Shown here: in pieces, positions 1 through 64,000 of the stretch | Layout: every line of letters begins with the position of its first letter | Numbering within the stretch: position 1 is the first letter of the stretch | NCBI GenBank assembly: GCA_902756345.1 | Contig: CACVQR010000001.1 | Location: 186,001-250,000, forward strand | Origin: Fibrobacter succinogenes | GTDB taxonomy: Bacteria > Fibrobacterota > Fibrobacteria > Fibrobacterales > Fibrobacteraceae | DNA length: 64,000 bases | Direction: 5' to 3' | Made by a program: the position numbers and the translations under genes | Notes under the pieces: model-generated | The model's database searches: none | What the model was told of the DNA's origin: nothing | Seen by the model: only the letters and a program-made list of their open reading frames with translations

Positions 1-587
1 TTGATTCTTTTACGGTGATGACTCAGAATCTGAATTACGCTGATACGATAATCGATAGTACAACGACGGTTTTTGATGATTCGAAGGTTGAAAAACGTTG
101 CTACCAAGATGACCCTTGGTATTGTGACAATTATTTCGGAGCACTTTACACTTGGAGCGAAGCGTTGGGACTTCCCAAAGTGTGTGACAGCGTCGGTGTT
201 GCAGATGACTCAAGATGTAACATAAAGCTTGGTTACGATGCTAAAGTGCAGGGTGTTTGCCCGGAAGGTTGGCATGTGATGAACGAGACTGAGTGGAAAC
301 ACTTTGCGTCACCTCGGGGAATAGATGCTAGTTATACTATGTTGTCTCGTGCTGTATGGGAAAACGAAAAAAAGACTAATTCCAGTGGAATGTCATTACT
401 GCCTAATGGGGATGAAAATCCGAGTAATGGTCTTGCTACGTTTTGGTTGCCTGAAGAAAAAGCTGATGATGGCCTAGGCGCCATAATAGTTAACATTTCG
501 TCTTCTCTTATCATTTCGCCGACTTATAAGAAGGGTGCACTTCCGGTTCGCTGCGTAATGGACGAAGGCGATACATTCGTTAAGTAA
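1..587 (+). CDS. FISUMP-domain protein, 5' truncated
   Basis: The reading frame is open to the left edge (codons from base 3), so the true start lies outside the window; the GTG at 15 is only internal. The visible ~195 residues match the Fibrobacter succinogenes major paralogous domain (TIGR02145). They contain the hallmark MTQNLNYAD near the start, a GALYTWSEA stretch, GVCPEGWHVMNETEW in the middle and LPVRCVMD near the end. Proteins of this family are usually secreted or surface lipoproteins whose biochemical role is unknown. The signal peptide and any N-terminal domains are not visible. The frame ends in TAA and is followed by a long hairpin and repeat region rather than by another gene. 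Confidence 0.85.
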   Translation, partial: DSFTVMTQNLNYADTIIDSTTTVFDDSKVEKRCYQDDPWYCDNYFGALYTWSEALGLPKVCDSVGVADDSRCNIKLGYDAKVQGVCPEGWHVMNETEWKHFASPRGIDASYTMLSRAVWENEKKTNSSGMSLLPNGDENPSNGLATFWLPEEKADDGLGAIIVNISSSLIISPTYKKGALPVRCVMDEGDTFVK

Positions 588-622
588 AAATTTTAACAAA
601 AAAACAAGTTAGTGATTTCGAT

Positions 623-681
623 AAATGCGTAAGGCGAGTGAAACAGGATTGCTTGCAAGCCTATTTCCGAGCCTAGCATTT
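623..681. repeat. long imperfect hairpin after FISUMP gene
   Basis: Outer arms AAATGC (623-628) and GCATTT (676-681), then GGC (633-635) with GCC (671-673). The inner arms are GAAACAGG (640-647) and CCTATTTC (660-667) with one mismatch, closed by the palindrome GCTTGCAAGC (651-660). It lies 36 bp past the stop codon. It could be a 3' RNA structure or a repeat element; there is no U-tract, so a canonical terminator is unlikely. Confidence 0.55.
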
Positions 682-749
682 AGTACGTAGTACAATCCGT
701 GTGGCCTTTTTAGCATGCATCAAAGGAGGTCCCACCTTGGTGGCCATGC

Positions 750-777
750 GCACTAAGCACTAAAAGTGCTAAGTGCT
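750..777. repeat. inverted heptamer element
   Basis: Two copies of GCACTAA (750-763) are followed directly by two copies of AAGTGCT (764-777). Each unit is exactly 7 bp, and the two halves are inverted so that AGCACT/AGTGCT can pair. The CACTAA core resembles units of the heptamer array at 4571-4654 and the element at 27946-27980. Confidence 0.6.
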
Positions 778-1145
778 GTCCGCCCGGCCTTCGCCGGGAA
801 GACAACGGGAGTGGCATGCCCAAAGGCGGAAGAAGATAAGTCGTTGAGCGAACATTCGTCGGCCGAAGGCCGAGGCCATGTGAGCTTAAAGCCCCATGCG
901 TTAAGCTGGGGCTGTGGCGAGAGTGAGGCGAAATCGACTATTCTTTTTTGCGATAGAGCCGAACGGTCTTGATGGCGTGCGGAGCAGGCTGAGCCGGAGC
1001 GCTTTTTTTTCGGACATGAAAAGCTGATGCCGATTTCCATCGGCATGACGCGGGCGGGGAAAGGAGGTGCCGCATCGAGTGCGGCAAGACAGTGAGCAAT
1101 TCATTCCACACGGCTCATTTCTGGAGCCGTGGGCATTTTGAATTT

Positions 1146-1231
1146 GGGGTCTTAGGGGCAACGCCCCTAGGCGAGAAGGTAGCGGATGCCGCACACGGCA
1201 GAAGCGAGGGAGAGACTTCTCCCTTTTCATG
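1146..1231 (+). repeat. three-hairpin repeat, intergenic copy
   Basis: Hairpin 1 is TAGGGGC/GCCCCTA (1153-1159 with 1163-1169). Hairpin 2 is TGCCG/CGGCA (1187-1191 with 1196-1200). Hairpin 3 is AGGGAGA/TCTCCCT (1207-1213 with 1218-1224). The stretch TAGCGGATGCCG and the following GCGAGGG also occur, in the same order and with similar flanks, at 39471-39555 inside the TonB-receptor gene. There hairpin 3 differs in both arms but is still fully paired. Confidence 0.7.
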
Positions 1232-1380
1232 CATCAAAGGAGGTGCCGGGTCTACGCCCGGCATGACAGCGGGCAGAACCCCTCCCCCCCTTCAACATAA
1301 GCATATTTTTTTCAGTTTTATGTTCCACTGCCCATAAAAAATATACATTATGGGTGTAAACCCTTATTTTTAGGACACTT

Positions 1381-2124
1381 ATGGCATTTATTCGTGCAAT
1401 TTTCTACTACTTGTTCATTGGAGTAGGGCTTTTCGTTGTCGGTCTTCCGTTCATGTTTTACAAGGGCGTGCTTTGCAGGCGCTGGGCAGACAGCACCCGC
1501 ATATGCATCCCGTTTTTCCAGGTTTTGTTCAAGTTGTCGGGAATCAAGGTCGAAATCGAAGGCAAGGAGAACATTCCGGACCACAAGAAGTTCGTGCTCA
1601 TAGCCAACCACCAGAGTTTTTTGGACATCAACGTCATTTGGCCCTCGATTACCATGACCTCGTTCATTGCGAAGGCGGAACTCTGGAAGATTCCCGTGTT
1701 CGGCTGGGTCTTGACTAAAATCGGCTGCATTCCGGTGCACAAGAACCCGCGCAAGAACCTAGGCATGGGTGCTGTCGTGAAAAAGCGCCTCGAAGACAAC
1801 GTGACCATTTCGGTGTTCCCCGAAGGACATCGCAGCAACGACGGGCACATGCTCCCGTTCCAGAACGGCATTTTCCGCATGGCCAAGGAAAACAAGTTTC
1901 CGCTCCTGCCGGTGACGCTTGTGGATACGGGCAAGCGGCTTTCCAAGACCAAGTGGGCGCAGACCCCGGGTGTGGTAAAGATTGTGGTGCACCCGCTCCA
2001 GACACCCGAAAGCTTTGAGAACAAATCCGCCACGCAGCTGCGCGACGAGATTCACAACATGATTTCTTCGGCGCTGCCCTACAGACAGGCCGACGCCGCC
2101 ACCGCGGCAAACAAGGAGGCCTAA
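1381..2124 (+). CDS. plsC: 1-acyl-sn-glycerol-3-phosphate acyltransferase
   Basis: Transfers an acyl chain to lysophosphatidic acid to form phosphatidic acid, an early step of membrane phospholipid synthesis at the inner membrane. The 247-aa protein has an N-terminal hydrophobic segment (about residues 4-30), then the acyltransferase signature NHQSFLD (the H-x4-D catalytic motif, near residue 78) and the substrate-binding motif FPEGHRS (near 150). The length fits the PlsC family. The ATG at 1381 has only a weak upstream ribosome site (AGGACACTT). It ends 1 bp before rnr, whose ribosome site AAGGAGG lies within the last plsC codons, so the two are probably co-transcribed. Confidence 0.9.
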   Translation: MAFIRAIFYYLFIGVGLFVVGLPFMFYKGVLCRRWADSTRICIPFFQVLFKLSGIKVEIEGKENIPDHKKFVLIANHQSFLDINVIWPSITMTSFIAKAELWKIPVFGWVLTKIGCIPVHKNPRKNLGMGAVVKKRLEDNVTISVFPEGHRSNDGHMLPFQNGIFRMAKENKFPLLPVTLVDTGKRLSKTKWAQTPGVVKIVVHPLQTPESFENKSATQLRDEIHNMISSALPYRQADAATAANKEA

Positions 2125-2125
2125 T

Positions 2126-4537
2126 ATGGCTCAGCATTTACCTAGCGAAGAACAGATTATTGCCATTTTGCGTGACGAACCGATGGTCGGTAGCCGCCTG
2201 CGTAGCGCACTCGGGCTGCCCAAAAAGCAGAAGATGGCTTTTAAGCAGATGCTCGCCGACATGGTGGACCGCGGGCTTTTGAAGCGTACCAGCCACAAGG
2301 AATACCAGCTGGGCGATGGCGAAACTGTCGAAGAAAAACGCGAAAAGCGCGTGAAGAAGATTGCGGAACAGTACCCCGAAGACAACCGCCGCCTGGGCGC
2401 ACGTAGCCGCCGCCAGACGGGCAAGGAAAACGAAACCCGCGTAAAACGCGGCATTCTGCACCAGACGGGCGAAGAAGAATGGGAAGTGCACGAACTCGAA
2501 ACCGGCAAGGTGTACGAGATGTGCCACCGCAGGCAGGCCCCGGGCAAGGAAGGCGAAACCATCAGCTTTACGCTGTACCCGCATCCGAAACTCAAGCACA
2601 GCTACCTCGCAAAGGTAGACCGCACCGCCGAAGCCATGAACATCAGCTGGGACGAAGTCAAGACCAAGTTCATGGAAGACGCGAACTTGCCGAAGGACTT
2701 CAGCCCCGCCATCAAGAAGTATGTGGACGGCGTCAAGGAGCCGTGCGGCAAGGATTTCAAGGGCCGCGTGGATTACAGGCAGCTCACGATTCTCTGCATT
2801 GACCCCGATGGCGCCATGGACCACGACGACGCCATTAGCGTGGAACGCACCGCCAAGGGCTACAGGCTGGGCGTGCACATTGCCGACGTGAGCTACTACG
2901 TACCCGAAGGGAGCGAACTCGATGAAGAGGCTCTGGAAAGGAGCTACACGCAGTACCTGCCGTGGACCGCCGTGCCGATGCTCCCGGACAAGCTTTCGAG
3001 CAATATTTGTAGCTTGCACCAGGGCGTGGACCGCTGCGCATTCACCTGCATGATGGAACTCGACAAGCACGCGAACGTGCTCAGTTGGGATTTCCACCGC
3101 AGTATCGTGAAGATTACCAAGTCCATCACCTACGAGCAGGCGATGGAAATGATGAAGAACGGCGACGACGACATCAAGGCGCTCGCCGAGGTGACCGCAC
3201 TCTTGAAGCAGAACCGCACCAAGGACGGCCTGCTGGAATTTCAGAGCACCGAATTCGGCTGCAAATTCAACGAGAAAGGCGAACCGGAAAAGATTTACCC
3301 GCGCACCACTGACGAATCGAATTCGTGGGTGGAAGAATGCATGCTCATTGCGAACAACTGCTGCGCGAAGGAACTCAAGAAGCGTAAGCTCCAGGGCATT
3401 TACCGTATCCACGAGGCGCCAGACACCAAGGACATCATGGAATTGTACTACATGTACCCGGACCTGTTCAAGGATTCTCCGGTGATGTTGCGCGACCTGG
3501 GCAAGCCCCGCAGCGGCGACACGAACCTGAACCCGACGGCATTCAAGCTGTACGAACATTTGGTGAAACGCGCCCAAGGCGACGAGACGCTCACGAACCG
3601 CATTCTGCGCAGCATGCAGAAGGCGCATTACGACAGCAACAGCTTCGGCCACTTTGCGCTGAACTGGCAGGACTATGCGCACTTTACGAGCCCGATTCGC
3701 CGTTACGCCGACTTGTGGTGCCACCGTGAACTCGCGCGCAAGGGCAAGGAAATTACCGCCGAACGCAAGAACAGCGTCATTGAAGTGTGCGACCTGATTT
3801 CGGCAAATGAAGTCAAGAACCAGAAAATCGAACGCATCGCCATCAAGGTGTGCAGCTGCTGGATTTTGAAGAGCCACATTGGCGACGACTTCGAGGCAAC
3901 CGTCACGGGCATCGAAGAATGGGGCATCTACGTTTCTATCGCCGACCCGATTGCCGAAGGCCTAGTGCGCTTCCGCGATATTGCCGGTGACGACTTCTAC
4001 GTATTCAACCCAGATCAGGGACTCGCTTTTGGCAAGAAGAGCGGGCGTACGTTCCGGCGCGGCGACAAGGTGCTGGTGCGCCTTTTGCGGGTAGACCCGC
4101 TGCGCGGTCAGGCGGACTTCAGCATTATCGAAAAACTCTCTAGCGAACCGAAGAAGCGCCGCCGTCAGGGTGAATCTCGCGACGATTACAACGACTACCG
4201 CAACCGCGACGTTCATGAACGCGCTGACCGCGCCGCTGCGGCGGAAGCCCTCGGCTACGTGAGCCAGCCCGACGACGACTTTGACGACGACGTTCCGGAA
4301 TTCGTTTCGGCGCACAGCCACATGAACCGTGGCGGTCGCGGAAAATCACGCGGCGGCAGGTTCGATTCCGATGCTCCGAGCTTCGAACGTTCTGGCCGCA
4401 GTTCTCGCGGCAAGGGCGGAAGCTCTCGTGGTGGCGACCGAAACAGCCGCGATGACCGCGAAGGATTCCATGTCGCAAGCAAGCCGCGTAGGGGCGGCTC
4501 CCGCAAGGGTGCCGGTCGCAGCCAAAGGAGAAGGTAA
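2126..4537 (+). CDS. rnr: ribonuclease R
   Basis: A 3'-5' exoribonuclease of the RNB (RNase II) family that degrades structured RNA. Of 803 residues, 1-70 look like the N-terminal helix-turn-helix/cold-shock part. The RNB core carries the metal-binding aspartates in IDPDGAMDHDDA (about residues 225-236). An S1 RNA-binding domain follows (DDFEATVTGIEEWGIYVS, about 590-680). The last ~130 residues form a basic Arg/Gly/Ser-rich low-complexity tail ending in RSQRRR, longer than in many homologues and probably an additional RNA-binding tail. It starts 1 bp after plsC with a strong ribosome-binding site. Confidence 0.93.
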   Translation: MAQHLPSEEQIIAILRDEPMVGSRLRSALGLPKKQKMAFKQMLADMVDRGLLKRTSHKEYQLGDGETVEEKREKRVKKIAEQYPEDNRRLGARSRRQTGKENETRVKRGILHQTGEEEWEVHELETGKVYEMCHRRQAPGKEGETISFTLYPHPKLKHSYLAKVDRTAEAMNISWDEVKTKFMEDANLPKDFSPAIKKYVDGVKEPCGKDFKGRVDYRQLTILCIDPDGAMDHDDAISVERTAKGYRLGVHIADVSYYVPEGSELDEEALERSYTQYLPWTAVPMLPDKLSSNICSLHQGVDRCAFTCMMELDKHANVLSWDFHRSIVKITKSITYEQAMEMMKNGDDDIKALAEVTALLKQNRTKDGLLEFQSTEFGCKFNEKGEPEKIYPRTTDESNSWVEECMLIANNCCAKELKKRKLQGIYRIHEAPDTKDIMELYYMYPDLFKDSPVMLRDLGKPRSGDTNLNPTAFKLYEHLVKRAQGDETLTNRILRSMQKAHYDSNSFGHFALNWQDYAHFTSPIRRYADLWCHRELARKGKEITAERKNSVIEVCDLISANEVKNQKIERIAIKVCSCWILKSHIGDDFEATVTGIEEWGIYVSIADPIAEGLVRFRDIAGDDFYVFNPDQGLAFGKKSGRTFRRGDKVLVRLLRVDPLRGQADFSIIEKLSSEPKKRRRQGESRDDYNDYRNRDVHERADRAAAAEALGYVSQPDDDFDDDVPEFVSAHSHMNRGGRGKSRGGRFDSDAPSFERSGRSSRGKGGSSRGGDRNSRDDREGFHVASKPRRGGSRKGAGRSQRRR

Positions 4538-4570
4538 TATGCAATGCGTGATGTGAGAAGTGTAATTATA

Positions 4571-4654
4571 CACCTCACACTCCACACTTCGCACTAACCA
4601 CTGTCTACTACCTACCGTCTACTTCCTACTGTCTACTTCCTACTGTCTACTAAC
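4571..4654 (+). repeat. 12-unit heptamer tandem array before start codon
   Basis: Twelve consecutive 7-bp units run from CACCTCA at 4571 to TACTAAC at 4648-4654. Most fit YACTNNC, with TACTGTC three times and TACTTCC twice. The array ends 1 bp before the ATG of the glycosyltransferase gene, so that gene has no Shine-Dalgarno sequence. Just upstream, TGTGAG-AA-GTGTA pairs with TACACCTCACA, giving the element an inverted left arm. Related arrays lie at 27103-27130, 27212-27239 and 52266-52314. Confidence 0.85.
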
Positions 4655-4655
4655 T

Positions 4656-5588
4656 ATGTCCAGCAACGGTAAAATCATTCTCTACGCCAGCTACCAGACC
4701 GGGGAAACTCTCCCCGGGTATGTGAGGTTTGCGCTAAAGCACCTTGCGGAAACAGACTTTACCGTCGTACTGCTCACGAACAAGCGTCCGCTTTCGGCCG
4801 AGACGATGTCGTTCCTGGAAGACAACGGAATCAAGCTTTACCTGACCGAAAATCACGGATTCGATTTTGGCATGTGGCGCCGGTTCCTGAAGGATGTTGC
4901 CAACGGCCGTAGCAGCCTCGTGGAATTCAACAGCATCACTCGCCTGCTGCTCGTAAACGATTCTATCGTCTACTTCCAGAACAACTTTGCCGACTTTATC
5001 CGCCGCGCCGAAGCGAGCACCGCCGACGTGGTATCGCTTACGCAAAACGACGAAGTTCGCCCGCACCTGCAATCGTTCTTCTTGTACCTAAAGCAAGAAG
5101 CCCTCGGAGCATTCTACCTGCACCTGCTTGAAACGCCCGAACAAGACACGTTCTATGACGTGGTGCACCGCCTCGAAATCGGCATGGCGAATGTATTCGA
5201 CGAAGCCGAAATCAGGACTGCATCGCTATACAACACGCATTTACGAGCCCTGTTCGCCTACCCCGAGCTGATTGCACAAGGCGGCGGATTCATCAAGCGC
5301 AAGCTCTTGCAGCATCGTTTCAGCTTTAAAGAGAAAGCCCATTTTATTCGTCAAAAGGCCTACAACGCCTTGAACGCTGACTACCACAAGATGATTCTGG
5401 ACGCAGGACTTGCTCCCGACTTTAAAGAAGAATGGCTCCCGAAACCTGTTGGCAATTCTACAAGCCAGGCATTAGACAAACTTTGGCAGAACGCATTCGA
5501 CAAAGTCGGCTGGCCCGTGCTCCGCACCGCCATTAAAACAAAATACAAGATTCTCGGCAAGCCGCTTGACGGCGACGAGTATAAATAA
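4656..5588 (+). CDS. RgpF-like rhamnan-synthesis glycosyltransferase
   Basis: The 310-aa protein resembles the rhamnan synthesis protein F family (PF05045), which acts in cell-surface polysaccharide assembly. Visible family features are the early ILYASYQTGE, the ENHGFDFGMWRR motif (about residues 66-77), LLLVNDSIVYFQNNF (about 99-113) and LQSFFLYLKQEALGAFY. There is no signal peptide or membrane segment, so it is probably cytoplasmic. The acceptor sugar cannot be told from the sequence. The start is unusual: the ATG directly follows the heptamer array and has no recognisable ribosome site. It ends at a bidirectional terminator shared with yidC. No other polysaccharide genes lie nearby. Confidence 0.75.
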   Translation: MSSNGKIILYASYQTGETLPGYVRFALKHLAETDFTVVLLTNKRPLSAETMSFLEDNGIKLYLTENHGFDFGMWRRFLKDVANGRSSLVEFNSITRLLLVNDSIVYFQNNFADFIRRAEASTADVVSLTQNDEVRPHLQSFFLYLKQEALGAFYLHLLETPEQDTFYDVVHRLEIGMANVFDEAEIRTASLYNTHLRALFAYPELIAQGGGFIKRKLLQHRFSFKEKAHFIRQKAYNALNADYHKMILDAGLAPDFKEEWLPKPVGNSTSQALDKLWQNAFDKVGWPVLRTAIKTKYKILGKPLDGDEYK

Positions 5589-5603
5589 ATTTTGTTACTA
5601 TGC

Positions 5604-5632
5604 AAAAGCTCCCGAAAAAATCGGGAGCTTTT
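5604..5632. terminator. bidirectional terminator
   Basis: Perfect stem GCTCCCGA (5608-5615) with TCGGGAGC (5621-5628), flanked by A4 on the left and T4 on the right. It sits between the converging glycosyltransferase and yidC genes and can serve both. Confidence 0.9.
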
Positions 5633-5654
5633 CCAATATAAATCTTGAGAGCTA

Positions 5655-7523
5655 TTACTTCACGATTTCGGCGTCGACGACCTTCTTGCCATTCACGGTC
5701 TTCGGGCCGTTATTGCCGTTGTCGCGGCGGATGATCTTGTACTGAATGATGCTCCAGAAGTTAGACACGATCCAGTAGAGCACAAGGCCAGACGGCATCA
5801 CCGCGCTGAACAGGAACATCATAGCGGGCATCATCCAAGTCATCATCTTAGCCTGGGCGGGGTCCATGGCGCCGTTGCCGCTCATGGTTACCTTGGTTTG
5901 GAAGTAGGTGGTAACCACCATAATCCACGGGAGCAGGGCGAGGCCATCGGGCATGAGGAACGGAATGCTGAAGCCGTGGAAGATCACGTCGCTACGGCTG
6001 AGGTCGGTAATCCAGAGGAAGGCCGGCATGCCGCGGAGTTCGACGGCGCGACCGAGCACGAAGAAGAGGCCCATGAAAATCGGCATCTGGATAATCATCG
6101 GGAGGCAGCCGCCGGTGCAGCTGGCGAGCGGGTTCACGCCGTTCTTGGCGTAGAGTTCCATAATGGCGGCCTGCTTCTTCTGCGGATCGCTGCGGTACTT
6201 CACGTTGATTTCGTCGAGCTGCGGCTTGAGCTTGCTCATGGCAGAAGTCGACTTGAGCTGCTTGATGGTGAACGGGGTCGTAATACCGCGCACGATGAAG
6301 GTCACGAGGATAATGGCGACGCCGTAGTTCGGAATGATGGAGTAGAAGAACTTGAGCAGCTTGAGGAGCATGGCGCAAATCCACACGAACCAGACGCTGG
6401 AACCGGGGAACCACTTGGAACCGGTCACGATAATCTTTTCATAGCCCTGGCCGAGAGATTCGACTTCGGCCCATTCCAGCGGGAGCACCATAAAGTTGTA
6501 GGCAACGGAATCGCCGCGCACGGCGTCTGCAATGGAGAGGCTGTAGGTACCCGGATCCGGGTTGCCTTCGGTCGCCAAATTGATGTGCTTGGCCTTGACC
6601 TGGGCGGGCACCGGAGAATCGAACTGCACCGACATCGCTACATACTTGCGGCGCATGCCGACCCAGTAGTAGTTGGCGTTGTCGAAGGTCATGGCATCGT
6701 TGAATGTTTCGCGTTCGGTGATTTCGTTGTTCTTGAAAATCACTTCGCTAAAGAAGTAGCTGGTACCGCCGAAGCTCTTGCCCTTCGGGAATTCTTCGGT
6801 TTCACGCATGCCGCCCTTCCAGGAGAGCTCGTACTTGTCGACGCGGAAACCCTTGAACTTGTTCACCTGGCGAACAGCGACGCCAGCCTTGGTAAAGCCG
6901 TAGCTACGCACGAGCTGGTTGCCGTTGGCATCGGTAAAGACAAACTGCACCGTGGTATCGTTTTCGACATTGATCCATTCCGGAGCGTCTACATTGAACA
7001 TGACTTCGGAAAGGTCCGCACCGCCGAGGTTCAGGTCGAGGGCGCCGAGCGCGGTATCCTGAATGAGTTCGGGGAAATGGTTTGCGGAATCCGGCAGGGC
7101 CTTGACGATAACGCTCTGGACCTTGCCGCCCTTGTTAGAAAGGGTCATGATGAACTTGTCGGTTTCGACCGTGACCGTACGCGGGGCGATTACCTTCGGG
7201 GCTTCGACGGCGGCAGAGGAAGAATCGCTTGTAACGACACTTGACGTATCCCCCGCTGCCTTCAATTCCGAATTCTGAATTCCGGATTCCGAATTTCCAA
7301 GAACCGGGGCAGCCTTAATCTCGGCAGTTGCGCCGGGGAGCACGAGTCCGCTTGCGGACGGAGATTCGGCAGAATCGGCGACCTGGGCGGCGGCTTCCTT
7401 CGCTGCAGCCTGCTTTGCGAGCTTGGCCTTTTCGGCAGCTTCGTTGTTTGCGCTCGTCATGGAGAACCACCAAATCATGATGGCTGCGATAAGGACTGAT
7501 CCGATAAGAGTATTCTTGTTCAT
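5655..7523 (-). CDS. yidC: membrane protein insertase YidC
   Basis: Inserts and folds inner-membrane proteins, alone or with the Sec translocon. The 622-aa protein has the long Gram-negative form: TM1 (about residues 7-22), a low-complexity linker (about 28-115), the large periplasmic P1 domain (about 120-380), then the conserved insertase core with TM segments such as YGVAIILVTFIVRGIT and MIIQMPIFMGLFFVLGRAV and a basic tail. Last gene of rpmH-rnpA-yidD-yidC; its ATG overlaps the yidD stop by 4 bp. The linker contains a heptamer tandem repeat (7265-7299) encoding a run around NSESGIQNSE. Confidence 0.95.
   Translation of the reverse strand: MNKNTLIGSVLIAAIMIWWFSMTSANNEAAEKAKLAKQAAAKEAAAQVADSAESPSASGLVLPGATAEIKAAPVLGNSESGIQNSELKAAGDTSSVVTSDSSSAAVEAPKVIAPRTVTVETDKFIMTLSNKGGKVQSVIVKALPDSANHFPELIQDTALGALDLNLGGADLSEVMFNVDAPEWINVENDTTVQFVFTDANGNQLVRSYGFTKAGVAVRQVNKFKGFRVDKYELSWKGGMRETEEFPKGKSFGGTSYFFSEVIFKNNEITERETFNDAMTFDNANYYWVGMRRKYVAMSVQFDSPVPAQVKAKHINLATEGNPDPGTYSLSIADAVRGDSVAYNFMVLPLEWAEVESLGQGYEKIIVTGSKWFPGSSVWFVWICAMLLKLLKFFYSIIPNYGVAIILVTFIVRGITTPFTIKQLKSTSAMSKLKPQLDEINVKYRSDPQKKQAAIMELYAKNGVNPLASCTGGCLPMIIQMPIFMGLFFVLGRAVELRGMPAFLWITDLSRSDVIFHGFSIPFLMPDGLALLPWIMVVTTYFQTKVTMSGNGAMDPAQAKMMTWMMPAMMFLFSAVMPSGLVLYWIVSNFWSIIQYKIIRRDNGNNGPKTVNGKKVVDAEIVK
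7265..7299 (-). repeat. heptamer array inside yidC linker
   Basis: Five 7-bp units on the plus strand: ATTCCGA, ATTCTGA, ATTCCGG, ATTCCGA, ATTTCCA. Three units span 21 bp, so the array reads as a 7-residue periodicity. It lies in the poorly conserved linker of YidC. The same unit family occurs at 54813-54840, 54876-54903 and 58822-58849, all outside genes. Confidence 0.75.
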
Positions 7524-7777
7524 CTCTTTTCCTTTTTGGGCGGGACCGGGTCATAGCCGCCCTTGCAAAACGGGTTGCATCTTAAAATTCTATAAACCGC
7601 AAGAAAGAAACCTTTGAACACGCCATGCACCTGAATCGCTTCAATCGCGTACTGTGAGCATGTCGGCTGGAACCTGCATACCCCGTGAAAAAAATAGGGG
7701 TGAATCAACTGGTACAGCCGGATAGGCACAATCAAGGAGCCTTTCAGGACTTCGTTAACCTTGTGCGTCCAAGCCAT
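7520..7777 (-). CDS. yidD: membrane protein insertion efficiency factor YidD
   Basis: Small (85 aa) YidD-family protein that assists YidC-dependent insertion, associated with the inner membrane through an amphipathic helix. The family signature is clear: CRFQPTCSQYAIEAI (about residues 37-51), then FKGFFLAVYRILRCNPFCKGGYDPVP. The stop overlaps the yidC start by 4 bp, and its own start lies 23 bp inside the end of rnpA, so the three are translationally coupled. Confidence 0.94.
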   Translation of the reverse strand: MAWTHKVNEVLKGSLIVPIRLYQLIHPYFFHGVCRFQPTCSQYAIEAIQVHGVFKGFFLAVYRILRCNPFCKGGYDPVPPKKEKR

Positions 7778-8105
7778 CGGTCCATTCCATTTTCTTGAAC
7801 ACCTTGAGCGCCGACTCGCGCATGCGTTCCGAAGACATGACCTCGGAATTGTCGCTCACAATGATCATCGCCCACACGGGCTTTGCGATATGGGGAACCC
7901 TTTCAAAAAACAGGGGCCGCAGTAATCTACGGCACTTGTTGCGGTAAACAGCGTTACCGTTCTTCTTTTTTGCCAAAAAGCAAAAACGACAAAAACCGTC
8001 CGGGCTTTCTATCCAACGCATCGTGAAAGACGGCGTGCGGATGAACTTCCCATGGACGGCTACTTGCCGATAAGCTGGCTGGTTAGGCAGCCTATAGGAG
8101 CGCAA
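7755..8105 (-). CDS. rnpA: ribonuclease P protein component
   Basis: Protein subunit of RNase P, which removes 5' leaders from precursor tRNAs. The 116-aa basic protein carries the family signature as RNKCRRLLR (consensus RNxxKRxxR), with a preceding FCFLAKKKNGNAV strand. It lies 18 bp downstream of rpmH in the classical rpmH-rnpA order. The N-terminal half is less conserved, so an internal start is possible, but no better ribosome site was seen. The RNA subunit gene is not in the window. Confidence 0.88.
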   Translation of the reverse strand: MRSYRLPNQPAYRQVAVHGKFIRTPSFTMRWIESPDGFCRFCFLAKKKNGNAVYRNKCRRLLRPLFFERVPHIAKPVWAMIIVSDNSEVMSSERMRESALKVFKKMEWTDGLDAQG

Positions 8106-8123
8106 CGAGGCTATGAGCCAATC

Positions 8124-8279
8124 CTACTTTTTGTAGATGGTGTCGCTCACGGTGAGGCGCTTGCGACCCTTGGCGCGACGACGGCTCAGAACAGCACGAC
8201 CCCAACGGTCTTCCATGCGGGCACGGAAACCATGCTTGTTGGCGCGCTTACGATTATGAGGCTGGAATGTTCTTTTCAT
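8124..8279 (-). CDS. rpmH: 50S ribosomal protein L34
   Basis: Translation from the ATG at 8279 gives 51 residues starting [21 protein letters not shown], then [21 protein letters not shown], the unmistakable L34 signature. It ends in a short SDTIYKK extension beyond the usual 44-47 residues. Component of the large ribosomal subunit. It is the first gene of the rpmH-rnpA-yidD-yidC operon. Confidence 0.97.
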
Positions 8280-8413
8280 TGTAGTAACCTTTATTAAAAG
8301 TCAAATTTTTTGAGTCTCAAAATTAGAAAAATTCCTAGATAAATCAAGGGGTCAGGGCCCGCGTAAGCAAGATTTACTCACATTTTCGAGCTTTCCCCAA
8401 CAGGTTCTTCAAC

Positions 8414-8433
8414 TTATCAACAATCTATCAACA
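8414..8433. promoter_or_regulatory. two DnaA-box-like 9-mers
   Basis: TTATCAACA (8414-8422) and CTATCAACA (8425-8433) differ from the DnaA consensus TTATCCACA by one and two bases and are spaced 11 bp apart in an AT-rich stretch. They lie upstream of rpmH, which borders dnaA/oriC in many bacteria. No dnaA gene is present and only two sites were found, so an origin is not established. Confidence 0.25.
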
Positions 8434-8513
8434 TCTATTTTGAAGACTCCCGCCCGACGCCCGCACAACCAGGTCGGGGCGGCATTCGAAAAAAAATTAT
8501 ATTTCCAACCGCT

Positions 8514-9722
8514 ATGAAGAAGAAAACACTACTTGCAATTTCTCTTTCGGTGGCCACCCTGATCGTCGGATGCGCCAGGGGGCTCAACCCGAGAGACCCC
8601 GATGTCTACAGAAACAAGACCGGCATTATCGGCGTGTTCCGCCAGACCGCCTTCTACTGCGAAGACGTGATGCCTCAGTACATGACACTTGGCTCCCAGA
8701 AGATCGTGGTGAAACCGGGCTGGAGCCACGAACAAGACAACCTGTTCATTAGCGAAATGAAGCCGGGTATTGCCCCGCTGTACAAGTACGAATACTCTTG
8801 CGGCATCGACGAGACCAAGCTCTCGCTTGACACCACCGACAACGGCAAGAAACCCTTCCCCTACGCCGTGAAGATTCCGGACAAGGGCTTCTGCAAGATC
8901 GTGATTTCGTTCCTCGAAAACGACAACCTGTTCTCGCACAACGACGACCTTTTGAGTGAATCCTTCGAAAAGAACGAAGTGGCCGCCGGTTACCCGAACA
9001 TTCCTTACTGCGACGTGATCGACACCAAGGGTAACGTGGTAACCTTCATGAACCGCGACTCGCTTTACCGCGAAGAGTACAAGGCCGCCCGCGAAAATTC
9101 CAAGAAACTGGGTACTGACGACATTTACCCGCTGGTTACCATCGAAGAAGGTTCCGACATGGCAAGCATGAGCGGCGACAACACCCAGGTCATTCTCGTC
9201 ACGTGGCACAACAATCCGGACCGTTTCAAGGATGGCGAATTGACCACCCTGAAAGACGGCGAAGTGCTTTGGGCCTACACCGACAAGGAATTCCTGAAAT
9301 GGTTCCGCGAAAACAACGACAAGGTGGACAACTGGGATATCCGTTTGAAGCAGCTCTTGGGTAAGTCTCCCGAATCGGACAACAGGTACTTTACCGTGTT
9401 CTGGGTAAGGGTAACCGACGTATTCCGCCCGGCATACTTCCCCGAAATCAATAGCAACATGATGAATACGACCTTCACGAACACGCTCGAAGAAGACACG
9501 ACGGCTAACGCCATGTGGTTCAAGAACTGGTTCGACAAGGAAAGCGCATCGCGCAACAGGGACGCCGGTCCGTGGACTCGCCTGGGTTATACTTACGACT
9601 GGGGCAATCCGAACAGCAAGTACGGTCTTTCGGAATTCATCGTGAAGGAAGGCGCCGAAATCGAAGTGAAGTTCACGCGCAAGAACCGCGCATTCCTCAC
9701 GTGGCTTAAGGACAGGCTGTAG
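8514..9722 (+). CDS. lipoprotein of unknown function
   Basis: A 402-aa protein with a classical lipoprotein signal: MKKKTLLAIS, a hydrophobic core and lipobox LIVGC with Cys20. The mature part is rich in charged and aromatic residues and has no motif I recognise; MWFKNWFDKE and FTRKNRAFLTWLKDRL near the end are distinctive. Its divergent neighbour is rpmH, 234 bp away. Its last 17 bp overlap the end of the converging trmB-like gene, so the two transcripts would be antisense at their tails. Probably membrane-anchored in the periplasm; no function inferred. Confidence 0.8.
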   Translation: MKKKTLLAISLSVATLIVGCARGLNPRDPDVYRNKTGIIGVFRQTAFYCEDVMPQYMTLGSQKIVVKPGWSHEQDNLFISEMKPGIAPLYKYEYSCGIDETKLSLDTTDNGKKPFPYAVKIPDKGFCKIVISFLENDNLFSHNDDLLSESFEKNEVAAGYPNIPYCDVIDTKGNVVTFMNRDSLYREEYKAARENSKKLGTDDIYPLVTIEEGSDMASMSGDNTQVILVTWHNNPDRFKDGELTTLKDGEVLWAYTDKEFLKWFRENNDKVDNWDIRLKQLLGKSPESDNRYFTVFWVRVTDVFRPAYFPEINSNMMNTTFTNTLEEDTTANAMWFKNWFDKESASRNRDAGPWTRLGYTYDWGNPNSKYGLSEFIVKEGAEIEVKFTRKNRAFLTWLKDRL

Positions 9723-10467
9723 TAACTATTAACTTATACAGTTTCTGGCCAGCAGTTTGATACTTGCGTTCGAAGGCGGTTTCAGGATTTTCTGGATTAA
9801 ACGCCGCGCACTCGACATCAAGATTTAGCGAAAGACAGTCGCCTGCAATGCAGGCGGCTTCTTTGTATTCGCGGGCGTAGATTTCCCAATTCGTGCGGAG
9901 TTCCGTGACTGGGCTCAGGCGAAGTAACGTCGGAAATATCGGGTGCAAATGAAAGCGCCGAGTAGCCTCGCTTTCCTTGGGCCAGGGGTTCGGGTAGTAA
10001 AGCGCATGGTGCAGGACATTCCACTCGCCCGCCTGCACGCGATCGAGCGCGAGGCGCCAGAAATCCAACAGTTCCGCACGCACCCAGAAGGCATTCGCCG
10101 GAACATCGCAGGAGGCACCCGCCGAAACTTCGAGCTGCCGCTCGTTGCCGGCCTTGGAGAGTCGCACCGCCGACTTGTCGATTCCTATGACCGGGACATT
10201 CGGGAATTTCCTTGCCAGGTGCAGAGTGCTTTCGCCGGTACCACAGCCGGAATCCAGCACAAGATCCAAGCGCCCTGTAGCCTTAGACCCATAAAAAGAG
10301 CGCACAAAGTCCGAGGCTTTTTCAAACGCTTCGCGGGTATGGTCTGCCACCGGACGCAAAAAAGTCGTGGCAGCGTACTTGCGCACCACGGCTTCTAAAT
10401 TCTTGTAGATGTCTTCTTGGTTTGACTTTACCGAATGAACTACGTTACCATTGGATTGCTTCGTCAC
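9706..10467 (-). CDS. TrmB-like tRNA (guanine-N7)-methyltransferase
   Basis: Class I SAM-dependent methyltransferase of the TrmB type, expected to form m7G46 in tRNA. The SAM-binding motif is DSGCGTGESTLHLA (about residues 72-85), followed by VIGIDKSAVRL. The TrmB hallmark PNPWPK occurs near residue 158. The 253 aa are close to family length. No internal Met lies near the N-terminus. The best start is GTG at 10467, with GAGG 6 bp upstream. This start and the first codons lie inside a dispersed palindromic repeat (10452-10486), which therefore supplies both ribosome site and initiation codon. The function is inferred from family resemblance. Confidence 0.72.
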   Translation of the reverse strand: MTKQSNGNVVHSVKSNQEDIYKNLEAVVRKYAATTFLRPVADHTREAFEKASDFVRSFYGSKATGRLDLVLDSGCGTGESTLHLARKFPNVPVIGIDKSAVRLSKAGNERQLEVSAGASCDVPANAFWVRAELLDFWRLALDRVQAGEWNVLHHALYYPNPWPKESEATRRFHLHPIFPTLLRLSPVTELRTNWEIYAREYKEAACIAGDCLSLNLDVECAAFNPENPETAFERKYQTAGQKLYKLIVTTACP

Positions 10468-10486
10468 TCCGTTCCTCGCAATGACG
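10452..10486. repeat. CGTCATTGCGAG palindromic element, copy 1
   Basis: Inverted arms ATTGC and GCAAT bound about 30 bp. The 12-mer CTCGCAATGACG (10475-10486) is identical, in one orientation or the other, at 28456-28467 and 32913-32924. It overlaps the ribosome site, the GTG start and the first six codons of the trmB-like gene. Confidence 0.7.
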
Positions 10487-10491
10487 TATAA

Positions 10492-11736
10492 CTATTTCTC
10501 CCAAATGGAGAGGCGATCGCCACCGATCAGTTCGACATCGTCGAGCCAGACTTCTGCGTAGCCGTCGATCGTCTTGAAATCCCACGCCAACTGGTTCACG
10601 CACTTGAAGGCGGCCTTGTCGGCCGGCAGCGGCACGCTCACTCGCACCCATACGCTATCAAGGCCGTATTCGGACTGGATCAATTTCTGATGGTCCGGTT
10701 TCAGATTGGAATCAATGATGTTAAACACCACGGAACCGATACCCTTGATGCGGAAGGCAACAGAATCCACCGACGAAATGTCGTTGCAAAGGGCCTTGTC
10801 GCTCTTGCCCAGTTCGACACCCATAGTCGCCCAAGGCCAGTAAGCGTTTCCGGAAGAATCCTTGACGATATCGCCGAAGTGGGCGGCCACATGAGCGGAG
10901 ATGTTGCCGTCTTCGTTCGCAAGCGTAAAGAGATGGTTTTCGCCGATAATGAAGTCGGGGGTCACGTTGTCGGCAAAGTCAAAATACCACCAACCACCAT
11001 CGTAGGTACGTGCCGGCATAAAGCGGTTCTGGTAGTTGGAATCCTGGAAGTCTTCGAGCAACAGGGCTCGGCTTTCGTCAGCGAACGTGCCGGACACAGT
11101 GCTTTCGCCTGCGAGGACCTTCAAGTAAGTGCTGCTGGTATCGACGTCTTCGACATCGGGAATGAACACCAGGCTGAGCACGCCTTCGGGCAGGGAATCC
11201 AGCGTGAAGTTGCCGTCTTCGACCAAGGTGGAATGTTTCAGGCCGCGAACCTTGACTGTACCCTTCAAGGACTTGTCGCCCACAGAACCGGAAACGGTCG
11301 CAGTCTTCTTGAGTCTGTCCTTGCCGAGGTCTACATTTTCGCCAGCAACCTTCACAGGAATCTGCAAGGCTTCGCCATCGAGTTTTGCTTCGAGCGTGTA
11401 GTCGCCATCGGCAACGCCTTCGATTATCACGTTACCATTCTTGTCGGCTTCGGCAGAATAAGCCTTTTCGTTGCCGAGGTCTTCGCTGTCCATGAGACGG
11501 ACCTTGGCGAGAGCCGCCGGAGACTTTTCGGCAGTCAAAATCTGTGCGGTAATTGCGTTGCCCGCTTCGGTGCCGCTCGGGCCACCGCCCGCTGTTTTGG
11601 TTTCACCACATGCCACAAGACCCAAGCCCATAGAAAGAGCCAAGGAAACAGACGACGCTGTTTTCAGCATGCTAGAAATATTTCCATGTTTGCGGAGCAC
11701 GCGAGAAAGATACAAAAATTCAGGAGCCTTGAACAT
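10492..11736 (-). CDS. TIGR02147-partner lipoprotein, unknown function
   Basis: A 414-aa protein. The ATG at 11736 has a strong ribosome site (AAGGGGGT) inside the end of the upstream gene, giving a 22-residue extension before the lipoprotein signal MLKTASSVSLALSMG and lipobox LVAC (Cys43). A shorter start at 11670 would give a textbook signal but has a poor ribosome site. Residues about 55-220 look like short beta-sandwich repeats of the carboxypeptidase-regulatory type (GNVIIEGVADGDYTLEA, GNFTLDSLPEGVLSL). The C-terminal half, with an YDGGWWYFDFAD run and a final EVWLDDVELI, resembles a jelly-roll carbohydrate-binding module. It starts 1 bp after the TIGR02147 gene, so the two form an operon. 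Confidence 0.72.
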   Translation of the reverse strand: MFKAPEFLYLSRVLRKHGNISSMLKTASSVSLALSMGLGLVACGETKTAGGGPSGTEAGNAITAQILTAEKSPAALAKVRLMDSEDLGNEKAYSAEADKNGNVIIEGVADGDYTLEAKLDGEALQIPVKVAGENVDLGKDRLKKTATVSGSVGDKSLKGTVKVRGLKHSTLVEDGNFTLDSLPEGVLSLVFIPDVEDVDTSSTYLKVLAGESTVSGTFADESRALLLEDFQDSNYQNRFMPARTYDGGWWYFDFADNVTPDFIIGENHLFTLANEDGNISAHVAAHFGDIVKDSSGNAYWPWATMGVELGKSDKALCNDISSVDSVAFRIKGIGSVVFNIIDSNLKPDHQKLIQSEYGLDSVWVRVSVPLPADKAAFKCVNQLAWDFKTIDGYAEVWLDDVELIGGDRLSIWEK

Positions 11737-11737
11737 T

Positions 11738-12601
11738 CTATACCCCCTTGTTTTGCGGTGCAGATCCTGTGTCAGGGTCGTCCACCTTGTCGGACAAAGG
11801 GAACATCGAAATATTTAAGGCATACACACGGTCAGCACGTTCGCTCTTGCGGGCGAACTGCAACAGACCTCTACGGAATTCTTCGATACGATGGCGGATT
11901 TCAGGCAGGTCGGATTCGTCGGCAGTAAACACCACAGACGAAATATCGCGTTCTTCGGGTTTATGACGATCAAGCGATTCTTGCGCAAGTTCGATCGTAT
12001 GCCTGTGGAAGTCGCGAACGGCCTGGCTCTTGACTTCGCCACCGGTACTGATAATCTGGTCGGTAATGTTCCAACCGCCGTTGCCATCGGGCACCACAAG
12101 GCCCAGCTGCTTTAAAATGCCAAGGGCAGAGCGCGCTTCGTCCTGCGAAATGGCAGGATTCAAACTCTTGCCGAGCTTGCCGATATCGCTAGTGTCCTTG
12201 GTAATGCCAATCAGGGCGCGGAGTGCGGCGCATGCCCAGCTGCCGAAATACGAAAGTTCCGGCGTAGACAAGATTCGGGTCTCCATGGAACGCAGTTCCA
12301 TGAGCCGGTAGTACAGTTCCGAAAGAGTCTGCTTTGCCTTGGTCTTGTTGAAACGGTATAAAGTCTTGAAGTATTCGGCACGGCGGTCATCGAGACCGCA
12401 AATACGGATAAATGCCGGGAGCGTGCCCTCGTTCAGATGCCCCTCTTTCTGGAATACACGCACAAGCCAGGCCGGGTCAACTCCGGTCTTCTGGCCAAGA
12501 TAGCGGTACGAGGTGAAGGGGCTGCCTTTCTTGGTTTCGACAAACCAATCCTTCAGGAACTCGCGGTATTCCAAATAGTCTAATACTTCGGGCATAGCCA
12601 T
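11738..12601 (-). CDS. TIGR02147 family protein (DUF4423-like)
   Basis: A 287-aa cytoplasmic protein of the TIGR02147 paralogous family, abundant in Fibrobacter. Recognisable features are the N-terminal LDYLEYREFLKDWF, then SYRYLGQKTGVDPAWLVRVF and a winged-helix-like middle (ARSALGILKQLGLVV). A DNA-binding regulatory role is often supposed for the family; nothing in this sequence proves it. Family genes commonly sit next to a lipoprotein, as here, where the downstream lipoprotein begins 1 bp after the stop. The 196 bp upstream, before recD ends, is AT-rich and presumably holds the promoter. Confidence 0.8.
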   Translation of the reverse strand: MAMPEVLDYLEYREFLKDWFVETKKGSPFTSYRYLGQKTGVDPAWLVRVFQKEGHLNEGTLPAFIRICGLDDRRAEYFKTLYRFNKTKAKQTLSELYYRLMELRSMETRILSTPELSYFGSWACAALRALIGITKDTSDIGKLGKSLNPAISQDEARSALGILKQLGLVVPDGNGGWNITDQIISTGGEVKSQAVRDFHRHTIELAQESLDRHKPEERDISSVVFTADESDLPEIRHRIEEFRRGLLQFARKSERADRVYALNISMFPLSDKVDDPDTGSAPQNKGV

Positions 12602-12797
12602 AATTTACCCAAATATAGATAGAAAATGTTTACAATCCGTTGAGAGTTATAAAGTTCCGTTGCTTTTTTTACAACAGCAATTCTCAACACCCCGAAAGTT
12701 CCCCAAAACGCAATTTTTTTAGAAAAATCGCGGAATTTCTCTAATTTCAAGGATTTTGGCAGCGAAAACAGGCCACCGCGAGCAAAAACACCGAGTC

Positions 12798-14765
12798 TTA
12801 CAGTTCGATACCCGTGTCGCGTTCGATGACCGTCTCGCAGGCAGCCTTGAACGTCTCGGGAGTAGCGACGATGGTGAGCGACTGCTTTTTGGTGCGGGTT
12901 ATTCCCGTATACAGGATTTGACGATTCAAAAGCGGATGTCCCTTGCGCGTCGGCAGGAACATCATGACATTCGGGTAGCCGGACCCCTGCGATTTGTGGA
13001 TGGTGATGGCAAAGGAGGGCTCCAGGCAATCTTCCGCAAAATACGAAAGCGGGTAGAAGACGAATTTGGACTGCTTTTTAAGCATTAAGAAGTACTGCTC
13101 ATGGCGATTCGATTTCACCACGATTCCCGTGTCGCCATTATACAACTTAAATTCATTCTGGTTGCGATTGAAAATCAGGATTTGCCCTACGAACCGTGTT
13201 GACGAATTTGGGGCGAGCGTTTCGGCGACAATCTGATTCAGCGTTTCGACACCGCGGTTGCCGCGCCTTTCTGCCGAAAGGATTCTCGCCTGGTTCGCCG
13301 CATCCCAAAGTTTTTCGCAAATGGACCGCTGTTCGGGCGTCACGCATTCCGAAGGAATATCCGGATCGACTTTTTCTGCAAGGTCCATAAGCGGGGCGTA
13401 GAATTTCAGGCTCCACTTGCGGACTAGATTTTCGACGGCACGGAGTTCCTCCCGACGAGAAAGCGTTTGACCTTGGTCGAGGTCTATCAGGTGAACGCTA
13501 TCGCGTTCTTCCCAATAAGTCGCGCGAGCATTAAAGGGGGCGGCCTCGAAAGCGACTTCTTCGCCGCGCTGGATTTTACCCGCCAGCACACCGATTCTAG
13601 ACTCGTCGTTGAATCGGTTGGAACGAATCAGCTTGACGACGAAATTGTAGTCGAATTCCAGAATGTTGCCGAGTACGGCGCCTGCATCAACCGAGGGCAA
13701 CTGATTCGGATCGCCCAAAATGAACAGTTTGAAGTTTCCGCTGGGCGGGAGCGCCTGCAAAAAAGCGGCAAATAACGAAACGTCAATCATGCTCGCTTCG
13801 TCGATGATGTAAATCGCCTTTTCGGGAAGCGGATTGCCGGAATTGAAAGTGAAACCGCCCTTCGCAACGCTGTATTTCAAAAGCCTATGCAAGGTATAGC
13901 TCGATGCCTTGGCGAGCTTTTCTACAAAACGAGGATTTTCGTCGCAGGCCGCCGTCGAAATTTCATGCAAGGTATCGTCCATACTTTCGGCGAGGCGGTC
14001 AGCCGCCTTACCGCTCGGAGCAGCCATGTACAAATCCCAATTCAAGTAGTCCGCATCGCTTGCAAAAAGTTTCCAGAGCAAGAATCCGATAACGGTCGTC
14101 TTTCCGGTGCCGGGCCCGCCCGTGACAATCAAATTCTGCGATACACCGCGAGCGATGACTTCGGCCTGACGGTCATCGAAATGAATCGGCGAACCTTCAC
14201 GGAGCAACCCCTGTACAAAATCCTTGGCCAGTTGCACGGCGGCGCCATCAAGCAAAGATTCCTTGAAGAAGCCCGACTTGAAAATGTTTTCGATGTGGTT
14301 CTTGTCTTCGAGATGCTTCGCCGAAATCAGATAGTCGCATCGGGGCGTTTGCTGTAAGCGCAACGGCGTCGCATTGTCACCTATAATTTGCGTGTACTTG
14401 CCCGCGGCAATATCTCGCACCCCACTCATGATAAGCGGTTTGAATGTATCTGCGGCCAGGTATGGTTCCGTACGCTTGAAGCTTTTTAAGGCGTCGCGGC
14501 TTTCCGCCTGAACCACGAGACCGTTCCACTTCTGTTCCCATTTAGCATAGAGCCTTTCGGCATCGAGAGGAATGCGGGTGTTGCCGTCTTCCAATAAGGA
14601 GAGGTAAATGAGCAGAACCTTTTGCGCCTCGAAAGACAGTTGCGGTTTCTGTTGCAATGCGCAGAGCAGATTCAGCATCTTTTCGGCGATGGGAGAAATC
14701 CCGCGCATTTCACGAAGCAGGGAGAAGTATTCCGCGACCGAACCATTGACGTTTACAACACTCAT
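12798..14765 (-). CDS. recD: exodeoxyribonuclease V subunit RecD
   Basis: The 5'-3' helicase motor of RecBCD, which processes double-strand breaks for recombination. The 655-aa protein has Walker A GGPGTGKTT (about residues 216-224), Walker B-like YIIDEASM (about 322-329) and the late helicase motif TIHKSQGSGYPNV near the C-terminus. The ATG overlaps the recB stop by 4 bp. Last gene of the HIRAN-recC-recB-recD operon. Confidence 0.93.
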   Translation of the reverse strand: MSVVNVNGSVAEYFSLLREMRGISPIAEKMLNLLCALQQKPQLSFEAQKVLLIYLSLLEDGNTRIPLDAERLYAKWEQKWNGLVVQAESRDALKSFKRTEPYLAADTFKPLIMSGVRDIAAGKYTQIIGDNATPLRLQQTPRCDYLISAKHLEDKNHIENIFKSGFFKESLLDGAAVQLAKDFVQGLLREGSPIHFDDRQAEVIARGVSQNLIVTGGPGTGKTTVIGFLLWKLFASDADYLNWDLYMAAPSGKAADRLAESMDDTLHEISTAACDENPRFVEKLAKASSYTLHRLLKYSVAKGGFTFNSGNPLPEKAIYIIDEASMIDVSLFAAFLQALPPSGNFKLFILGDPNQLPSVDAGAVLGNILEFDYNFVVKLIRSNRFNDESRIGVLAGKIQRGEEVAFEAAPFNARATYWEERDSVHLIDLDQGQTLSRREELRAVENLVRKWSLKFYAPLMDLAEKVDPDIPSECVTPEQRSICEKLWDAANQARILSAERRGNRGVETLNQIVAETLAPNSSTRFVGQILIFNRNQNEFKLYNGDTGIVVKSNRHEQYFLMLKKQSKFVFYPLSYFAEDCLEPSFAITIHKSQGSGYPNVMMFLPTRKGHPLLNRQILYTGITRTKKQSLTIVATPETFKAACETVIERDTGIEL

Positions 14766-17700
14766 GCGGACTCCTTCGTGCTACGCTTCATCAGGGCAGC
14801 GACATTGCGGTAGCTCTTTTCAAGGTCACTGTAGCTCTTCCATGTTTGGCAATAAATGCCGTTGCAGGTCCCGGCGTTAGTGCCGCGGGCAAGTGCATAG
14901 TAGATGCCGCCGAAATGCTTTTCAAAAATCTGCGGTTCGTCTTCTCCATAAAATTGTTTAAGCCACTTAATCAGCAAATAACTGTAAAGTACGCGCTGGA
15001 TAGAATATTCCTCTTCGATCTTTTGCGAAAGGGCGTCCTTGTCGCTGTAATCGGCATCGTCCATCACGTCAGATTTCCAGTCCAGAATCGAATAGTAATC
15101 TTCGCCGTCGTCGCCCTTGCGGACAAACATCAAGTCGATAAATCCTTTGCACAGGCAATTCATCCAAGACGATTCTTCGCCGTGGCTATCTAGATGAAAC
15201 CCCATTTCGGCACGGCGCGTAGCGGCAGGCAAATCCTTGAGGCGGAATGTTTTTCCGGTAGCAATGCTCCCGTGAATTTCGGGGAGTTCCGCATTCATGG
15301 TATTCCAGATAAAGCCCGCCGTCAAGTCGTTCCATTCGGGGTGTTCCTGAATATGAATCGAATTGCCTTGATAAGTTTCGACGATCAGATTGCGCAGGGT
15401 TGCGTCTTCGCGAGCCGCATTTTCGTCAGGCAAATTTCCGACGGTTTCAAAATCCAGATTTTCAAAAACCTTGTGCAAGGCATCGCCCAAATTCGCGCCG
15501 CGGGGATAATTCGCGACACCTGCGACAGGTGCATTCTTGTCGTAATTTGCGCAGGGTTGCACCAACGCAGATGCATCATCTATCAAGATGCTGTTAGTTC
15601 CGCTGCCCGCCTCGATAAAGTCTTCACGGTTTGCGCGATTCCCATCGACAGAAATTTCTCCGTTGTCGTAAAAATCTTCGCGATTTTCAAGCACGCGCTT
15701 TTTAGAAGCCAGGCTTGAATAGGAATACTGGTAAATGCAGGCGTCATTCACCTTGTTCTGCAACGATTCGAAATCGGGCAATCTGCTATCGTCGGGCTTT
15801 TCATTTTTTGCGTTGCGCAAAATCTGGGCTACTATTTTTTTAAGTTGCGAAGCGCTTGCCGTCGCATAGGAATCAGCATGAGAATCGTCCTGACAGGTGC
15901 GCGCAAAATCCGTTTCGGAAAGTCGCGCAATGGCATTCGCCAAGAAGGCAAAAGGTTTATTCGGCTTAACCGTTTTATCATCATCTTCGAACCAGATTTT
16001 ATACTGCGGAACAATCATCAATGATTCAGCGCGGGTATATGCCACGTAAATGAGCCTGCGCCATTCCGCATGGTTCTCTCTTTTACTCGTCTCGCTAGAA
16101 ACTCCGGCATCAAAGCCGATGTATTTTTGCCCTTCGTAATCGAAAGAGAACGGTTCACGTTCCTTGCGGTAATTATCCCCACGAAGCCCGCCAGTAATAA
16201 TCGCAATCGGGAAAGCGAGGCCCTTAGAAGCGTGGATTGTCATGAGGTTCACGGCATCAAAATCGCTCCCCTTCGCGACTAGGTTTCCATCGGCGTCATC
16301 GACATCTTCCGAAGAATTCGCAAGCCCTTGCAGGTGCTTGATAACTTCTTCCAGCGAGACCTGATTATTGTACAGGTAGTCAAAAATGTAAGTCCCGATT
16401 TGCTTGACTTTCGCCAACTGCTGCAACGTTGCGGGCGTACTCAGATACTTGTCGATTTCCGTTTCCTGATAAATGCTTTCCTGAAGTTCCGCCCAGCGGC
16501 CTTTCGCCACCAACTGACGCCAACCAACAAAAAGCTTCATGATGTCGCCAGTCGGATAAATGAACGATTCATCCTCAACGCGTTCCAGGGGAACCCTGAA
16601 AAAGTCTGTAATCAAGGCCTCGTTCAGGAACTTGCGATTCCAACTGGAAAAATCCGGGGCATCCAAAGCTTTCAACAGCGAAATCCAATGGGCGCATTCC
16701 TTGCCGTAAAAAAGATTCGTATCCTTGTAGCGGGTATAAGGAATACCCACCTGCGCCATGGCGCTTTCCAAGGCAGTCATCTCGCTTCGGGTACGTGAAA
16801 GAATGGCAAAATCCGAGAAGCGCACATTCCGCAGTTCTTTTTTGTCCTTGTCGAAAACCCGCAGCGATGTCTTGGAAAAATCACCTGCACTGGGAGCACA
16901 ACATTCGACGATTTTACGCACCGCGAATTCTGCAAACTCGTATTCGTCCGACACGTTCGAAATCCACAAGGGTGCCGTCTTTTCGCCATTCAAAACAGGA
17001 GGCTGCTTTTTCAACTTGTCCACCGGGACATCCGATTTCGAGAAGTCGCCATTTTCAAGGAAATCGCCCTGGAACAGTTCGTTGCAGGCCTCGATGATAT
17101 CGTCGCTGGAACGGTAGTTTGTCGAAAGCCTGCGCCCATTCTTCTCGCCGATTTCGGCAATGGCGTGGCGATAAACACCCACATCGGCCCCTTGGAACGA
17201 AAAGATAGACTGCTTCGGATCGCCCACGACGACGATGTTGTTATCAGGGGACTCCAAGAAAATCGTCTTGAAGATATCCCACTGTAACTGGTTCGTATCC
17301 TGGAATTCGTCGATGATGGCGTAGCGATACGTTTCGCGCAGTTTCTGCACCAGTTCGCCGCTACCATTTAAAACCGATTCGTGGACATCATTGATCATGT
17401 CGCTGAACGACTGCGCTTTGCCTTCGCGCTTTTCTTTTTGCCAAAGTTCCACTAGGTCTTTCACATGGTCGAAAATGAATTTCTGGAACACCTCTAGGGC
17501 GGCCTTCTGCAAATCCATATCCTTGAGGTCAAAGAAAAAATCGACCGCCGCATTCAATTCGTCGCTTTCCCAGACGCCTCGCCATTTTTTCGTAAACGTC
17601 CTCGGGAAAAGCTTATCGTCACCCTTGTAAGCCTTTATGGCAGCGATAAAATCCGACAGTTTTAGAATATTCGTTTTCGTCTTGAGGACTTCTTCGTAAG

Positions 17701-18340
17701 TTTCGCCCTTGTTCTTGAGCAATACATTCCACGCGTTACGCGCTCCAGGAGCCCACTGCAAAATTCCTTCAAGAGTGCTGTAGTCGGGTTCAAATTTTTT
17801 TGCCTCGCGATTCTGCAACATAAACTTGGCCGCATTCACAAAATTCTTGACGAACAAGTTCATCTTGAATTTCGAAGAATTCAGCATGTTCATGAATTCC
17901 GTTTCGAAAGACCACTTATCACGAATCAGTCGCTGAATCAAGGTTTCGATGCCGTCGTCCGAAACGACTTCCAAGTTAAAGGAAGAACCCGCCTCGTAAG
18001 CAAAATCGTGCAACACCTTCTGGCAAAAGGAATGGATGGTAAAAATCGGTGCCGTATGGATATTCTGCAAGGCTTCGCGGTAGCATTCCAGATTTTCTTC
18101 GGCGAGGCAGTCTTCCATCTTTTGGCGGATACGGTCGCGAAGTTCACCGGTCGCCTTGTCGGTGTAAGTGACAATCAAAATTTTCGAAAGCGGAATACCT
18201 GCGCGGCCATTTTCGCCACGCACCAGTTTTGCCACCAACTGCTGGATGGTGTATGTCTTGCCCGTTCCTGCCGAAGCATCGATATAGAGGTTATTGCCGA
18301 GATGAAAATCATCAATGTTAAAAAGCTTAATCTGGGTCAT
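14762..18340 (-). CDS. recB: exodeoxyribonuclease V subunit RecB
   Basis: The 3'-5' UvrD-like helicase and nuclease subunit of RecBCD. It has 1192 aa, in line with RecB. Walker A is ASAGTGKT (residues 22-29) and the Walker B helicase motif is IIDEFQDTNQLQWD. A further helicase motif reads LMTIHASKGLAFPI. The C-terminal nuclease domain keeps the metal-binding core LDWKSDV, where lysine-bearing DYK is commoner, followed by GIYYALARG. It starts 14 bp inside recC and overlaps recD by 4 bp. The co-encoded RecC favours RecB over AddA. Confidence 0.93.
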   Translation of the reverse strand: MTQIKLFNIDDFHLGNNLYIDASAGTGKTYTIQQLVAKLVRGENGRAGIPLSKILIVTYTDKATGELRDRIRQKMEDCLAEENLECYREALQNIHTAPIFTIHSFCQKVLHDFAYEAGSSFNLEVVSDDGIETLIQRLIRDKWSFETEFMNMLNSSKFKMNLFVKNFVNAAKFMLQNREAKKFEPDYSTLEGILQWAPGARNAWNVLLKNKGETYEEVLKTKTNILKLSDFIAAIKAYKGDDKLFPRTFTKKWRGVWESDELNAAVDFFFDLKDMDLQKAALEVFQKFIFDHVKDLVELWQKEKREGKAQSFSDMINDVHESVLNGSGELVQKLRETYRYAIIDEFQDTNQLQWDIFKTIFLESPDNNIVVVGDPKQSIFSFQGADVGVYRHAIAEIGEKNGRRLSTNYRSSDDIIEACNELFQGDFLENGDFSKSDVPVDKLKKQPPVLNGEKTAPLWISNVSDEYEFAEFAVRKIVECCAPSAGDFSKTSLRVFDKDKKELRNVRFSDFAILSRTRSEMTALESAMAQVGIPYTRYKDTNLFYGKECAHWISLLKALDAPDFSSWNRKFLNEALITDFFRVPLERVEDESFIYPTGDIMKLFVGWRQLVAKGRWAELQESIYQETEIDKYLSTPATLQQLAKVKQIGTYIFDYLYNNQVSLEEVIKHLQGLANSSEDVDDADGNLVAKGSDFDAVNLMTIHASKGLAFPIAIITGGLRGDNYRKEREPFSFDYEGQKYIGFDAGVSSETSKRENHAEWRRLIYVAYTRAESLMIVPQYKIWFEDDDKTVKPNKPFAFLANAIARLSETDFARTCQDDSHADSYATASASQLKKIVAQILRNAKNEKPDDSRLPDFESLQNKVNDACIYQYSYSSLASKKRVLENREDFYDNGEISVDGNRANREDFIEAGSGTNSILIDDASALVQPCANYDKNAPVAGVANYPRGANLGDALHKVFENLDFETVGNLPDENAAREDATLRNLIVETYQGNSIHIQEHPEWNDLTAGFIWNTMNAELPEIHGSIATGKTFRLKDLPAATRRAEMGFHLDSHGEESSWMNCLCKGFIDLMFVRKGDDGEDYYSILDWKSDVMDDADYSDKDALSQKIEEEYSIQRVLYSYLLIKWLKQFYGEDEPQIFEKHFGGIYYALARGTNAGTCNGIYCQTWKSYSDLEKSYRNVAALMKRSTKESA

Positions 18341-21300
18341 CGACGGTCCCTCCTATCACATCGGAAGTCCACAAATCGGGAGTCAATTCCTTGAGGTCCT
18401 GACATTCCTTGTTCCAGAGATCCATAAAGTATTTTTCGGGGAACCCGCTGACCTTCTTGATATCGAACAACTTGGCGCCTGCGAAATATTTCCAAGGCGA
18501 ATGGTTTTCGTCATTGAACGCCTTGATGTAATCGTCGTAAGATTCAACTTTGTTTTCGAGCACCATGTCAATCGGGAGAACCTTGCTGTAGCGTTCCCAC
18601 TTTCCGCTCGTATCCATCTGTACCGCAAACATTTTGCGGTAAATCTTTTCGAGCAGTAGTTCCGCTTCGACGGGAGTCCGCCGGACAGGCTTCGCTTGCC
18701 ATATCTTTTTGGAATAGCAGTCGATGAAAATTTCAGGAACAGGTTCGTTTTTCTGCCCCGCCTCGCAAATGAGTGCAAGCGCCTGGATATAACCCGTCAA
18801 AAAATGGTACTGGTGGATTTCAACACCCGCCGTATCAATCAGGTGAATGCACCTGTCGTTCTGCACATACAGGGGAATAGTCCCTAGCAGTGTCCAGCCA
18901 TTCATCTTGAGTTCGACGGTCTTTCGGCCATACCGAAAATCAGGCTTACGATACAAACCGGCAATCAAGTTAGCCCAGCACTTTGTTTCATCAAGGATGT
19001 CATTCCAGATGCGTTCGCTGAAAGCCCCCTTGGGCAAAAGCCCCTTGGAAAGGGCATAAGTGCGGATGTCATCCCATGTGGTCAAATGATCGTTTTCAAA
19101 GACACCCAACATTTGGGCAAGCAGCATGCGGCGCAAAATCGTCTCTTGCAACTTGTCAACAAGGACAGGCTCGAATTCCGTCTTTTCGGGGTCTTCCTTT
19201 TCGTCTTCGATTTGCATCATCTGGCCGACGCGGAACACGAAAGGATCCTTGAGAAACTCCTTGAACTGATAGACACTCACCTGTTCGGGGAGGCGCGGGT
19301 CTTCGCCATTTTCGGGGTCGGGTGTAAAGTTGACCACATCGCGGTCATTGCCGAATTCCAGATGCGCCTTCTTATTACGAATCTCGCGCTGGGTAAATAG
19401 CATTTCCCACGGGCGCGTTTCATCCAGCGGGATATTGTCGTCGGGCCACAAGTTCTTGAGAGTCGAAACATCCGTCACACCAGCAGCCTTCGCCGCGTTC
19501 CGCAGGAATCCGCGAATGTCGTTGACAATCGACGACGGGTAAAAGTCCTCGTCTTTTTGCAGGTCCTTATTCACATAGCTTATGAAGAATCCCTCGGCAG
19601 TACTCATGAGCTGGCAGAGGAAAGCGTAGCGGTTCCTGCTAACGACCGAATCGTCGCCAGGCCAGGGGCGGCATGACTTGCGCAAGTCAAGCGTATTCGT
19701 ATTCCGTACCCCCGGAAAGTTCGCCGCATCGGCACCCATAAAGAACAGGTACTTTGTCGGGACAATGCGGTTCGGCGCGAATTTCATGAAAGTAAGCCCG
19801 TTAATAAACAGATTTCCGCAACTGTATTCCGAACCACGTGCCGCATACATCAGAGTCTGCGAAACAATCTTGAACGAAATCGCCTCGCTACCGGCAAGGT
19901 ACTGGTATTCCAAATTTTCACGTGCCGAAGTAACCGCGTGGTAAATGACGCTTTCGCCCGCAAGTTCCTTGGGAGGGTTCCCCATGCAAAGCCAGGAATC
20001 CAAAAACTGATAAATGGCTGAAAGGTCCGAATCCACGTTCATCCAATTTTCAAGCGAATCAATGGCATCTACAAATCGGTAAAGCGAACTGCTGTCAGAG
20101 CTGCTGATATCGCTGTAGGGCTGAATTTCGCCAGAATCGGTTTCTACGCCGCCATAAGAAAAACGTGAAAGCAAAAGCCGCCGGGTCGCCGTCACCCAGG
20201 ATTCTTCGCGACGTTTTTCACCGTTGTCGTCGACGATGCGGTCGCGGTAAACATTCATATTCGACGCCCAAGATTCCCAATTGGAAACTTCGTCAGCATG
20301 AATCCTGCGGACATTTTGCACCACGGGGTTACGCACCAGGGCAAAAAAGTCGGGCCTCGAAAGCGTTTCCTTTTCGTGAATCGCAAAAAGAATCGAAAGC
20401 GCATTCGCCGTCAGTGAATCGCGGGCGGCAGAATCGACAATGTTAAACGGAACATGGAACCCATCACGGGTCTGATCAAACACCTGAAAAATCGCCGTAC
20501 GGTAATCGTCGATATTCGGGGAAACCACGAGGATATCGGCAATCGTCGCTTTCGGGTTTCCGAGAGCATCTTTTTCTGAAAGCAACTTGCAAATGCGGGA
20601 ATGGAGCGCTTCCACTTCGCGAATTTTCGAAGGCGCCGTTGTCACGCCGAAAGAAGCGTCTTTTTCAAACGGAATCCTGTCGAGGACATCCGTATTTTCG
20701 CAGAAGACATTCTTACGATGGGCCACCATCCACTGCACCTGATGCAGCAGGGTGTCGCAAGGCATTTCCTTATTACGGTCGACAATGGAATCGCCATCGA
20801 ATATAAAGTTGTAATCGGTTGCGATACTCCAGAGCTTGATGTTGTCGCGACCAGCCTTGCCCCAATAGCGCAAAAGCTCGTTTTCGTCTTCGTCTATTGA
20901 TTCGCTTTCGTCGGCAGGATCTGCCGCAAGACGCGGGAGCGCAAGTTTCATGCTTTCGAGTGGTTTCTGCCTGCCGCTGCAATCTTCCCAGAACGCCATG
21001 CAGGGGTTTTGAATATAGGCGTAAATTTCGTGCTGGTTTGCAAACTCCTGCAAGATGACGCGGTAGAACTGCCCCATGCCCGAAAGGCCAAAAATAAAGA
21101 CCGGGAGATCGCTATCGTAATTGAATTTGACCTTGCCGTTTTCAGTTTTGCAGGCTTCGTACAAATACGGAAGCGTCAGGTAGGTGACATTTTCGCCACT
21201 CTTTTCGGCAGACTTTTCAAACACCTGCGTCAAGAGCGATTTTCCCTTGTCACCAGCATGGAACAAGGCCGAATAAAGTTTTCGCTGCCATTCCTCGTTT

Positions 21301-21851
21301 GCAGCTACCGAACCGTCGCGCGTGATAAAGAAATCACGCAAGTTTCCCTGTTTCCAGCAGTCCAAAATTCCCTTGGCACTGTCGCCGGTTTCGGAATCCG
21401 AAATAAAACCACTCGGGCGGCTCGTTTCGTATTCCAAAAAGAGCCCCGCCATCACGTTCGCAAAATCGAAAAGCCGGTTTTCGTCAATCACACCGTCGCT
21501 TTCGAGATATGCCTTGACGCTTTCGCCCAAAAGCTCGTAATTAAGTTTTCCGTCCGTTTCTTGCTGCAAGTATGCAATTATGACGTTTGCAAGCATGTCG
21601 GAAGAAAGCTTTTTAAGGCGGCCGTTTTCGCCCACCAAAATACCGAAAAGGAACCTGTCGATGGTACTCTTGTTCAGGTTTGCAAGCACCCCTTTCTTTT
21701 GCACCCAGCGCAGGCGGAACCACTGTTCCAGTTTCGGGTCCGGGAAAATGACAATCGGAGCCTCGAAAGGATTTTTCCAACACCGAGAAATCTCGTCGAT
21801 CATTTCGTCGGCGAGATTTTCGAGGTTCAATGCAAATTTCAGGTGCAACAT
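18327..21851 (-). CDS. recC: exodeoxyribonuclease V subunit RecC
   Basis: The scaffold and Chi-recognition subunit of RecBCD. It has 1174 aa. The N-terminus, with IVIFPDPKLEQWFRLR and KKGVLANLN, matches the RecC pattern (pinned W and R residues), and FVAS-type regions are replaced by VVSPNIDDYRTAIFQ. Family members lack active helicase motifs; none were seen. It lies 23 bp downstream of the HIRAN gene and overlaps recB by 14 bp. Confidence 0.88.
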   Translation of the reverse strand: MLHLKFALNLENLADEMIDEISRCWKNPFEAPIVIFPDPKLEQWFRLRWVQKKGVLANLNKSTIDRFLFGILVGENGRLKKLSSDMLANVIIAYLQQETDGKLNYELLGESVKAYLESDGVIDENRLFDFANVMAGLFLEYETSRPSGFISDSETGDSAKGILDCWKQGNLRDFFITRDGSVAANEEWQRKLYSALFHAGDKGKSLLTQVFEKSAEKSGENVTYLTLPYLYEACKTENGKVKFNYDSDLPVFIFGLSGMGQFYRVILQEFANQHEIYAYIQNPCMAFWEDCSGRQKPLESMKLALPRLAADPADESESIDEDENELLRYWGKAGRDNIKLWSIATDYNFIFDGDSIVDRNKEMPCDTLLHQVQWMVAHRKNVFCENTDVLDRIPFEKDASFGVTTAPSKIREVEALHSRICKLLSEKDALGNPKATIADILVVSPNIDDYRTAIFQVFDQTRDGFHVPFNIVDSAARDSLTANALSILFAIHEKETLSRPDFFALVRNPVVQNVRRIHADEVSNWESWASNMNVYRDRIVDDNGEKRREESWVTATRRLLLSRFSYGGVETDSGEIQPYSDISSSDSSSLYRFVDAIDSLENWMNVDSDLSAIYQFLDSWLCMGNPPKELAGESVIYHAVTSARENLEYQYLAGSEAISFKIVSQTLMYAARGSEYSCGNLFINGLTFMKFAPNRIVPTKYLFFMGADAANFPGVRNTNTLDLRKSCRPWPGDDSVVSRNRYAFLCQLMSTAEGFFISYVNKDLQKDEDFYPSSIVNDIRGFLRNAAKAAGVTDVSTLKNLWPDDNIPLDETRPWEMLFTQREIRNKKAHLEFGNDRDVVNFTPDPENGEDPRLPEQVSVYQFKEFLKDPFVFRVGQMMQIEDEKEDPEKTEFEPVLVDKLQETILRRMLLAQMLGVFENDHLTTWDDIRTYALSKGLLPKGAFSERIWNDILDETKCWANLIAGLYRKPDFRYGRKTVELKMNGWTLLGTIPLYVQNDRCIHLIDTAGVEIHQYHFLTGYIQALALICEAGQKNEPVPEIFIDCYSKKIWQAKPVRRTPVEAELLLEKIYRKMFAVQMDTSGKWERYSKVLPIDMVLENKVESYDDYIKAFNDENHSPWKYFAGAKLFDIKKVSGFPEKYFMDLWNKECQDLKELTPDLWTSDVIGGTVDDPD

Positions 21852-21874
21852 AACTGCAATCTAAAAAATATCCG

Positions 21875-22891
21875 CTAGAATTTCAGCCGAACAATAATAG
21901 CATTCTCGAAATAGTCGGGATTACCGCCGATGCGCCAAAGCGAAGATTCGTAGCTGTACAAGTTCGGACGCGCATGGCGAAGAATGGCAGCCCCCGTCGA
22001 CCGCAGATACCCCGCCTTGCATTTGCTGCGGGCTCCCTTCAGCACCGATTCCAAATCGTCGATAAATACACTGACGGCATTGTGGTCATGTGGATTGTAA
22101 GGTTCTGCCTGCACCTTCACCTTGAGCGATTCAAAAATTTCGCTACGTTTCTTGCCTGCCTTTTCAGGATCGTCCGCAAAATGGAATCCTGTCGCTGCCC
22201 CAGAAATCCTTTCGAATTTTTCGATGCTATCGACCCAGGGGTGATTTGCCGCCCCCACGATTCCCATGGTGAAATTGAACTTGCGATTTCCGTCACCCTT
22301 GAAATAGCGAATGAACATACCCTCTGCCGTTTCCTTGCTGGGTTCCGGTTTCAGGGCCTCGCGAGCAGCCGCATAAAGAATCGTCGCCGTATCGGTTTCG
22401 CCAGTAGAAACAGGTGCATCATTCGCATAAATTTGCAAGAAGTTTCCATCGCCATGGAATCCCCCGTAGATCCAGGCAAAAAGCGACTCGGGAGCCACTG
22501 GCTTCAAGATATGCAGCAGAATCGGCGTAAAGTTTGCAAACACCATCGAACGCCTATGCAAAAGTTCCGCCACCAAAAGACTATCGCGCATCTCAACCGC
22601 AAGCAACAGCGCCCCGACATGCAACAAGAAGGAATACTGGTTTGCATCCAGGTTCTCGATGTCTACGGGAATGTACACCGAAATCTCTGCCTGCAATGCT
22701 TCGGGCAAGTAGGTGTACCACGAAGGCGTAAAATAGGCACTTCCCTCAACGCACTGCATGCGCGAAAGTTCATCGGCCGAAGGCGTTGCAGCTCCAGCAT
22801 AATCCAAGATTCCGGTTTCGCTGCGGGTAAAGGCGTAAGCATTCACCGCCTTGGATGTTTTGATACTGACGTAAAAGATATCATTTGCCAT
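21875..22891 (-). CDS. HIRAN-domain protein heading the recCBD operon
   Basis: A 338-aa protein. The C-terminal third (about residues 206-306) fits the HIRAN domain: an IVGAANHP strand, KVKVQAEPYNPHDHNAVSVF (257-276), which matches the EPxNxxDxNAVxV signature, and AGYLRSTGAAIL (293-304). HIRAN domains bind DNA, in HLTF the 3' end of single strands. The N-terminal 200 residues match no family I recognise. A strong AAGGAGG ribosome site precedes the ATG, and a perfect 19-bp palindrome lies 47 bp upstream. Being first in the operon, 23 bp before recC, suggests a role with RecBCD at DNA ends; this is inference. Confidence 0.75.
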   Translation of the reverse strand: MANDIFYVSIKTSKAVNAYAFTRSETGILDYAGAATPSADELSRMQCVEGSAYFTPSWYTYLPEALQAEISVYIPVDIENLDANQYSFLLHVGALLLAVEMRDSLLVAELLHRRSMVFANFTPILLHILKPVAPESLFAWIYGGFHGDGNFLQIYANDAPVSTGETDTATILYAAAREALKPEPSKETAEGMFIRYFKGDGNRKFNFTMGIVGAANHPWVDSIEKFERISGAATGFHFADDPEKAGKKRSEIFESLKVKVQAEPYNPHDHNAVSVFIDDLESVLKGARSKCKAGYLRSTGAAILRHARPNLYSYESSLWRIGGNPDYFENAIIVRLKF

Positions 22892-22937
22892 TGTAGGCCT
22901 CCTTGTTGAAGGTTACAATGTAAATATAGATTTAAAT

Positions 22938-22956
22938 AGTGTCATAAAATGACACT
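22938..22956. promoter_or_regulatory. 19-bp palindrome, candidate operator of HIRAN-recCBD
   Basis: AGTGTCAT-AAA-ATGACACT is an exact 8-3-8 inverted repeat located 47 bp upstream of the HIRAN ATG in the 93-bp gap before dgt. The size and symmetry suit a dimeric repressor. It does not resemble a LexA box. Confidence 0.55.
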
Positions 22957-22984
22957 TTGTAATTTTACGCAAAAAAAGCTAAAA

Positions 22985-24151
22985 TTAGGCAAAATTAATC
23001 CCGAACGACTTGGGAATGACGATTTCCTTGTAGGCGTTCATCAGGTAGTCATCGGTCATACCTGCAACATAGTCGGCAACGGCACGCAGCTTGGAAGTCG
23101 TCTCTTTATATTCGGCGCTCATGGAATTGAACCAGTGGTTGATTCCGGTGACTTTTTTGCCAGAGCCGAGTTCCTCGAGGCATTCTTCCAGAACGGTTCG
23201 GAACATCGTCTTGATTTTTGTGTCTTGCGTTGACTTTTTCGGGTTCAGGTAAATGTTCTTGTAGTTCCAATCTTTCAGGCGGTTCAGCGCCTCAAAAACT
23301 TCCGGCGAGAAATTGAGAGTTTCCTTGTCGATGCTGTTGTTCACGAGGTCCTTGATAAGCGTGTCGACAATGGTGCCATTTTTATCGCCAAGGACTTCCG
23401 TGATTTCGCGGGGCAGGCTTTCGCGATTCACCAATTTCAAGATGATGGCGTCTTCGATATCGCGGCCAATGTAGGCGATTACGTCCGAGATGCGCATGAC
23501 GCAGCCTTCGAGCGTCATCGGGACCATATCTTTCGACTTGAAATTTCCCTTGAGGCTTTCGCGGTATTCCGTCAGCAACTTTTCCGGAGTCTTGTTGCGG
23601 TCGCAGCCGTAATGGTTCTGCAGGATTTCGCCGTTGTGGCAGATGATTCCGTCAAGAACTTGCGCGGTAAGGTTCAGGCCTTTTCCGTAGGCTTCAAGGT
23701 CGTGGAACAAGCGGAAACTTTGAACGTTGTGCTCGAAAATTCCTTCACCCTGTTCCTGCAAAAATGCCGAAATGATTCGCTCGCCGTCATGACCGAAAGG
23801 CGTGTGGCCGACATCGTGCCCCAGCGAAATCGCCTCGATCAAGTCTTCGTTCAGATTCAAGAAACGCCCGATGGTCCTTGCAATCTTCGCCACCAGTTGC
23901 ACGTGCAGCACGCGGTGCGTAATGTGGTCATTTTCGACCAGGTAAAAGACCTGCGTCTTGTCGATGTAGCGGCTGTAGCAATAAGAATGAATAATCTTGT
24001 CGGAATCGTGGAAAAAGTTCGGGCGGAGATCTTCTGAAGCCTCGTGAAAACGAATCGCCTGTGCAGACTTGCAAGCGTAAGGCGCAAGCGAATTCTCTTT
24101 ACTGTTCAACCGTGCTTCTATCCGCTCCCTTGTTTCAGCATTCCATTGCAT
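22985..24151 (-). CDS. dgt: deoxyguanosinetriphosphate triphosphohydrolase-like protein
   Basis: HD-superfamily dNTPase releasing tripolyphosphate from dGTP or related dNTPs. The 388-aa protein has the family pattern: SRYIDKTQVF near residue 70, HITHRVLHVQLVAKIAR (first metal His) and SLGHDVGHTPFGHDGE (the HD pair and second His pair). The length is nearer the shorter bacterial dGTPase-like group than E. coli Dgt (about 505 aa). AAGGA lies 7 bp before the ATG. It lies just upstream of the HIRAN-recCBD operon, in the same direction. Confidence 0.85.
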   Translation of the reverse strand: MQWNAETRERIEARLNSKENSLAPYACKSAQAIRFHEASEDLRPNFFHDSDKIIHSYCYSRYIDKTQVFYLVENDHITHRVLHVQLVAKIARTIGRFLNLNEDLIEAISLGHDVGHTPFGHDGERIISAFLQEQGEGIFEHNVQSFRLFHDLEAYGKGLNLTAQVLDGIICHNGEILQNHYGCDRNKTPEKLLTEYRESLKGNFKSKDMVPMTLEGCVMRISDVIAYIGRDIEDAIILKLVNRESLPREITEVLGDKNGTIVDTLIKDLVNNSIDKETLNFSPEVFEALNRLKDWNYKNIYLNPKKSTQDTKIKTMFRTVLEECLEELGSGKKVTGINHWFNSMSAEYKETTSKLRAVADYVAGMTDDYLMNAYKEIVIPKSFGINFA

Positions 24152-24175
24152 AGGTAAATCCTTGTCCGCGCAGAA

Positions 24176-25087
24176 CTATTCCGCAAATCCCGGCGGCGGC
24201 AGGTGCATGCCGGCCATAGTAAGTTTATTGTCGCGGGCGTATTGCATTAGGCGCTTGCGACTCTCGATGGATTTTTCCTTATCCATGTCATAGTTGGAAT
24301 TGATTTCGGGGTGGTCCTTCTGCAACGCATAACCATGCATCAAGTCGCCAATCACGAGCAGGTTGCTAAACTGGAACGCAGTATGGCCGGGCGTGTGGCC
24401 CACGGCGTCAAGCGCAATCACCCCCTGCGGCAACGTGTCGCCAAAAGCGAACAAGTGCAGGCTATCTTTATAGACGCCCATAATCACCTTCTGCAAATCA
24501 TTTTTCGCGATGTCGTTCATCCAAGCATCGTATTCCACTTTGCCCGCATAAACCGTCGCATTATTGAAAACCCTCACGTCTTTGCCAGCAGAGTCTTTTG
24601 CAATCATGCCTGCAATATGATCCGCATGAAAGTGCGTCAAGTAAATGAAGTTGACATTTTCGGGTGTTACGCCGAGGGCTTCAAGGCGGTTCAACATTTG
24701 GCCGCCGAACGCGCCAAGGCCGGCATCAAACAGAATGTTCCTGCCATCGACCTGCAGCAGGAATACGCTCACCGATGCCGGAATGCCATCGGGCAAATTC
24801 AGACTAGCAAACAGGGAATCGCTCGCGTCGCTAAAGAGGCTGCGCGGGTTTAGCTTTTCGCCCTGATTGTCCTGAATCCAGCTGACTTTCGCTCCGTTCG
24901 CAAGCGTGATAGTCTTTGCCACCTGAACAACATTCGCCGCTTCTGCAGGAGCCGCATTTTCTGCCGATTCCGCAGCAGGCTTTGCCTGTTCAGCATTTTT
25001 TTCGGCAACTTGGTTTTTGGTGTCGCTGCAGCCGAAAGCGACAAATGACGCCATCAAGGCAAAGAGAGGGAGAAAACGCTTTTTCAT
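24176..25087 (-). CDS. metallo-beta-lactamase-fold hydrolase lipoprotein
   Basis: A 303-aa lipoprotein (signal MKKRFLPLFALMA, lipobox AFGC with Cys20, then an Ala/Glu-rich linker to about residue 55). The mature domain is an MBL-fold hydrolase with the zinc motif THFHADH (HxHxDH), a later GHTPGHTAF histidine and LLVIGDLMH. The domain order resembles lactonase-type members, but the substrate cannot be told. The start has a clear CAGGAG site. It lies between the HD-GYP gene and dgt, all on the minus strand, with 24-26 bp gaps. Confidence 0.83.
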   Translation of the reverse strand: MKKRFLPLFALMASFVAFGCSDTKNQVAEKNAEQAKPAAESAENAAPAEAANVVQVAKTITLANGAKVSWIQDNQGEKLNPRSLFSDASDSLFASLNLPDGIPASVSVFLLQVDGRNILFDAGLGAFGGQMLNRLEALGVTPENVNFIYLTHFHADHIAGMIAKDSAGKDVRVFNNATVYAGKVEYDAWMNDIAKNDLQKVIMGVYKDSLHLFAFGDTLPQGVIALDAVGHTPGHTAFQFSNLLVIGDLMHGYALQKDHPEINSNYDMDKEKSIESRKRLMQYARDNKLTMAGMHLPPPGFAE

Positions 25088-25113
25088 AAGGACTCCTGTT
25101 TAAAGCCATGTTG

Positions 25114-26010
25114 TTAATATTTCACTTGTTCAGGAATGCACTTGATCAGTTTTTCACGCGGAATCGTGAGGAAATACTTCACGAGTTCCGCATCCAGCTG
25201 AGTTCCCGCCACATCCTTGATAATCTGGATGGCATCTTCGTGCGTCTTGGGCGCCTTATAGGAACGGCGCATCGTAATGGCAGAATAGGTGTCTGCAATT
25301 GAAATAATTCTTGCCGGCAGCGGAATCTGGTCACCGGGTTGGTCATAATAACCGTGCCCGTCGATACGTTCGTGGTGATAAAGAATCCAGTTCTTGATAT
25401 GCGCAAAAGTCTGTAGCGGCTCGAGAATTTTCACGCCCACTTTCGGATGCTGCTTCATGACGATCCATTCGTCCGGATCCAGTTTTGCGGGCTTGTTCAA
25501 GATAGCCTCCGGGACACCCAGTTTTCCCACATCATGCATTAGCGCCGCATATTCTAGGCTTACGGGATTGATTTTGTACGTTATTGATTTCGGCAAGTAT
25601 TCGTAAAAAAGCATCGTCAGCCGCTGCACATGGCGACTATGACCGTTCAAGTTCGGGTCACGCGCATCGATAACGCCCACAAGCACTTCCGCAATGTCAA
25701 TACTTCTGGACTTGGCCGTTTCGATCAAGTTGAACATCAGCGTGAGTACGATTGCCACGAAAACGCTGCCGCCCAAAAGAATCAACGCCATCACCAGGTC
25801 GGGATCGCCAATGAAAGCACTGAACAAGTACCCCAACAAGAAAAATATCAACAGGACAGCAGCAATCGTTTTCCAGATGCGGTCACGACGGCTACCCGCA
25901 GAAAGGACGTCGTGCGAATTTTTAATGAATCGAAAATACCTGACGATGTTTATCACCATCAGAATCGATCCCCAAAGGATTGCAACTGTAATGAAATGGT
26001 CTTGGGTCAT
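25114..26010 (-). CDS. membrane HD-GYP domain protein
   Basis: A 298-aa protein with three likely membrane segments in the first ~115 residues (for example VAILWGSILMVINIV and TIAAVLLIFFLLGYLFSAFI), followed by an HD-GYP domain, expected to hydrolyse cyclic di-GMP in the cytoplasm. The metal motifs are present: MHDVGKLGVP, then NWILYHHERIDGHGYY and SIADTYSAIT. The eponymous GYP reads GYY here, a substitution that may alter activity. No separate input domain is visible beyond the membrane part. No clear ribosome site precedes the ATG. Confidence 0.82.
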   Translation of the reverse strand: MTQDHFITVAILWGSILMVINIVRYFRFIKNSHDVLSAGSRRDRIWKTIAAVLLIFFLLGYLFSAFIGDPDLVMALILLGGSVFVAIVLTLMFNLIETAKSRSIDIAEVLVGVIDARDPNLNGHSRHVQRLTMLFYEYLPKSITYKINPVSLEYAALMHDVGKLGVPEAILNKPAKLDPDEWIVMKQHPKVGVKILEPLQTFAHIKNWILYHHERIDGHGYYDQPGDQIPLPARIISIADTYSAITMRRSYKAPKTHEDAIQIIKDVAGTQLDAELVKYFLTIPREKLIKCIPEQVKY

Positions 26011-26071
26011 TTCAAGTAGAAAATATAATTTTCCCGCTTAAAACGGAGGCATTTTAAAATATTGCCTTTGA

Positions 26072-26093
26072 AAAAAGCCCCTTTTTAGGGCTA
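26072..26093 (-). terminator. terminator of the TtpC/TonB operon
   Basis: Read on the minus strand: stem AGCCC (26093-26089) with GGGCT (26081-26077), then six T residues. It starts 6 bp after the TPR gene stop. Confidence 0.8.
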
Positions 26094-26098
26094 GCCAT

Positions 26099-27136
26099 TT
26101 ATTTTCGCTCTAATTCCAGAATATCGGCCTGCAAGGTAACATCGTCCGGGAAGTAGGTCTGGGCAGCGCGCAACAAGCGCAAGGCTTCGTCGTCGCGCTT
26201 TTGAGCGTGGGCATCGTAGGCCATGTTCTTGTAGCCGAATACGGCTTCGGTGTTACCCTGCTTTGCGGCAAGCTCGTAGGCGGATTCGGCGCGGTCGAGG
26301 AACTTGGCGTCATAAGCCAGGTTCCCGAGGAAGATGGCGGCATCGCTAAAGTCGGGCTTGATTTGAGTGAGATTGTTGAGCACATCCATCGCCACGAAGG
26401 GTTTGTTGTCTTCGGCAAGAACATCGGCGAGTTTGTACATGGTCGCGGGATCATCAGGACGTACCCCCAGCGCTTCGCGGTAAGCGGCAGCACTTTCTTC
26501 GTACTGTTTGTTCAGGCGGTAAACATCACCTAGGTAAACCAGGAAGTCGATTTCTTCGGGGTGGGCGGCATAGCCTTCGCGAATCACGGTCACGGCGCGT
26601 TCAAAATCGTTGAGCGAGATGTTCGCTTCGGAAAGCTGGTACACGATGCTGATGTCTTCTTTGTCGAGCTGGTAGGCTTTTTCGATGGCACGCAAGGCGC
26701 CGACCGCGTCGCCGGTTTTACTGTAGGCTTCGCCTAAGTAAAGCCAACCGGAAACATTTTCCGGTTCCAGTTTCAACGCGCGGTGATACGCCGCCACGCA
26801 TTCCGGATACTGCTTGAGTCGAAAATACACGCTCGCCATGTTGAAGAGCGCTGGCGAAAACGCTCCGTTCGAAAAATCAATCGCCTTGCGGTAAGTGGCG
26901 GCGGCCTCGGGCAAGTTTTCTAGCTGGTAATAGCTGTTCGCGATGTTGAAACTGGTGGCGACGGGGTCCGCGCCGCGAGATTCAGCCTTGCGGTAAAGCA
27001 TAATGGCCTGCTTGAATTTTCCGTCGCGGTAAAGGGCATTCGCACGTTCCATCAAATCATACGCGGACTGCGCCGCAAAACAAGAGGCAGCAAAGGAAAA
27101 AAGTAGGAAGTAGGAAGTAGGAAGTAGACAGAACAT
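26099..27136 (-). CDS. TPR protein of the TtpC/TonB operon
   Basis: About 345 aa, almost entirely tetratricopeptide repeats (around nine, for example ANALYRDGKFKQAIMLYRKA and LYLGEAYSKTGDAVGALRAI). Last gene of a DUF3450-ttpC-exbB-exbD-tonB-TPR operon; such TPR proteins accompany TonB2/TtpC systems and are thought to act in the periplasm. I place the start at 27136, where GGAAGAG lies 5 bp upstream and a signal peptide (MFCLLPTSYFLLFSFAASC) begins at once. The in-frame ATG at 27196 would add 20 residues before it and has no good ribosome site. The core of that signal peptide is encoded by a heptamer tandem array (27103-27130). Confidence 0.82.
   Translation of the reverse strand: MFCLLPTSYFLLFSFAASCFAAQSAYDLMERANALYRDGKFKQAIMLYRKAESRGADPVATSFNIANSYYQLENLPEAAATYRKAIDFSNGAFSPALFNMASVYFRLKQYPECVAAYHRALKLEPENVSGWLYLGEAYSKTGDAVGALRAIEKAYQLDKEDISIVYQLSEANISLNDFERAVTVIREGYAAHPEEIDFLVYLGDVYRLNKQYEESAAAYREALGVRPDDPATMYKLADVLAEDNKPFVAMDVLNNLTQIKPDFSDAAIFLGNLAYDAKFLDRAESAYELAAKQGNTEAVFGYKNMAYDAHAQKRDDEALRLLRAAQTYFPDDVTLQADILELERK
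27103..27130 (-). repeat. heptamer array encoding signal peptide core
   Basis: Four 7-bp units: GTAGGAA three times and GTAGACA once. This is the reverse complement of the TACTTCC/TACTGTC units at 4571-4654. It lies in frame within the signal peptide of the TPR protein (CLLPTSYFLL). Confidence 0.8.
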
Positions 27137-27211
27137 AGAGCTCTTCCGCAACCCACAAAAACTATTTAAAATCTTTTCAAAGAACATAACTTCCATCTCT
27201 ACTTAAAATAA

Positions 27212-27239
27212 TACTGCCTACTGTCTACCGTCTACTTCT
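27212..27239 (+). repeat. heptamer array between tonB and TPR gene
   Basis: Four units: TACTGCC, TACTGTC, TACCGTC, TACTTCT. It fills most of the gap between the tonB stop and the upstream candidate start of the TPR gene, in inverted orientation to the array at 27103-27130 about 80 bp away. Confidence 0.75.
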
Positions 27240-27241
27240 AA

Positions 27242-27889
27242 CTAATCCCTAAACTTCACTTCGAACGGTTGTTCCATGCCACAGAAGGGCACCGCCTTGC
27301 CCGCCTTTTCGGCAGGGCTAAACGTCATGCGGCCAAGAGCCTCTCGACCGGCCTGCGCAAGCCCAGAGCCAGCAGGAGATTCTTCCAGGACCTTGATGTC
27401 GTATGCCTTGCCGCTGACATCGACGCAAAAACTGAGTCGGAGCGTCGCATCGATTTCGTTATCGCGAATCTTGGGCGGCACCTGAAAATTCACCATGCTG
27501 CGGCTTTCGGGTTTCTTGTCCACATCGCCTTTTTCCGTCGAAAGCGCTCCGCCGCGGAAATCGGCCACCAAGTCGCGGCTGACGGCTGCGCCACCGTTAC
27601 CCGAAGCAGCCCCCAGGTTCATCGCAAAGCGCGGGCCCGCCTTGGGCGAGCGGGAATTTGATTTCATGCGATTCGGCTTGCGTGCGGGCTTTTTCTTTTC
27701 CACCTTTTTCTCGACTTCGTCAACCTTCTTAATCGCAATTTCGGTCTTGTTGTATTTCTTTTCATGAAAGACCTTGCCGCTCAAGAACAAGTTCGCCATC
27801 GTCACCGAGAACACGAGAAGCATACTCGCGAGAACCGCCGCAAGTAAAATGCTAAAACGCTTCACTATTTTTTTCAAATATCTAAACAT
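27242..27889 (-). CDS. tonB: TonB family energy transducer
   Basis: Transmits inner-membrane proton motive force to outer-membrane receptors. The 215-aa protein has an N-terminal membrane anchor (about residues 13-37), a Lys/Pro/Arg-rich spacer (KKKPARKPNRMKS, about 65-80), a glycine-rich stretch and a C-terminal TonB-like domain (ATLRLSFCVDVSGKAYDIKVLEESP, then REALGRMTFSPAEKAGKAV). The spacer is short for crossing the periplasm, as in TonB2-type proteins that rely on TtpC. Fifth gene of the operon, preceded by a 116-bp repeat-containing gap after exbD. Confidence 0.85.
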   Translation of the reverse strand: MFRYLKKIVKRFSILLAAVLASMLLVFSVTMANLFLSGKVFHEKKYNKTEIAIKKVDEVEKKVEKKKPARKPNRMKSNSRSPKAGPRFAMNLGAASGNGGAAVSRDLVADFRGGALSTEKGDVDKKPESRSMVNFQVPPKIRDNEIDATLRLSFCVDVSGKAYDIKVLEESPAGSGLAQAGREALGRMTFSPAEKAGKAVPFCGMEQPFEVKFRD

Positions 27890-27945
27890 ACAATCAAAAA
27901 AAATCTTACTTAGATCTTTCGACGCGCTCCGCGTGCTCCTGCGAA

Positions 27946-28020
27946 CCTAACTCAACTACAGAACTAAAGTTCTAAGTTTCGTATAGCTCAGGATGACACT
28001 ACGTGTCACTCCGCCTGAGC
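27946..28020. repeat. two adjacent palindromic elements in exbD-tonB gap
   Basis: 27946-27980 is a 7-bp-periodic inverted element: CCTAACT, CAACTAC, AGAACTA, then AAGTTCT, AAGTTTC. 27986-28020 is a nested hairpin: GCTCAGG/CCTGAGC outside and TGACAC/GTGTCA inside. The second hairpin covers the exbD stop (28006-28008) and its last four codons, so the element supplies the C-terminus of ExbD. It may attenuate or stabilise the operon mRNA. Confidence 0.6.
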
Positions 28021-28410
28021 CGCGATAGAGACCTTTTTTACTCCAGCCAAGTTGCACATGTCAATCACCTGCACCAACACGCCCGTTTCAGCCCCCTTGT
28101 CGGCAATCACCACCGCTTCGCGATCCGGAGCCTTCGCAAGCGACTGCTTCAAGATATCCTGCAAACTCGCCAAGTCTACCTGACGTTCGTTCATGTGAAT
28201 CGTGCCTTCGCGCGTAATGGCAATCAGCAAGTTCTCCTTTTCGAGCTGGCTTGCAGACTGTGCCTGCGGCTTCGTCACATCCACACCCGTTTCACGCGTA
28301 AACGAAGACGTCACCACAAAGAAAATGAGCAAGATGAACACGATATCCATCAGCGGGCCCATTTCGATGCCCATATCTTTCTGCTTTCTTCTCGGCAAAT
28401 TGAATTCCAT
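28006..28410 (-). CDS. exbD: ExbD/TolR family biopolymer transporter
   Basis: Inner-membrane partner of ExbB in the proton channel that drives TonB. It has 134 aa: a short cytoplasmic N-terminus (RRKQKDMGIEMGPLMDIVFILLIFF) with the conserved membrane Asp (D22), one TM segment and a periplasmic domain (AIVITREGTIH-type; VVIADKGAETGVLVQVIDMC). It fits the family length. Upstream lies exbB, with a palindromic repeat in the 59-bp gap. Confidence 0.93.
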   Translation of the reverse strand: MEFNLPRRKQKDMGIEMGPLMDIVFILLIFFVVTSSFTRETGVDVTKPQAQSASQLEKENLLIAITREGTIHMNERQVDLASLQDILKQSLAKAPDREAVVIADKGAETGVLVQVIDMCNLAGVKKVSIAAQAE

Positions 28411-28433
28411 AATACAATTCCTTCATTCCTGGA

Positions 28434-28467
28434 TTGCCACGGCTTCTTCCGAAGCCTCGCAATGACG
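28434..28467. repeat. CGTCATTGCGAG palindromic element, copy 2
   Basis: ATTGC-cac-GGCTTC pairs with GAAGCC-tc-GCAAT, and the 12-mer CTCGCAATGACG lies at 28456-28467. It sits between exbB and exbD within one operon, so the mRNA would carry a stable hairpin there. Confidence 0.7.
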
Positions 28468-28469
28468 AA

Positions 28470-29153
28470 TCACAGGCACTTACTCTCCACAAAATAATTC
28501 TCTATCACGGTCGCGCCGAGTTCCATCTTCTGGCGCAAAATTTCAACACGTTCATCCAGGCGCTGTTTCAAGAGCGTAAGCGGGAATGCGACAAGCAAGC
28601 CACTCTGCGTCGAGATCAACGCTTCGGAAATTCCATCGGCCATGAGCACCGGGTTCTGGTTTCCGTAAAGCGTAATCACCTCAAAAGTCGAGACCATGCC
28701 CGTCACGGTTCCAAGGAGCCCCAGAAGCGGCGCTGCCGAGGCCATCACAGACACAATGTGGTTTCCTTGTTCCATGTAGCGTACCGTTTTCATCATGCGT
28801 ACTTGCATGTAGTCGCGGAATCCTTCAGGATTTTCCTTCGCCACATCAATGGCATAACTCAGCTCGCGGCCCAAAAGTCCGCCACGCTTGCGGAGCCTGC
28901 GTAATGCCTTCTCGACGCTCGGGGGTTCGGCATTCTTTTCGTATTCTTCGTTACCGCCGTTCAAGTCAAGACGCATGCGCTTGATGACCTTGTGAATATC
29001 GGCACGGAAGAAATCACTCCCGATACGGAACCAGCTCGAAAACAGAAAGTAGAATCCGATAACGCCTGCCAAGAGAATCGGGAGCATGACCACGCCACCC
29101 GCCTGGTAAGTGTTCTGCAGAGATTCCAGGAATATGTAATGGGTGTTAGACAT
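28470..29153 (-). CDS. exbB: MotA/TolQ/ExbB proton channel protein
   Basis: A 227-aa inner-membrane proton channel subunit with three TM segments (LPILLAGVIGFYFLF near residue 20; ASAAPLLGLLGTVTGMVSTF near 135; a third around SGLLVAFPLTLLK). The conserved PLLGLLGTVTGM signature is present. Third gene of the DUF3450-ttpC-exbB-exbD-tonB-TPR operon, 6 bp after ttpC. Confidence 0.92.
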   Translation of the reverse strand: MSNTHYIFLESLQNTYQAGGVVMLPILLAGVIGFYFLFSSWFRIGSDFFRADIHKVIKRMRLDLNGGNEEYEKNAEPPSVEKALRRLRKRGGLLGRELSYAIDVAKENPEGFRDYMQVRMMKTVRYMEQGNHIVSVMASAAPLLGLLGTVTGMVSTFEVITLYGNQNPVLMADGISEALISTQSGLLVAFPLTLLKQRLDERVEILRQKMELGATVIENYFVESKCL

Positions 29154-29159
29154 GCCCGC

Positions 29160-30722
29160 TTACGCTTCCTTCCCGAAAATCCTGTTCAACAGCGAGGTAC
29201 TCTGCACATACATTTCGCTCGTGACCTTTTCAATCTTTTCGCTCAAAAGGCCGTGCAAGATCATCACCGGAATGGCAATCACAAGGCCCGTTTCCGTCGT
29301 CACCAGGGCTTCGGAAATACCGCCAGCCAAAACGCGGGCGTCGTTCGTACCGACTTCGGTAATCACGGTAAAGAGCGTAATGATACCGGTCACCGTACCG
29401 AGCAAGCCAAGCAGCGGAGCAATCGTTCCCATGGCCGCCAACAGGCCCATGCGGCGTTCCAATTTCGGCTGTTCACGCAACATCGCTTCTTGCAGCGAGC
29501 GTTCAGCATCTTCGCGTTTGTCGCGGGCGCGGTTCAGCACCGCAAACAATACCAGCGAAAGGCTTGTTTCCTTTTTCAGGCAAAGGTTCGCGGCATCTTC
29601 GTAACGGGATTCCTTGACAAGCGCATTCAACTTTTTCAAGAAGCGGCGGCCCAAATGTCCGCGGAAAGTCAACACCAGGAAGCGTTCCAAGCAAAGGAGC
29701 AACGCAAAGATCGCCACCAGCATGAGCGGGTACATCACGATACCGCCCTTCTTGAAGAATTCCTTGAACTGTTCGGTCATCGTGAGTTCCTTGGTGTCTG
29801 TAATCGCATTCTTGATAGCCTTATTCTGGAGCACATCCAGCGGAATCACAATCGTCGGCGTCGCATTTTCGCCAGCGGAACCGGCCTGCACCACGGCCTG
29901 CTTTACGTTTCCGGCCATTTCGGGCGGGAGCGTCGCATTCCATTCGAACACCTTGCCCTGCAAGGCACCAGAGCGCAGCAATGCCTGCACGTCACCGTTA
30001 TCTTGTGCGACTTCGCCGAGGAACACGGTACCCAGGCGCAAACGGTTCACGTTTACATCGGGACGGCTCCCCACCTGCGAAGTTTCGCGTCCGTAGAACT
30101 GCGTATAAGTCAGTTCATGGCGGATCAGCAAATCGTCCATGTAGCTCTGCACCGCACCAATCGTATTCGGCGTCGCCTTTTCGGCTTCGTTAGAGGCTTG
30201 CTTCAGGCGAATCAGGCGACCGTTCATGCCCACCGGGTAATCGCCCATGGCATCGCCAAGCGTCTTGTCGATCGAAAGTTTCACCTGCGTATTCAATGCC
30301 TCGTAGGCCGATTCTTCGGACTGCGCACGCTCTTCGGCTTCTTCGGTCAAGCTCTTGCTTGCCGCCACTTCTTCGCTCACGCGGCCAAGATCGGTCGAGA
30401 GCTTGGAATAGCGGGCATCCAGTTCGCGCGAGGCGGCCTGGTGTTCTTCGGTCAACTGGGATTCGGCATAACGCTTGCGCCAGTGTTCGGCTTCAAGCTT
30501 TTCTAGCGAATCAGCCTTCTGCAGGCGAATGCGGGTCAAAGCCTCCACTTCGCGCTGCAAGTTGCGAACTTCTTCGGTCTGCAGGGAATCCTTGATTCGG
30601 GCCTGGTCTTCGGCAGAGGCCTTGCTTTCGCCCGAACCCGACCACGGCCACGCAAATGCAGAAGATGCCGAGAGGAACAGAACTGCAGCAAAGACACCAT
30701 TACACATTTTCACATTAAACAT
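29160..30722 (-). CDS. TtpC-like ExbB-family protein with long periplasmic region
   Basis: A 520-aa protein: signal peptide (cleavage near AFA, residue 24), a ~150-residue coiled coil (residues about 35-160), a beta-rich periplasmic part, then a C-terminal MotA/TolQ/ExbB domain with TM segments (GGIVMYPLMLVAIFALLLC; MGTIAPLLGLLGTVTGIITLF). This matches TtpC of Vibrio TonB2 systems, where a second, larger ExbB-like protein links the short TonB to energy. Its ATG overlaps the DUF3450 stop (TAATG). The gene symbol is left blank because only architecture supports it. Confidence 0.85.
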   Translation of the reverse strand: MFNVKMCNGVFAAVLFLSASSAFAWPWSGSGESKASAEDQARIKDSLQTEEVRNLQREVEALTRIRLQKADSLEKLEAEHWRKRYAESQLTEEHQAASRELDARYSKLSTDLGRVSEEVAASKSLTEEAEERAQSEESAYEALNTQVKLSIDKTLGDAMGDYPVGMNGRLIRLKQASNEAEKATPNTIGAVQSYMDDLLIRHELTYTQFYGRETSQVGSRPDVNVNRLRLGTVFLGEVAQDNGDVQALLRSGALQGKVFEWNATLPPEMAGNVKQAVVQAGSAGENATPTIVIPLDVLQNKAIKNAITDTKELTMTEQFKEFFKKGGIVMYPLMLVAIFALLLCLERFLVLTFRGHLGRRFLKKLNALVKESRYEDAANLCLKKETSLSLVLFAVLNRARDKREDAERSLQEAMLREQPKLERRMGLLAAMGTIAPLLGLLGTVTGIITLFTVITEVGTNDARVLAGGISEALVTTETGLVIAIPVMILHGLLSEKIEKVTSEMYVQSTSLLNRIFGKEA

Positions 30723-31558
30723 TATCTATCACTCCCCACCACAGAAAGGCTTACGGGCAGCTTCACGACCTGAGGCGGCTTTTTCGCCTGCTTCACGTCG
30801 AGCGCGAGTTTTACCGCAGCACGTTCTTCCAGATTCAAGTCTTCGTTCCATTCGTAAACAATCTTGCCGTCCACCATCTTGCGCACGAGCGTTCCGAAAA
30901 CGGTACCGTTGTCGTCGCTGTAAACCATCCACTGGTTACCAATGCGCAGAATCGCCGCATTAATGAGTTCACCGTCTTTACGGGTCAGCGGGCTGTTGAT
31001 GATTGCCACTTCGTCACCGAACTTGGTTTCTTCGGCAACAAGCGACTTCAGGCGAGAAAAGGCTTCTTCTTCGCTGGCGTTACCGCTTTCGATATCGCGG
31101 GTGAGCGATTTGACGCGGTCAAGTCTGCTTTCGCGTTCCCACGGGAGCGTCTGTGCGACTTGAGCTTCTAAACGCTTGCTGATGCCCGCGAGTTCTTCGC
31201 GCAGGGCCTTGCGCTTGGCGGCTACATTGTCGCTCTTGTTTTTGGCGCGGGCCTGCTTGCCCCGTTCCGTCTGGAGTTCTGCAGCCACGTTCTTGATTTT
31301 CACATTCAAGGTATCGATTTCGCTACGACGGCGTTCCGTGTCGGCCTTGTAACGGGCCTGCAACGTCTTGTAACGGGAATCGTCCGCCTTGAGCATCGAA
31401 TCGGTCGAGGCAATCTGGCGGTTCAATTTCTGGATTTCGGAATTCAGCTTGTCTTTTTCCAGCTTCAAGTCGCGAATTTCAGCGTCGCGGTCGGCAAACG
31501 CCACTCCCGAAAGGAGCATCACGACAAGCGTCAACGGTAATAATTTCAGTCGTTTCAT
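30722..31558 (-). CDS. DUF3450-like periplasmic coiled-coil protein
   Basis: First gene of the TtpC/TonB operon. About 278 aa from the ATG at 31558, where GGAAAG precedes the start and a signal peptide follows immediately (MKRLKLLPLTLVVMLLSG, cleaved near AFA). Earlier in-frame starts would only add 18 residues. Residues about 20-145 form a long coiled coil, and the C-terminal part (INAAILRIGNQWMVYSDDNG) fits DUF3450, the usual partner of TtpC. The gene lies downstream of a candidate ECF promoter (31600-31627), about 40 bp before the start. Confidence 0.83.
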   Translation of the reverse strand: MKRLKLLPLTLVVMLLSGVAFADRDAEIRDLKLEKDKLNSEIQKLNRQIASTDSMLKADDSRYKTLQARYKADTERRRSEIDTLNVKIKNVAAELQTERGKQARAKNKSDNVAAKRKALREELAGISKRLEAQVAQTLPWERESRLDRVKSLTRDIESGNASEEEAFSRLKSLVAEETKFGDEVAIINSPLTRKDGELINAAILRIGNQWMVYSDDNGTVFGTLVRKMVDGKIVYEWNEDLNLEERAAVKLALDVKQAKKPPQVVKLPVSLSVVGSDR

Positions 31559-31599
31559 AACTTTCCGCAATAAGTGAGACATCAAAATTACATAATTAA

Positions 31600-31627
31600 A
31601 ACACCCGGCCAAAACAAAAGTGTTACC
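31600..31627 (-). promoter_or_regulatory. candidate ECF promoter of TtpC/TonB operon
   Basis: On the minus strand GGTAACAC (31627-31620), 15 bp, then GTGTT (31604-31600). The same 8-15-5 arrangement occurs at 35834-35861, 39980-40007 and 52221-52248, each upstream of a minus-strand gene. The downstream TAATTATGTAA is shared with the 35834 site. Confidence 0.7.
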
Positions 31628-31688
31628 GATATATCAAAAAAACTTTAGCGTTTGGCCCCATCCGGCGCCCCATTCCGCCCCTTTTTAA

Positions 31689-31717
31689 TTGACATGAACC
31701 GGCCTTCAAGGTATATT
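31689..31717 (+). promoter_or_regulatory. sigma-70 promoter of ldcA-like gene
   Basis: Perfect -35 TTGACA (31689-31694), a 17-bp spacer and -10 TATATT (31712-31717), 28 bp before the ATG at 31745 with AAGAAGGT as ribosome site. Confidence 0.8.
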
Positions 31718-31744
31718 TATGTTTACAAAATTAAGAAGGTGATT

Positions 31745-32881
31745 ATGGATATTAAAAAAATTTGCACTTTCAGTGCTATTGTTGCCCTATGTTTCCTTTC
31801 CGCCTGTAGCGACGACGGCTCCACTGGCGCCATAGAATGGCCCGGAGAAAAAACGGCTCCGCTCGCCGAATGCACAATGCCAGCATTCCTGAAAAAAGGC
31901 GACAAAATCGCCTTGATTTCGCCCTCGTACACCACTCCCGATTCCAACATTCAAAAGACCGCCGACGTCATCAAGGACTGGGGATTCACGCCCGTTATCG
32001 GCAAGAATGTAGACAAACTCGATGCTGGCAAATACGCTGGCACCGCCGAAGAACGCGCCGATGACTTTATCGCCGCCCTCAAGGACACAAGCATCAAGGC
32101 AATCCTTGCAAACCGCGGCGGCTACGGCACCATTCAACTGGTCGATCTCATCGATCCCAAGCTCGTGAAAAAAAATCCCAAGTGGCTTATTGGCTATAGC
32201 GACATCACCACGCTACACGCCATGCAGACCAAGGCAGGCGTCATGAGCATTCACGGCACCATGAGTTCCAGCATCGCCAAAACCGCAGGCAAAGACGACA
32301 ACAGCACACTCCTACGCGACTTGCTCAAGGGCGAAGTGCCGACTTACAAAGTCCCCAAGCACAAGTATAACCAGAAGGGCAAAGCCGAAGGCATTCTCGT
32401 GGGCGGCAACATGACCACCTTCGTACCGCTCATCGGCGCAAGCGACATCGACGTTTTCCAGAACGACGGAATCATCTTGTTCATGGAAGAAATCGGCGAG
32501 AACCTGCGTAACATCGACCGCATGTTCCATTCCATCGAGTTGCACGGTGTCATGGAAAATGTACGCGGCGTGATTCTCGGCGAATTTGTAGATTCCGGCA
32601 CCGATCTCGACTACGAAAGCACCGAAGCCATGCTTTCAAGCTACCTCAAGAAATACGACATTCCTGTCATGTGTGGATTCCCCGCCGGTCACGACGACGT
32701 AAACCTGCCGCTCGTGATGGGCGCAAAAGTCAAATTAGACGTAAACGACAAAGGCGCCACACTCGCCTTTGACATCGGCGGCAAAAACAAAGACATCGAT
32801 ACAGACAAACTCACAAACAAGACTACCCTTTCGAATGCGATTCGCCTGATGCTTTCGGGTAAGATTTTTTCAATTGAATAA
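31745..32881 (+). CDS. LD-carboxypeptidase family (S66) lipoprotein
   Basis: Serine peptidase of family S66 (LdcA type), expected to cut the L,D bond before the terminal D-Ala of murein tetrapeptides. About 378 aa from the ATG at 31745 (ribosome site AAGAAGGT). Lipobox LSAC with Cys21 suggests a periplasmic, membrane-anchored form, whereas E. coli LdcA is cytoplasmic. Family motifs: ANRGGYGT (about residues 122-129), GYSDITTLHAM with the nucleophile Ser152, EEIGENLRNIDRM with the catalytic Glu and AGHDDVNLPLVMG with the His. It is followed 14 bp later by a GH3/NagZ-like lipoprotein, a natural murein-turnover partner. Confidence 0.87.
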   Translation: MDIKKICTFSAIVALCFLSACSDDGSTGAIEWPGEKTAPLAECTMPAFLKKGDKIALISPSYTTPDSNIQKTADVIKDWGFTPVIGKNVDKLDAGKYAGTAEERADDFIAALKDTSIKAILANRGGYGTIQLVDLIDPKLVKKNPKWLIGYSDITTLHAMQTKAGVMSIHGTMSSSIAKTAGKDDNSTLLRDLLKGEVPTYKVPKHKYNQKGKAEGILVGGNMTTFVPLIGASDIDVFQNDGIILFMEEIGENLRNIDRMFHSIELHGVMENVRGVILGEFVDSGTDLDYESTEAMLSSYLKKYDIPVMCGFPAGHDDVNLPLVMGAKVKLDVNDKGATLAFDIGGKNKDIDTDKLTNKTTLSNAIRLMLSGKIFSIE

Positions 32882-32895
32882 TTTTTGAGGTGTTT

Positions 32896-34077
32896 ATGGA
32901 TTTCAAGAAAAACGTCATTGCGAGCATCGCGCGACATTCCATTTTTGCATTATCGTTAACCTTGACGCTTGTCGCCTGCGGTGATGATTCTTCGTCATCG
33001 CCTTCTGACGATTCTAAAGAAAGCGCCACGATTGACGTAAGCAAGATGTCGATTCGCGAAAAAGTGGGACAGATGTTCTTCATTCGCCCCGAAGCGCTTG
33101 ACACGAGCATTCACTGGAACGAATACGCGGAACTTCCAGATTACAAACTGCAGCACGTGAACAAGACCATGCTCGCCATCAACAAGGACTACCCCATTGG
33201 CGGCATGATTCTTTACGCCCACAATATTGTAGACGAAGACCAGCTCGGCGAATTCATCGCCGAAATCAGGGAACTGAACGGCTCTCCACTCCTTGCCATC
33301 GACGAAGAAGGCGGCCGCGTCGCCCGTATCGCGAACAACGAGAACTTTGACGTTCCCAAGTACGAAAGCATGGCCGCCATTGCCGAAAGCGGCGACCCGA
33401 ACGAAGCCTACAAGGCGGCGTTCACCATCGGAAGCTACATCAAGGAATACGGTTTCGACATCGACTACGCCCCGGTCGCCGACGTGAACACGAACTCTGA
33501 AAACATCGTCATCGGGGCGCGCGCCTTCTCGGACGATCCCGAGACCGCCGCCGATTTTGTGGTAAGTTACCTCAACGGCCTCGATTCCGCAGGCATTATC
33601 GGCACGCTCAAGCATTTCCCTGGCCACGGCGACGTAAAGACCGACACGCATTCCGGCTACGCCGAGACCAACAAGACCTGGAAAGAAATGCTCAAATGCG
33701 AAATGATCCCGTTCAAGGCCGGCATCAAGGCAGGCGCCCAGATGATCATGACCGCCCACATCGCGGCTCCGAAAGTCACTGGCGACGATCTGCCCGCGAC
33801 ACTTTCTCCTGTCATTCTGCAAGATAAGCTCCGCGGCGAACTCGGTTTCAAGGGAGTCATCGTGACCGACGCCATGGATATGGGCGCTATCACCACGCAA
33901 TTCGGCAACGCCGAAGCCGCCATCAAGTCGATTCAGGCAGGTGTCGACGTGGTGCTTTGCTCCCGCGAATTTACGCAGGTATTTGACGCTGTCGTCAAGG
34001 CCGTCGAAAAGGGCGACATCAAAGAAACCCGCATCGACGAAAGCGTCAAGCGCATCCTCGCGTTAAAGAAGAAATAA
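32896..34077 (+). CDS. GH3 beta-N-acetylhexosaminidase-like lipoprotein
   Basis: Glycoside hydrolase family 3, NagZ-like, expected to release terminal N-acetylglucosamine from murein fragments. 393 aa from the ATG at 32896 (GAGGTG site; a GTG at 32890 is less likely). Lipobox LVAC with Cys28 makes it a lipoprotein. NagZ hallmarks are IDEEGGRVARI (about residue 135) and KHFPGHGDVKTDTH, which carries the catalytic Asp-His loop, plus MTAHIAAP and VTDAMDMGAI with the nucleophile Asp. Probably co-transcribed with the S66 gene. Its signal peptide contains the CGTCATTGCGAG repeat, encoding NVIAS. Confidence 0.87.
   Translation: MDFKKNVIASIARHSIFALSLTLTLVACGDDSSSSPSDDSKESATIDVSKMSIREKVGQMFFIRPEALDTSIHWNEYAELPDYKLQHVNKTMLAINKDYPIGGMILYAHNIVDEDQLGEFIAEIRELNGSPLLAIDEEGGRVARIANNENFDVPKYESMAAIAESGDPNEAYKAAFTIGSYIKEYGFDIDYAPVADVNTNSENIVIGARAFSDDPETAADFVVSYLNGLDSAGIIGTLKHFPGHGDVKTDTHSGYAETNKTWKEMLKCEMIPFKAGIKAGAQMIMTAHIAAPKVTGDDLPATLSPVILQDKLRGELGFKGVIVTDAMDMGAITTQFGNAEAAIKSIQAGVDVVLCSREFTQVFDAVVKAVEKGDIKETRIDESVKRILALKKK
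32913..32924. repeat. CGTCATTGCGAG element, copy 3 in nagZ-like signal peptide
   Basis: The 12-mer shared with 10475-10486 and 28456-28467 lies in frame within the n-region of the lipoprotein signal, followed by a GCGCGAC motif. Only part of the palindrome is retained. Confidence 0.55.
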
Positions 34078-34108
34078 CTCTTCAGCATTCACAAAACTTG
34101 CATACAGA

Positions 34109-34138
34109 AAGAGCCCCGGCTTTATTGCTGGGGCTCTT
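34109..34138. terminator. bidirectional terminator
   Basis: AAGAGCCCC (34109-34117) pairs perfectly with GGGGCTCTT (34130-34138). It sits between the converging nagZ-like gene and the 547-aa lipoprotein gene. Confidence 0.88.
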
Positions 34139-34163
34139 GTCTTACAAACTTATTGCCATAACG

Positions 34164-35807
34164 TTACTGGCATTTCATGCGACCGTCTTTCTGCTTTTCG
34201 CACCAGTTGTCACAAATAGCGGGGTGATAATAGTTGCAAACATTCTGAACTTCGCGCTGGAAAATGCTGGACTTTTGCTCTTGCAAATAATAGCGGCTAA
34301 CAAGCGCACTCTTGCACTGTTCCATATCGGGCCAGCCACGGTCAGCACACCACAACCACAAATATTCCTTGCAGCTGTTTTTTTCCGGGCTTTCGATACA
34401 CTGCTGATACAATCCGTAACAGTCGGCAATTTTATTGTTTTCAAAGTTGCTCGCCACGCAGTAACGCTTGAGTCCATCGGAATAGGCCATAAACTTTTCA
34501 CCTTCGCCAATCGTGTCGGGCAAGAACAGCGACCACTTGGTCGTATCGAGCATCATGGCGGCCTTCACGTGCGAGGCATAGCAAGTCTTTAGATGCCGGT
34601 TATGGACTGAATCCCTATATTCCTTATACGCACGTTCATTCAGCGATATCAAATCGTCATAATAACCATCATATTCATAGTCTAAAGAAGCGCAGGCAAC
34701 ATCCTGATACAACCTGCACCCTCTCGAATCCCAGCTATCGGAGTTGTCACCACTGGCATTATCGCAATTGCTTAAAGCAATATGACTCATGCTAACACCG
34801 TTGCCTTCCACATACAAGCTAATAGTTGTCTTGGACATACCGCTAAACACGCCCATACCGTTCTTGATGTTTGATTCCGGAACAACACGCGAATCATTGA
34901 ACGACTCCGTCACCTTCGTTTCGTAATCGACATAGGCCGCATCGGTGGAATAGAAATCCACATAGATTTCGCCCAAAGGCATCATCATGTTCATCAGGTA
35001 AAGCGTATCGAGCATGTTGTAACCGCCAACCCAGCGGTTCATGGAAAAGCCCAAATTCTCACGTCTTTCAAGCGGATCGTGCATCGCAATACCGCGATAC
35101 CCTTCGTCATCTTCGCTTGTAAGGCCTTTAAGCATGTTATTAATAGTGGTCTTCTGCGATTCCGCATTCTTGATACCGTAACGCAGAACCGAAATGGCAC
35201 CCGCTACTTCGCGATCAAAATCCACCGCGCACTTGACAAATTCCATATCCATCGGAAATTCCAGAAACTTAACTCTAAATTCAGGATTCTTTTCGTCGTA
35301 AGGAAGCCACTCGTAGTCCCCATTTTGCAAAGGAACATTCAACCCCTTGATCCTTACAGGAGTCGGAATAGTCGCCTCGGCCGTGTACCTGGATTTAGCC
35401 TTATGGCCTGAACTATCCCATTCAAAGTAGGCATCCATGGTGTAGGACTTGCCCACCACGCCCATGTAATCCGAAGAAAAACAATTCGGCTTGTCTCTAT
35501 AGGCCCACAAAACAATTGTCGTATCAACATCTTCGTCGTTGGTAGTCCTTTTAAAATAGCCCTTCACCGTCACGTAGGCGCTATCATAAAAGGCAAAATC
35601 CTTAGAAGAAGTTTCGTCGAGTTCATATATTTTCGAAAAACAGATTTCGGGATTTTCGTCAGCCACAATGGTGCCGTAAGTGAAAATACCCGTGTAGACA
35701 TCGCGCTTTTCAGGATAGTAATCCCAGGGGCCATGAAAGTCGCTACAGGCCGCAAGGAACAATGCGGTCAAAAGCAATGAGCAACAGATTGCAAGTTTAT
35801 TCTTCAT
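34164..35807 (-). CDS. large lipoprotein of unknown function, ECF-promoter linked
   Basis: 547 aa from the ATG at 35807 (AAGGA 5 bp upstream; the TTG at 35819 is weaker). Signal MKNKLAICCSLLLTALF, lipobox LAAC, Cys21. The mature part begins HGPWDYYPEKRDVYTG and has many Tyr, Asp and Cys residues. The last ~110 residues hold about ten cysteines in short helices (KNSCKEYLWLWCADRGW, MEQCKSALVSRYY), suggesting disulphide-stabilised repeats. The N-terminal beta-rich half faintly recalls DUF4249 lipoproteins that accompany TonB receptors, but I cannot confirm this. It shares its promoter motif with the TonB receptor and the TonB operon. Function unknown. Confidence 0.8.
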   Translation of the reverse strand: MKNKLAICCSLLLTALFLAACSDFHGPWDYYPEKRDVYTGIFTYGTIVADENPEICFSKIYELDETSSKDFAFYDSAYVTVKGYFKRTTNDEDVDTTIVLWAYRDKPNCFSSDYMGVVGKSYTMDAYFEWDSSGHKAKSRYTAEATIPTPVRIKGLNVPLQNGDYEWLPYDEKNPEFRVKFLEFPMDMEFVKCAVDFDREVAGAISVLRYGIKNAESQKTTINNMLKGLTSEDDEGYRGIAMHDPLERRENLGFSMNRWVGGYNMLDTLYLMNMMMPLGEIYVDFYSTDAAYVDYETKVTESFNDSRVVPESNIKNGMGVFSGMSKTTISLYVEGNGVSMSHIALSNCDNASGDNSDSWDSRGCRLYQDVACASLDYEYDGYYDDLISLNERAYKEYRDSVHNRHLKTCYASHVKAAMMLDTTKWSLFLPDTIGEGEKFMAYSDGLKRYCVASNFENNKIADCYGLYQQCIESPEKNSCKEYLWLWCADRGWPDMEQCKSALVSRYYLQEQKSSIFQREVQNVCNYYHPAICDNWCEKQKDGRMKCQ

Positions 35808-35833
35808 CGGGTCCTTCAAATTTACATAATTAG

Positions 35834-35861
35834 AACACCCAAACCCCTAAAAAGTGTTACC
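35834..35861 (-). promoter_or_regulatory. candidate ECF promoter of 547-aa lipoprotein
   Basis: GGTAACAC (35861-35854), 15 bp, GTGTT (35838-35834) on the minus strand. It lies 27 bp upstream of the ATG and is followed by CTAATTATGTAA, as at the 31600 site. Confidence 0.7.
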
Positions 35862-35880
35862 CACCGCAAGTAATTTTCAC

Positions 35881-35911
35881 AAAAAAAACCGCCCCTTTTT
35901 AGGGAGCGGTT
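35881..35911 (-). terminator. terminator of NSS symporter gene
   Basis: On the minus strand AACCGC (35911-35906) plus CCC pairs with GGGGCGGTT (35895-35887), followed by eight T residues; 21 bp after the symporter stop. Confidence 0.88.
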
Positions 35912-35931
35912 CTTCGTCGCATCGAATTGAC

Positions 35932-37341
35932 TTATCCAAAGATTTTGGCGCAGAGTTCCGGCGCAAACTTGGAAAGGTATCCCTGAATCAAGAGGATCGA
36001 AACGAGAGCCGGCAAAATCCACTTGAAGTAGATTCTGAAGGCGGCATTGTAAGGGATCTTGTAACCCTTACCGGCATTCATTTCGGCAAAGAACTTTTCC
36101 TGGCCCCAACCGTAGCGGCTAGAGCAGAAGATGGCGATGAACATGCCACCAGCCGGGAGCATGGTGTTGCTCACGATAAAGTCTTCGAGGTCCAGAACGC
36201 AGCTGCCGGGGCCGAACGGTTCAAAGCTCGAAAGCATGTTGAAGCCGAGGGCACAGGGGAGCGAAAGCAGGAACACAATCAGAATGTTCCAATAGGCGAC
36301 CTTGCGGCGCTTGAATCCCTTGAGGTCCATCCAGAACGACACCAGGTTTTCGAAAACGGCAATCAAGGTGGACATGGCCGCAAACGACATGAACAGGAAG
36401 AATGCGGCACCGAAGAATCTACCGGCAGGCATCATGGCGAACACGTTAGAAAGCGTCACGAAGATGAGGCCCGGACCCTGACCAGGAGACTGGTTGAAGG
36501 CAAAGCAGCTCGGGATGACGATGATACCCGCGACCAAGGCGACGACGGTATCAAGAATACAGACGCTCGTGGCTTCTTTTGCCAGGGAATGATTCTTTCC
36601 GATGTAGCTACCGAAAATAGCCATGCTACCGATACCGAGGCTCAAGGTAAAGAAGGCGTGTGCAAAGGCGGCAAAGATAGCCTCGCCCAGACCCTTGCCC
36701 GATTGCGTAAGGCGTTCCAAGGACGGCAACAGGTAGAATTCGAGACCAGCCGTAGAACCGGGGAGCGTCACGGCGCGAATTGCAAGAATCACCATAATGA
36801 TAAGCAAGCAGATCATCATGATCTTGGTGATGCGTTCCACACCCTTCTGGAGGCCAAGCGACACGATAAAGAGACCGATGACAATGGCAACCGTCATCCA
36901 GAAAATCATGAGGCCCGGGTTCGAAAGCATTTCGCCGAAACCGGCCGCAATCTCATCAGGAGTGCCCATGAGGAACTTGGGGTCGGTGACCATCTTGTAG
37001 AAGTAATAGAACATCCAGCCAGTCACCACCGAGTAGAAGGCCATTAATATATAGTTGGCCGAAATCAGCGGGAACTTGGCCCAATGCCACTTGGTACCCG
37101 GTTTTTCCAGGTTGTCGAAGGCGCGGGCGATACCGCTTCGGCCTCCACGACCCAGGGCGAGTTCAGCCATCAAGATGGGCAGGCCCAGGAAAAGCAGGAA
37201 GCCGAGGTACGGGAGCACAAAGGCCGCTCCGCCGTACTGGCCGGCAATGTAAGGGAAACGCCACACGTTGCCCAGGCCAATGGCGCAACCGGCGGCAATG
37301 AGGATAAATCCGAGTCTTGATTTAAAGGTTTCGCGTTCCAT
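35932..37341 (-). CDS. sodium:neurotransmitter symporter (NSS/SNF) family transporter
   Basis: Sodium-coupled amino-acid or related solute transporter of the LeuT fold in the inner membrane. About 469 aa with 11-12 TM segments. The signature GFILIAAGCAIGLGNVWRFPY starts at about residue 8 (G-x-GNVWRFPY region), followed by the NGGG-equivalent AGQYGGAAFVLPY. I choose the ATG at 37341, because the family usually starts just before W/F-x-SRxGF; a TTG at 37371 would add 10 residues. Neither has a good ribosome site. The substrate cannot be deduced. Terminated by the hairpin at 35881-35911. Confidence 0.9.
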   Translation of the reverse strand: MERETFKSRLGFILIAAGCAIGLGNVWRFPYIAGQYGGAAFVLPYLGFLLFLGLPILMAELALGRGGRSGIARAFDNLEKPGTKWHWAKFPLISANYILMAFYSVVTGWMFYYFYKMVTDPKFLMGTPDEIAAGFGEMLSNPGLMIFWMTVAIVIGLFIVSLGLQKGVERITKIMMICLLIIMVILAIRAVTLPGSTAGLEFYLLPSLERLTQSGKGLGEAIFAAFAHAFFTLSLGIGSMAIFGSYIGKNHSLAKEATSVCILDTVVALVAGIIVIPSCFAFNQSPGQGPGLIFVTLSNVFAMMPAGRFFGAAFFLFMSFAAMSTLIAVFENLVSFWMDLKGFKRRKVAYWNILIVFLLSLPCALGFNMLSSFEPFGPGSCVLDLEDFIVSNTMLPAGGMFIAIFCSSRYGWGQEKFFAEMNAGKGYKIPYNAAFRIYFKWILPALVSILLIQGYLSKFAPELCAKIFG

Positions 37342-37397
37342 AGTAACAGGAACTATAGAAAATTTCCGCAATCCTTGTCACCACGTTATACAAAATT

Positions 37398-39926
37398 CTA
37401 GAAATAATACTCGTAACTGAGCATAATCGGCAAGAACGGGAACTGTGTAATCTCCGTTTTTTCGGGGGGATTCTTGCCCGTATCGTAGAATGTAAAGAAC
37501 ATGTTTTCATGATCGGTCAAGTTGATAATCGTCCAACTAAAGTTCCACTTGCCTTCGCGGCCGATGTCAATCGCCTTCACATCGATACGGAAATAATCTG
37601 TCTGACGGGCGCCATTGCGGCTTCCCGGCACCACGACCGTTTCGTCGGAATATTCCTGATGACCGAGGTGTTCCGAGATGTAGTAACCCTTGTATTCACT
37701 CATGGGCATGCCCGCCGAATATTTCATAATCACAGAAGACCTCACATACATATCTTTCTGTGTCGGGTGTACGGTCAAAGCATCTTCCGGACCGCGCCAG
37801 TTGATACCCAGATCCATCTTGAGGGCGTAGGGCTGGTGCCAACTCGGGAAATAGGGCTTGGTACCATCGTCCACCTTCATGACACTAATGCTCTGGCTCC
37901 AGTTTATACCGCCAAACCACCAGCCCTTATCTTTACGGAGCGAAAGCTCGTAACCGAAAGAATAGCCTTCCGCCGTACCGAATCCGTCTGCCACCACAAA
38001 GTCGTCCGAAGCCGTTTCTTCGTTACTGTCGAGGACTGCCACAAACGTATTCAAGTTACTTTGAGTCTTGTAGTAAACACCCACGGTGGCGTCGTAGTCT
38101 TCCATAATGCCACGCTGGCTGTATTCGGCCGCAAACAGCCAAGAAGAAGCCGGCTTGATGTGCTTGCCCTTGGTAGTCGTAGTCGCCGGATAGTAGAATT
38201 CGTTTAGCGTTTCCTGGTCGGTATAGACAATCGAGTTCAAATACTGCAGGTAGTAGCCACCATAGAATTCCACCGTCTTGTCGTCATCGATATTGACACT
38301 GAGCGACGCACGGGGTTCTACGCCAAAATGTTCTGCGGCCGTCTGGTAATTAAAGCGCAAGCCATATTGCAACAAGTAATCGGGCGCAAGTTTCCAGGCA
38401 TCTTGCAGGTAACCCACATGGTGGAACGGTTTTTGAATATCGGCAATACTAAGCGTAGACATTTGTTCGCCATAACGTTCGTAGTCGTATTCCAGTTCGT
38501 AACCCGCAGTGAGCGTATGGTTCGGAATGCCGCGGTAATTGACCCACTGCTTGCCTGCGAATGTATAAAGGTACATCTCAATCGACATGAGGTCGCTCAC
38601 CTTCATGGTCTGATAAAATTCGCTGAAGGCAAGGGTCGCGTTGTAGTCCCAGTCGCCATTAAAGCGGTGGTAAAATCCGAGCGGAATCGCCACGTTGCCC
38701 CAGTCCATATAGAGCGGATCAAAACTCAAGCGGTCTTTACCGACATAATAACTGAATTTCATGCGGGTGTCGTCGCTAAAGTCGTACATGAGCGTTCCCT
38801 GCAAGTCGGTAAATTCATAATCCAGCGACAAGTCAATAACGTCAAGGGCGTTCATCAAGTCGAGCATGTAACCGATGTAAGTGGTACGGCCCGCGAGAAC
38901 CCAGCGAACAGGCCCCTTGTGGCCTTCAGTATGAACCTGCGCCGCAAACGTACTGATCTTGATACTCGACTTGCTGAACCATTCGTCAACGGTATCCTGA
39001 CCACCCGCGCGGCCATCCATCTTGAGCACGGAACTCAAGCGGTTGCCGTACTGCGCCGGGAACCCGCTCTTGTAGAATTGCACGTCATCGATGCCTTCGA
39101 CCAGGAAGGTACTGAACAGCCCGAAGAAATGCACCGGCGAATAAACGACAGCATTGTCGAACAGGAACAGGTTCTGGTCGGCGGCGCCACCGCGCACATA
39201 AATCTTGGAGCTAAAATCGGAGCTGGCGACCACGCCCGGGAGCGCCTGGATGCTCTTGATAACGTCGGCTTCAGCGAGGCTGGGCATACGCTTGATGGAC
39301 TTAGCCGACACTACAGATTCGCCGGGCTTACGCTTGGGGCGACGGCGCAACTGCACCACGACTTTCTTGAGTTCGGTCACCTTGGCGTTGTCGCCGCCTG
39401 CAAGGAGCGCATCCACATTGACGTCTTTATTCGCGGAATCTTGTGCCAAAGTATCTTTTGCAAGCGAGTCGGGGCGTTGCGGGGCGACGGTCCCGCTAGA
39501 AGGGGTAGCGGATGCCGTGTCAGCGGCAGCAGCGAGGGGAAGGCCTTCCCCTTCTACTATAGAATCGGGTTCTGCAAAAGCCTCGCCAAGCGCTTGCGAG
39601 AAACTGCGTTCAGCGCCAACGTACTTGAGTTCGTAGCATTTTTCTTTTTCGGCGCCCGCCGTGTCCGAATTCGTGACGCACACATTCCAAAGGGTATCTT
39701 CGGGAAGCACAATGCTAAAGGGCGTGCCCACGGTGGTTTGCAGCGCCTCGCCCGACTCCAGGATTTCGACATTGAGTTTTTCGCCCGGGGCAAAAGAGGA
39801 ATCCTGTACGATTCCGTTAAAAGCGATTCCTTGAGGTGCAAGCGAATCGGGCACAGGTTCTTGTGCCACGGCGGCTACACTCAACATAGCCAGCAACAAA
39901 GCAAAAATTTCAATATAACGTTTCAA
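37398..39926 (-). CDS. TonB-dependent outer-membrane receptor
   Basis: An 842-aa receptor: signal peptide (cleaved near AVAQ, residue 21), a ~100-residue beta-sandwich N-terminal extension, a Ser/Ala/Pro/Asp linker (about 120-175), the plug (VVQLRRRPKRKPGESVVS; SLAEADVIKSIQALPGVV; IYVRGGAADQNLFLFDNAVV) and a 22-strand-type barrel ending in LSYEYYF with terminal Phe. The Q-L-R-R-R-P-K region suits a TonB box area, but no exact box is clear. A candidate ECF promoter lies 54 bp upstream (39980-40007). The linker carries an in-frame repeat element (39471-39555). The substrate is unknown. Confidence 0.9.
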   Translation of the reverse strand: MKRYIEIFALLLAMLSVAAVAQEPVPDSLAPQGIAFNGIVQDSSFAPGEKLNVEILESGEALQTTVGTPFSIVLPEDTLWNVCVTNSDTAGAEKEKCYELKYVGAERSFSQALGEAFAEPDSIVEGEGLPLAAAADTASATPSSGTVAPQRPDSLAKDTLAQDSANKDVNVDALLAGGDNAKVTELKKVVVQLRRRPKRKPGESVVSAKSIKRMPSLAEADVIKSIQALPGVVASSDFSSKIYVRGGAADQNLFLFDNAVVYSPVHFFGLFSTFLVEGIDDVQFYKSGFPAQYGNRLSSVLKMDGRAGGQDTVDEWFSKSSIKISTFAAQVHTEGHKGPVRWVLAGRTTYIGYMLDLMNALDVIDLSLDYEFTDLQGTLMYDFSDDTRMKFSYYVGKDRLSFDPLYMDWGNVAIPLGFYHRFNGDWDYNATLAFSEFYQTMKVSDLMSIEMYLYTFAGKQWVNYRGIPNHTLTAGYELEYDYERYGEQMSTLSIADIQKPFHHVGYLQDAWKLAPDYLLQYGLRFNYQTAAEHFGVEPRASLSVNIDDDKTVEFYGGYYLQYLNSIVYTDQETLNEFYYPATTTTKGKHIKPASSWLFAAEYSQRGIMEDYDATVGVYYKTQSNLNTFVAVLDSNEETASDDFVVADGFGTAEGYSFGYELSLRKDKGWWFGGINWSQSISVMKVDDGTKPYFPSWHQPYALKMDLGINWRGPEDALTVHPTQKDMYVRSSVIMKYSAGMPMSEYKGYYISEHLGHQEYSDETVVVPGSRNGARQTDYFRIDVKAIDIGREGKWNFSWTIINLTDHENMFFTFYDTGKNPPEKTEITQFPFLPIMLSYEYYF
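39471..39555. repeat. three-hairpin repeat inside TonB-receptor gene
   Basis: Colinear with 1146-1231: GGGGC start, a first hairpin, AGAAGG(GG)TAGCGGATGCCG, TGCCG/CGGCA (39513-39517 with 39524-39528) and GCGAGGGG. The last hairpin is AGGGGAAGG/CCTTCCCCT (39535-39552), perfectly palindromic. On the coding strand it is read in frame as about residues 124-152 of the receptor, a stretch rich in Ala, Gly, Pro and Ser within the linker. Confidence 0.72.
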
Positions 39927-39979
39927 AATAGCTCGCGTTCTCTCAAAAATAGCAAATAGGAGGCCCTATTTGCCATTGT

Positions 39980-40007
39980 AACACCCGAGGGAACGAAATG
40001 TGTTACC
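39980..40007 (-). promoter_or_regulatory. candidate ECF promoter of TonB receptor
   Basis: GGTAACAC (40007-40000), 15 bp, GTGTT (39984-39980) on the minus strand; followed by ACAATGG, also found after the sigma-gene site at 52221-52248. It lies 53-81 bp before the receptor ATG. Confidence 0.72.
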
Positions 40008-40027
40008 TTCACCTAAAAAAATATGGA

Positions 40028-43000
40028 TTACAGCAATTCCTCGAGCGTCTCAAAGAGTACGTCGGGTTCTACCGGCTTGCTCAGGTGCGCATTCATGCCC
40101 ACCTGCAGGCTCCGCTGCACGTCTTCGTCGAAGGCGTTTGCCGTGAGCGCGATAATGGGAACCTTCTTGGCGTCGGAGCGCTCCAGCTTGCGGATGGCGG
40201 CTGTCGCTTCCAGACCGTCCATTTCGGGCATGCGCACGTCCATAAGGATGGCATCGTAATAATTTTCGGGATGGTCGCGGAACATTTCCAGGACCTCGCG
40301 ACCGTTTACGGCCAGTTCCACCTGCAAGTCCCGCATTTTCAGCACTTCCATCATGATCTGCGCGTTGACATCCATGTCTTCGGCAAGGAGAACCCGCTTT
40401 CCGGCAAGTTCTGCCTTGTTCTTCGCAAGTGAGGTGTGTTCCTTCTTGCGCCGGAGGGCGTTCTTGAACTCGTCCAGCAGGATTCCCGAGAAAACGGGCT
40501 TAGAAATAAAGCAGTCCACGCCGGCTGCCAGGGCCTCGTCCAGGATGTCGTCCCAGTTGTAGGCCGTCAATATGATAATGGCGGACTCGTCGCCGGTCAC
40601 CTTGCGGATTTCGCGCGCCGTCTCGATGCCGTTCATCTCGGGCATCTGCCAGTCAATCACAATCAGGTTGTAGGGTTCGCGTCTCGCGTGGCGGAGTTTC
40701 GCCATCTCCACCGCTTCCTTGCCCGTAAGCACCGTGTCGGTGAGGATTCCCGCCTTGCCGAGCACGAGTTTCGCGTGCCCCAGTGCAATCTCGTCGTCGT
40801 CCACCACCAGCACGCTCATTTCGCTCGGGTGGATTTCGATTTCGTCGTCGGTCGCCTGCTTGCGCATGCTGTCGTTGAGGGTGAGCGTCACGCAGAACGT
40901 GGTCCCCTTGCCCTTTTCGCTTTCCACATCGATCTTGCCGTTCATCATGTCGACGATACCCTTGGTAATCGCCATGCCGAGGCCACTGCTGCCGTACTCG
41001 AAAGCCGTGGTGGCGTTTTCCTGGGTGAACGTGTCGAAAATCTTGGGCAGGAATTCCTTGCTGATGCCGATACCGGTATCGCTAATCTTGAAGACGAGCG
41101 TGGACTTGTTGTCGAACGCAGCAATCTTTTCCACGTTGAGGTCGATGTTTCCGCCCTTCGGGGTGAACTTGACCGCATTGCCCAGGATATTGATGAGAAT
41201 CTGGCGAATCTTGGTGACGTCGCCGATGTAGTAGTCGTCCAGGCTGCCCGCCACATGGCACGAATAGTTCAGGCCCTTGGTGCGGCTCTGGTCGTCGATG
41301 ATGGTGTTCACCTGCTCCAAAAGCTTGGGAAACGAGAATTCTTCGCTGTTGATCTTGGTACGGCCACTCTCGATGCGGCTCATGTCCAGAATCTCGTTGA
41401 TGAGGCTCAGCAGATGTTCTGCGGAGGAGCCGATCTTTTCCAAGTAGCCGCGCGTCTTCGACGAAATCTCGGGTTCGTGCAGCGCAAGGCTGTCGAGGCC
41501 GATAATCGCGTTCATGGGCGTGCGGATTTCGTGGCTCATGTTGGAGAGGAATATGGTCTTTGCCTTGCTCGCCTCTTCTGCCGTCTTGAGGGCGTCAGAA
41601 AGGGCCTGACTCTTGGCGAGCGAATCACGCATTTCCTCGTCGATATCGGAAAATCCGAAACCTACAATGCGGAGCGGTGCATCCGGGGCGTCGCCGGCAT
41701 TGTGCACGCCCGCCATGCGCAGCATTTCGTAACTTTCCTTGCCGCCATGGTTTGCCAGGTAGCGCAAGGTATAGATCTTGTTCTTCGCGACACCCGCGCG
41801 CACGTTTTCGGGCTGTATAAAGGCGAGGAACTTTTCGCGAGATTCCGGTGCGACAAACTTTTCGGCATAGGTTTTGAAATTTTCCAGGTAGCCGATTTCG
41901 TCCCCTTCCTTGAAAGGTACCGGAACGGTGCCGTCCTTGCGGTAGCATATCGCCATTCCGGTATCCAGGTTCAGGTAGTAGACGCTGCGGTAATCTGACG
42001 CAAGCGCGGTAATCATGTTACGCTGTTCGTTCCTCTTGCGTTCTTCTTCAACTAACTTCTGCTGGAGCGCAAGCTGTTCTTCCAGTTTTTCCTGCTTGAT
42101 GCGGCTTTCGGCATCGGCCACCTCTTTTTCTAACTTGAGTTGAGAGGTACGCCTGATTTGCATGAAGAGGAACAGGAACACGATCAAGAGCACTAGCGCG
42201 ATAATTCCGGATAGCAGAAGGCTGCGTTCCAAAATGTCTTCCGAAATGGAACCGATTTGCTCGGAGATGACGCTTTCGCGGATAAGGTAGGTCAGCATCC
42301 AGTCCGTAGAATGGATGGGAACATAGTACATGGTTTCACGGATGCCGTTGTACTCGAAGGAAACGACGCCCGCCTCGTGGTTCGCGAAGTCGGAGCGCAT
42401 CTTTTCCATGGAGAACCCCTTTTCGAAGCTGGCTTTTTCCATGGCGGCAAGCAGATTGTCGCCGCTCGCAAGCCCACCTAGCACCAGGTTCGTAAGCGAA
42501 TTGCCTGCCTTCGAGTAGATGTTGCAAAATGTAATTCCCTGCCGGTCGGATTCCAGCGAAATACCTTCCAACATGCGGTTCATGTCGATTTCCATGAAGC
42601 ACACGACCAAAACCCGACCATTAAAGGCAAGACGGTCCACAGGCACGGCAATGACAACAGTCTTCTTTTCTTCACTGTTTTTCTTTAATGAAATTTCGGA
42701 TTTTGCCAGGGTCCTGTAATCGAAATTGTAGAGGTCAATGTCGGTGCGCGTACCGCGGGATGTGTAGATGAGACCCGTAGTGTCCACGAAGGCGAACTTT
42801 TCTAGACCGTACAGTTGCTTCATGCGGAGCTGGTAGCTCTGCAAGCTTGCGGTACTTGCGAGGTCTTCTTTTGAAAGCAGGCCCACCGCCACATCTAGGT
42901 CGTTGATGTAGCCGTTCAATTTCGACGCCACCACCTGTTCGCGGCGGTTCGCGAGTTCGTTCATAAAGAGGAGCGTTACGTTGCGCACGGCCTTTTCCGT

Positions 43001-43114
43001 ATCTCCGCTCGCATGGCGACCCGTGAAGATTGTCCCCAGCACAAGGATGATAACGATGATGGGGGCCACGATAGTGGCGATACTTACAATCCCGATTCTT
43101 TTTTTCGTTTCCAT
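40028..43114 (-). CDS. hybrid sensor histidine kinase with two receivers
   Basis: A 1028-aa membrane sensor: TM1 (about residues 8-31), an extracytoplasmic ligand-binding region of Cache type (about 35-290), TM2 (about 299-320), coiled coil, a PAS-like domain (about 370-495), HisKA with NMSHEIRTPMNAIIG (His528), HATPase (GNAVKF N-box near 645; SDTGIGI near 678) and two receiver domains with phospho-acceptor Asp821 (VIDWQMPEMNG) and Asp959 (LMDVRMPEMDG). No HPt domain is present, so a separate one is needed to pass phosphate on; the small HPt gene at 48206 is a candidate. It lies 20 bp after the permease-kinase gene in the same direction. Confidence 0.92.
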   Translation of the reverse strand: METKKRIGIVSIATIVAPIIVIILVLGTIFTGRHASGDTEKAVRNVTLLFMNELANRREQVVASKLNGYINDLDVAVGLLSKEDLASTASLQSYQLRMKQLYGLEKFAFVDTTGLIYTSRGTRTDIDLYNFDYRTLAKSEISLKKNSEEKKTVVIAVPVDRLAFNGRVLVVCFMEIDMNRMLEGISLESDRQGITFCNIYSKAGNSLTNLVLGGLASGDNLLAAMEKASFEKGFSMEKMRSDFANHEAGVVSFEYNGIRETMYYVPIHSTDWMLTYLIRESVISEQIGSISEDILERSLLLSGIIALVLLIVFLFLFMQIRRTSQLKLEKEVADAESRIKQEKLEEQLALQQKLVEEERKRNEQRNMITALASDYRSVYYLNLDTGMAICYRKDGTVPVPFKEGDEIGYLENFKTYAEKFVAPESREKFLAFIQPENVRAGVAKNKIYTLRYLANHGGKESYEMLRMAGVHNAGDAPDAPLRIVGFGFSDIDEEMRDSLAKSQALSDALKTAEEASKAKTIFLSNMSHEIRTPMNAIIGLDSLALHEPEISSKTRGYLEKIGSSAEHLLSLINEILDMSRIESGRTKINSEEFSFPKLLEQVNTIIDDQSRTKGLNYSCHVAGSLDDYYIGDVTKIRQILINILGNAVKFTPKGGNIDLNVEKIAAFDNKSTLVFKISDTGIGISKEFLPKIFDTFTQENATTAFEYGSSGLGMAITKGIVDMMNGKIDVESEKGKGTTFCVTLTLNDSMRKQATDDEIEIHPSEMSVLVVDDDEIALGHAKLVLGKAGILTDTVLTGKEAVEMAKLRHARREPYNLIVIDWQMPEMNGIETAREIRKVTGDESAIIILTAYNWDDILDEALAAGVDCFISKPVFSGILLDEFKNALRRKKEHTSLAKNKAELAGKRVLLAEDMDVNAQIMMEVLKMRDLQVELAVNGREVLEMFRDHPENYYDAILMDVRMPEMDGLEATAAIRKLERSDAKKVPIIALTANAFDEDVQRSLQVGMNAHLSKPVEPDVLFETLEELL

Positions 43115-43134
43115 AACATTGTCCTGTTAAAACT

Positions 43135-46059
43135 TTACCGTACCCACTGCGCAAGTGTTTCCGTGAGCATGCCGACATCGATGGGCTTCGCCAAATGCGC
43201 ATTCATTCCTGCTTCTTTCGACTTCTTGAGGTCATCGCCAAAGGCATTCGCAGTCATGGCGATAATGGGAACTTCCGCCTTCTTCTTGTCGGAGAGCGAT
43301 CGAATCTGGCGACTCGCCTCGCAGCCGTCCATCACGGGCATCTGGATATCCATGATAATCCCGTTGTAGTAACCGGCAGGGTTCTTCTCCACCATCTCGA
43401 CCGCCTGCTTGCCGTTTACCGCCATCTCGACCTTGAACCCGAGACTTTCGAGAATGATTTTTGCAAGCTCGCGGTTCACTTCCATGTCTTCTACCAGCAA
43501 TAGGCGCATGTTCGTGAAATCCGCCTTGGCTGCGATGGAGATATTGCGCTCGCCGCCTTCGGGAACATCCGTGCCTGCGGCCGTCTTCAGTACCACATTC
43601 ACGAAGAATTCCGTCCCCTTGCCGACTGTCGATTCAAACTTGATTGTCCCGCCCATCAACGACACCACGTTCTTTGCAATGGCAAGCCCGAGGCCCGTAC
43701 CCTGCACGCCGCTGATAGTCGAGACGCGTTCCCGCTCAAAGGCATCGAACACGCGGTCTGCAAACTCGGGCGAAATGCCGATACCGTCGTCCTTGACGCG
43801 GATTTCGAACGCGGCCTTGCTCTCTTCGATGCATTCCTTTTCGGCGAGAGTCACGGAAACGTGCCCGCCTTCCGAAGTAAACTTGAATGCGTTGCTGACC
43901 AGGTTCAGAATCACGCGGTTCATGCGGTTCCTGTCGCAGAGCACCACCGGGTTCCTGAGGCCATCATATTTCACGGCAAAGGCGATATTCTTGCCCACCA
44001 TCTGCGCCTCGAACATGTCGCGGATTTCGTCCATCATTTTCCGCAGGTCAGTGGGCCGCTCTTCCAGTTCCATCTTCCCGATTTCGATGCGGCTCATTTC
44101 GAGCATATCATTGATGAGGGCCATCAGGTACATGTTCGAAGAATCGATCTTGGTCAGGTATTTCTGGATTTGCTCGGGAGTCGCCTCCGGTTTGCGCGCC
44201 AGGTTGGTGTAGCCGATAATCGCATTCATAGGCGTGCGCAGGTCGTGACTCATGTTCGAAAGGAATATGGTCTTTGCCCTGTTGGATTCCTCGGCAATAT
44301 GCTTTTCGTGGTCCAGTTTCTGTTCACGTTGCTGCTGCGTGCGGTAGATGTTCACCACGATAAAAATACACAGGATAATGAAGAGCGTTTCTACCAGGTT
44401 GTTCTTCAGCTGGGAATCGCGGACAAGGTCCATCTGCTCTTCCATGAAGTCCTTTTCCTGTACCACCTGGGCTTCGGTCATGGGAATATGCATCTTTTTA
44501 TGCAGATCCGTATGGAACTCGCTGATATGCACAATGACTTTCTCGGCCTCGTCGTTGGTGACCTGGCGTTCCCACATCACCGCCGAGAACAGCAATATGA
44601 ACAGCATGGTCACCCACATGATGGCCGACTTGCCGAAACGGTTCTCCTGGTCGCGCATGAACACGGCCCTGTAAACGACGAACCCCACAATGCTCCACGC
44701 CATCAGAATCATGAAGGATTCCGTAGCGATGGTGTTCATATTCCAAAGCGTCGGCGTAAGCGGGAAGAAAAAGAAGAAGGCGGATATTACGACACCCAGG
44801 ATTCCGGTAAAGTTCAGCATCGTCTTTCGCCTGCCGGTTTCACTGCGGGCAATTTTCACTATTCCCGCAGAAACATACAGATAAATGATAGATGCACTGA
44901 TGGAGGTGATGTCCACAATCCAGCCGATGGCCGTTCTCCCGAAGAACGGAATAATGCAGGAAAGGAGCATCACGTAGATAATGCCGTAGTTGGTGGCGCC
45001 GTGACGGTTGATATGCCCGAACCAAGCCGGCATCACGGAATCTTCGGCGAGGCTCATGAACATGCGCCCGATTGTTCGGTAAAGCCCAAGAAGGCTCGTG
45101 GAAATGGCCGCCGTGATGGTTATGGCGAGCACAATAAGGCCGCCGTTGCCGAGGGTCTTGAAAACGGCGTGGAATACCGGGACTGATTCAATGCCCTTGA
45201 GGTTCTTCAGGTTGGTAAAATAAGCTTCCCAGTCGCCAAAATTCGCGGGGGTCACCGAAACCGAAAGAAGAGCTATGAGGGCGTAGACAATCGCTCCGGT
45301 TGCAAGAGCCGCCACCATGATGGCGAAACCGTATTTCGGCTTGAAGTCATAGGTGGAAGAGGCAAAGCTCACCACGCCAAAGCCTACAAATGCCCAGGGG
45401 GCAAGCACCAGCACGTTCACGATCTGCATCAGGGGGGAATGGTCCTTCGCGACTCCCGCCGTCGCAAAGGCCGGGCCCATATCCGAGAAATCAATCCCGC
45501 CCTTGCAGGCAATAATTGTAAACAGGCTGACCACACCGCCAAAGAATATGAGGGCAAGCACCGTATTCACCAGGCGCAGCACGTTGGTGTTCCTGCAACT
45601 GATGAACCCGAACAGAAGTATAATTGCAAGCGTGGTAAACAGCTCGCCTGCCCAGACCTCGTAGCCCATGATGGTATAACTGAAGCCCCTTTGCAATACG
45701 GGTCCGAACAAGAAACGGATAAACAGCACAAAGGCCGACATATTGGCCCACAATACCGCCAGGTACGCAAGGGCCGTGGCCCAGGAGCAAAGGAAGGAAT
45801 GGTCGTAGCCGAAAAGCTGCTTGGTAAAGGAGAATACGCTCCCCGTGCCGGGAATGCGGTTCATCATGACGTGGAAATTGTAGGCGACAACACCCATCAG
45901 CACGGCGCCAAGCACAAGGGCGATAACTGTTCCCAGGGGGCCCGCAATCGGAAGGAGCGTTGTCGCGGGCATCACGAATGCACCCCAGCCTACGGCACAA
46001 CCGAAGGAGAGCGCCCACGCACTCAAAACGGACAATTTTTTGTGTTTTTCAGACAACAT
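43135..46059 (-). CDS. amino-acid-permease/hybrid histidine kinase fusion
   Basis: A 974-aa protein. Residues about 10-465 form a complete APC-superfamily permease (around 12 TM segments; early SFGCAVGWGAFVMPA resembles the unwound substrate-binding TM1). TM13 (481-496), a ~58-residue extracytoplasmic loop (498-555) and TM14 (556-573) join it to a kinase: HisKA NMSHDLRTPMNAIIG (His605), N-box SNAFKF near 722, VKDDGIGI near 755, GTGLGLAIAKN near 787 and one receiver with Asp904 (IIMDIQMPVMDG). The design suggests that solute binding or transport is the input signal. This parallels CbrA, where an SLC5 symporter is fused to a kinase; here the fold is APC. It starts 4 bp after the kinase remnant stop. 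Confidence 0.9.
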   Translation of the reverse strand: MLSEKHKKLSVLSAWALSFGCAVGWGAFVMPATTLLPIAGPLGTVIALVLGAVLMGVVAYNFHVMMNRIPGTGSVFSFTKQLFGYDHSFLCSWATALAYLAVLWANMSAFVLFIRFLFGPVLQRGFSYTIMGYEVWAGELFTTLAIILLFGFISCRNTNVLRLVNTVLALIFFGGVVSLFTIIACKGGIDFSDMGPAFATAGVAKDHSPLMQIVNVLVLAPWAFVGFGVVSFASSTYDFKPKYGFAIMVAALATGAIVYALIALLSVSVTPANFGDWEAYFTNLKNLKGIESVPVFHAVFKTLGNGGLIVLAITITAAISTSLLGLYRTIGRMFMSLAEDSVMPAWFGHINRHGATNYGIIYVMLLSCIIPFFGRTAIGWIVDITSISASIIYLYVSAGIVKIARSETGRRKTMLNFTGILGVVISAFFFFFPLTPTLWNMNTIATESFMILMAWSIVGFVVYRAVFMRDQENRFGKSAIMWVTMLFILLFSAVMWERQVTNDEAEKVIVHISEFHTDLHKKMHIPMTEAQVVQEKDFMEEQMDLVRDSQLKNNLVETLFIILCIFIVVNIYRTQQQREQKLDHEKHIAEESNRAKTIFLSNMSHDLRTPMNAIIGYTNLARKPEATPEQIQKYLTKIDSSNMYLMALINDMLEMSRIEIGKMELEERPTDLRKMMDEIRDMFEAQMVGKNIAFAVKYDGLRNPVVLCDRNRMNRVILNLVSNAFKFTSEGGHVSVTLAEKECIEESKAAFEIRVKDDGIGISPEFADRVFDAFERERVSTISGVQGTGLGLAIAKNVVSLMGGTIKFESTVGKGTEFFVNVVLKTAAGTDVPEGGERNISIAAKADFTNMRLLLVEDMEVNRELAKIILESLGFKVEMAVNGKQAVEMVEKNPAGYYNGIIMDIQMPVMDGCEASRQIRSLSDKKKAEVPIIAMTANAFGDDLKKSKEAGMNAHLAKPIDVGMLTETLAQWVR

Positions 46060-46063
46060 AACG

Positions 46064-46444
46064 CTACACCCTTATCCACTTCTGCAAAATTTTCGCAAGT
46101 TCCTTGAAATCTATCGGCTTGGAGATATGGTCGTTCATGCCGACTTCCTTCGCCTTGCGGATATCGTCGGCAAAGGCGTTCGCGGTCATCGCCACGATGG
46201 GGATTCTCCTTGCATAGGTCGTCATGGCCCTGATGACCGCAGTAAATACAGCCTTGTTCGCATACAGCAGTTCCTCGTTGCCAGTCGCCTTGTAAATGAA
46301 AAAGCCGCCCGGCATGTCTTCGCCGATCTGCTCGATAACTTGCAAAGCCTGTTCGCTCAGGGGAAGGTGTCGACCGAACATGGGGACCTCGTATTCTGGT
46401 AATTCTGTTTTAAAGATATCTAAAAAAAATGCTTTGTCGCACAA
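46064..46444 (-). pseudogene. remnant of a PAS-kinase-receiver gene, internally deleted
   Basis: A 126-codon frame made of two unrelated ends. Residues about 15-52 (FGRHLPLSEQALQVIEQIG, MPGGFFIYKATGNEELLYAN) are the start of a PAS domain. Residues about 70-126 (IRAMTTYARRIPIVAMTAN through HISKPIDFKELAKILQKWI) are the end of a receiver domain. The kinase core, ATPase and the phospho-acceptor Asp are missing, as expected if an in-frame deletion removed the middle of a hybrid kinase. It lies 4 bp before the permease-kinase ATG, so it would still be translated at the head of that operon. Whether the small product has a function is unknown. Confidence 0.75.
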
Positions 46445-46505
46445 TCCGATACCTTTTTATTTCTTTTTACATATATTTATTCACGGATAAAAGGAGTTTT
46501 CTCCA

Positions 46506-48209
46506 ATGAAAAAACTACGCCAGATCACTACCGTCAAGAGACACGTCCTTATCGTGGACGACGAGGTGGTAAACCGAGAAATCCTGGGTAATATCCTTTC
46601 CGTGAACTACGAGGTCGAATACGCCGACAACGCCAAGGAAGCCCTCGAAGCCCTCTCCAAGCAAGACAAGCGGTTTTCGCTTATCCTATTGGACCTGCTC
46701 ATGCCCGTGATGGACGGGTTTGAATTCCTGAAAAAAAGAGAAACCACCGAAACACTCAAGCGCATTCCGGTCATCGTGATGACCTCCGAAAAGGAATCCG
46801 AAGTCCGCAGCCTCAAGCTGGGCGCCGCCGACTTTATCGCCAAACCCTTCGACATGCCCGAGGTGGTTCTCGCCCGCTGCGAAAGAATCATCAAACTCTT
46901 CGAAGACCAGGACATTATCCGCCAGACGGAGCGCGATCATATTTCCGGCCTCTACACCAAGGACTACTTCTTTGAATACATCCGCCAGATAGAACTGTGG
47001 AGCAGGGACATCCCGCGCGACGCAATAGTATTTGACATCGAACAGTTCCACCTGGTGAACGAGTTCTGCGGAAGGGACTTTGGCGACCACCTGCTTGCAG
47101 AAATCGGTAGCGCGCTCAAGAATGAACTCGCCCCCATGAACGCCATCGCCTGCCGTGCGGATGCGGATACCTTCTACATCTTTGCGACGCACCAGGAAAA
47201 TTACGACAACATCCGCAACATAGTCCAGGGAATCCTTACAGAATTTTTCGAGGTAAACCACATCCGCGTACGCTGCGGCCTATGGGAAAACGTGGACCGC
47301 AACGTGGAAATCGAGGCCTGGTTTGACCGCGCAAAAGCCGCCTGCGACAAGAACCGTGGCGACCTGACCCAGGCATTTACCCGCTATAACAACGAGATGC
47401 ATTCTCGCTACATGTTCGAGGAAACACTCATCCGCGACTTGCAAAGCGCCATAGACAACAAGAACCTGGTTGTCTATTACCAGCCCAAGTTTAACATCGA
47501 AGGTGACATTCCGCGACTCACCAGCGCCGAAGCCCTTATCCGCTGGATACACCCGACGCTCGGATTCATTAGCCCGGGCGACTTTATTCCGCTGTTCGAA
47601 GGGAACGGGCTTATACAAAAAGTAGACAACTTTGTCTGGAATGAGGTCGCCAAACAAATCCGGAAATGGAAGGACGAATTCGGCGTAACGGTGCCTGTTT
47701 CCGTGAACGTGTCCCGCATCGACATCCTGGATCCGGAACTGGAAACGAAGTTCCTGCGGCTCCTCGATGAAAACGGCCTTTCCCCGGAAGAATACATGCT
47801 CGAAGTGACCGAGAGCGCCTACTGCGAGAACATGGAGCGCCTTATCGAAGTCATCAAGAACTTGCGCAAGAAGGGATTCCGCATCGAGATGGACGATTTC
47901 GGCGCCGGATATTCTTCGCTGAATATGATCACAACGCTCCCCATCGACATCCTGAAAATCGACATGTCGTTCGTGCGCAACATGGAAAAGGACGAACGCA
48001 ACCTGAAGCTCGTGGAACTCGTGGTGGGCATCGCGAAATTCCTCAAGATTCCTGCCGTAGCGGAAGGCGTAGAAACGCAGTCGCAGCTCGATACCCTCAA
48101 GGGAATGGGCTGCCAGATTATCCAGGGATACTTCTTCTCGAAGCCGGTCCCGCCGAAGGACTTTGCGCCCTTCATCGAAAAGGAACTTGAACGCCGGAGG
48201 GGCGCATGA
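46506..48209 (+). CDS. response regulator: REC, degenerate GGDEF, EAL
   Basis: A 567-aa cytoplasmic output protein. REC (about residues 10-130) has the acid pocket VDDE and phospho-acceptor Asp63 in LLDLLMPVMDG. A GGDEF-like domain (about 145-295) has RADADTF (217-223) where GGDEF should be, so cyclase activity is unlikely. The EAL domain (about 305-565) keeps EAL (342-344, in TSAEALIRW), NVSRID, EVTES, DDFGAGYSSL, KIDMSFV and AEGVET, consistent with active cyclic-di-GMP phosphodiesterase. A GGAG site (AAAAGGAG) lies 11 bp before the ATG. It overlaps the HPt gene by 4 bp (ATGA). Confidence 0.93.
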   Translation: MKKLRQITTVKRHVLIVDDEVVNREILGNILSVNYEVEYADNAKEALEALSKQDKRFSLILLDLLMPVMDGFEFLKKRETTETLKRIPVIVMTSEKESEVRSLKLGAADFIAKPFDMPEVVLARCERIIKLFEDQDIIRQTERDHISGLYTKDYFFEYIRQIELWSRDIPRDAIVFDIEQFHLVNEFCGRDFGDHLLAEIGSALKNELAPMNAIACRADADTFYIFATHQENYDNIRNIVQGILTEFFEVNHIRVRCGLWENVDRNVEIEAWFDRAKAACDKNRGDLTQAFTRYNNEMHSRYMFEETLIRDLQSAIDNKNLVVYYQPKFNIEGDIPRLTSAEALIRWIHPTLGFISPGDFIPLFEGNGLIQKVDNFVWNEVAKQIRKWKDEFGVTVPVSVNVSRIDILDPELETKFLRLLDENGLSPEEYMLEVTESAYCENMERLIEVIKNLRKKGFRIEMDDFGAGYSSLNMITTLPIDILKIDMSFVRNMEKDERNLKLVELVVGIAKFLKIPAVAEGVETQSQLDTLKGMGCQIIQGYFFSKPVPPKDFAPFIEKELERRRGA

Positions 48210-48550
48210 TTACCATCGAAAAACTGAACGCTTTTGGGGCAAATACCGCCGAGGGGCTTGCACGCTGCTTCGGGAACGAGGCGCTGTACCTGAAACTCGT
48301 GGCGACCATTCCCGGCGAGGGCAACTTCGACAAGCTCAAGGATTCCATTGCCGCGAAAGACCTGAAAGCCGCCTTCGAGGCAGCCCATGCGCTAAAGGGT
48401 GTCCTCGGCAACCTCTCGCTCACGCCGATTTATACGCCGGTTGCAGAAATTACCGAATTGCTCCGCAACAATACCGACATGGATTACAAAAGCCAGCTCG
48501 ATACCATCCTCGAAAAGAAGGACGAACTTGGCAGACTTTGCGCGGAATAA
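48206..48550 (+). CDS. stand-alone HPt phosphotransfer protein
   Basis: A 114-aa helical protein with the HPt core AHALKGVLGNLSL (His near residue 61) and a FGNEALYLKLVATIP helix before it, as in HPt domains. It overlaps the REC-EAL gene by 4 bp, so the two are translated together. It can shuttle phosphate between receivers, plausibly from the hybrid kinases encoded divergently at 40028-46059 to the REC-EAL protein; this is inferred from context. Confidence 0.87.
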   Translation: MITIEKLNAFGANTAEGLARCFGNEALYLKLVATIPGEGNFDKLKDSIAAKDLKAAFEAAHALKGVLGNLSLTPIYTPVAEITELLRNNTDMDYKSQLDTILEKKDELGRLCAE

Positions 48551-48558
48551 TTTTTCTT

Positions 48559-50928
48559 TTAGAACCTACCCACAGTAATGCCCGAGTAGAATCCGGGCCA
48601 GAAACGGCCTTTATGCTTTTCACTACCAAAGTCGTCGTGGTAGTTGTTCCAAGGCTTCGGCCAGAGCTTGTCCGCATAGCCAAGCGTCACCACATTCAGC
48701 GTACCGCCTACCGCAAGGCCAACACCCGGGAACAGCTTGTGCACAAAGCCTAGACGCAGGCGGTGGTGATAATTCCAATCTCTATCGCCACTGAACGAGA
48801 AATCATCGTAGGCGTTCAGGAGCATGTATTCCAATTCAAAGTGGTTACCGTACTTGCCGAACTGCGTACCGATACCGTAGCCGCTTTCGTAGCGGTCTTC
48901 AAAGTGTTTGAATCCGTTACCCTTTTCGAAGGGGCGGGCCACTTGGAATGCCGTGTAGAAATAAGCCGTACCCAAGTGGAGTGAAAGATCCAGAGCTCCC
49001 ATTTCGTTCAAGGAGGTGGTAGCAGACCATACACCATTACCGACCACGCTAATAAAGCCCACCGGAGTCTTTTCGCATTCCAAGCAAACGTTCACAAAAC
49101 CCACCTGGCGGCCCTTGGACTTGGGCGCCACATTCACGTAACCCACCTGCGTGCCGCCTTCCCATGCCGTGGCATTCACAAGGCCCACGCCTACACGGGA
49201 ATTGACCGCCACGTTCGTAAAGCCGACTTGAACGTCGTTGTCTTTTGCCACATTGACAAAGCCCACTTGTACGTCGGCATTCTTAGCGGCATCGACAAAG
49301 CCCACCTGTACCTTGGAACCCACACTCGCGTTCACAAAGCCCACATGAGTTCCGCTGTATTCAGAAGCGTTTACAAAACCCAGTTGCAAATAGCGCATAG
49401 TATCGAGAGCGGCATTCACAAAACCGATTTGCGCCGCTTCGGATTTTTCAGACGCCCAGTTGATATAGGACAGCTGCAGACCATCGACACTTTCGGCATA
49501 GTTCACGGTACCCGAAATCTGCGCACCGTCGATATTTTCGTTCGCGATATTCAAGAGGCCCGTTACCTGAAGGCCACGCATATCCTTGTCGGCGCTATTC
49601 ACGAACAGGCTCACCTGCGAACCGACCATGTAATTTTTCGTCTTGGTGGCAAAGAGACCCAATTGCACGCCCTTGCGCGGATCCTTGTCGCGGTCGTAAA
49701 AACCAAACGTCGTGCGAGAAACTCCGTTGCGGTCAAGCGAATCCAGGGAGCATTTTGCCGTATCGCCATTAGCGCAAGAACGTTCGCTCTTGATTTCGCC
49801 GCGAAGAGCCGTCTTTTCGACAGCGACCGCCGTGAACTGCTTTTTGCCGAGACGCGCACGGTTGTTGTCATAAAGCGTGATCGATGCATCCTTATATTCG
49901 GCAGGGCGTTCCAAGCGTACGCTGTACTTGCCGGCAGGGAACCCGAGGCTCATGGCGCGACCAGATTTCTTGTAAAGTTCGGCGACAAGTTCACCCTTTT
50001 CGTCGCGAATGAACAAGTGACCGTCTACATCTTCGTCCAAGTCGAGGCCTGCGCTCGTGCTGCGCAAATCGGTCATGACCACGTCACCGGTGCCCGCCAA
50101 GTTCATGTCGCGGCTGGGGTGCTGGGCGCCACCCATGGTGGCTTCGGTCTTCTGGAGAGTTTCATTGAAGGCAAACTGGTAAGCTTCAGAAAGCGTCACC
50201 TTGCCGTCGCCACTCACGTCACCTGCGCCGCGAAGGCCGCTCACCAGCGAATGCGTAAAGAAGGATCCCTTGAGCTTGTCGCTTTCCTGGCTAGATTCAT
50301 CTTGAGTGCTGCTGGTGATAAAGGCGTAGCCTTTCATGTCGCTGCTCTTGTCGACCATGAACGCAGGCACAGCGACACCGCCCTTCGCGCGTGTGATAGC
50401 ACCCGAGCCGCAAGCATCGATCACGGCAATCTTCACGTCAGCATTCAAGGCATCCACACGCTTGCGGAATTCTTTCCAACTATAAATTTCTTCACCGAGG
50501 CGAAGTCCCTTTTCGTCGGCGTGACCGCTGTAATACACCAGCACTTCTTCGCGGGAACTGGCGTCGGCGCCTTTTGCAGACTTTGCAGCGGCAAGCTTTT
50601 TATCGAGAGATTCCAGTTGGCTTTGCAAGGTCGCCACACTCGGTTCTGTCACTCGATACACATTCTGCTTGGGCACGCCACCCATCTGCGAAAGTACATT
50701 GGCAAATGCACGGGCATCGCTTTCGGCATAGCGCAGCACCGGGCGGCCCTTACCGCCGTTATTCGCACTCACCGCGAACACGTAACGGTTAATCGCTATC
50801 TCGCCGGAATTCGCAGCGGCATGGGCATTGCTTGCAGCCGCCAAAATCGCCACCAGGCACACCAGGCAGAAAATGGCCGAACCCGACAAAAAATCGCAGA
50901 ATAAAATTTTACCCAAAATCTTTTTCAT
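48559..50928 (-). CDS. caspase-family protease fused to surface repeats
   Basis: About 789 aa from the ATG at 50928, which has the strong site AAGGGGGAG (a 7-codon-longer start at 50949 overlaps the anti-sigma gene). Signal peptide or anchor to about residue 39. Caspase-like (C14) domain about 45-260 with the dyad His136 (YYSGHADEKG) and Cys173 (AVIDACGSG). An EF-hand-like DVSGDGKVTLSEAY follows. Residues about 415-630 hold about 15 short repeats of the type QVGFVNVA, then an aromatic C-terminal barrel-like region ending VGRF. This architecture suggests a protease domain tethered to or exported at the outer membrane. Third gene of the ECF operon; converges with the HPt gene 8 bp away. Confidence 0.83.
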   Translation of the reverse strand: MKKILGKILFCDFLSGSAIFCLVCLVAILAAASNAHAAANSGEIAINRYVFAVSANNGGKGRPVLRYAESDARAFANVLSQMGGVPKQNVYRVTEPSVATLQSQLESLDKKLAAAKSAKGADASSREEVLVYYSGHADEKGLRLGEEIYSWKEFRKRVDALNADVKIAVIDACGSGAITRAKGGVAVPAFMVDKSSDMKGYAFITSSTQDESSQESDKLKGSFFTHSLVSGLRGAGDVSGDGKVTLSEAYQFAFNETLQKTEATMGGAQHPSRDMNLAGTGDVVMTDLRSTSAGLDLDEDVDGHLFIRDEKGELVAELYKKSGRAMSLGFPAGKYSVRLERPAEYKDASITLYDNNRARLGKKQFTAVAVEKTALRGEIKSERSCANGDTAKCSLDSLDRNGVSRTTFGFYDRDKDPRKGVQLGLFATKTKNYMVGSQVSLFVNSADKDMRGLQVTGLLNIANENIDGAQISGTVNYAESVDGLQLSYINWASEKSEAAQIGFVNAALDTMRYLQLGFVNASEYSGTHVGFVNASVGSKVQVGFVDAAKNADVQVGFVNVAKDNDVQVGFTNVAVNSRVGVGLVNATAWEGGTQVGYVNVAPKSKGRQVGFVNVCLECEKTPVGFISVVGNGVWSATTSLNEMGALDLSLHLGTAYFYTAFQVARPFEKGNGFKHFEDRYESGYGIGTQFGKYGNHFELEYMLLNAYDDFSFSGDRDWNYHHRLRLGFVHKLFPGVGLAVGGTLNVVTLGYADKLWPKPWNNYHDDFGSEKHKGRFWPGFYSGITVGRF

Positions 50929-50938
50929 TTTCTCCCCC

Positions 50939-51712
50939 TTATTTCCCAACTTTGCGGAGCGTAAACGAAACGTTTTCTACACCGGTCTGCTTCAGGCTCT
51001 TGTCAATATCGTTGCCGTCAATTTCAAAAGAATTCTGCGATGTGAGCAAGAAGAACTTTTCGAATTTCGGTGCGTTATCAAGCTTGTAGGCAAACGGAAG
51101 CGTCGTCATTTTGCCGGGTTCCAGTTCAATGGCCTTGTTGCCTTCGCCCATGTGCATGGTAATGGTTCCGTTGCCGTCCATGCTAAAAAGCATGCCGAAG
51201 CACTTTTGCGGAACACGGTAACGCAACTGGATTTCGTCGCCTTCGTGGGCATCGCCCAGGTTCACCATTTGCACGGCGCTGTCACCCGTCTTTTTCCAGA
51301 CTTCCAGAGAAACCTGCATACCCTTGATTCGCGTGCCGTCATCTACATCAGCCATGGCAACTTGCATCGCAGCGTCCTTGCTATCGAAGGTTTCGACATT
51401 ACGATTCAAAAGCACCATAGAAAACACGCCCAGCGCAATCACCAACGCGGCAGCCACCTTGAGCCACATTACAGAAACGACATTGTGTTCGTCATTGGCC
51501 GATTGTTCCGCGGCAGTCATTTTCGCTTCTAGAGCCACAAACGGATTTTCCGCCACAAAGCGCTTGCCCTGCAGGCGCATTTCAGCCACGCGGGCGGCAA
51601 AGATTTCGTCGCTCAATTCGCGCTCCTGGAGTTCACGCATTTCTTTTTCGGAGAGTTCCCCGAGCAAATAGCGCTCCAGCTTGAAATCGGAAATTTTATT
51701 GACAGATGTCAT
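50939..51712 (-). CDS. membrane anti-sigma factor with DUF4384-like sensor
   Basis: A 257-aa protein between the ECF sigma and caspase genes. The N-terminal ~75 residues (FKLERYLLGELSEKEMRELQ) resemble the sigma-binding start of anti-sigma factors, but the zinc motif HxxxCxxC is absent. TM at about 81-103 (VMWLKVAAALVIALGVFSMVLL). The periplasmic C-terminal domain (EGDEIQLRYRVPQKCFGML, FSMDGNGTITMHM, LEPGKMTTLPFAYKLD) resembles DUF4384-like domains seen with caspases. It overlaps the sigma gene by 4 bp. Likely a membrane sensor holding the sigma factor; inferred from position and topology. Confidence 0.8.
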   Translation of the reverse strand: MTSVNKISDFKLERYLLGELSEKEMRELQERELSDEIFAARVAEMRLQGKRFVAENPFVALEAKMTAAEQSANDEHNVVSVMWLKVAAALVIALGVFSMVLLNRNVETFDSKDAAMQVAMADVDDGTRIKGMQVSLEVWKKTGDSAVQMVNLGDAHEGDEIQLRYRVPQKCFGMLFSMDGNGTITMHMGEGNKAIELEPGKMTTLPFAYKLDNAPKFEKFFLLTSQNSFEIDGNDIDKSLKQTGVENVSFTLRKVGK

Positions 51713-52212
51713 CTTTCAACCTCCAGATTCTTGATCTTGGCTTGCAGGGTATGCAAACGCTTGCGCACGCCACTCACCGACAGTCCAACAGTTTCAGCAG
51801 TTTCTTCGAGCGTCATGCCGTCTACATAATGTAGCGCCGCAATCGTGCGGGTCGATTCCTGCTCCTTCGAGAAAATCTTTGCCAAAAGGCCCCTGGCCTC
51901 GATTCCGTCATCTTCTTCGGCGCAGGCGATGGTGAGCAAGAGTTCGCTCGAATCCACATCTAGCCCGCGGCGCTTTTTGTCGCGAATGCGGTTCAGGCAG
52001 AGCCTGGTCGCCGTATTCCACAACAAGCTCGACGGCTGCGAAAGATCCAAGGTGTCCATGCGTTCGTATATACGCAAAAACACGTTTTGCACCATATCCT
52101 TCGCTTCGGCATCGTCCTTGAGCAAAAACACACAGCGTCTGAAAACCATCGGGGCATATGCCTCGTACAGTTTCGAAAAAGCCATACGGTCAAGGAGATT
52201 TTTCCCGTTCAT
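51709..52212 (-). CDS. ECF-family RNA polymerase sigma factor
   Basis: A 167-aa sigma-70 family member with only regions 2 and 4. Region 2 carries AKDMVQNVFLRIYERMD (core-binding and -10 recognition). Region 4 carries ALHYVDGMTLEETAETVGLSVSGVRKRLHTL (helix-turn-helix for -35). First gene of sigma-anti-sigma-caspase. A bipartite motif shared with three other units lies directly upstream (52221-52248). Its -10-like half ends 8 bp before the ATG, so the transcript may be leaderless or nearly so, and the sigma factor probably activates itself. Confidence 0.92.
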   Translation of the reverse strand: MNGKNLLDRMAFSKLYEAYAPMVFRRCVFLLKDDAEAKDMVQNVFLRIYERMDTLDLSQPSSLLWNTATRLCLNRIRDKKRRGLDVDSSELLLTIACAEEDDGIEARGLLAKIFSKEQESTRTIAALHYVDGMTLEETAETVGLSVSGVRKRLHTLQAKIKNLEVER

Positions 52213-52220
52213 ACCATTGT

Positions 52221-52248
52221 AACACTGGAGAATATTAAAAGTGTCACC
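52221..52248 (-). promoter_or_regulatory. candidate ECF autoregulatory promoter
   Basis: GGTGACAC (52248-52241), 15 bp, GTGTT (52225-52221) on the minus strand, followed by ACAATGG. It matches the three other sites with identical spacing and one base change in the -35-like half. Confidence 0.75.
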
Positions 52249-52265
52249 GCAAATTTAAAAAAATA

Positions 52266-52314
52266 GTAGGAAGTAGGAAGTAGACAGTAGGAAGTAGGCG
52301 GTAGGCAGTGGTTA
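52266..52314 (-). repeat. seven-unit heptamer array upstream of sigma promoter
   Basis: Units GTAGGAA, GTAGGAA, GTAGACA, GTAGGAA, GTAGGCG, GTAGGCA, GTGGTTA. It begins 18 bp upstream of the sigma-gene promoter motif, between it and the end of the FKBP gene. Confidence 0.85.
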
Positions 52315-52363
52315 CAAGCCCTGCTTGTGCAGGGCAAAATCCTTATAATTATTTAGAAAATCG

Positions 52364-53320
52364 TTATTTCTTAGGAGCAGGCTTTGTCGCTTCGGCAGGC
52401 TTTGTTTCCGGCTTGGCAGCGGGTTTTGCTTCTGCAGGCTTCGCTTCCGGCTTCTCTTCGGCAGGCTTAGCCTCGGCCTTGGCTGGTTCCGCAGGCTTCG
52501 TTTCAGCCTTCGGAGCGGCAGCAGGGGCGGCGGGCACAGCAGTGCTGTCAACCGCAGGCACTTCGGCATAAACCTTCAAGAGTTCCACCTCGAACACCAG
52601 CATCGCATTCGCCGGAATCATCGGAGGCACGCCCGCTTCGCCATAGGCAAGGGCACTCGGAATCCAGGCCTTCACCTTGTCGCCTTCCTTCATGACCTGC
52701 AGCAAGTCCTGCCAGCCTTCTATCACGGCACTCACCGGGAATTCCAGCGGTTCACCGCGCTTGACGCTATTGTCGAATTCCGTTCCGTCGAGGAGCGCTC
52801 CAATATAGTGCACCTGCACCTTGTCGCTCATCTTGGGGCTAATGCCTGCACCGGCCTTAATCACCTTATACTGCACGCCCTTCGGAGTCTTCTTGACAGT
52901 CGTATCCTTGGCATTTTCGGCAAGGAACTTCGTCTGTTCATCAAGCGCCTTCTGGGCCTGGGCCTTTTCGTCGGATTCCTTTTTCTTCTGCATCTGCAAA
53001 AGCAAATCCTGCAAGGCGGATTCAGCAGTAGAATCGGCCATCTGCACCGGGCGAGTAGAATCCACCTGGTCCTTGATAGCGCCCATGAGCACATCCATGT
53101 TCAGCGGCACGTTCACGTTCGCAATTGCCTTGCCCAAGTCCATACCCAGCGCATAGCTGTAACGGTCGGTGGGGTTATTCAAATCCGGCAAAGCAGACTT
53201 GGGGGCAGCAGCAGAATCAGTCTGAGCCTCGGGATCCACAGCGGGTTTTTGACCGCCACCGCAAGCAACCAGCACCGAGCAAAGTGCCAAAGAAGCCGAA
53301 AAAACATGGTTTATCTTCAT
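52364..53320 (-). CDS. FKBP-type peptidyl-prolyl isomerase lipoprotein
   Basis: 318 aa from the ATG at 53320 (AAGGA 6 bp upstream). Lipobox LVAC, Cys20, so anchored in the periplasm or outer membrane. An N-terminal Mip/FkpA-like dimerisation part (DRYSYALGMDLGKAIANV, then a helical region to about 140) precedes the FKBP domain (VQVHYIGALLDGTEFDNSV, then GEPLEFPVSAVIEGW, DKVKAWIPSALAYGE, MLVFEVELLKV). The last ~65 residues are a Pro/Ala/Lys/Glu repeat tail (PAEAKPAAKPE). It assists folding of exported proteins. The 318 bp upstream, to 53639, are AT-rich and hold only the small-protein promoter. Confidence 0.9.
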   Translation of the reverse strand: MKINHVFSASLALCSVLVACGGGQKPAVDPEAQTDSAAAPKSALPDLNNPTDRYSYALGMDLGKAIANVNVPLNMDVLMGAIKDQVDSTRPVQMADSTAESALQDLLLQMQKKKESDEKAQAQKALDEQTKFLAENAKDTTVKKTPKGVQYKVIKAGAGISPKMSDKVQVHYIGALLDGTEFDNSVKRGEPLEFPVSAVIEGWQDLLQVMKEGDKVKAWIPSALAYGEAGVPPMIPANAMLVFEVELLKVYAEVPAVDSTAVPAAPAAAPKAETKPAEPAKAEAKPAEEKPEAKPAEAKPAAKPETKPAEATKPAPKK

Positions 53321-53553
53321 ATAATTCCTTGATCTATAGCGAGTTACATCGCAAATTCCAGTGATGTACGACACACCTAAAAATAGAAAAGACTTTAAAG
53401 AACGCGTCGTGAACACTTTTTAGAACAATCTTTTCGCCCTAAAATGTACAAAAACTCGACTTTTCAGAAAAATTTTTAAGCAAAAATTGACGTTTTTAGC
53501 AAAATTTAAACACTTTTATCCAAATAGGCAACAACTTTCCTTACACAAACGTC

Positions 53554-53605
53554 GTAAACGGGCGTTTACAAAGGGGTTGCTAAAAGAGATTTTTGTTACT
53601 AAATT
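53554..53605 (+). promoter_or_regulatory. promoter and 7-2-7 palindrome before small gene
   Basis: Palindrome GTAAACG-GG-CGTTTAC (53554-53569), then TTGCTA (53577-53582), a 17-bp spacer and TAAATT (53600-53605). The palindrome sits just upstream of the -35, where an activator or repressor would bind. The ATG follows 33 bp after the -10. Confidence 0.5.
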
Positions 53606-53638
53606 TACACATAAGAGTGAGAAATATAAGGAAATTGT

Positions 53639-53860
53639 ATGAACTACCGTTTCGAAAATTTCATAAATTCGGCCTCCGCTAACAAGCAGGCTTTCGAAAG
53701 CTCCATCGAGAGCGTTCGTAGCGAGCTCGATAGCATGGTCAGCTCGAACACTGCTCGTGCAGTCCCGAGCCCTGCCAAGACTGGTTGGCTTAAGGGTTCG
53801 CTTTCCTACCCGTGGGTAATTGTTTGCTCCTTGGTCCCGTCCCTCAAGGACATGTTCTAA
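53639..53860 (+). CDS. small protein of unknown function (73 aa)
   Basis: Not recognised. It has a good ribosome site (AAGGA, 7 bp before the ATG), a plausible promoter upstream and a strong terminator 35 bp downstream, so it looks like an independently transcribed single gene. The first ~40 residues are polar and helical (NYRFENFINSASANKQAFES, IESVRSELDSMV). The rest contains PSPAKTGWLKGSLSYPWVIV and a short hydrophobic segment, too short for a confident TM helix. No signal peptide. Confidence 0.65.
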   Translation: MNYRFENFINSASANKQAFESSIESVRSELDSMVSSNTARAVPSPAKTGWLKGSLSYPWVIVCSLVPSLKDMF

Positions 53861-53894
53861 GATTCTAGAAATCTCACATTGATTGATTCGTGTT

Positions 53895-53919
53895 GCCCCG
53901 TTTTCCGCGGGGCTTTTTT
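53895..53919 (+). terminator. terminator of small gene
   Basis: GCCCCG (53895-53900) pairs with CGGGGC (53908-53913), 7-base loop, then six T residues. Confidence 0.9.
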
Positions 53920-53972
53920 AATTTCTATCTTTCACCCCGAAAAACAGCGCTTTTCCGCGCAACGGAGATTTT

Positions 53973-54812
53973 ATGGCAGCACTCATCCTCGACGGCAAGG
54001 CCCTTGCCAAGACCACTGAAGAAGAACTCAGCGCCCGCGTAGCGAGTCTCAAGGAAAAGACGGGCAAGACCCCGATCCTTGCAACGATTCTCGTTGGCGA
54101 CGATCCGGCATCGGCCACTTACGTGAAGATGAAGGGCAACGCCTGCGCCCGCGTGGGCATGGAAAGCATCCGCGTGGTGCTCCCGAAGAACACCACCACG
54201 CAGGAACTCCTCGACAAGATTCAGGAACTCAACGAAAACAACGACGTGCACGGCATTCTGCTGCAGCACCCGGTTCCGCGCCACATCGACGAACGCGCCG
54301 CTTTCGAAGCAATCGACGCCCGCAAGGACGTGGACGGCGTGACCTGCCTCGGCTTTGGCCGCATGGCGATGGGCGAACCCGCTTACGGCTGTGCAACGCC
54401 GGCTGGCATTATGCGTCTCTTGAAGGCTTACAACATTCCGCTTGCAGGCAAGCACGCCGTGGTTGTAGGCCGCAGCGCGATTCTTGGAAAGCCCATGGCC
54501 ATGATGCTCTTGAATGCAGACTGCACCGTAACCATTTGCCACAGCAAGACCGAAAACCTCCCCGAATACGTCAAGCAGGCGGACATTTTGGTCGGTGCCG
54601 TCGGCAAGCCCGAATTTATCAAGAAGGAATGGATCAAGCAGGGCGCAGTCGTGGTCGATGCCGGTTACCATCCGGGTGGCGTAGGCGATATCGAAAAAGG
54701 TCTCGAAGACGTGGCCAGCGCCTACACTCCGGTTCCGGGCGGCGTAGGCCCCATGACCATCAACACTCTCATCTACCAGAGCGTAGAATCCGGCGAAAAA
54801 TATTTGGGCTAA
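53973..54812 (+). CDS. folD: FolD bifunctional methylenetetrahydrofolate dehydrogenase/cyclohydrolase
   Basis: Interconverts 5,10-methylene-, methenyl- and 10-formyl-tetrahydrofolate in one-carbon metabolism. 279 aa, the usual FolD length. Signature regions: [17 protein letters not shown] with the catalytic Lys (about residues 43-59), GILLQHPVP (about 95-103), [14 protein letters not shown] and the nucleotide-binding [17 protein letters not shown]. It ends with [14 protein letters not shown]. Ribosome site CGGAG 7 bp before the ATG. Immediately after the stop an inverted heptamer element begins. Confidence 0.95.
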
Positions 54813-54908
54813 TTCGGTTTTCGGATTTCAGATTTCGGAGTTTTTTAGTTAGGCGGCTTCGCCGCGACTATTCTAATTTCTAATTCCGAACTCTGAATTC
54901 CGAACTAG
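54813..54908. repeat. inverted heptamer element after folD
   Basis: Left arm: TTCGGTT, TTCGGAT, TTCAGAT, TTCGGAG (54813-54840). Right arm: ATTTCTA, ATTCCGA, ACTCTGA, ATTCCGA (54876-54903). The arms are mutually complementary over about 22 bp and flank a GCGGC-ttc-GCCGC hairpin (54854-54866). It starts directly after the folD stop and ends just before the lipoprotein stop at 54909, so it may act as a shared 3' structure. Confidence 0.75.
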
Positions 54909-55232
54909 CTACCGTCTCGTGCGTTCAAGTTCGACGGCGTCGGTTTCGGCAGAATTGGGCGAAAGCATTCCCTTCACAATGTCGCCCACAAATTCGGCAC
55001 CAACGCCAATCAGCGTCCCGACAGTAGAATCGTTTGAAATTTTCTTACTGTCCATTTCGACAGTCGCATCTTTTATGGCAGACTTTTCGTTTTCTTTAGG
55101 GTCTGAATAGACGACGGGCCCTTTCTTATGGCCAAGATCAATGCTATCGGCTGCCGTAGGAGCCTTCTTTTGCACCAACTGGGCGCACGCAACGCCCGCA
55201 AGCATCAATAAGGCCAATCCAAGAAGTTTCAT
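54909..55232 (-). CDS. small exported protein of unknown function
   Basis: 107 aa with a signal peptide (MKLLGLALLMLAGVACAQ, cleaved near ACA by signal peptidase I; the cysteine context GVAC is a poor lipobox). The mature part is polar. It contains a glycine-rich hydrophobic segment (VGTLIGVGAEFVGDIVKGML) and ends in ELERTRR. No family recognised. A perfect 8-5-8 palindrome with the ribosome site in its loop lies directly before the ATG. Confidence 0.7.
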   Translation of the reverse strand: MKLLGLALLMLAGVACAQLVQKKAPTAADSIDLGHKKGPVVYSDPKENEKSAIKDATVEMDSKKISNDSTVGTLIGVGAEFVGDIVKGMLSPNSAETDAVELERTRR

Positions 55233-55253
55233 TTTTGCACCCTCTGTGCAAAA
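55233..55253 (-). promoter_or_regulatory. palindrome enclosing the ribosome-binding site
   Basis: TTTTGCAC (55233-55240) and GTGCAAAA (55246-55253) pair perfectly. On the transcribed strand the loop and arm contain AGAGGG, the only ribosome site, directly before the ATG at 55232. It could be an operator or an RNA hairpin that limits translation. Confidence 0.5.
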
Positions 55254-55288
55254 TATAGCAAGACCTTGGCGGAGCGAATCAGGCCGTT

Positions 55289-56272
55289 CTAGAACTTGGT
55301 CAAGAATTCCTTGGCATCCATGGACTGCACCAGGGTTTCGCCCAACAGCGCCCGCAAGCGTTCCAAATCGGGGTGTCCCTCGCGTTCGAACACCACCACT
55401 TTCTTGAAGCGGGCTCGGTGGCGGAGCAGAAATTCCAAATTGTTCATATCCGTTTTCGGGAAACCGTACCCGAGGAAATAAATTTCCTGGGCATTTTTGA
55501 GGTAGTAATCGGCCTTACTCCACAACAAATTAAACAGGCTCCCGCGCAAGAACGATTCCTTGGCATGCGCCATCGGAATATAAATCGGAGTGTCTTCACG
55601 ATAAATCGGAAAACTGCGGTCGCAAGGTTCCACCTGGCACACATTCTTTAAATCAAGCGGATCAGAAGCGCCCTTGACCGGGTACCAGTTCAGCGAGCCA
55701 TGCAGCTTGAGCAAGTCAATCGAATGAGTCCGCGGCGCACGAACCGCACTGCGGTCAGCAGGGTCAATACGCACGCCGTAATCCACCGCCACATTTGCAC
55801 TCATCTTAGGGTCATCGGCAATGATATTTTCAATCAACGTGTCGTAATTAAAGCTGAGCAGCAAGGTATCGCGCACACCTTCGCTCGGGCAATTCACACA
55901 GCCCGCCAAAAACTTGCGGAGAATGGCCGCCGACTTGGAATCTACCGCATGGTCATGGCGAATCGAACCCGCAATAAAACGCAACAGTTCAAAACGCAGG
56001 CTCGAATGGTAAAGGCTCTCGCGCACACCGGGAAAAATCTGCGCCGACAGAATCGACGTCGAAAGCGTTTCGATATTCAGGTATTCCGCCTGGTTATTGC
56101 AAAGCTCCAGAAACCGCCTGCAGTAATCACGCAGGTGCGGGAACTCGTCTGAAATTCCAAAGGGAATCAGTTCGTTCAAGTCGCGCAGCGTGGGCATTTG
56201 CGGACAAAACGACTTGCTGAATCCAGAACCCAGCACAAAAATGCGGCGGTATGTACTCGATGCGATATCCAT
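55289..56272 (-). CDS. stand-alone SIR2-like domain protein
   Basis: A 327-aa protein of the SIR2-like (SIR2_2) group. Nucleotide-binding start RRIFVLGSGFSKSF (residues 9-22), LLLSFNYDTLIENI with the conserved Asn, LLKLHGSLNWYP with the catalytic-type His, IYFLGYGFPKTD and a final helix. Proteins of this group hydrolyse NAD in several anti-phage systems (for example ThsA, DSR and SIR2-Argonaute), but solitary members also occur. No Argonaute, TIR or ATPase gene lies beside it. Its neighbours are metE and a small exported protein. The role is not determined. Confidence 0.8.
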   Translation of the reverse strand: MDIASSTYRRIFVLGSGFSKSFCPQMPTLRDLNELIPFGISDEFPHLRDYCRRFLELCNNQAEYLNIETLSTSILSAQIFPGVRESLYHSSLRFELLRFIAGSIRHDHAVDSKSAAILRKFLAGCVNCPSEGVRDTLLLSFNYDTLIENIIADDPKMSANVAVDYGVRIDPADRSAVRAPRTHSIDLLKLHGSLNWYPVKGASDPLDLKNVCQVEPCDRSFPIYREDTPIYIPMAHAKESFLRGSLFNLLWSKADYYLKNAQEIYFLGYGFPKTDMNNLEFLLRHRARFKKVVVFEREGHPDLERLRALLGETLVQSMDAKEFLTKF

Positions 56273-56310
56273 ACTCTTAATGTATAATAATTTCAGCGGA
56301 AGTGCAATAA

Positions 56311-56340
56311 AAAACGCCTCACGCCAAAAACGTGAGACGC
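56311..56340 (-). terminator. metE terminator
   Basis: On the minus strand GCGTCTCACG (56340-56331) pairs with CGTGAGGCGT (56323-56314), followed by T residues. Confidence 0.85.
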
Positions 56341-56366
56341 ATCAATCCAGAAATGTTCCTTACGGC

Positions 56367-58631
56367 TTATTCGGCGCGCAATTTCTTTGCGGCTGCCACA
56401 AGATTCTTGAGGCTTGCCGTCGTTTCGGTTTCGCCACGGGTCTTGAGGCCGCAATCCGGGTTCACCCACACGTTTTCTTGCGGCACCTTCGCGATGATCT
56501 TGTGGAGCGCATCCACGATTTCCTGTTCCGAGGGCACGCGCGGAGAGTGAATGTCATACACGCCCGGCCCCACCTGCGTTTCGAACTTGGCTTCGTTCAA
56601 GGCGTCAAGCAACTTGAGGTCGGAACGGCTAGCTTCGAAGGTGATCACATCGGCATCCATGTTGTCGATATCGCGCACGATGTCGTTGAATTCGCTATAA
56701 CACATATGCGTGTGAATCTGCGTTTCGGGCTTGACCTTCGCATGCACCAGGCGAAACGCCGGAATAGCCCAGTCGAGGTATTCCTTGTGCCAGTCGCTCT
56801 TGCGGAGCGGCAACTTTTCGCGGAGAGCAGCTTCGTCAATCTGGATAATGCGAATGCCGTTCTTTTCGAGGTCCAGGACTTCGTCGCGGATTGCGAAACC
56901 GATTTCTTGCGCTTGCACCTTCAGCGAAACGTCTTCGCGCGGGAACGACCAATTGAGAATCGTCACCGGGCCCGTAAGCATGCCCTTCACCGGCTTCTTG
57001 GTGCAGCTCTGGGCATACACAGACCATTCAACGGTAATCGGAGCACTGCGGCTCACGTCGCCCCAAACTACAGGCGGCTTCACGCAACGGGTACCATAGC
57101 TCTGCACCCAGGCATTCTGCGTAAACACGAATCCGTCAATCTTCGTGCCGAAATATTCCACCATGTCATTGCGTTCGAATTCACCATGGACAATTACGTC
57201 GAGGCCGATTTCTTCTTGCAGCTTGATGCATTCGGCAATCTTCTTCTTGTTGAATTCCACATACTGTTCCTTGGAGATTTCACCCTTGCGGAATGCGGCG
57301 CGGTTCGCGCGAACTTCGGCCGTTTGCGGGAAAGACCCGATGGTAGTCGTGGGGAAAGCGGGCAGCTTGAATTCAGCCTTTTGCACTTCGCGGCGCTTGA
57401 GGCGGCTCGGCTTGCGTTCGAAATCAGCGGCGGTGAGGGCGGCAAGTTCCGCCTGCACCTTGACGTTCGCCTGCACACGCGGGGTTGCAAAGAGAGCCTT
57501 ATTCTTTTCAAGGGCAGCGGCGTCACCACTTGCAAGTTCAGCAAGTTCAACGAGTTTTTCTTCGGCGAAGGCGAAGTGACGGAGCGTTTCAGCAGGAAGC
57601 TTCTGTTCAGCAGCAACCGTATACGGCACATGCAACAGCGAGCAAGAAGTTCCGACCACCACGTTTTCGGCACCAACAGCACTCACGATTTCGGCGAGCA
57701 AGGCATTCTTCTGTGCGTAATCGGCACGCCAGATGTTCTTGCCGTTCACGACGCCGGCGAGCAAGAGCGTATTCTTCGGGAAACCAGACTTGATGAGTTC
57801 CAGCGACTTGAGACCTTCCACAAAATCAAGACCGATGGCATCGAAACCGAGAGCGACCACATCCTGGTACACATCGCGGATATCACCAAAGTAAGTCTGC
57901 AAGGCAACCTTGAGGCCTGCGGCACGCACCTTCTTGATAAGTTCCACATAAATAGACTTGAAAAGTTCCTTTTCTTCGGCGGTCACGTCGAACACCAAAG
58001 CGGGTTCGGCGAAACTGATCCATTCGGCACCGGCAGCGGCGAGCAATTCGGCGACCTTCGCGTAAGCAGCGACTGCAGAGGCAACAAAATCCTTGGCCTT
58101 CTTTTGACCATTGTAGCGGGCCAAGCGGAGGAACGTATAGGCGCCAATCAAAGTCGGCACGGTCTGAATTCCAGCAGCCTTCGCTTCGTTATATTCCTGC
58201 ACCGGCTTGGAACCGTCCACTTTGAATTCAGAGGCGTCGTCAATTTCCGGAACAATGTAGTGGTAGTTCGTGTTGAACCACTTCTTCATGGGGAGGGCCT
58301 TCACGTCGCCCTTTTCACCCTGGTAACCGTGAGCGGCTGCGAAATACTTTTCGAGATCGCTCAAGTCGAGGTTTTTATAACGTTCCGGAACAATGCCGAA
58401 CAAGAATGCGGTATCGAGAATGTTATCGTAGAACGAGAAATCGTTCGAGGGAATAAAGTCGATGCCGGCGGCCTTCTGCTTTGCCCAACCGTACTGACGG
58501 ATGTCGGCGGCGACGTTCTGGAGTTCCGCTTCGGAGATTTCGCCCTTGAAGAACTTTTCGCTTGCAAACTTGAGTTCGCGGGCCTTACCAATGCGCGGGA
58601 AACCGATTACAGATGTTTTTTTATTGCTCAT
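56367..58631 (-). CDS. metE: cobalamin-independent methionine synthase MetE
   Basis: Transfers a methyl group from 5-methyltetrahydrofolate-triglutamate to homocysteine. 754 aa, full length: N-terminal barrel with [16 protein letters not shown] and [15 protein letters not shown]. The C-terminal barrel has the zinc ligands in [10 protein letters not shown] (near residue 641) and NPDCGLKTR (near 725), and the substrate motif [14 protein letters not shown]. Divergent from a LysR regulator with a shared 21-bp palindrome at 58726-58746; terminator at 56311-56340. Confidence 0.96.
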
Positions 58632-58725
58632 AGTGTTTAACCTACCTTTTTTGTTTGTTTTTCGATTACGCCGCCAAATATATCTCCTTTTTTATCATCG
58701 GTAAAATACTATTTTTTTCGCATTC

Positions 58726-58746
58726 ACCATAGATTTTTCCTATGGT
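58726..58746. promoter_or_regulatory. LysR-type operator between metE and lysR-like gene
   Basis: ACCATAG-N7-CTATGGT, a perfect 7-7-7 palindrome that contains the LysR T-N11-A core (T58730 to A58742). It lies 95 bp from the metE ATG and 110 bp from the regulator ATG. Confidence 0.72.
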
Positions 58747-58821
58747 ATAAACAAAAGAAAAGCTGATAACTAGTAATAAAAAATTTTTATTTCTTTCATC
58801 AATTTTCTATTTTAGTTTACA

Positions 58822-58849
58822 ACTCTGAATTCTGAAATCTGAAATCCGA
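58822..58849 (+). repeat. heptamer array before the LysR-type gene
   Basis: Four units: ACTCTGA, ATTCTGA, AATCTGA, AATCCGA. It ends 6 bp before the regulator ATG, which has no Shine-Dalgarno sequence. Confidence 0.8.
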
Positions 58850-58855
58850 ATTACC

Positions 58856-59761
58856 ATGACTTTACAACAACTTAAATACGCCATTGCCATCGCCGACACG
58901 CGCAATATCACCGAAGCATCGAAGCGGGTATTCATATCACAGCCGAGCCTTACGGCAGCCATTCACGACCTCGAAGAAGAGATGGGCGTTACCATCTTCA
59001 ACCGCTCTAATAAAGGCGTCACGATCACTAACGAGGGCGACGAATTCCTTTCTTACGCAAGGCAAGTTTTGGAACAGGCAACCCTCATGGAAGACCGCTA
59101 CAAAGGCGGCAAAGGCGGTAACACCATCTTTTCCGTGAGCTGCCAGCACTACTCTTTTGCGGTCAACGCATTCGTCGACGTCATTCGAAAATTCGGCGGT
59201 CCGAGCTACGATTTTACGCTCCGGGAGACCCAAACTAACGAAATTATCGATGATATTGCGAAGTTAAAAAGCGAAATTGGCGTACTTTATTTGAGCGACA
59301 AGAACGAAAAAGTCATCAAAAAACTTATTCAAAAGAACAATTTGATCTTTGAACCGCTCTTTGCGACCCCTCTGCATGTGTTTATGTCTTCACGCAACCC
59401 GCTTGCGCGAAAAGAAAAAATCACATTGGAAGACTTAAAACCGTACCCGTACTTGACCTATGAACAGGGCGACTTCAATTCGTTCTACTTCGCCGAAGAG
59501 CCGCTCACCGCCATCGATTTCGATTGTCCACGCAATATCAAGGTTCGCGACCGCGCGACGCTTTTCAACCTGCTCATCGGTTTGAATGGCTACACCATTT
59601 GCTCGGGCGTCATCAGCCACAAGCTCAACGGTCGAAACATTATCGCGAGGCACCTCGATGTTCACGACAAAATGACCATCGGCTACGTGATGCGAAAAGG
59701 CGTAACGCCTTCGCGCTACGCCAAAGCTTACATCGCCGCACTTATGCGACACTGCAAATAA
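58856..59761 (+). CDS. LysR-type transcriptional regulator (candidate MetR-like)
   Basis: A 301-aa LysR-family regulator: N-terminal winged helix-turn-helix (LQQLKYAIAIADTRNITEA, SKRVFISQPSLTAAIHDLEE, residues 3-45), linker helix, and an effector domain to the end (EPLFATPLHVFMSSRNPLA). Being divergent from metE with a shared T-N11-A palindrome, it probably controls metE, perhaps responding to homocysteine or a methionine signal; family and position only. The ATG follows a heptamer array and lacks a ribosome site. It converges with mnmA, 1 bp apart. Confidence 0.87.
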   Translation: MTLQQLKYAIAIADTRNITEASKRVFISQPSLTAAIHDLEEEMGVTIFNRSNKGVTITNEGDEFLSYARQVLEQATLMEDRYKGGKGGNTIFSVSCQHYSFAVNAFVDVIRKFGGPSYDFTLRETQTNEIIDDIAKLKSEIGVLYLSDKNEKVIKKLIQKNNLIFEPLFATPLHVFMSSRNPLARKEKITLEDLKPYPYLTYEQGDFNSFYFAEEPLTAIDFDCPRNIKVRDRATLFNLLIGLNGYTICSGVISHKLNGRNIIARHLDVHDKMTIGYVMRKGVTPSRYAKAYIAALMRHCK

Positions 59762-59762
59762 G

Positions 59763-60851
59763 TTATTTATCAATAATTGCCGAAGCGACGACACCGTCGC
59801 CAGAATAAAGCACCAGCACTTGGCCAGGGGCGGCAGCGAACTGCGGCGTTTCGAACTCTACACGAATGCGGCCAGGTTCCAAATCCAGAATCTTTGCCGG
59901 AGAGCCCTTGTGGCCCAAGCGAATGTGGGCATCTAGCGGCCCCTTGAGCAGCGGCGAGTTCTCGTTTACCATCAGGTTCAAATCAATTGCGGAAACTTGT
60001 ATACAAGATAAAGCGCTGCGGGGTCCGAGAACCACCTGATTCTTGGCTGCATCAATAGCCACCACGAAAAGCGGTTCCTTTTGGCCGCCAATGTTCAGGC
60101 CCTTGCGCTGGCCCACCGTATAATTCACGATGCCCTTGTGCTTACCCAGCACCTTGCCGCTTACATCCACGAAATCGCCCGGCACCTGATCCGATTCTTC
60201 GAATAGCACCGAATAATCGCCGCATTCAATAAAATCCTGGCTTTCGCGCTTGGTGGCAAAATCTTCCCAGCCGATTTCAGCGGCGAGCGCCTTTACATCT
60301 TGCTTGTGCATACCGCCCAGCGGGAAAAGCACCGTCGAAAGTTGCTCTGCCGAAAGTCGCGACAAAAAATAAGTCTGGTCTTTGCCCGCATCTAGGGCGC
60401 GGTACAAAAAGGGTTCATTCTCGTTTTTGAAATCGAGACACGCATAATGCCCGGTGGCAAAATAATCGAATTCAATTCCCATTTTGCGGGCGGCCAAATG
60501 CAATGCGCCAAACTTGATGGACTGATTGCAACACACGCACGGGTTCGGCGTACGACCAGCGCGGTATTCGGCGCGGAAATAATCCAGCACCTTAGTTTTG
60601 TATTCACCTGCGACGGGAACTACATAATGCGGGATTCCCAGACGGTCTGCCACCAGTTTCGCTTCTTCGATATTCTTGTCCTCACTCGGACCGTAACAGC
60701 CTTCGCGGCCTTCTACCGCGGGCATATTCACCGAGCCGTCCCACGTTGCCATGGTAAGCCCCACCACATCGTACCCCTGCTTTTGCAACAGATACGCCGA
60801 AAGGGCGGAATCTACACCGCCCGATAAACCGACTGCCACTTTTTTTGTCAT
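59763..60851 (-). CDS. mnmA: tRNA-specific 2-thiouridylase MnmA
   Basis: Forms 2-thiouridine at wobble position 34 of tRNA Lys, Glu and Gln. 362 aa, typical length. PP-loop SGGVDSALSAYLL (residues 9-21), catalytic cysteines in NPCVCCNQSIKF (first, near 105) and SQDFIECGDY (second, near 212), and VGQRKGLNIGGQ in the C-terminal part. The first catalytic Cys lies in a CVCC run rather than a single Cys. Confidence 0.94.
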   Translation of the reverse strand: MTKKVAVGLSGGVDSALSAYLLQKQGYDVVGLTMATWDGSVNMPAVEGREGCYGPSEDKNIEEAKLVADRLGIPHYVVPVAGEYKTKVLDYFRAEYRAGRTPNPCVCCNQSIKFGALHLAARKMGIEFDYFATGHYACLDFKNENEPFLYRALDAGKDQTYFLSRLSAEQLSTVLFPLGGMHKQDVKALAAEIGWEDFATKRESQDFIECGDYSVLFEESDQVPGDFVDVSGKVLGKHKGIVNYTVGQRKGLNIGGQKEPLFVVAIDAAKNQVVLGPRSALSCIQVSAIDLNLMVNENSPLLKGPLDAHIRLGHKGSPAKILDLEPGRIRVEFETPQFAAAPGQVLVLYSGDGVVASAIIDK

Positions 60852-60899
60852 TATATTAAATGTAGAAGTCGCAAAGACAAATGTCCAATAATGTTTTTT

Positions 60900-60913
60900 G
60901 ATACCTAGGTATC
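60900..60913. promoter_or_regulatory. 14-bp palindrome upstream of mnmA
   Basis: GATACCTAGGTATC is a perfect palindrome, 49 bp before the mnmA ATG and 9 bp after the coiled-coil gene. It may be an operator or chance. Confidence 0.35.
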
Positions 60914-60921
60914 GTTAAAAA

Positions 60922-62175
60922 TTATACCGGCAATTTCGAGCAAAGCTTTTCGACCGTGTCCGAAAGCAGCTTTTTCACATCGTCACGGTTGCAGGCATCA
61001 AGCTGTTCCAAGCACGCCGTCAAAGTCAACACAATGGTCTCCCTAAAGGCGTACTCTTCTTGCAATTTGCGTTCCTTGCCGTATTCCCACAAGGCAAAGA
61101 TCAGCGCAAATACCGCCATCGAAGACATGGCGACATTGATTACCACATCGGCCCATACAGAATCCGTATGCACGCCAAATCGGGTAAACACATTATAGAT
61201 CCACCAGGACGCACCGCCGAACAGCACCAAACTTAGGAACAGCCAAAGGCGCGCCTTGCGGCCCAAGCTCCGTTTTCTCTTGCTAAAGCTGCTGCCCAAA
61301 GAGCCGCCGCCCACAAAGTCTGTCATCTTCTTGATTTTTTCGACTTTTTCGCTAGACGTCGTCAAGCAAGCTTGAACATCCTTCAAGCTATTTTCCGTCA
61401 TGTTGTCGATTTCAGAAATCCTTGCACAAGCCTGGTCAATCAGACTCTGGGCGGACTCCATCTTCTCCGCAAATTGCCTGTCCCTGTCTTCGGCGTCATT
61501 CATCTTGAGCGTCAAAGATTCTTTAAGTTCTTCCAAGCCCTGCTTTCGGGCATCCAGCTGTTCTGTCAGCGACTGAATCTCGGCGACCTTTTCTGCCGCC
61601 TCTGCAGACTTCGCCTTCGCATTCTGTTCCGCTTCCGTCACAGACATCATCTGGGTCTTCACCAAATCCGTCATCTTCAGAATTCTTTCGAATTCTTCCG
61701 ACGCTTTGTCAAACAGCTCGCCCGTCTTTTCCTCTGCCTCGGTAATGGCGGCGATACGTTCATCCAGATTGTCTTTTTGCGGGGTATTCCAAAAGCCGAA
61801 CATCATCTCGTATACGGCAAGATTTCTCGTACAAATAGAAAGAACCGTGACATTCTGCTTCTTGATCGATGCCGCAATCAGCACAATCAGTTGCGAAAGC
61901 GTCTTGGGCGGCATACCGAAATAAGTCAACTCGGAATCCCTTACGCGGGCGGGTTCCGGCAAGTCGAAAGGCAAATACAGCCAATCGCACGTTTTCATCT
62001 TTTCGCACAATTGGGCGAAAGGCCGCTTCACGTTTTCGAGCGCCTTTCGCAGCTGCACCGACCTGACCGTACGATCATGAATGCTCACACCAGCATAGGT
62101 ATGGAGATATTCATCTCGGCTATTTTCTAAAAGATTGATGCTATCAAGAAGCTCTTCGCGCTGTTGACGATTCAT
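60922..62175 (-). CDS. coiled-coil membrane protein of unknown function
   Basis: 417 aa from the ATG at 62175; a GTG 30 bp upstream is possible. Residues about 1-125 form a compact N-terminal domain (RELLYLPFDLPEPAR-type; SELTYFGMPPKTLSQLIVLI). About 140-290 is a long coiled coil (LTEQLDARKQGLEELKES). Then a basic stretch (SKRKRSLGRKAR), TM1 (about 310-330), a short loop, TM2 (about 344-364) and a cytoplasmic helical tail. Not recognised. The layout, a soluble N-domain on a coiled coil anchored by two C-terminal TM helices, recalls membrane-anchored sensor/effector proteins, but nothing supports a specific role. Confidence 0.75.
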   Translation of the reverse strand: MNRQQREELLDSINLLENSRDEYLHTYAGVSIHDRTVRSVQLRKALENVKRPFAQLCEKMKTCDWLYLPFDLPEPARVRDSELTYFGMPPKTLSQLIVLIAASIKKQNVTVLSICTRNLAVYEMMFGFWNTPQKDNLDERIAAITEAEEKTGELFDKASEEFERILKMTDLVKTQMMSVTEAEQNAKAKSAEAAEKVAEIQSLTEQLDARKQGLEELKESLTLKMNDAEDRDRQFAEKMESAQSLIDQACARISEIDNMTENSLKDVQACLTTSSEKVEKIKKMTDFVGGGSLGSSFSKRKRSLGRKARLWLFLSLVLFGGASWWIYNVFTRFGVHTDSVWADVVINVAMSSMAVFALIFALWEYGKERKLQEEYAFRETIVLTLTACLEQLDACNRDDVKKLLSDTVEKLCSKLPV

Positions 62176-62286
62176 CCCTAACCCGCTTTTTAAAAAAACG
62201 CGCACAAGATAACTTTTTTTAATGCGCTTTAGGGATTATTTTTCGTACAACATTATTCCTTAATGCTTAACTAAACATTACAAACG

Positions 62287-62832
62287 CTATAGCGACAAGC
62301 CTTTTTCGAATTCGGCTAAAAATGCACGTCCCTGTTCCCATTCGCCCAAATTTGAATCGGAATTGATGTGCCCCAGCGTGCCTGCGTTAAACAACTTCGC
62401 GCCCCACGCCTCGGCAAAGAACTTCGTGCGCGCGGGCGTCATGTACGGGTCGTTATCGCTACCCACAATGCAAACGGGTACCGGGAGTTTTTCGGTAGGC
62501 ATCGGAGCAAAGTTCTTGATGATATCGACTGTGTCGGCATCGGCAGGGGCCACAAGGAAGGCCCCCTTGATATTCGCCGGAAGACTCCCCTGCTGTTGTG
62601 TGCGTAAAAGCCAGAGAGCCGTCGTTACGACGCCCAGACTATGTGAAACCAGAATCGTGTCGTCCTTCAGCTGGCGGACAGCTTCGTCGAGTGTCGCAAT
62701 CCAATCCTCTTTTTGCGGCTTATCCCAGCAATGCTGATAGACTCGGCTTGCGCTAGGCAGGCTTTTGGTCCAAAAAGTTTGCCAATGACTCGGGCCAGAA
62801 TTATTCAAACCAGGAACAATTAAGTAGTGCAT
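62287..62832 (-). CDS. RBBP9/YdeN-family serine hydrolase
   Basis: A 181-aa alpha/beta hydrolase of the RBBP9/YdeN group. PGLNNSGPSHWQTFW start, nucleophile elbow VSHSLG (Ser65), SDNDPYMTP with the Asp and LGHINSDSNLG with the catalytic His. No signal peptide, so cytoplasmic. The substrate is unknown. The 111 bp before the coiled-coil gene hold only AT-rich sequence. Confidence 0.87.
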   Translation of the reverse strand: MHYLIVPGLNNSGPSHWQTFWTKSLPSASRVYQHCWDKPQKEDWIATLDEAVRQLKDDTILVSHSLGVVTTALWLLRTQQQGSLPANIKGAFLVAPADADTVDIIKNFAPMPTEKLPVPVCIVGSDNDPYMTPARTKFFAEAWGAKLFNAGTLGHINSDSNLGEWEQGRAFLAEFEKGLSL

Positions 62833-62906
62833 TCATGAAGTCCTTTTTCTTTCCTATAAAAATAGTATAAAAATAAAGGCACCGCTTGACACTTTTTCCA
62901 TTTTGC

Positions 62907-63749
62907 CTACTTAACCGCCGCAATCAGGCGTACAGAATCAAAAGCCTTCAGGTTTCCCATCAGAAAATACCGCTGCTGTAGCGCATTTTCGCCGAGAAAT
63001 TCGTCGACCTTGAATCCATATCGCTCAAGCACCTCGAAAACTTCGCGGTCCAAGTAGCCTTCGGCCATGGTTTCGCCGCAATCAGCAACAATTTTTCGCA
63101 ATTCCTGAACCGAATTCGAATAGGCCTCTTTTTGCAGGTAATCAAATACAATCAAAATGCCGGTTGACGCAATCTCTGAAAACTGCCGCACGGTTTCTGC
63201 AAAAACAGGAAGCGGAAGGTAATATGAGACACCCAGAATGCTAATAACTGTCGGCTTTTTGCAGTCAAAGCCGTTTGCGACAAGTCTTTCGACAATGCTG
63301 TCCTTGCTGAAGTCGATCGCCACAAAATGGACATTCTCCGAAACGCTCCACTTGAGTTCGCGAATGCGATTTTTCTTGTAGCTTTGCGTCGGAAGCAAAT
63401 CCAATTCAAAAACTTCGACATTCGGGTCTTTGTTGCGGAACGAGAACGTGTCTACGCCCGCACCGCAAATTACATATTGAATCTTTCCCGAACGGGCAAG
63501 GAGCTTAACGCGATCTTCGGCGAAGCGACTCCTCGAAAGTACAATCGGGAGGAAGTATTTCCGGTTGAAATATTCGACCGAATTTTCTGATTCCTGCGGA
63601 AACCGCTTTAGAATCAAGCGCGAAACATTTTCGTACTCCTCGCGACCCATCAGGTCGAGCGCTAGAAAATCGTTGAAAACGGTATGGTCCGATTGTAGAG
63701 AATGCCAGGCTCGTGCAAATGCGCATAATTTTGCTGTTAAACTTTCCAT
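62907..63749 (-). CDS. LCMT-family SAM-dependent methyltransferase
   Basis: A 280-aa class I methyltransferase resembling the leucine carboxyl methyltransferase family (PF04072). SRSRFAEDRV (about residue 72), the SAM motif CGAGVDTFSFR, then VFELDLLPTQSYKK, FVAIDFSKDS and ISILGVSYYLP. Bacterial members often methylate small molecules, so the substrate is not assigned. It begins 1 bp after the stop of the NifX-like gene, so the two are coupled. Confidence 0.8.
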   Translation of the reverse strand: MESLTAKLCAFARAWHSLQSDHTVFNDFLALDLMGREEYENVSRLILKRFPQESENSVEYFNRKYFLPIVLSRSRFAEDRVKLLARSGKIQYVICGAGVDTFSFRNKDPNVEVFELDLLPTQSYKKNRIRELKWSVSENVHFVAIDFSKDSIVERLVANGFDCKKPTVISILGVSYYLPLPVFAETVRQFSEIASTGILIVFDYLQKEAYSNSVQELRKIVADCGETMAEGYLDREVFEVLERYGFKVDEFLGENALQQRYFLMGNLKAFDSVRLIAAVK

Positions 63750-63750
63750 T

Positions 63751-64000
63751 TTATTTGAGTCTCTGGGTACGTTCCGCTATTTTTTTACGGTACATGTTGA
63801 TTTTGGCAATCGCTTCAGCAATGGGGAGCGCGATATCGAAAGCGCGCACGTTAAAGCGCGTTAACGCCTGCACCGCCTGCGGGCCAAGCTGCGAGCAGAG
63901 AACATAATCCAGATCGGCTAGATTCTTTGCTGCCGAGAACATAGATGAACGTTCTACATCTCGCTGACCGCAAGCACCATCGCCGCATGTGCCGTCGCAA
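63751..64000 (-). CDS. NifX/NifB-type FeMo-cofactor-fold protein, 5' part missing
   Basis: The frame continues to the right edge, so the start lies outside. The visible ~82 residues include a cysteine-rich CDGTCGDGACGQRDV, then SAAKNLADLDYVLCSQLGPQAVQALTRF, typical of dinitrogenase iron-molybdenum cofactor biosynthesis domains (NifX/NafY/NifB tail). Such stand-alone proteins are widespread outside nitrogenase clusters and may bind Fe-S or metal clusters. The cysteine stretch precedes the fold in this protein. The first in-frame ATG at 63942 is internal. It is followed 1 bp later by the LCMT-like gene. Confidence 0.75.
   Translation of the reverse strand, partial: CDGTCGDGACGQRDVERSSMFSAAKNLADLDYVLCSQLGPQAVQALTRFNVRAFDIALPIAEAIAKINMYRKKIAERTQRLK

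Follow-up and report, generated by a model that had tools for sequence, protein, structure and literature searches.

At the end of a TonB-type gene cluster in Fibrobacter succinogenes, a tandem heptamer that nearly everywhere else occupies the spacers between genes lies within the predicted N-terminus of a TPR protein. This raises the question of whether the repeat is translated at this locus and, if so, whether it created an export signal or overwrote an existing one. The window, i.e., the whole stretch of 64,000 nucleotides analyzed, corresponds to bases 186001-250000 of contig C1 of the host genome (G000). The cluster runs on the minus strand in the order DUF3450, ExbB with a long N-terminus, ExbB, ExbD, TonB and TPR, the latter gene closing it:

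30722-31612, minus strand: DUF3450 gene, TtpB-like (PF11932)
29160-30722, minus strand: ExbB gene with a long N-terminal extension, TtpC-like (PF01618)
28470-29153, minus strand: ExbB gene (PF01618)
28006-28410, minus strand: ExbD/TolR gene (PF02472)
27242-27889, minus strand: TonB-like gene (PF03544), with the partner array directly after its stop codon
26099-27187, minus strand: TPR protein gene, encoding 362 aa if read from the proposed start, in a TtpD-like operon position

These component types match those of the Vibrio TonB2 system (TtpB2 DUF3450, TtpC2, ExbB2, ExbD2, TonB2 and the TPR protein TtpD2), and in Vibrio vulnificus the TPR and DUF3450 proteins of a similarly composed operon are required for TonB2 function and siderophore uptake (PMC6957404). 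The Fibrobacter TPR protein is called TtpD-like here on the basis of domain content and gene order. The repeat features considered below are the following:

27103-27130, plus strand: heptamer array of four units, GTAGGAA three times and GTAGACA, whose minus-strand reading, TGTCTAC(TTCCTAC)3, falls within the signal peptide
27074-27187, minus strand: proposed signal peptide MFFEKILNSFCGLRKSSMFCLLPTSYFLLFSFAASCFA, predicted to be cut before AQSAYD
27215-27235, minus strand: GTAGACG GTAGACA GTAGGCA, the inverted partner array; it begins 6 nt past the tonB stop codon and lies untranslated in the space between the two genes
4602-4650, minus strand: non-coding array of the same family with seven units; the ATG of a plus-strand gene comes right after it, the array being in CTAC sense relative to that gene
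52266-52307, plus strand: array of the same family, six units; intergenic and non-coding

On the minus strand, the TPR open reading frame reads the four units at 27103-27130 as CLLPTSYFLL (residues 23-32 of the longest ORF), in agreement with a preliminary description of this DNA; the span given there extended to 27136 and took in two codons beyond the array, and the inverted partner array at 27215-27235 was not mentioned. The perfect heptamer tract amounts to 27 nt. Chance is ruled out as its origin, since the 11-mer GTAGGAAGTAG occurs eight times in the window versus none in 100 shuffles and the 18-mer GTAGGAAGTAGACAGTAG 37 times genome-wide, with no copy of the reversed control. The array had also been described as the hydrophobic core of the signal peptide, which holds for the first half of the hydrophobic stretch but not for the core as a whole: the 12-residue hydropathy peak of the TPR N-terminus is FLLFSFAASCFA, to which the array contributes FLL alone, so that the repeat forms the N-terminal half and not the centre. 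The predicted Sec signal has lysine and arginine in its n-region and a cleavage site SCFA/AQ, kept as SFA/AQ in orthologues. Its best 12 residues reach a hydropathy of 2.09, close to the minimum of 2.08 among the array-free orthologues, whose mean is 2.64.

The TPR array is one of about 100 Fibrobacter-specific heptamer arrays; among the 61 genomes searched the repeat is limited to Fibrobacter, within which its distribution is patchy. Its placement was analyzed in 834 kb of the host genome, consisting of nearly the whole of contig 1 and of a remainder mostly picked around known sites. Since 23 of the 40 extra stretches had been picked for holding or neighbouring the 18-mer GTAGGAAGTAGACAGTAG, array densities were taken from contig 1 only. 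Arrays were detected by a core-based scan, exact-unit period scans having missed most of them as the units are mixed, and genes were called with a home-made caller whose starts are approximate. This led to 46 arrays, of which 43 near a gene boundary could be classified: GTAG-sense arrays located after a gene account for 25, 16 of which run over its stop codon, and CTAC-sense arrays located before a gene for 14, the remaining four being exceptions. Sense arrays just after stops and antisense arrays just before starts are hence the rule for 39 of the 43, a pattern which fits the coding properties of the repeat, as the GTAG sense presents TAG in every frame and the CTAC sense no stop in any.

The presence of arrays about 50 nt before called starts had hinted that most CTAC-sense arrays encode signal peptides. 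This possibility was rejected, as 15 of the 16 CTAC-sense arrays at 5' ends are followed 1-18 codons later by an ATG in the frame of the gene, the TPR gene being the sole exception. Recognizable proteins, such as enolase, start at the ATG located after these arrays. The earlier statement that the repeat is non-coding elsewhere is accurate for nearly all copies; two further arrays are nonetheless enclosed by ORFs, each being oriented in the CTAC sense, which lacks stops. One maps to the methyltransferase region encoded by an RlmL-like gene (..PTSYCLL..DLMAGSGTF; L113:12850-12870, G000 C3:72850-72870), while the other precedes the RsgA GTPase domain (..PTSYCLPST..; L125:18397-18424, G000 C6:328397-328424). 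Because the repeat is untranslated in almost all other positions, gene callers may misplace starts beside such arrays. The window contains other period-7 arrays (AATTCCG at 7264-7295, TTCGGAT at 54813-54839 and TCTGAAA at 58824-58850), and period 7 seems over-represented among its short arrays.

The placement rule makes it legitimate to ask whether the TPR array is simply a 5' untranslated region, with translation starting after it or elsewhere and the in-frame peptide being a by-product of a stop-free array. This is the usual position of the repeat, an ATG soon follows 15 of the 16 comparable arrays in the sampled genome and, as the arrays are open in all frames, an open frame alone proves nothing. 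Against this, the sequence from the array to the conserved mature region contains no ATG, GTG or TTG, the first such codon being a TTG 16 codons on, within mature AQSAYDL. Translation must therefore run through the array, and a start downstream of it, the outcome which would have overturned the preliminary description, is excluded for all three codons. The TPR ORF offers ATGs at 27196, 27187 and 27136; the one at 27187-27185 is common to the four closest carriers (L009, L010, L040 and L082), the two others are not shared, and the TPR start is probably this conserved ATG.

The behavior of insertions and deletions points in the same direction. Among aligned groups, indels located 3' of the start measure 3, 3, 3, 18, 24, 51, 57, 69 and 72 nt, i.e., all nine readable ones are multiples of three despite a 7-nt unit, while those located 5' of the start include 1 and 47 nt. 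Without frame constraint, such an outcome would have a chance of about 5e-5, a rough figure given that the groups were picked by eye, that some gaps adjoin the start and that the L019/L081 pair, whose starts are unshared, was left out. The frame-relevant indels mostly belong to the TCTCGTC family of arrays, the CTAC family giving a single one (3 nt), and none of the TPR orthologue rows checked for a frameshift was out of frame. Indels within and upstream of the array thus keep the frame, and orthologues need a signal peptide at this place, so that we regard an exclusively untranslated array as most improbable. The lack of a downstream start, the conserved ATG at 27187, the multiple-of-three indels and the conserved cleavage site jointly give good support to translation of the array within the predicted signal peptide.

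Comparison of orthologous tonB-TPR junctions, many of them from metagenome assemblies, addresses what the array replaced. The array-free orthologues L039, L020 and L029 have ordinary short signal peptides 40-60 nt from the tonB stop, beginning 2-5 nt after it. Array-bearing orthologues mostly have 160-360 nt at this place, where a purine-rich array typically follows the tonB stop and a pyrimidine-rich one is part of the signal peptide. Arrays of the CTACTTC (CTAC) family occupy the signal region in six distinct rows and TCTCGTC arrays in 18, a 19th (L054) being assigned from its translation; a GCTCACC array occurs in one row, TTTTTCA in L088 and ATTTTGC in L035, which belongs to another genus of the same class, the rest having no array. 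The unit count is four in all CTAC carriers examined and in intact TCTCGTC arrays. The c-region and the remainder of the h-region in the array allele are ordinary sequence.

Several of these junctions carry additional repeats. In L035, an inverted GCAAART/ATTTTGC pair flanks the orthologous TPR start and its 3' arm is read as FRFAFCYLRFALCLSLFATASA. The predicted N-terminus of L017 and L051 is longer by SCLEPRAWRLP, owing to an in-frame insertion of a further repeat, CCTCGTGCCTCGAACCTCGAGCCTGGCGCC, which lies between their TCTCGTC arrays or ahead of them. A cryptic CGCTCATTACTCATCGCT stretch in the signal of L039, which has no array, resembles the GCTCACC array that L016 carries in its signal peptide (L016 and L056 compared with L039 and L041). 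Signal-peptide sequence may have given rise to this array or, conversely, CGCTCATTACTCATCGCT of L039 may be a decayed array.

Array families switch or vanish even between near-identical TPR genes, and the tree of TPR coding sequences requires at least 18 changes of array state, which, owing to recombination, serve as an upper guide to independent events and not as a count. In pairwise comparisons, the differing stretch is bounded on one side by the tonB stop and on the other by a point about 5-27 nt ahead of the mature codon: L023 and L083 have unrelated cassettes between flanks that are 97.5% and 95.4% identical, and L009 and L039 show a localized replacement of the same stretch, from the tonB stop to near the mature codon. 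As a control, the exbD-tonB junctions of L019 and L029 were compared. In L019, the exbD stop is immediately followed by an insert of another dispersed repeat that leaves the start of tonB intact, which indicates that spacer cassettes turn over at other junctions too. A dispersed repeat of the TGTCATCCTGAGC...GAAGGATC type lies directly after the exbD stop both at this L019 junction and in the window (27890-28005), where the repeat and the end of exbD together make up a palindrome. The TPR gene differs from tonB in that its signal peptide could absorb a cassette.

The proposal that the array was recruited as an export signal is therefore partly borne out: the repeat is read within the predicted signal peptide, but the array-free orthologues with ordinary signals (L039, L020, L029) imply that the signal predates it, the repeat having overwritten an old signal and not created one. 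Orthologues with a signal peptide encoded without the repeat, which the preliminary description would have taken as a refutation, exist for the gene as a whole and not for this allele.

How the arrays reached this place, and what they do there, could be understood differently. Homologous recombination might swap pre-existing signal-region alleles between species, arrays being passengers and not agents. L019 and L029 are 99.6% identical from -13 onward and 93.5% identical upstream, with unrelated sequence in between, and the CTAC alleles of L019 and of L082/L009 seem related in their n-regions; owing to this possible L019/L029 breakpoint, some switches may represent the transfer of existing alleles. 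As a complete account it is plausible yet on the whole doubtful, since the presence of several heptamer families at the site means that each entered the coding region at least once, and since in L023/L083 the flanks are alike on both sides and only the cassette differs. A phase-variation switch, in which changes in array copy number (7 nt = +1 frame) would alternately permit and abolish production of the TPR protein, by analogy with CTCTT in Neisseria opa leaders, has the appeal of the same anatomy, a repeat whose unit is not a multiple of three inside the code of a leader peptide (PMC3960869). Among the orthologue rows examined, copy number does not vary between related alleles so as to shift the frame; the constant four units in both families, the absence of out-of-frame rows and a perfect tract of just 27 nt make such a switch very unlikely.

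The two inverted arrays could alternatively form an intercistronic hairpin controlling TPR translation, the coding role being incidental. They pair in predicted folds, with z = -1.9 for the window and z below -2 in six of 17 orthologous junctions; z is nevertheless near or above 0 in carriers L030 and L016 and just -0.98 for the window region with slightly different ends, fold energies being weakly below shuffles. The outward placement rule gives pairing anyway, and we consider a primarily regulatory hairpin unlikely. A mobile element or MITE spanning both arrays was also considered and rejected: the segment between them has no other copy in the genome, the arrays alone recurring. The suggestion that the repeat is mobile, which would entail a discrete unit with its flanks at many sites, is accordingly not upheld.

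The reading we favor, and hold to be likely on the strength of these comparisons, is that a spacer heptamer array overwrote part of the TPR signal peptide and is translated, several families having done so in different lineages. In the mechanism we propose, spacers between Fibrobacter genes are colonized by short heptamer arrays facing outward, purine-rich in sense after stops and pyrimidine-rich before starts. The pyrimidine-rich heptamer offers no stop codon in any frame and, seven not being a multiple of three, all frames of such an array translate into one and the same fairly hydrophobic peptide of seven residues (LLPTSYF for CTACTTC and SRLSSLV for TCTCGTC). At the tight tonB-TPR junction, the spacer cassette would have spread into the TPR gene, replacing everything from its start codon through the n-region and into the early h-region, up to near the cleavage site, with an ATG inside the cassette becoming the new TPR start and different families being captured in different lineages. 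The overwritten N-terminus remains signal-like because arrays of this type combine an open frame with hydrophobicity, and signal peptides accept nearly any sequence with these properties. Arrays may have spread by slippage, conversion or recombination; the actual start, cleavage and export of the TPR protein are predicted from sequence.

More tentatively, and with somewhat less than even confidence, it can be proposed that stop-free, frame-invariant and hydrophobic heptamer arrays are ready-made signal-peptide material, and that unrelated families independently overwrote the N-terminus of the same exported protein in Fibrobacterota through a fast-turnover cassette between the upstream stop and the cleavage site. 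The TPR signal stretch has been repeatedly rewritten by repeat DNA, relatives carrying unrelated heptamers at the same place. This locus provides a natural series, within one conserved gene, of repeat DNA becoming protein sequence without apparent loss of the predicted export signal, and a simple reason is offered for this change, as a pyrimidine-rich heptamer is open and hydrophobic whichever frame is read.

In the literature searched on Fibrobacter and heptamer or tandem repeats, no earlier description of such repeats was found, and the closest parallels come from other bacteria. In Neisseria opa, CTCTT coding repeats within the leader peptide act as a phase-variation switch; as in Fibrobacter, a short pyrimidine repeat with a unit that is not a multiple of three sits inside the leader-peptide code, whereas the Fibrobacter arrays have a constant copy number in the orthologues seen, belong to a dispersed intergenic family and differ in family by species (PMC3960869). 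In the parts consulted of a report on Xanthomonas and Nostoc, G-rich heptamer arrays, mostly of about four units and some overlapping stop codons, are located at most 50 bp after stops on the sense strand or at most 50 bp before starts on the antisense strand (PMC4692102). The Fibrobacter arrays share this placement rule of dispersed heptamers, but GTAGGAA/GTAGACA is not a G-quadruplex repeat, its units having at most GG and no run of three or more G, and the same parts of the report describe no signal-peptide capture (PMC4692102). Similarly, the TAACTGA repeats of Beggiatoaceae stop all frames in their forward sense and end genes, while their reverse sense is stop-free and sometimes found in ORFs, mostly at protein ends. 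This strand logic is shared with Fibrobacter, whereas the sequence differs and the sections consulted report neither signal-peptide capture nor turnover of several families in one gene (PMC4679880). In Yersinia, the 168-bp palindromic repeat RU-2 is fused to ORFs such as YPO1552 and, as in Fibrobacter, a dispersed repeat forms part of a predicted signal peptide. RU-2 is, however, a palindromic MITE-like unit found in one putative exported protein, in contrast to a tandem heptamer in a conserved operon gene with several families (PMC2229807). Repeats in leader peptides, a signal-peptide-forming repeat and the heptamer placement rule are each already known separately; what the Fibrobacter locus adds, within the literature searched, is their meeting in the repeated capture of several families by one signal peptide.
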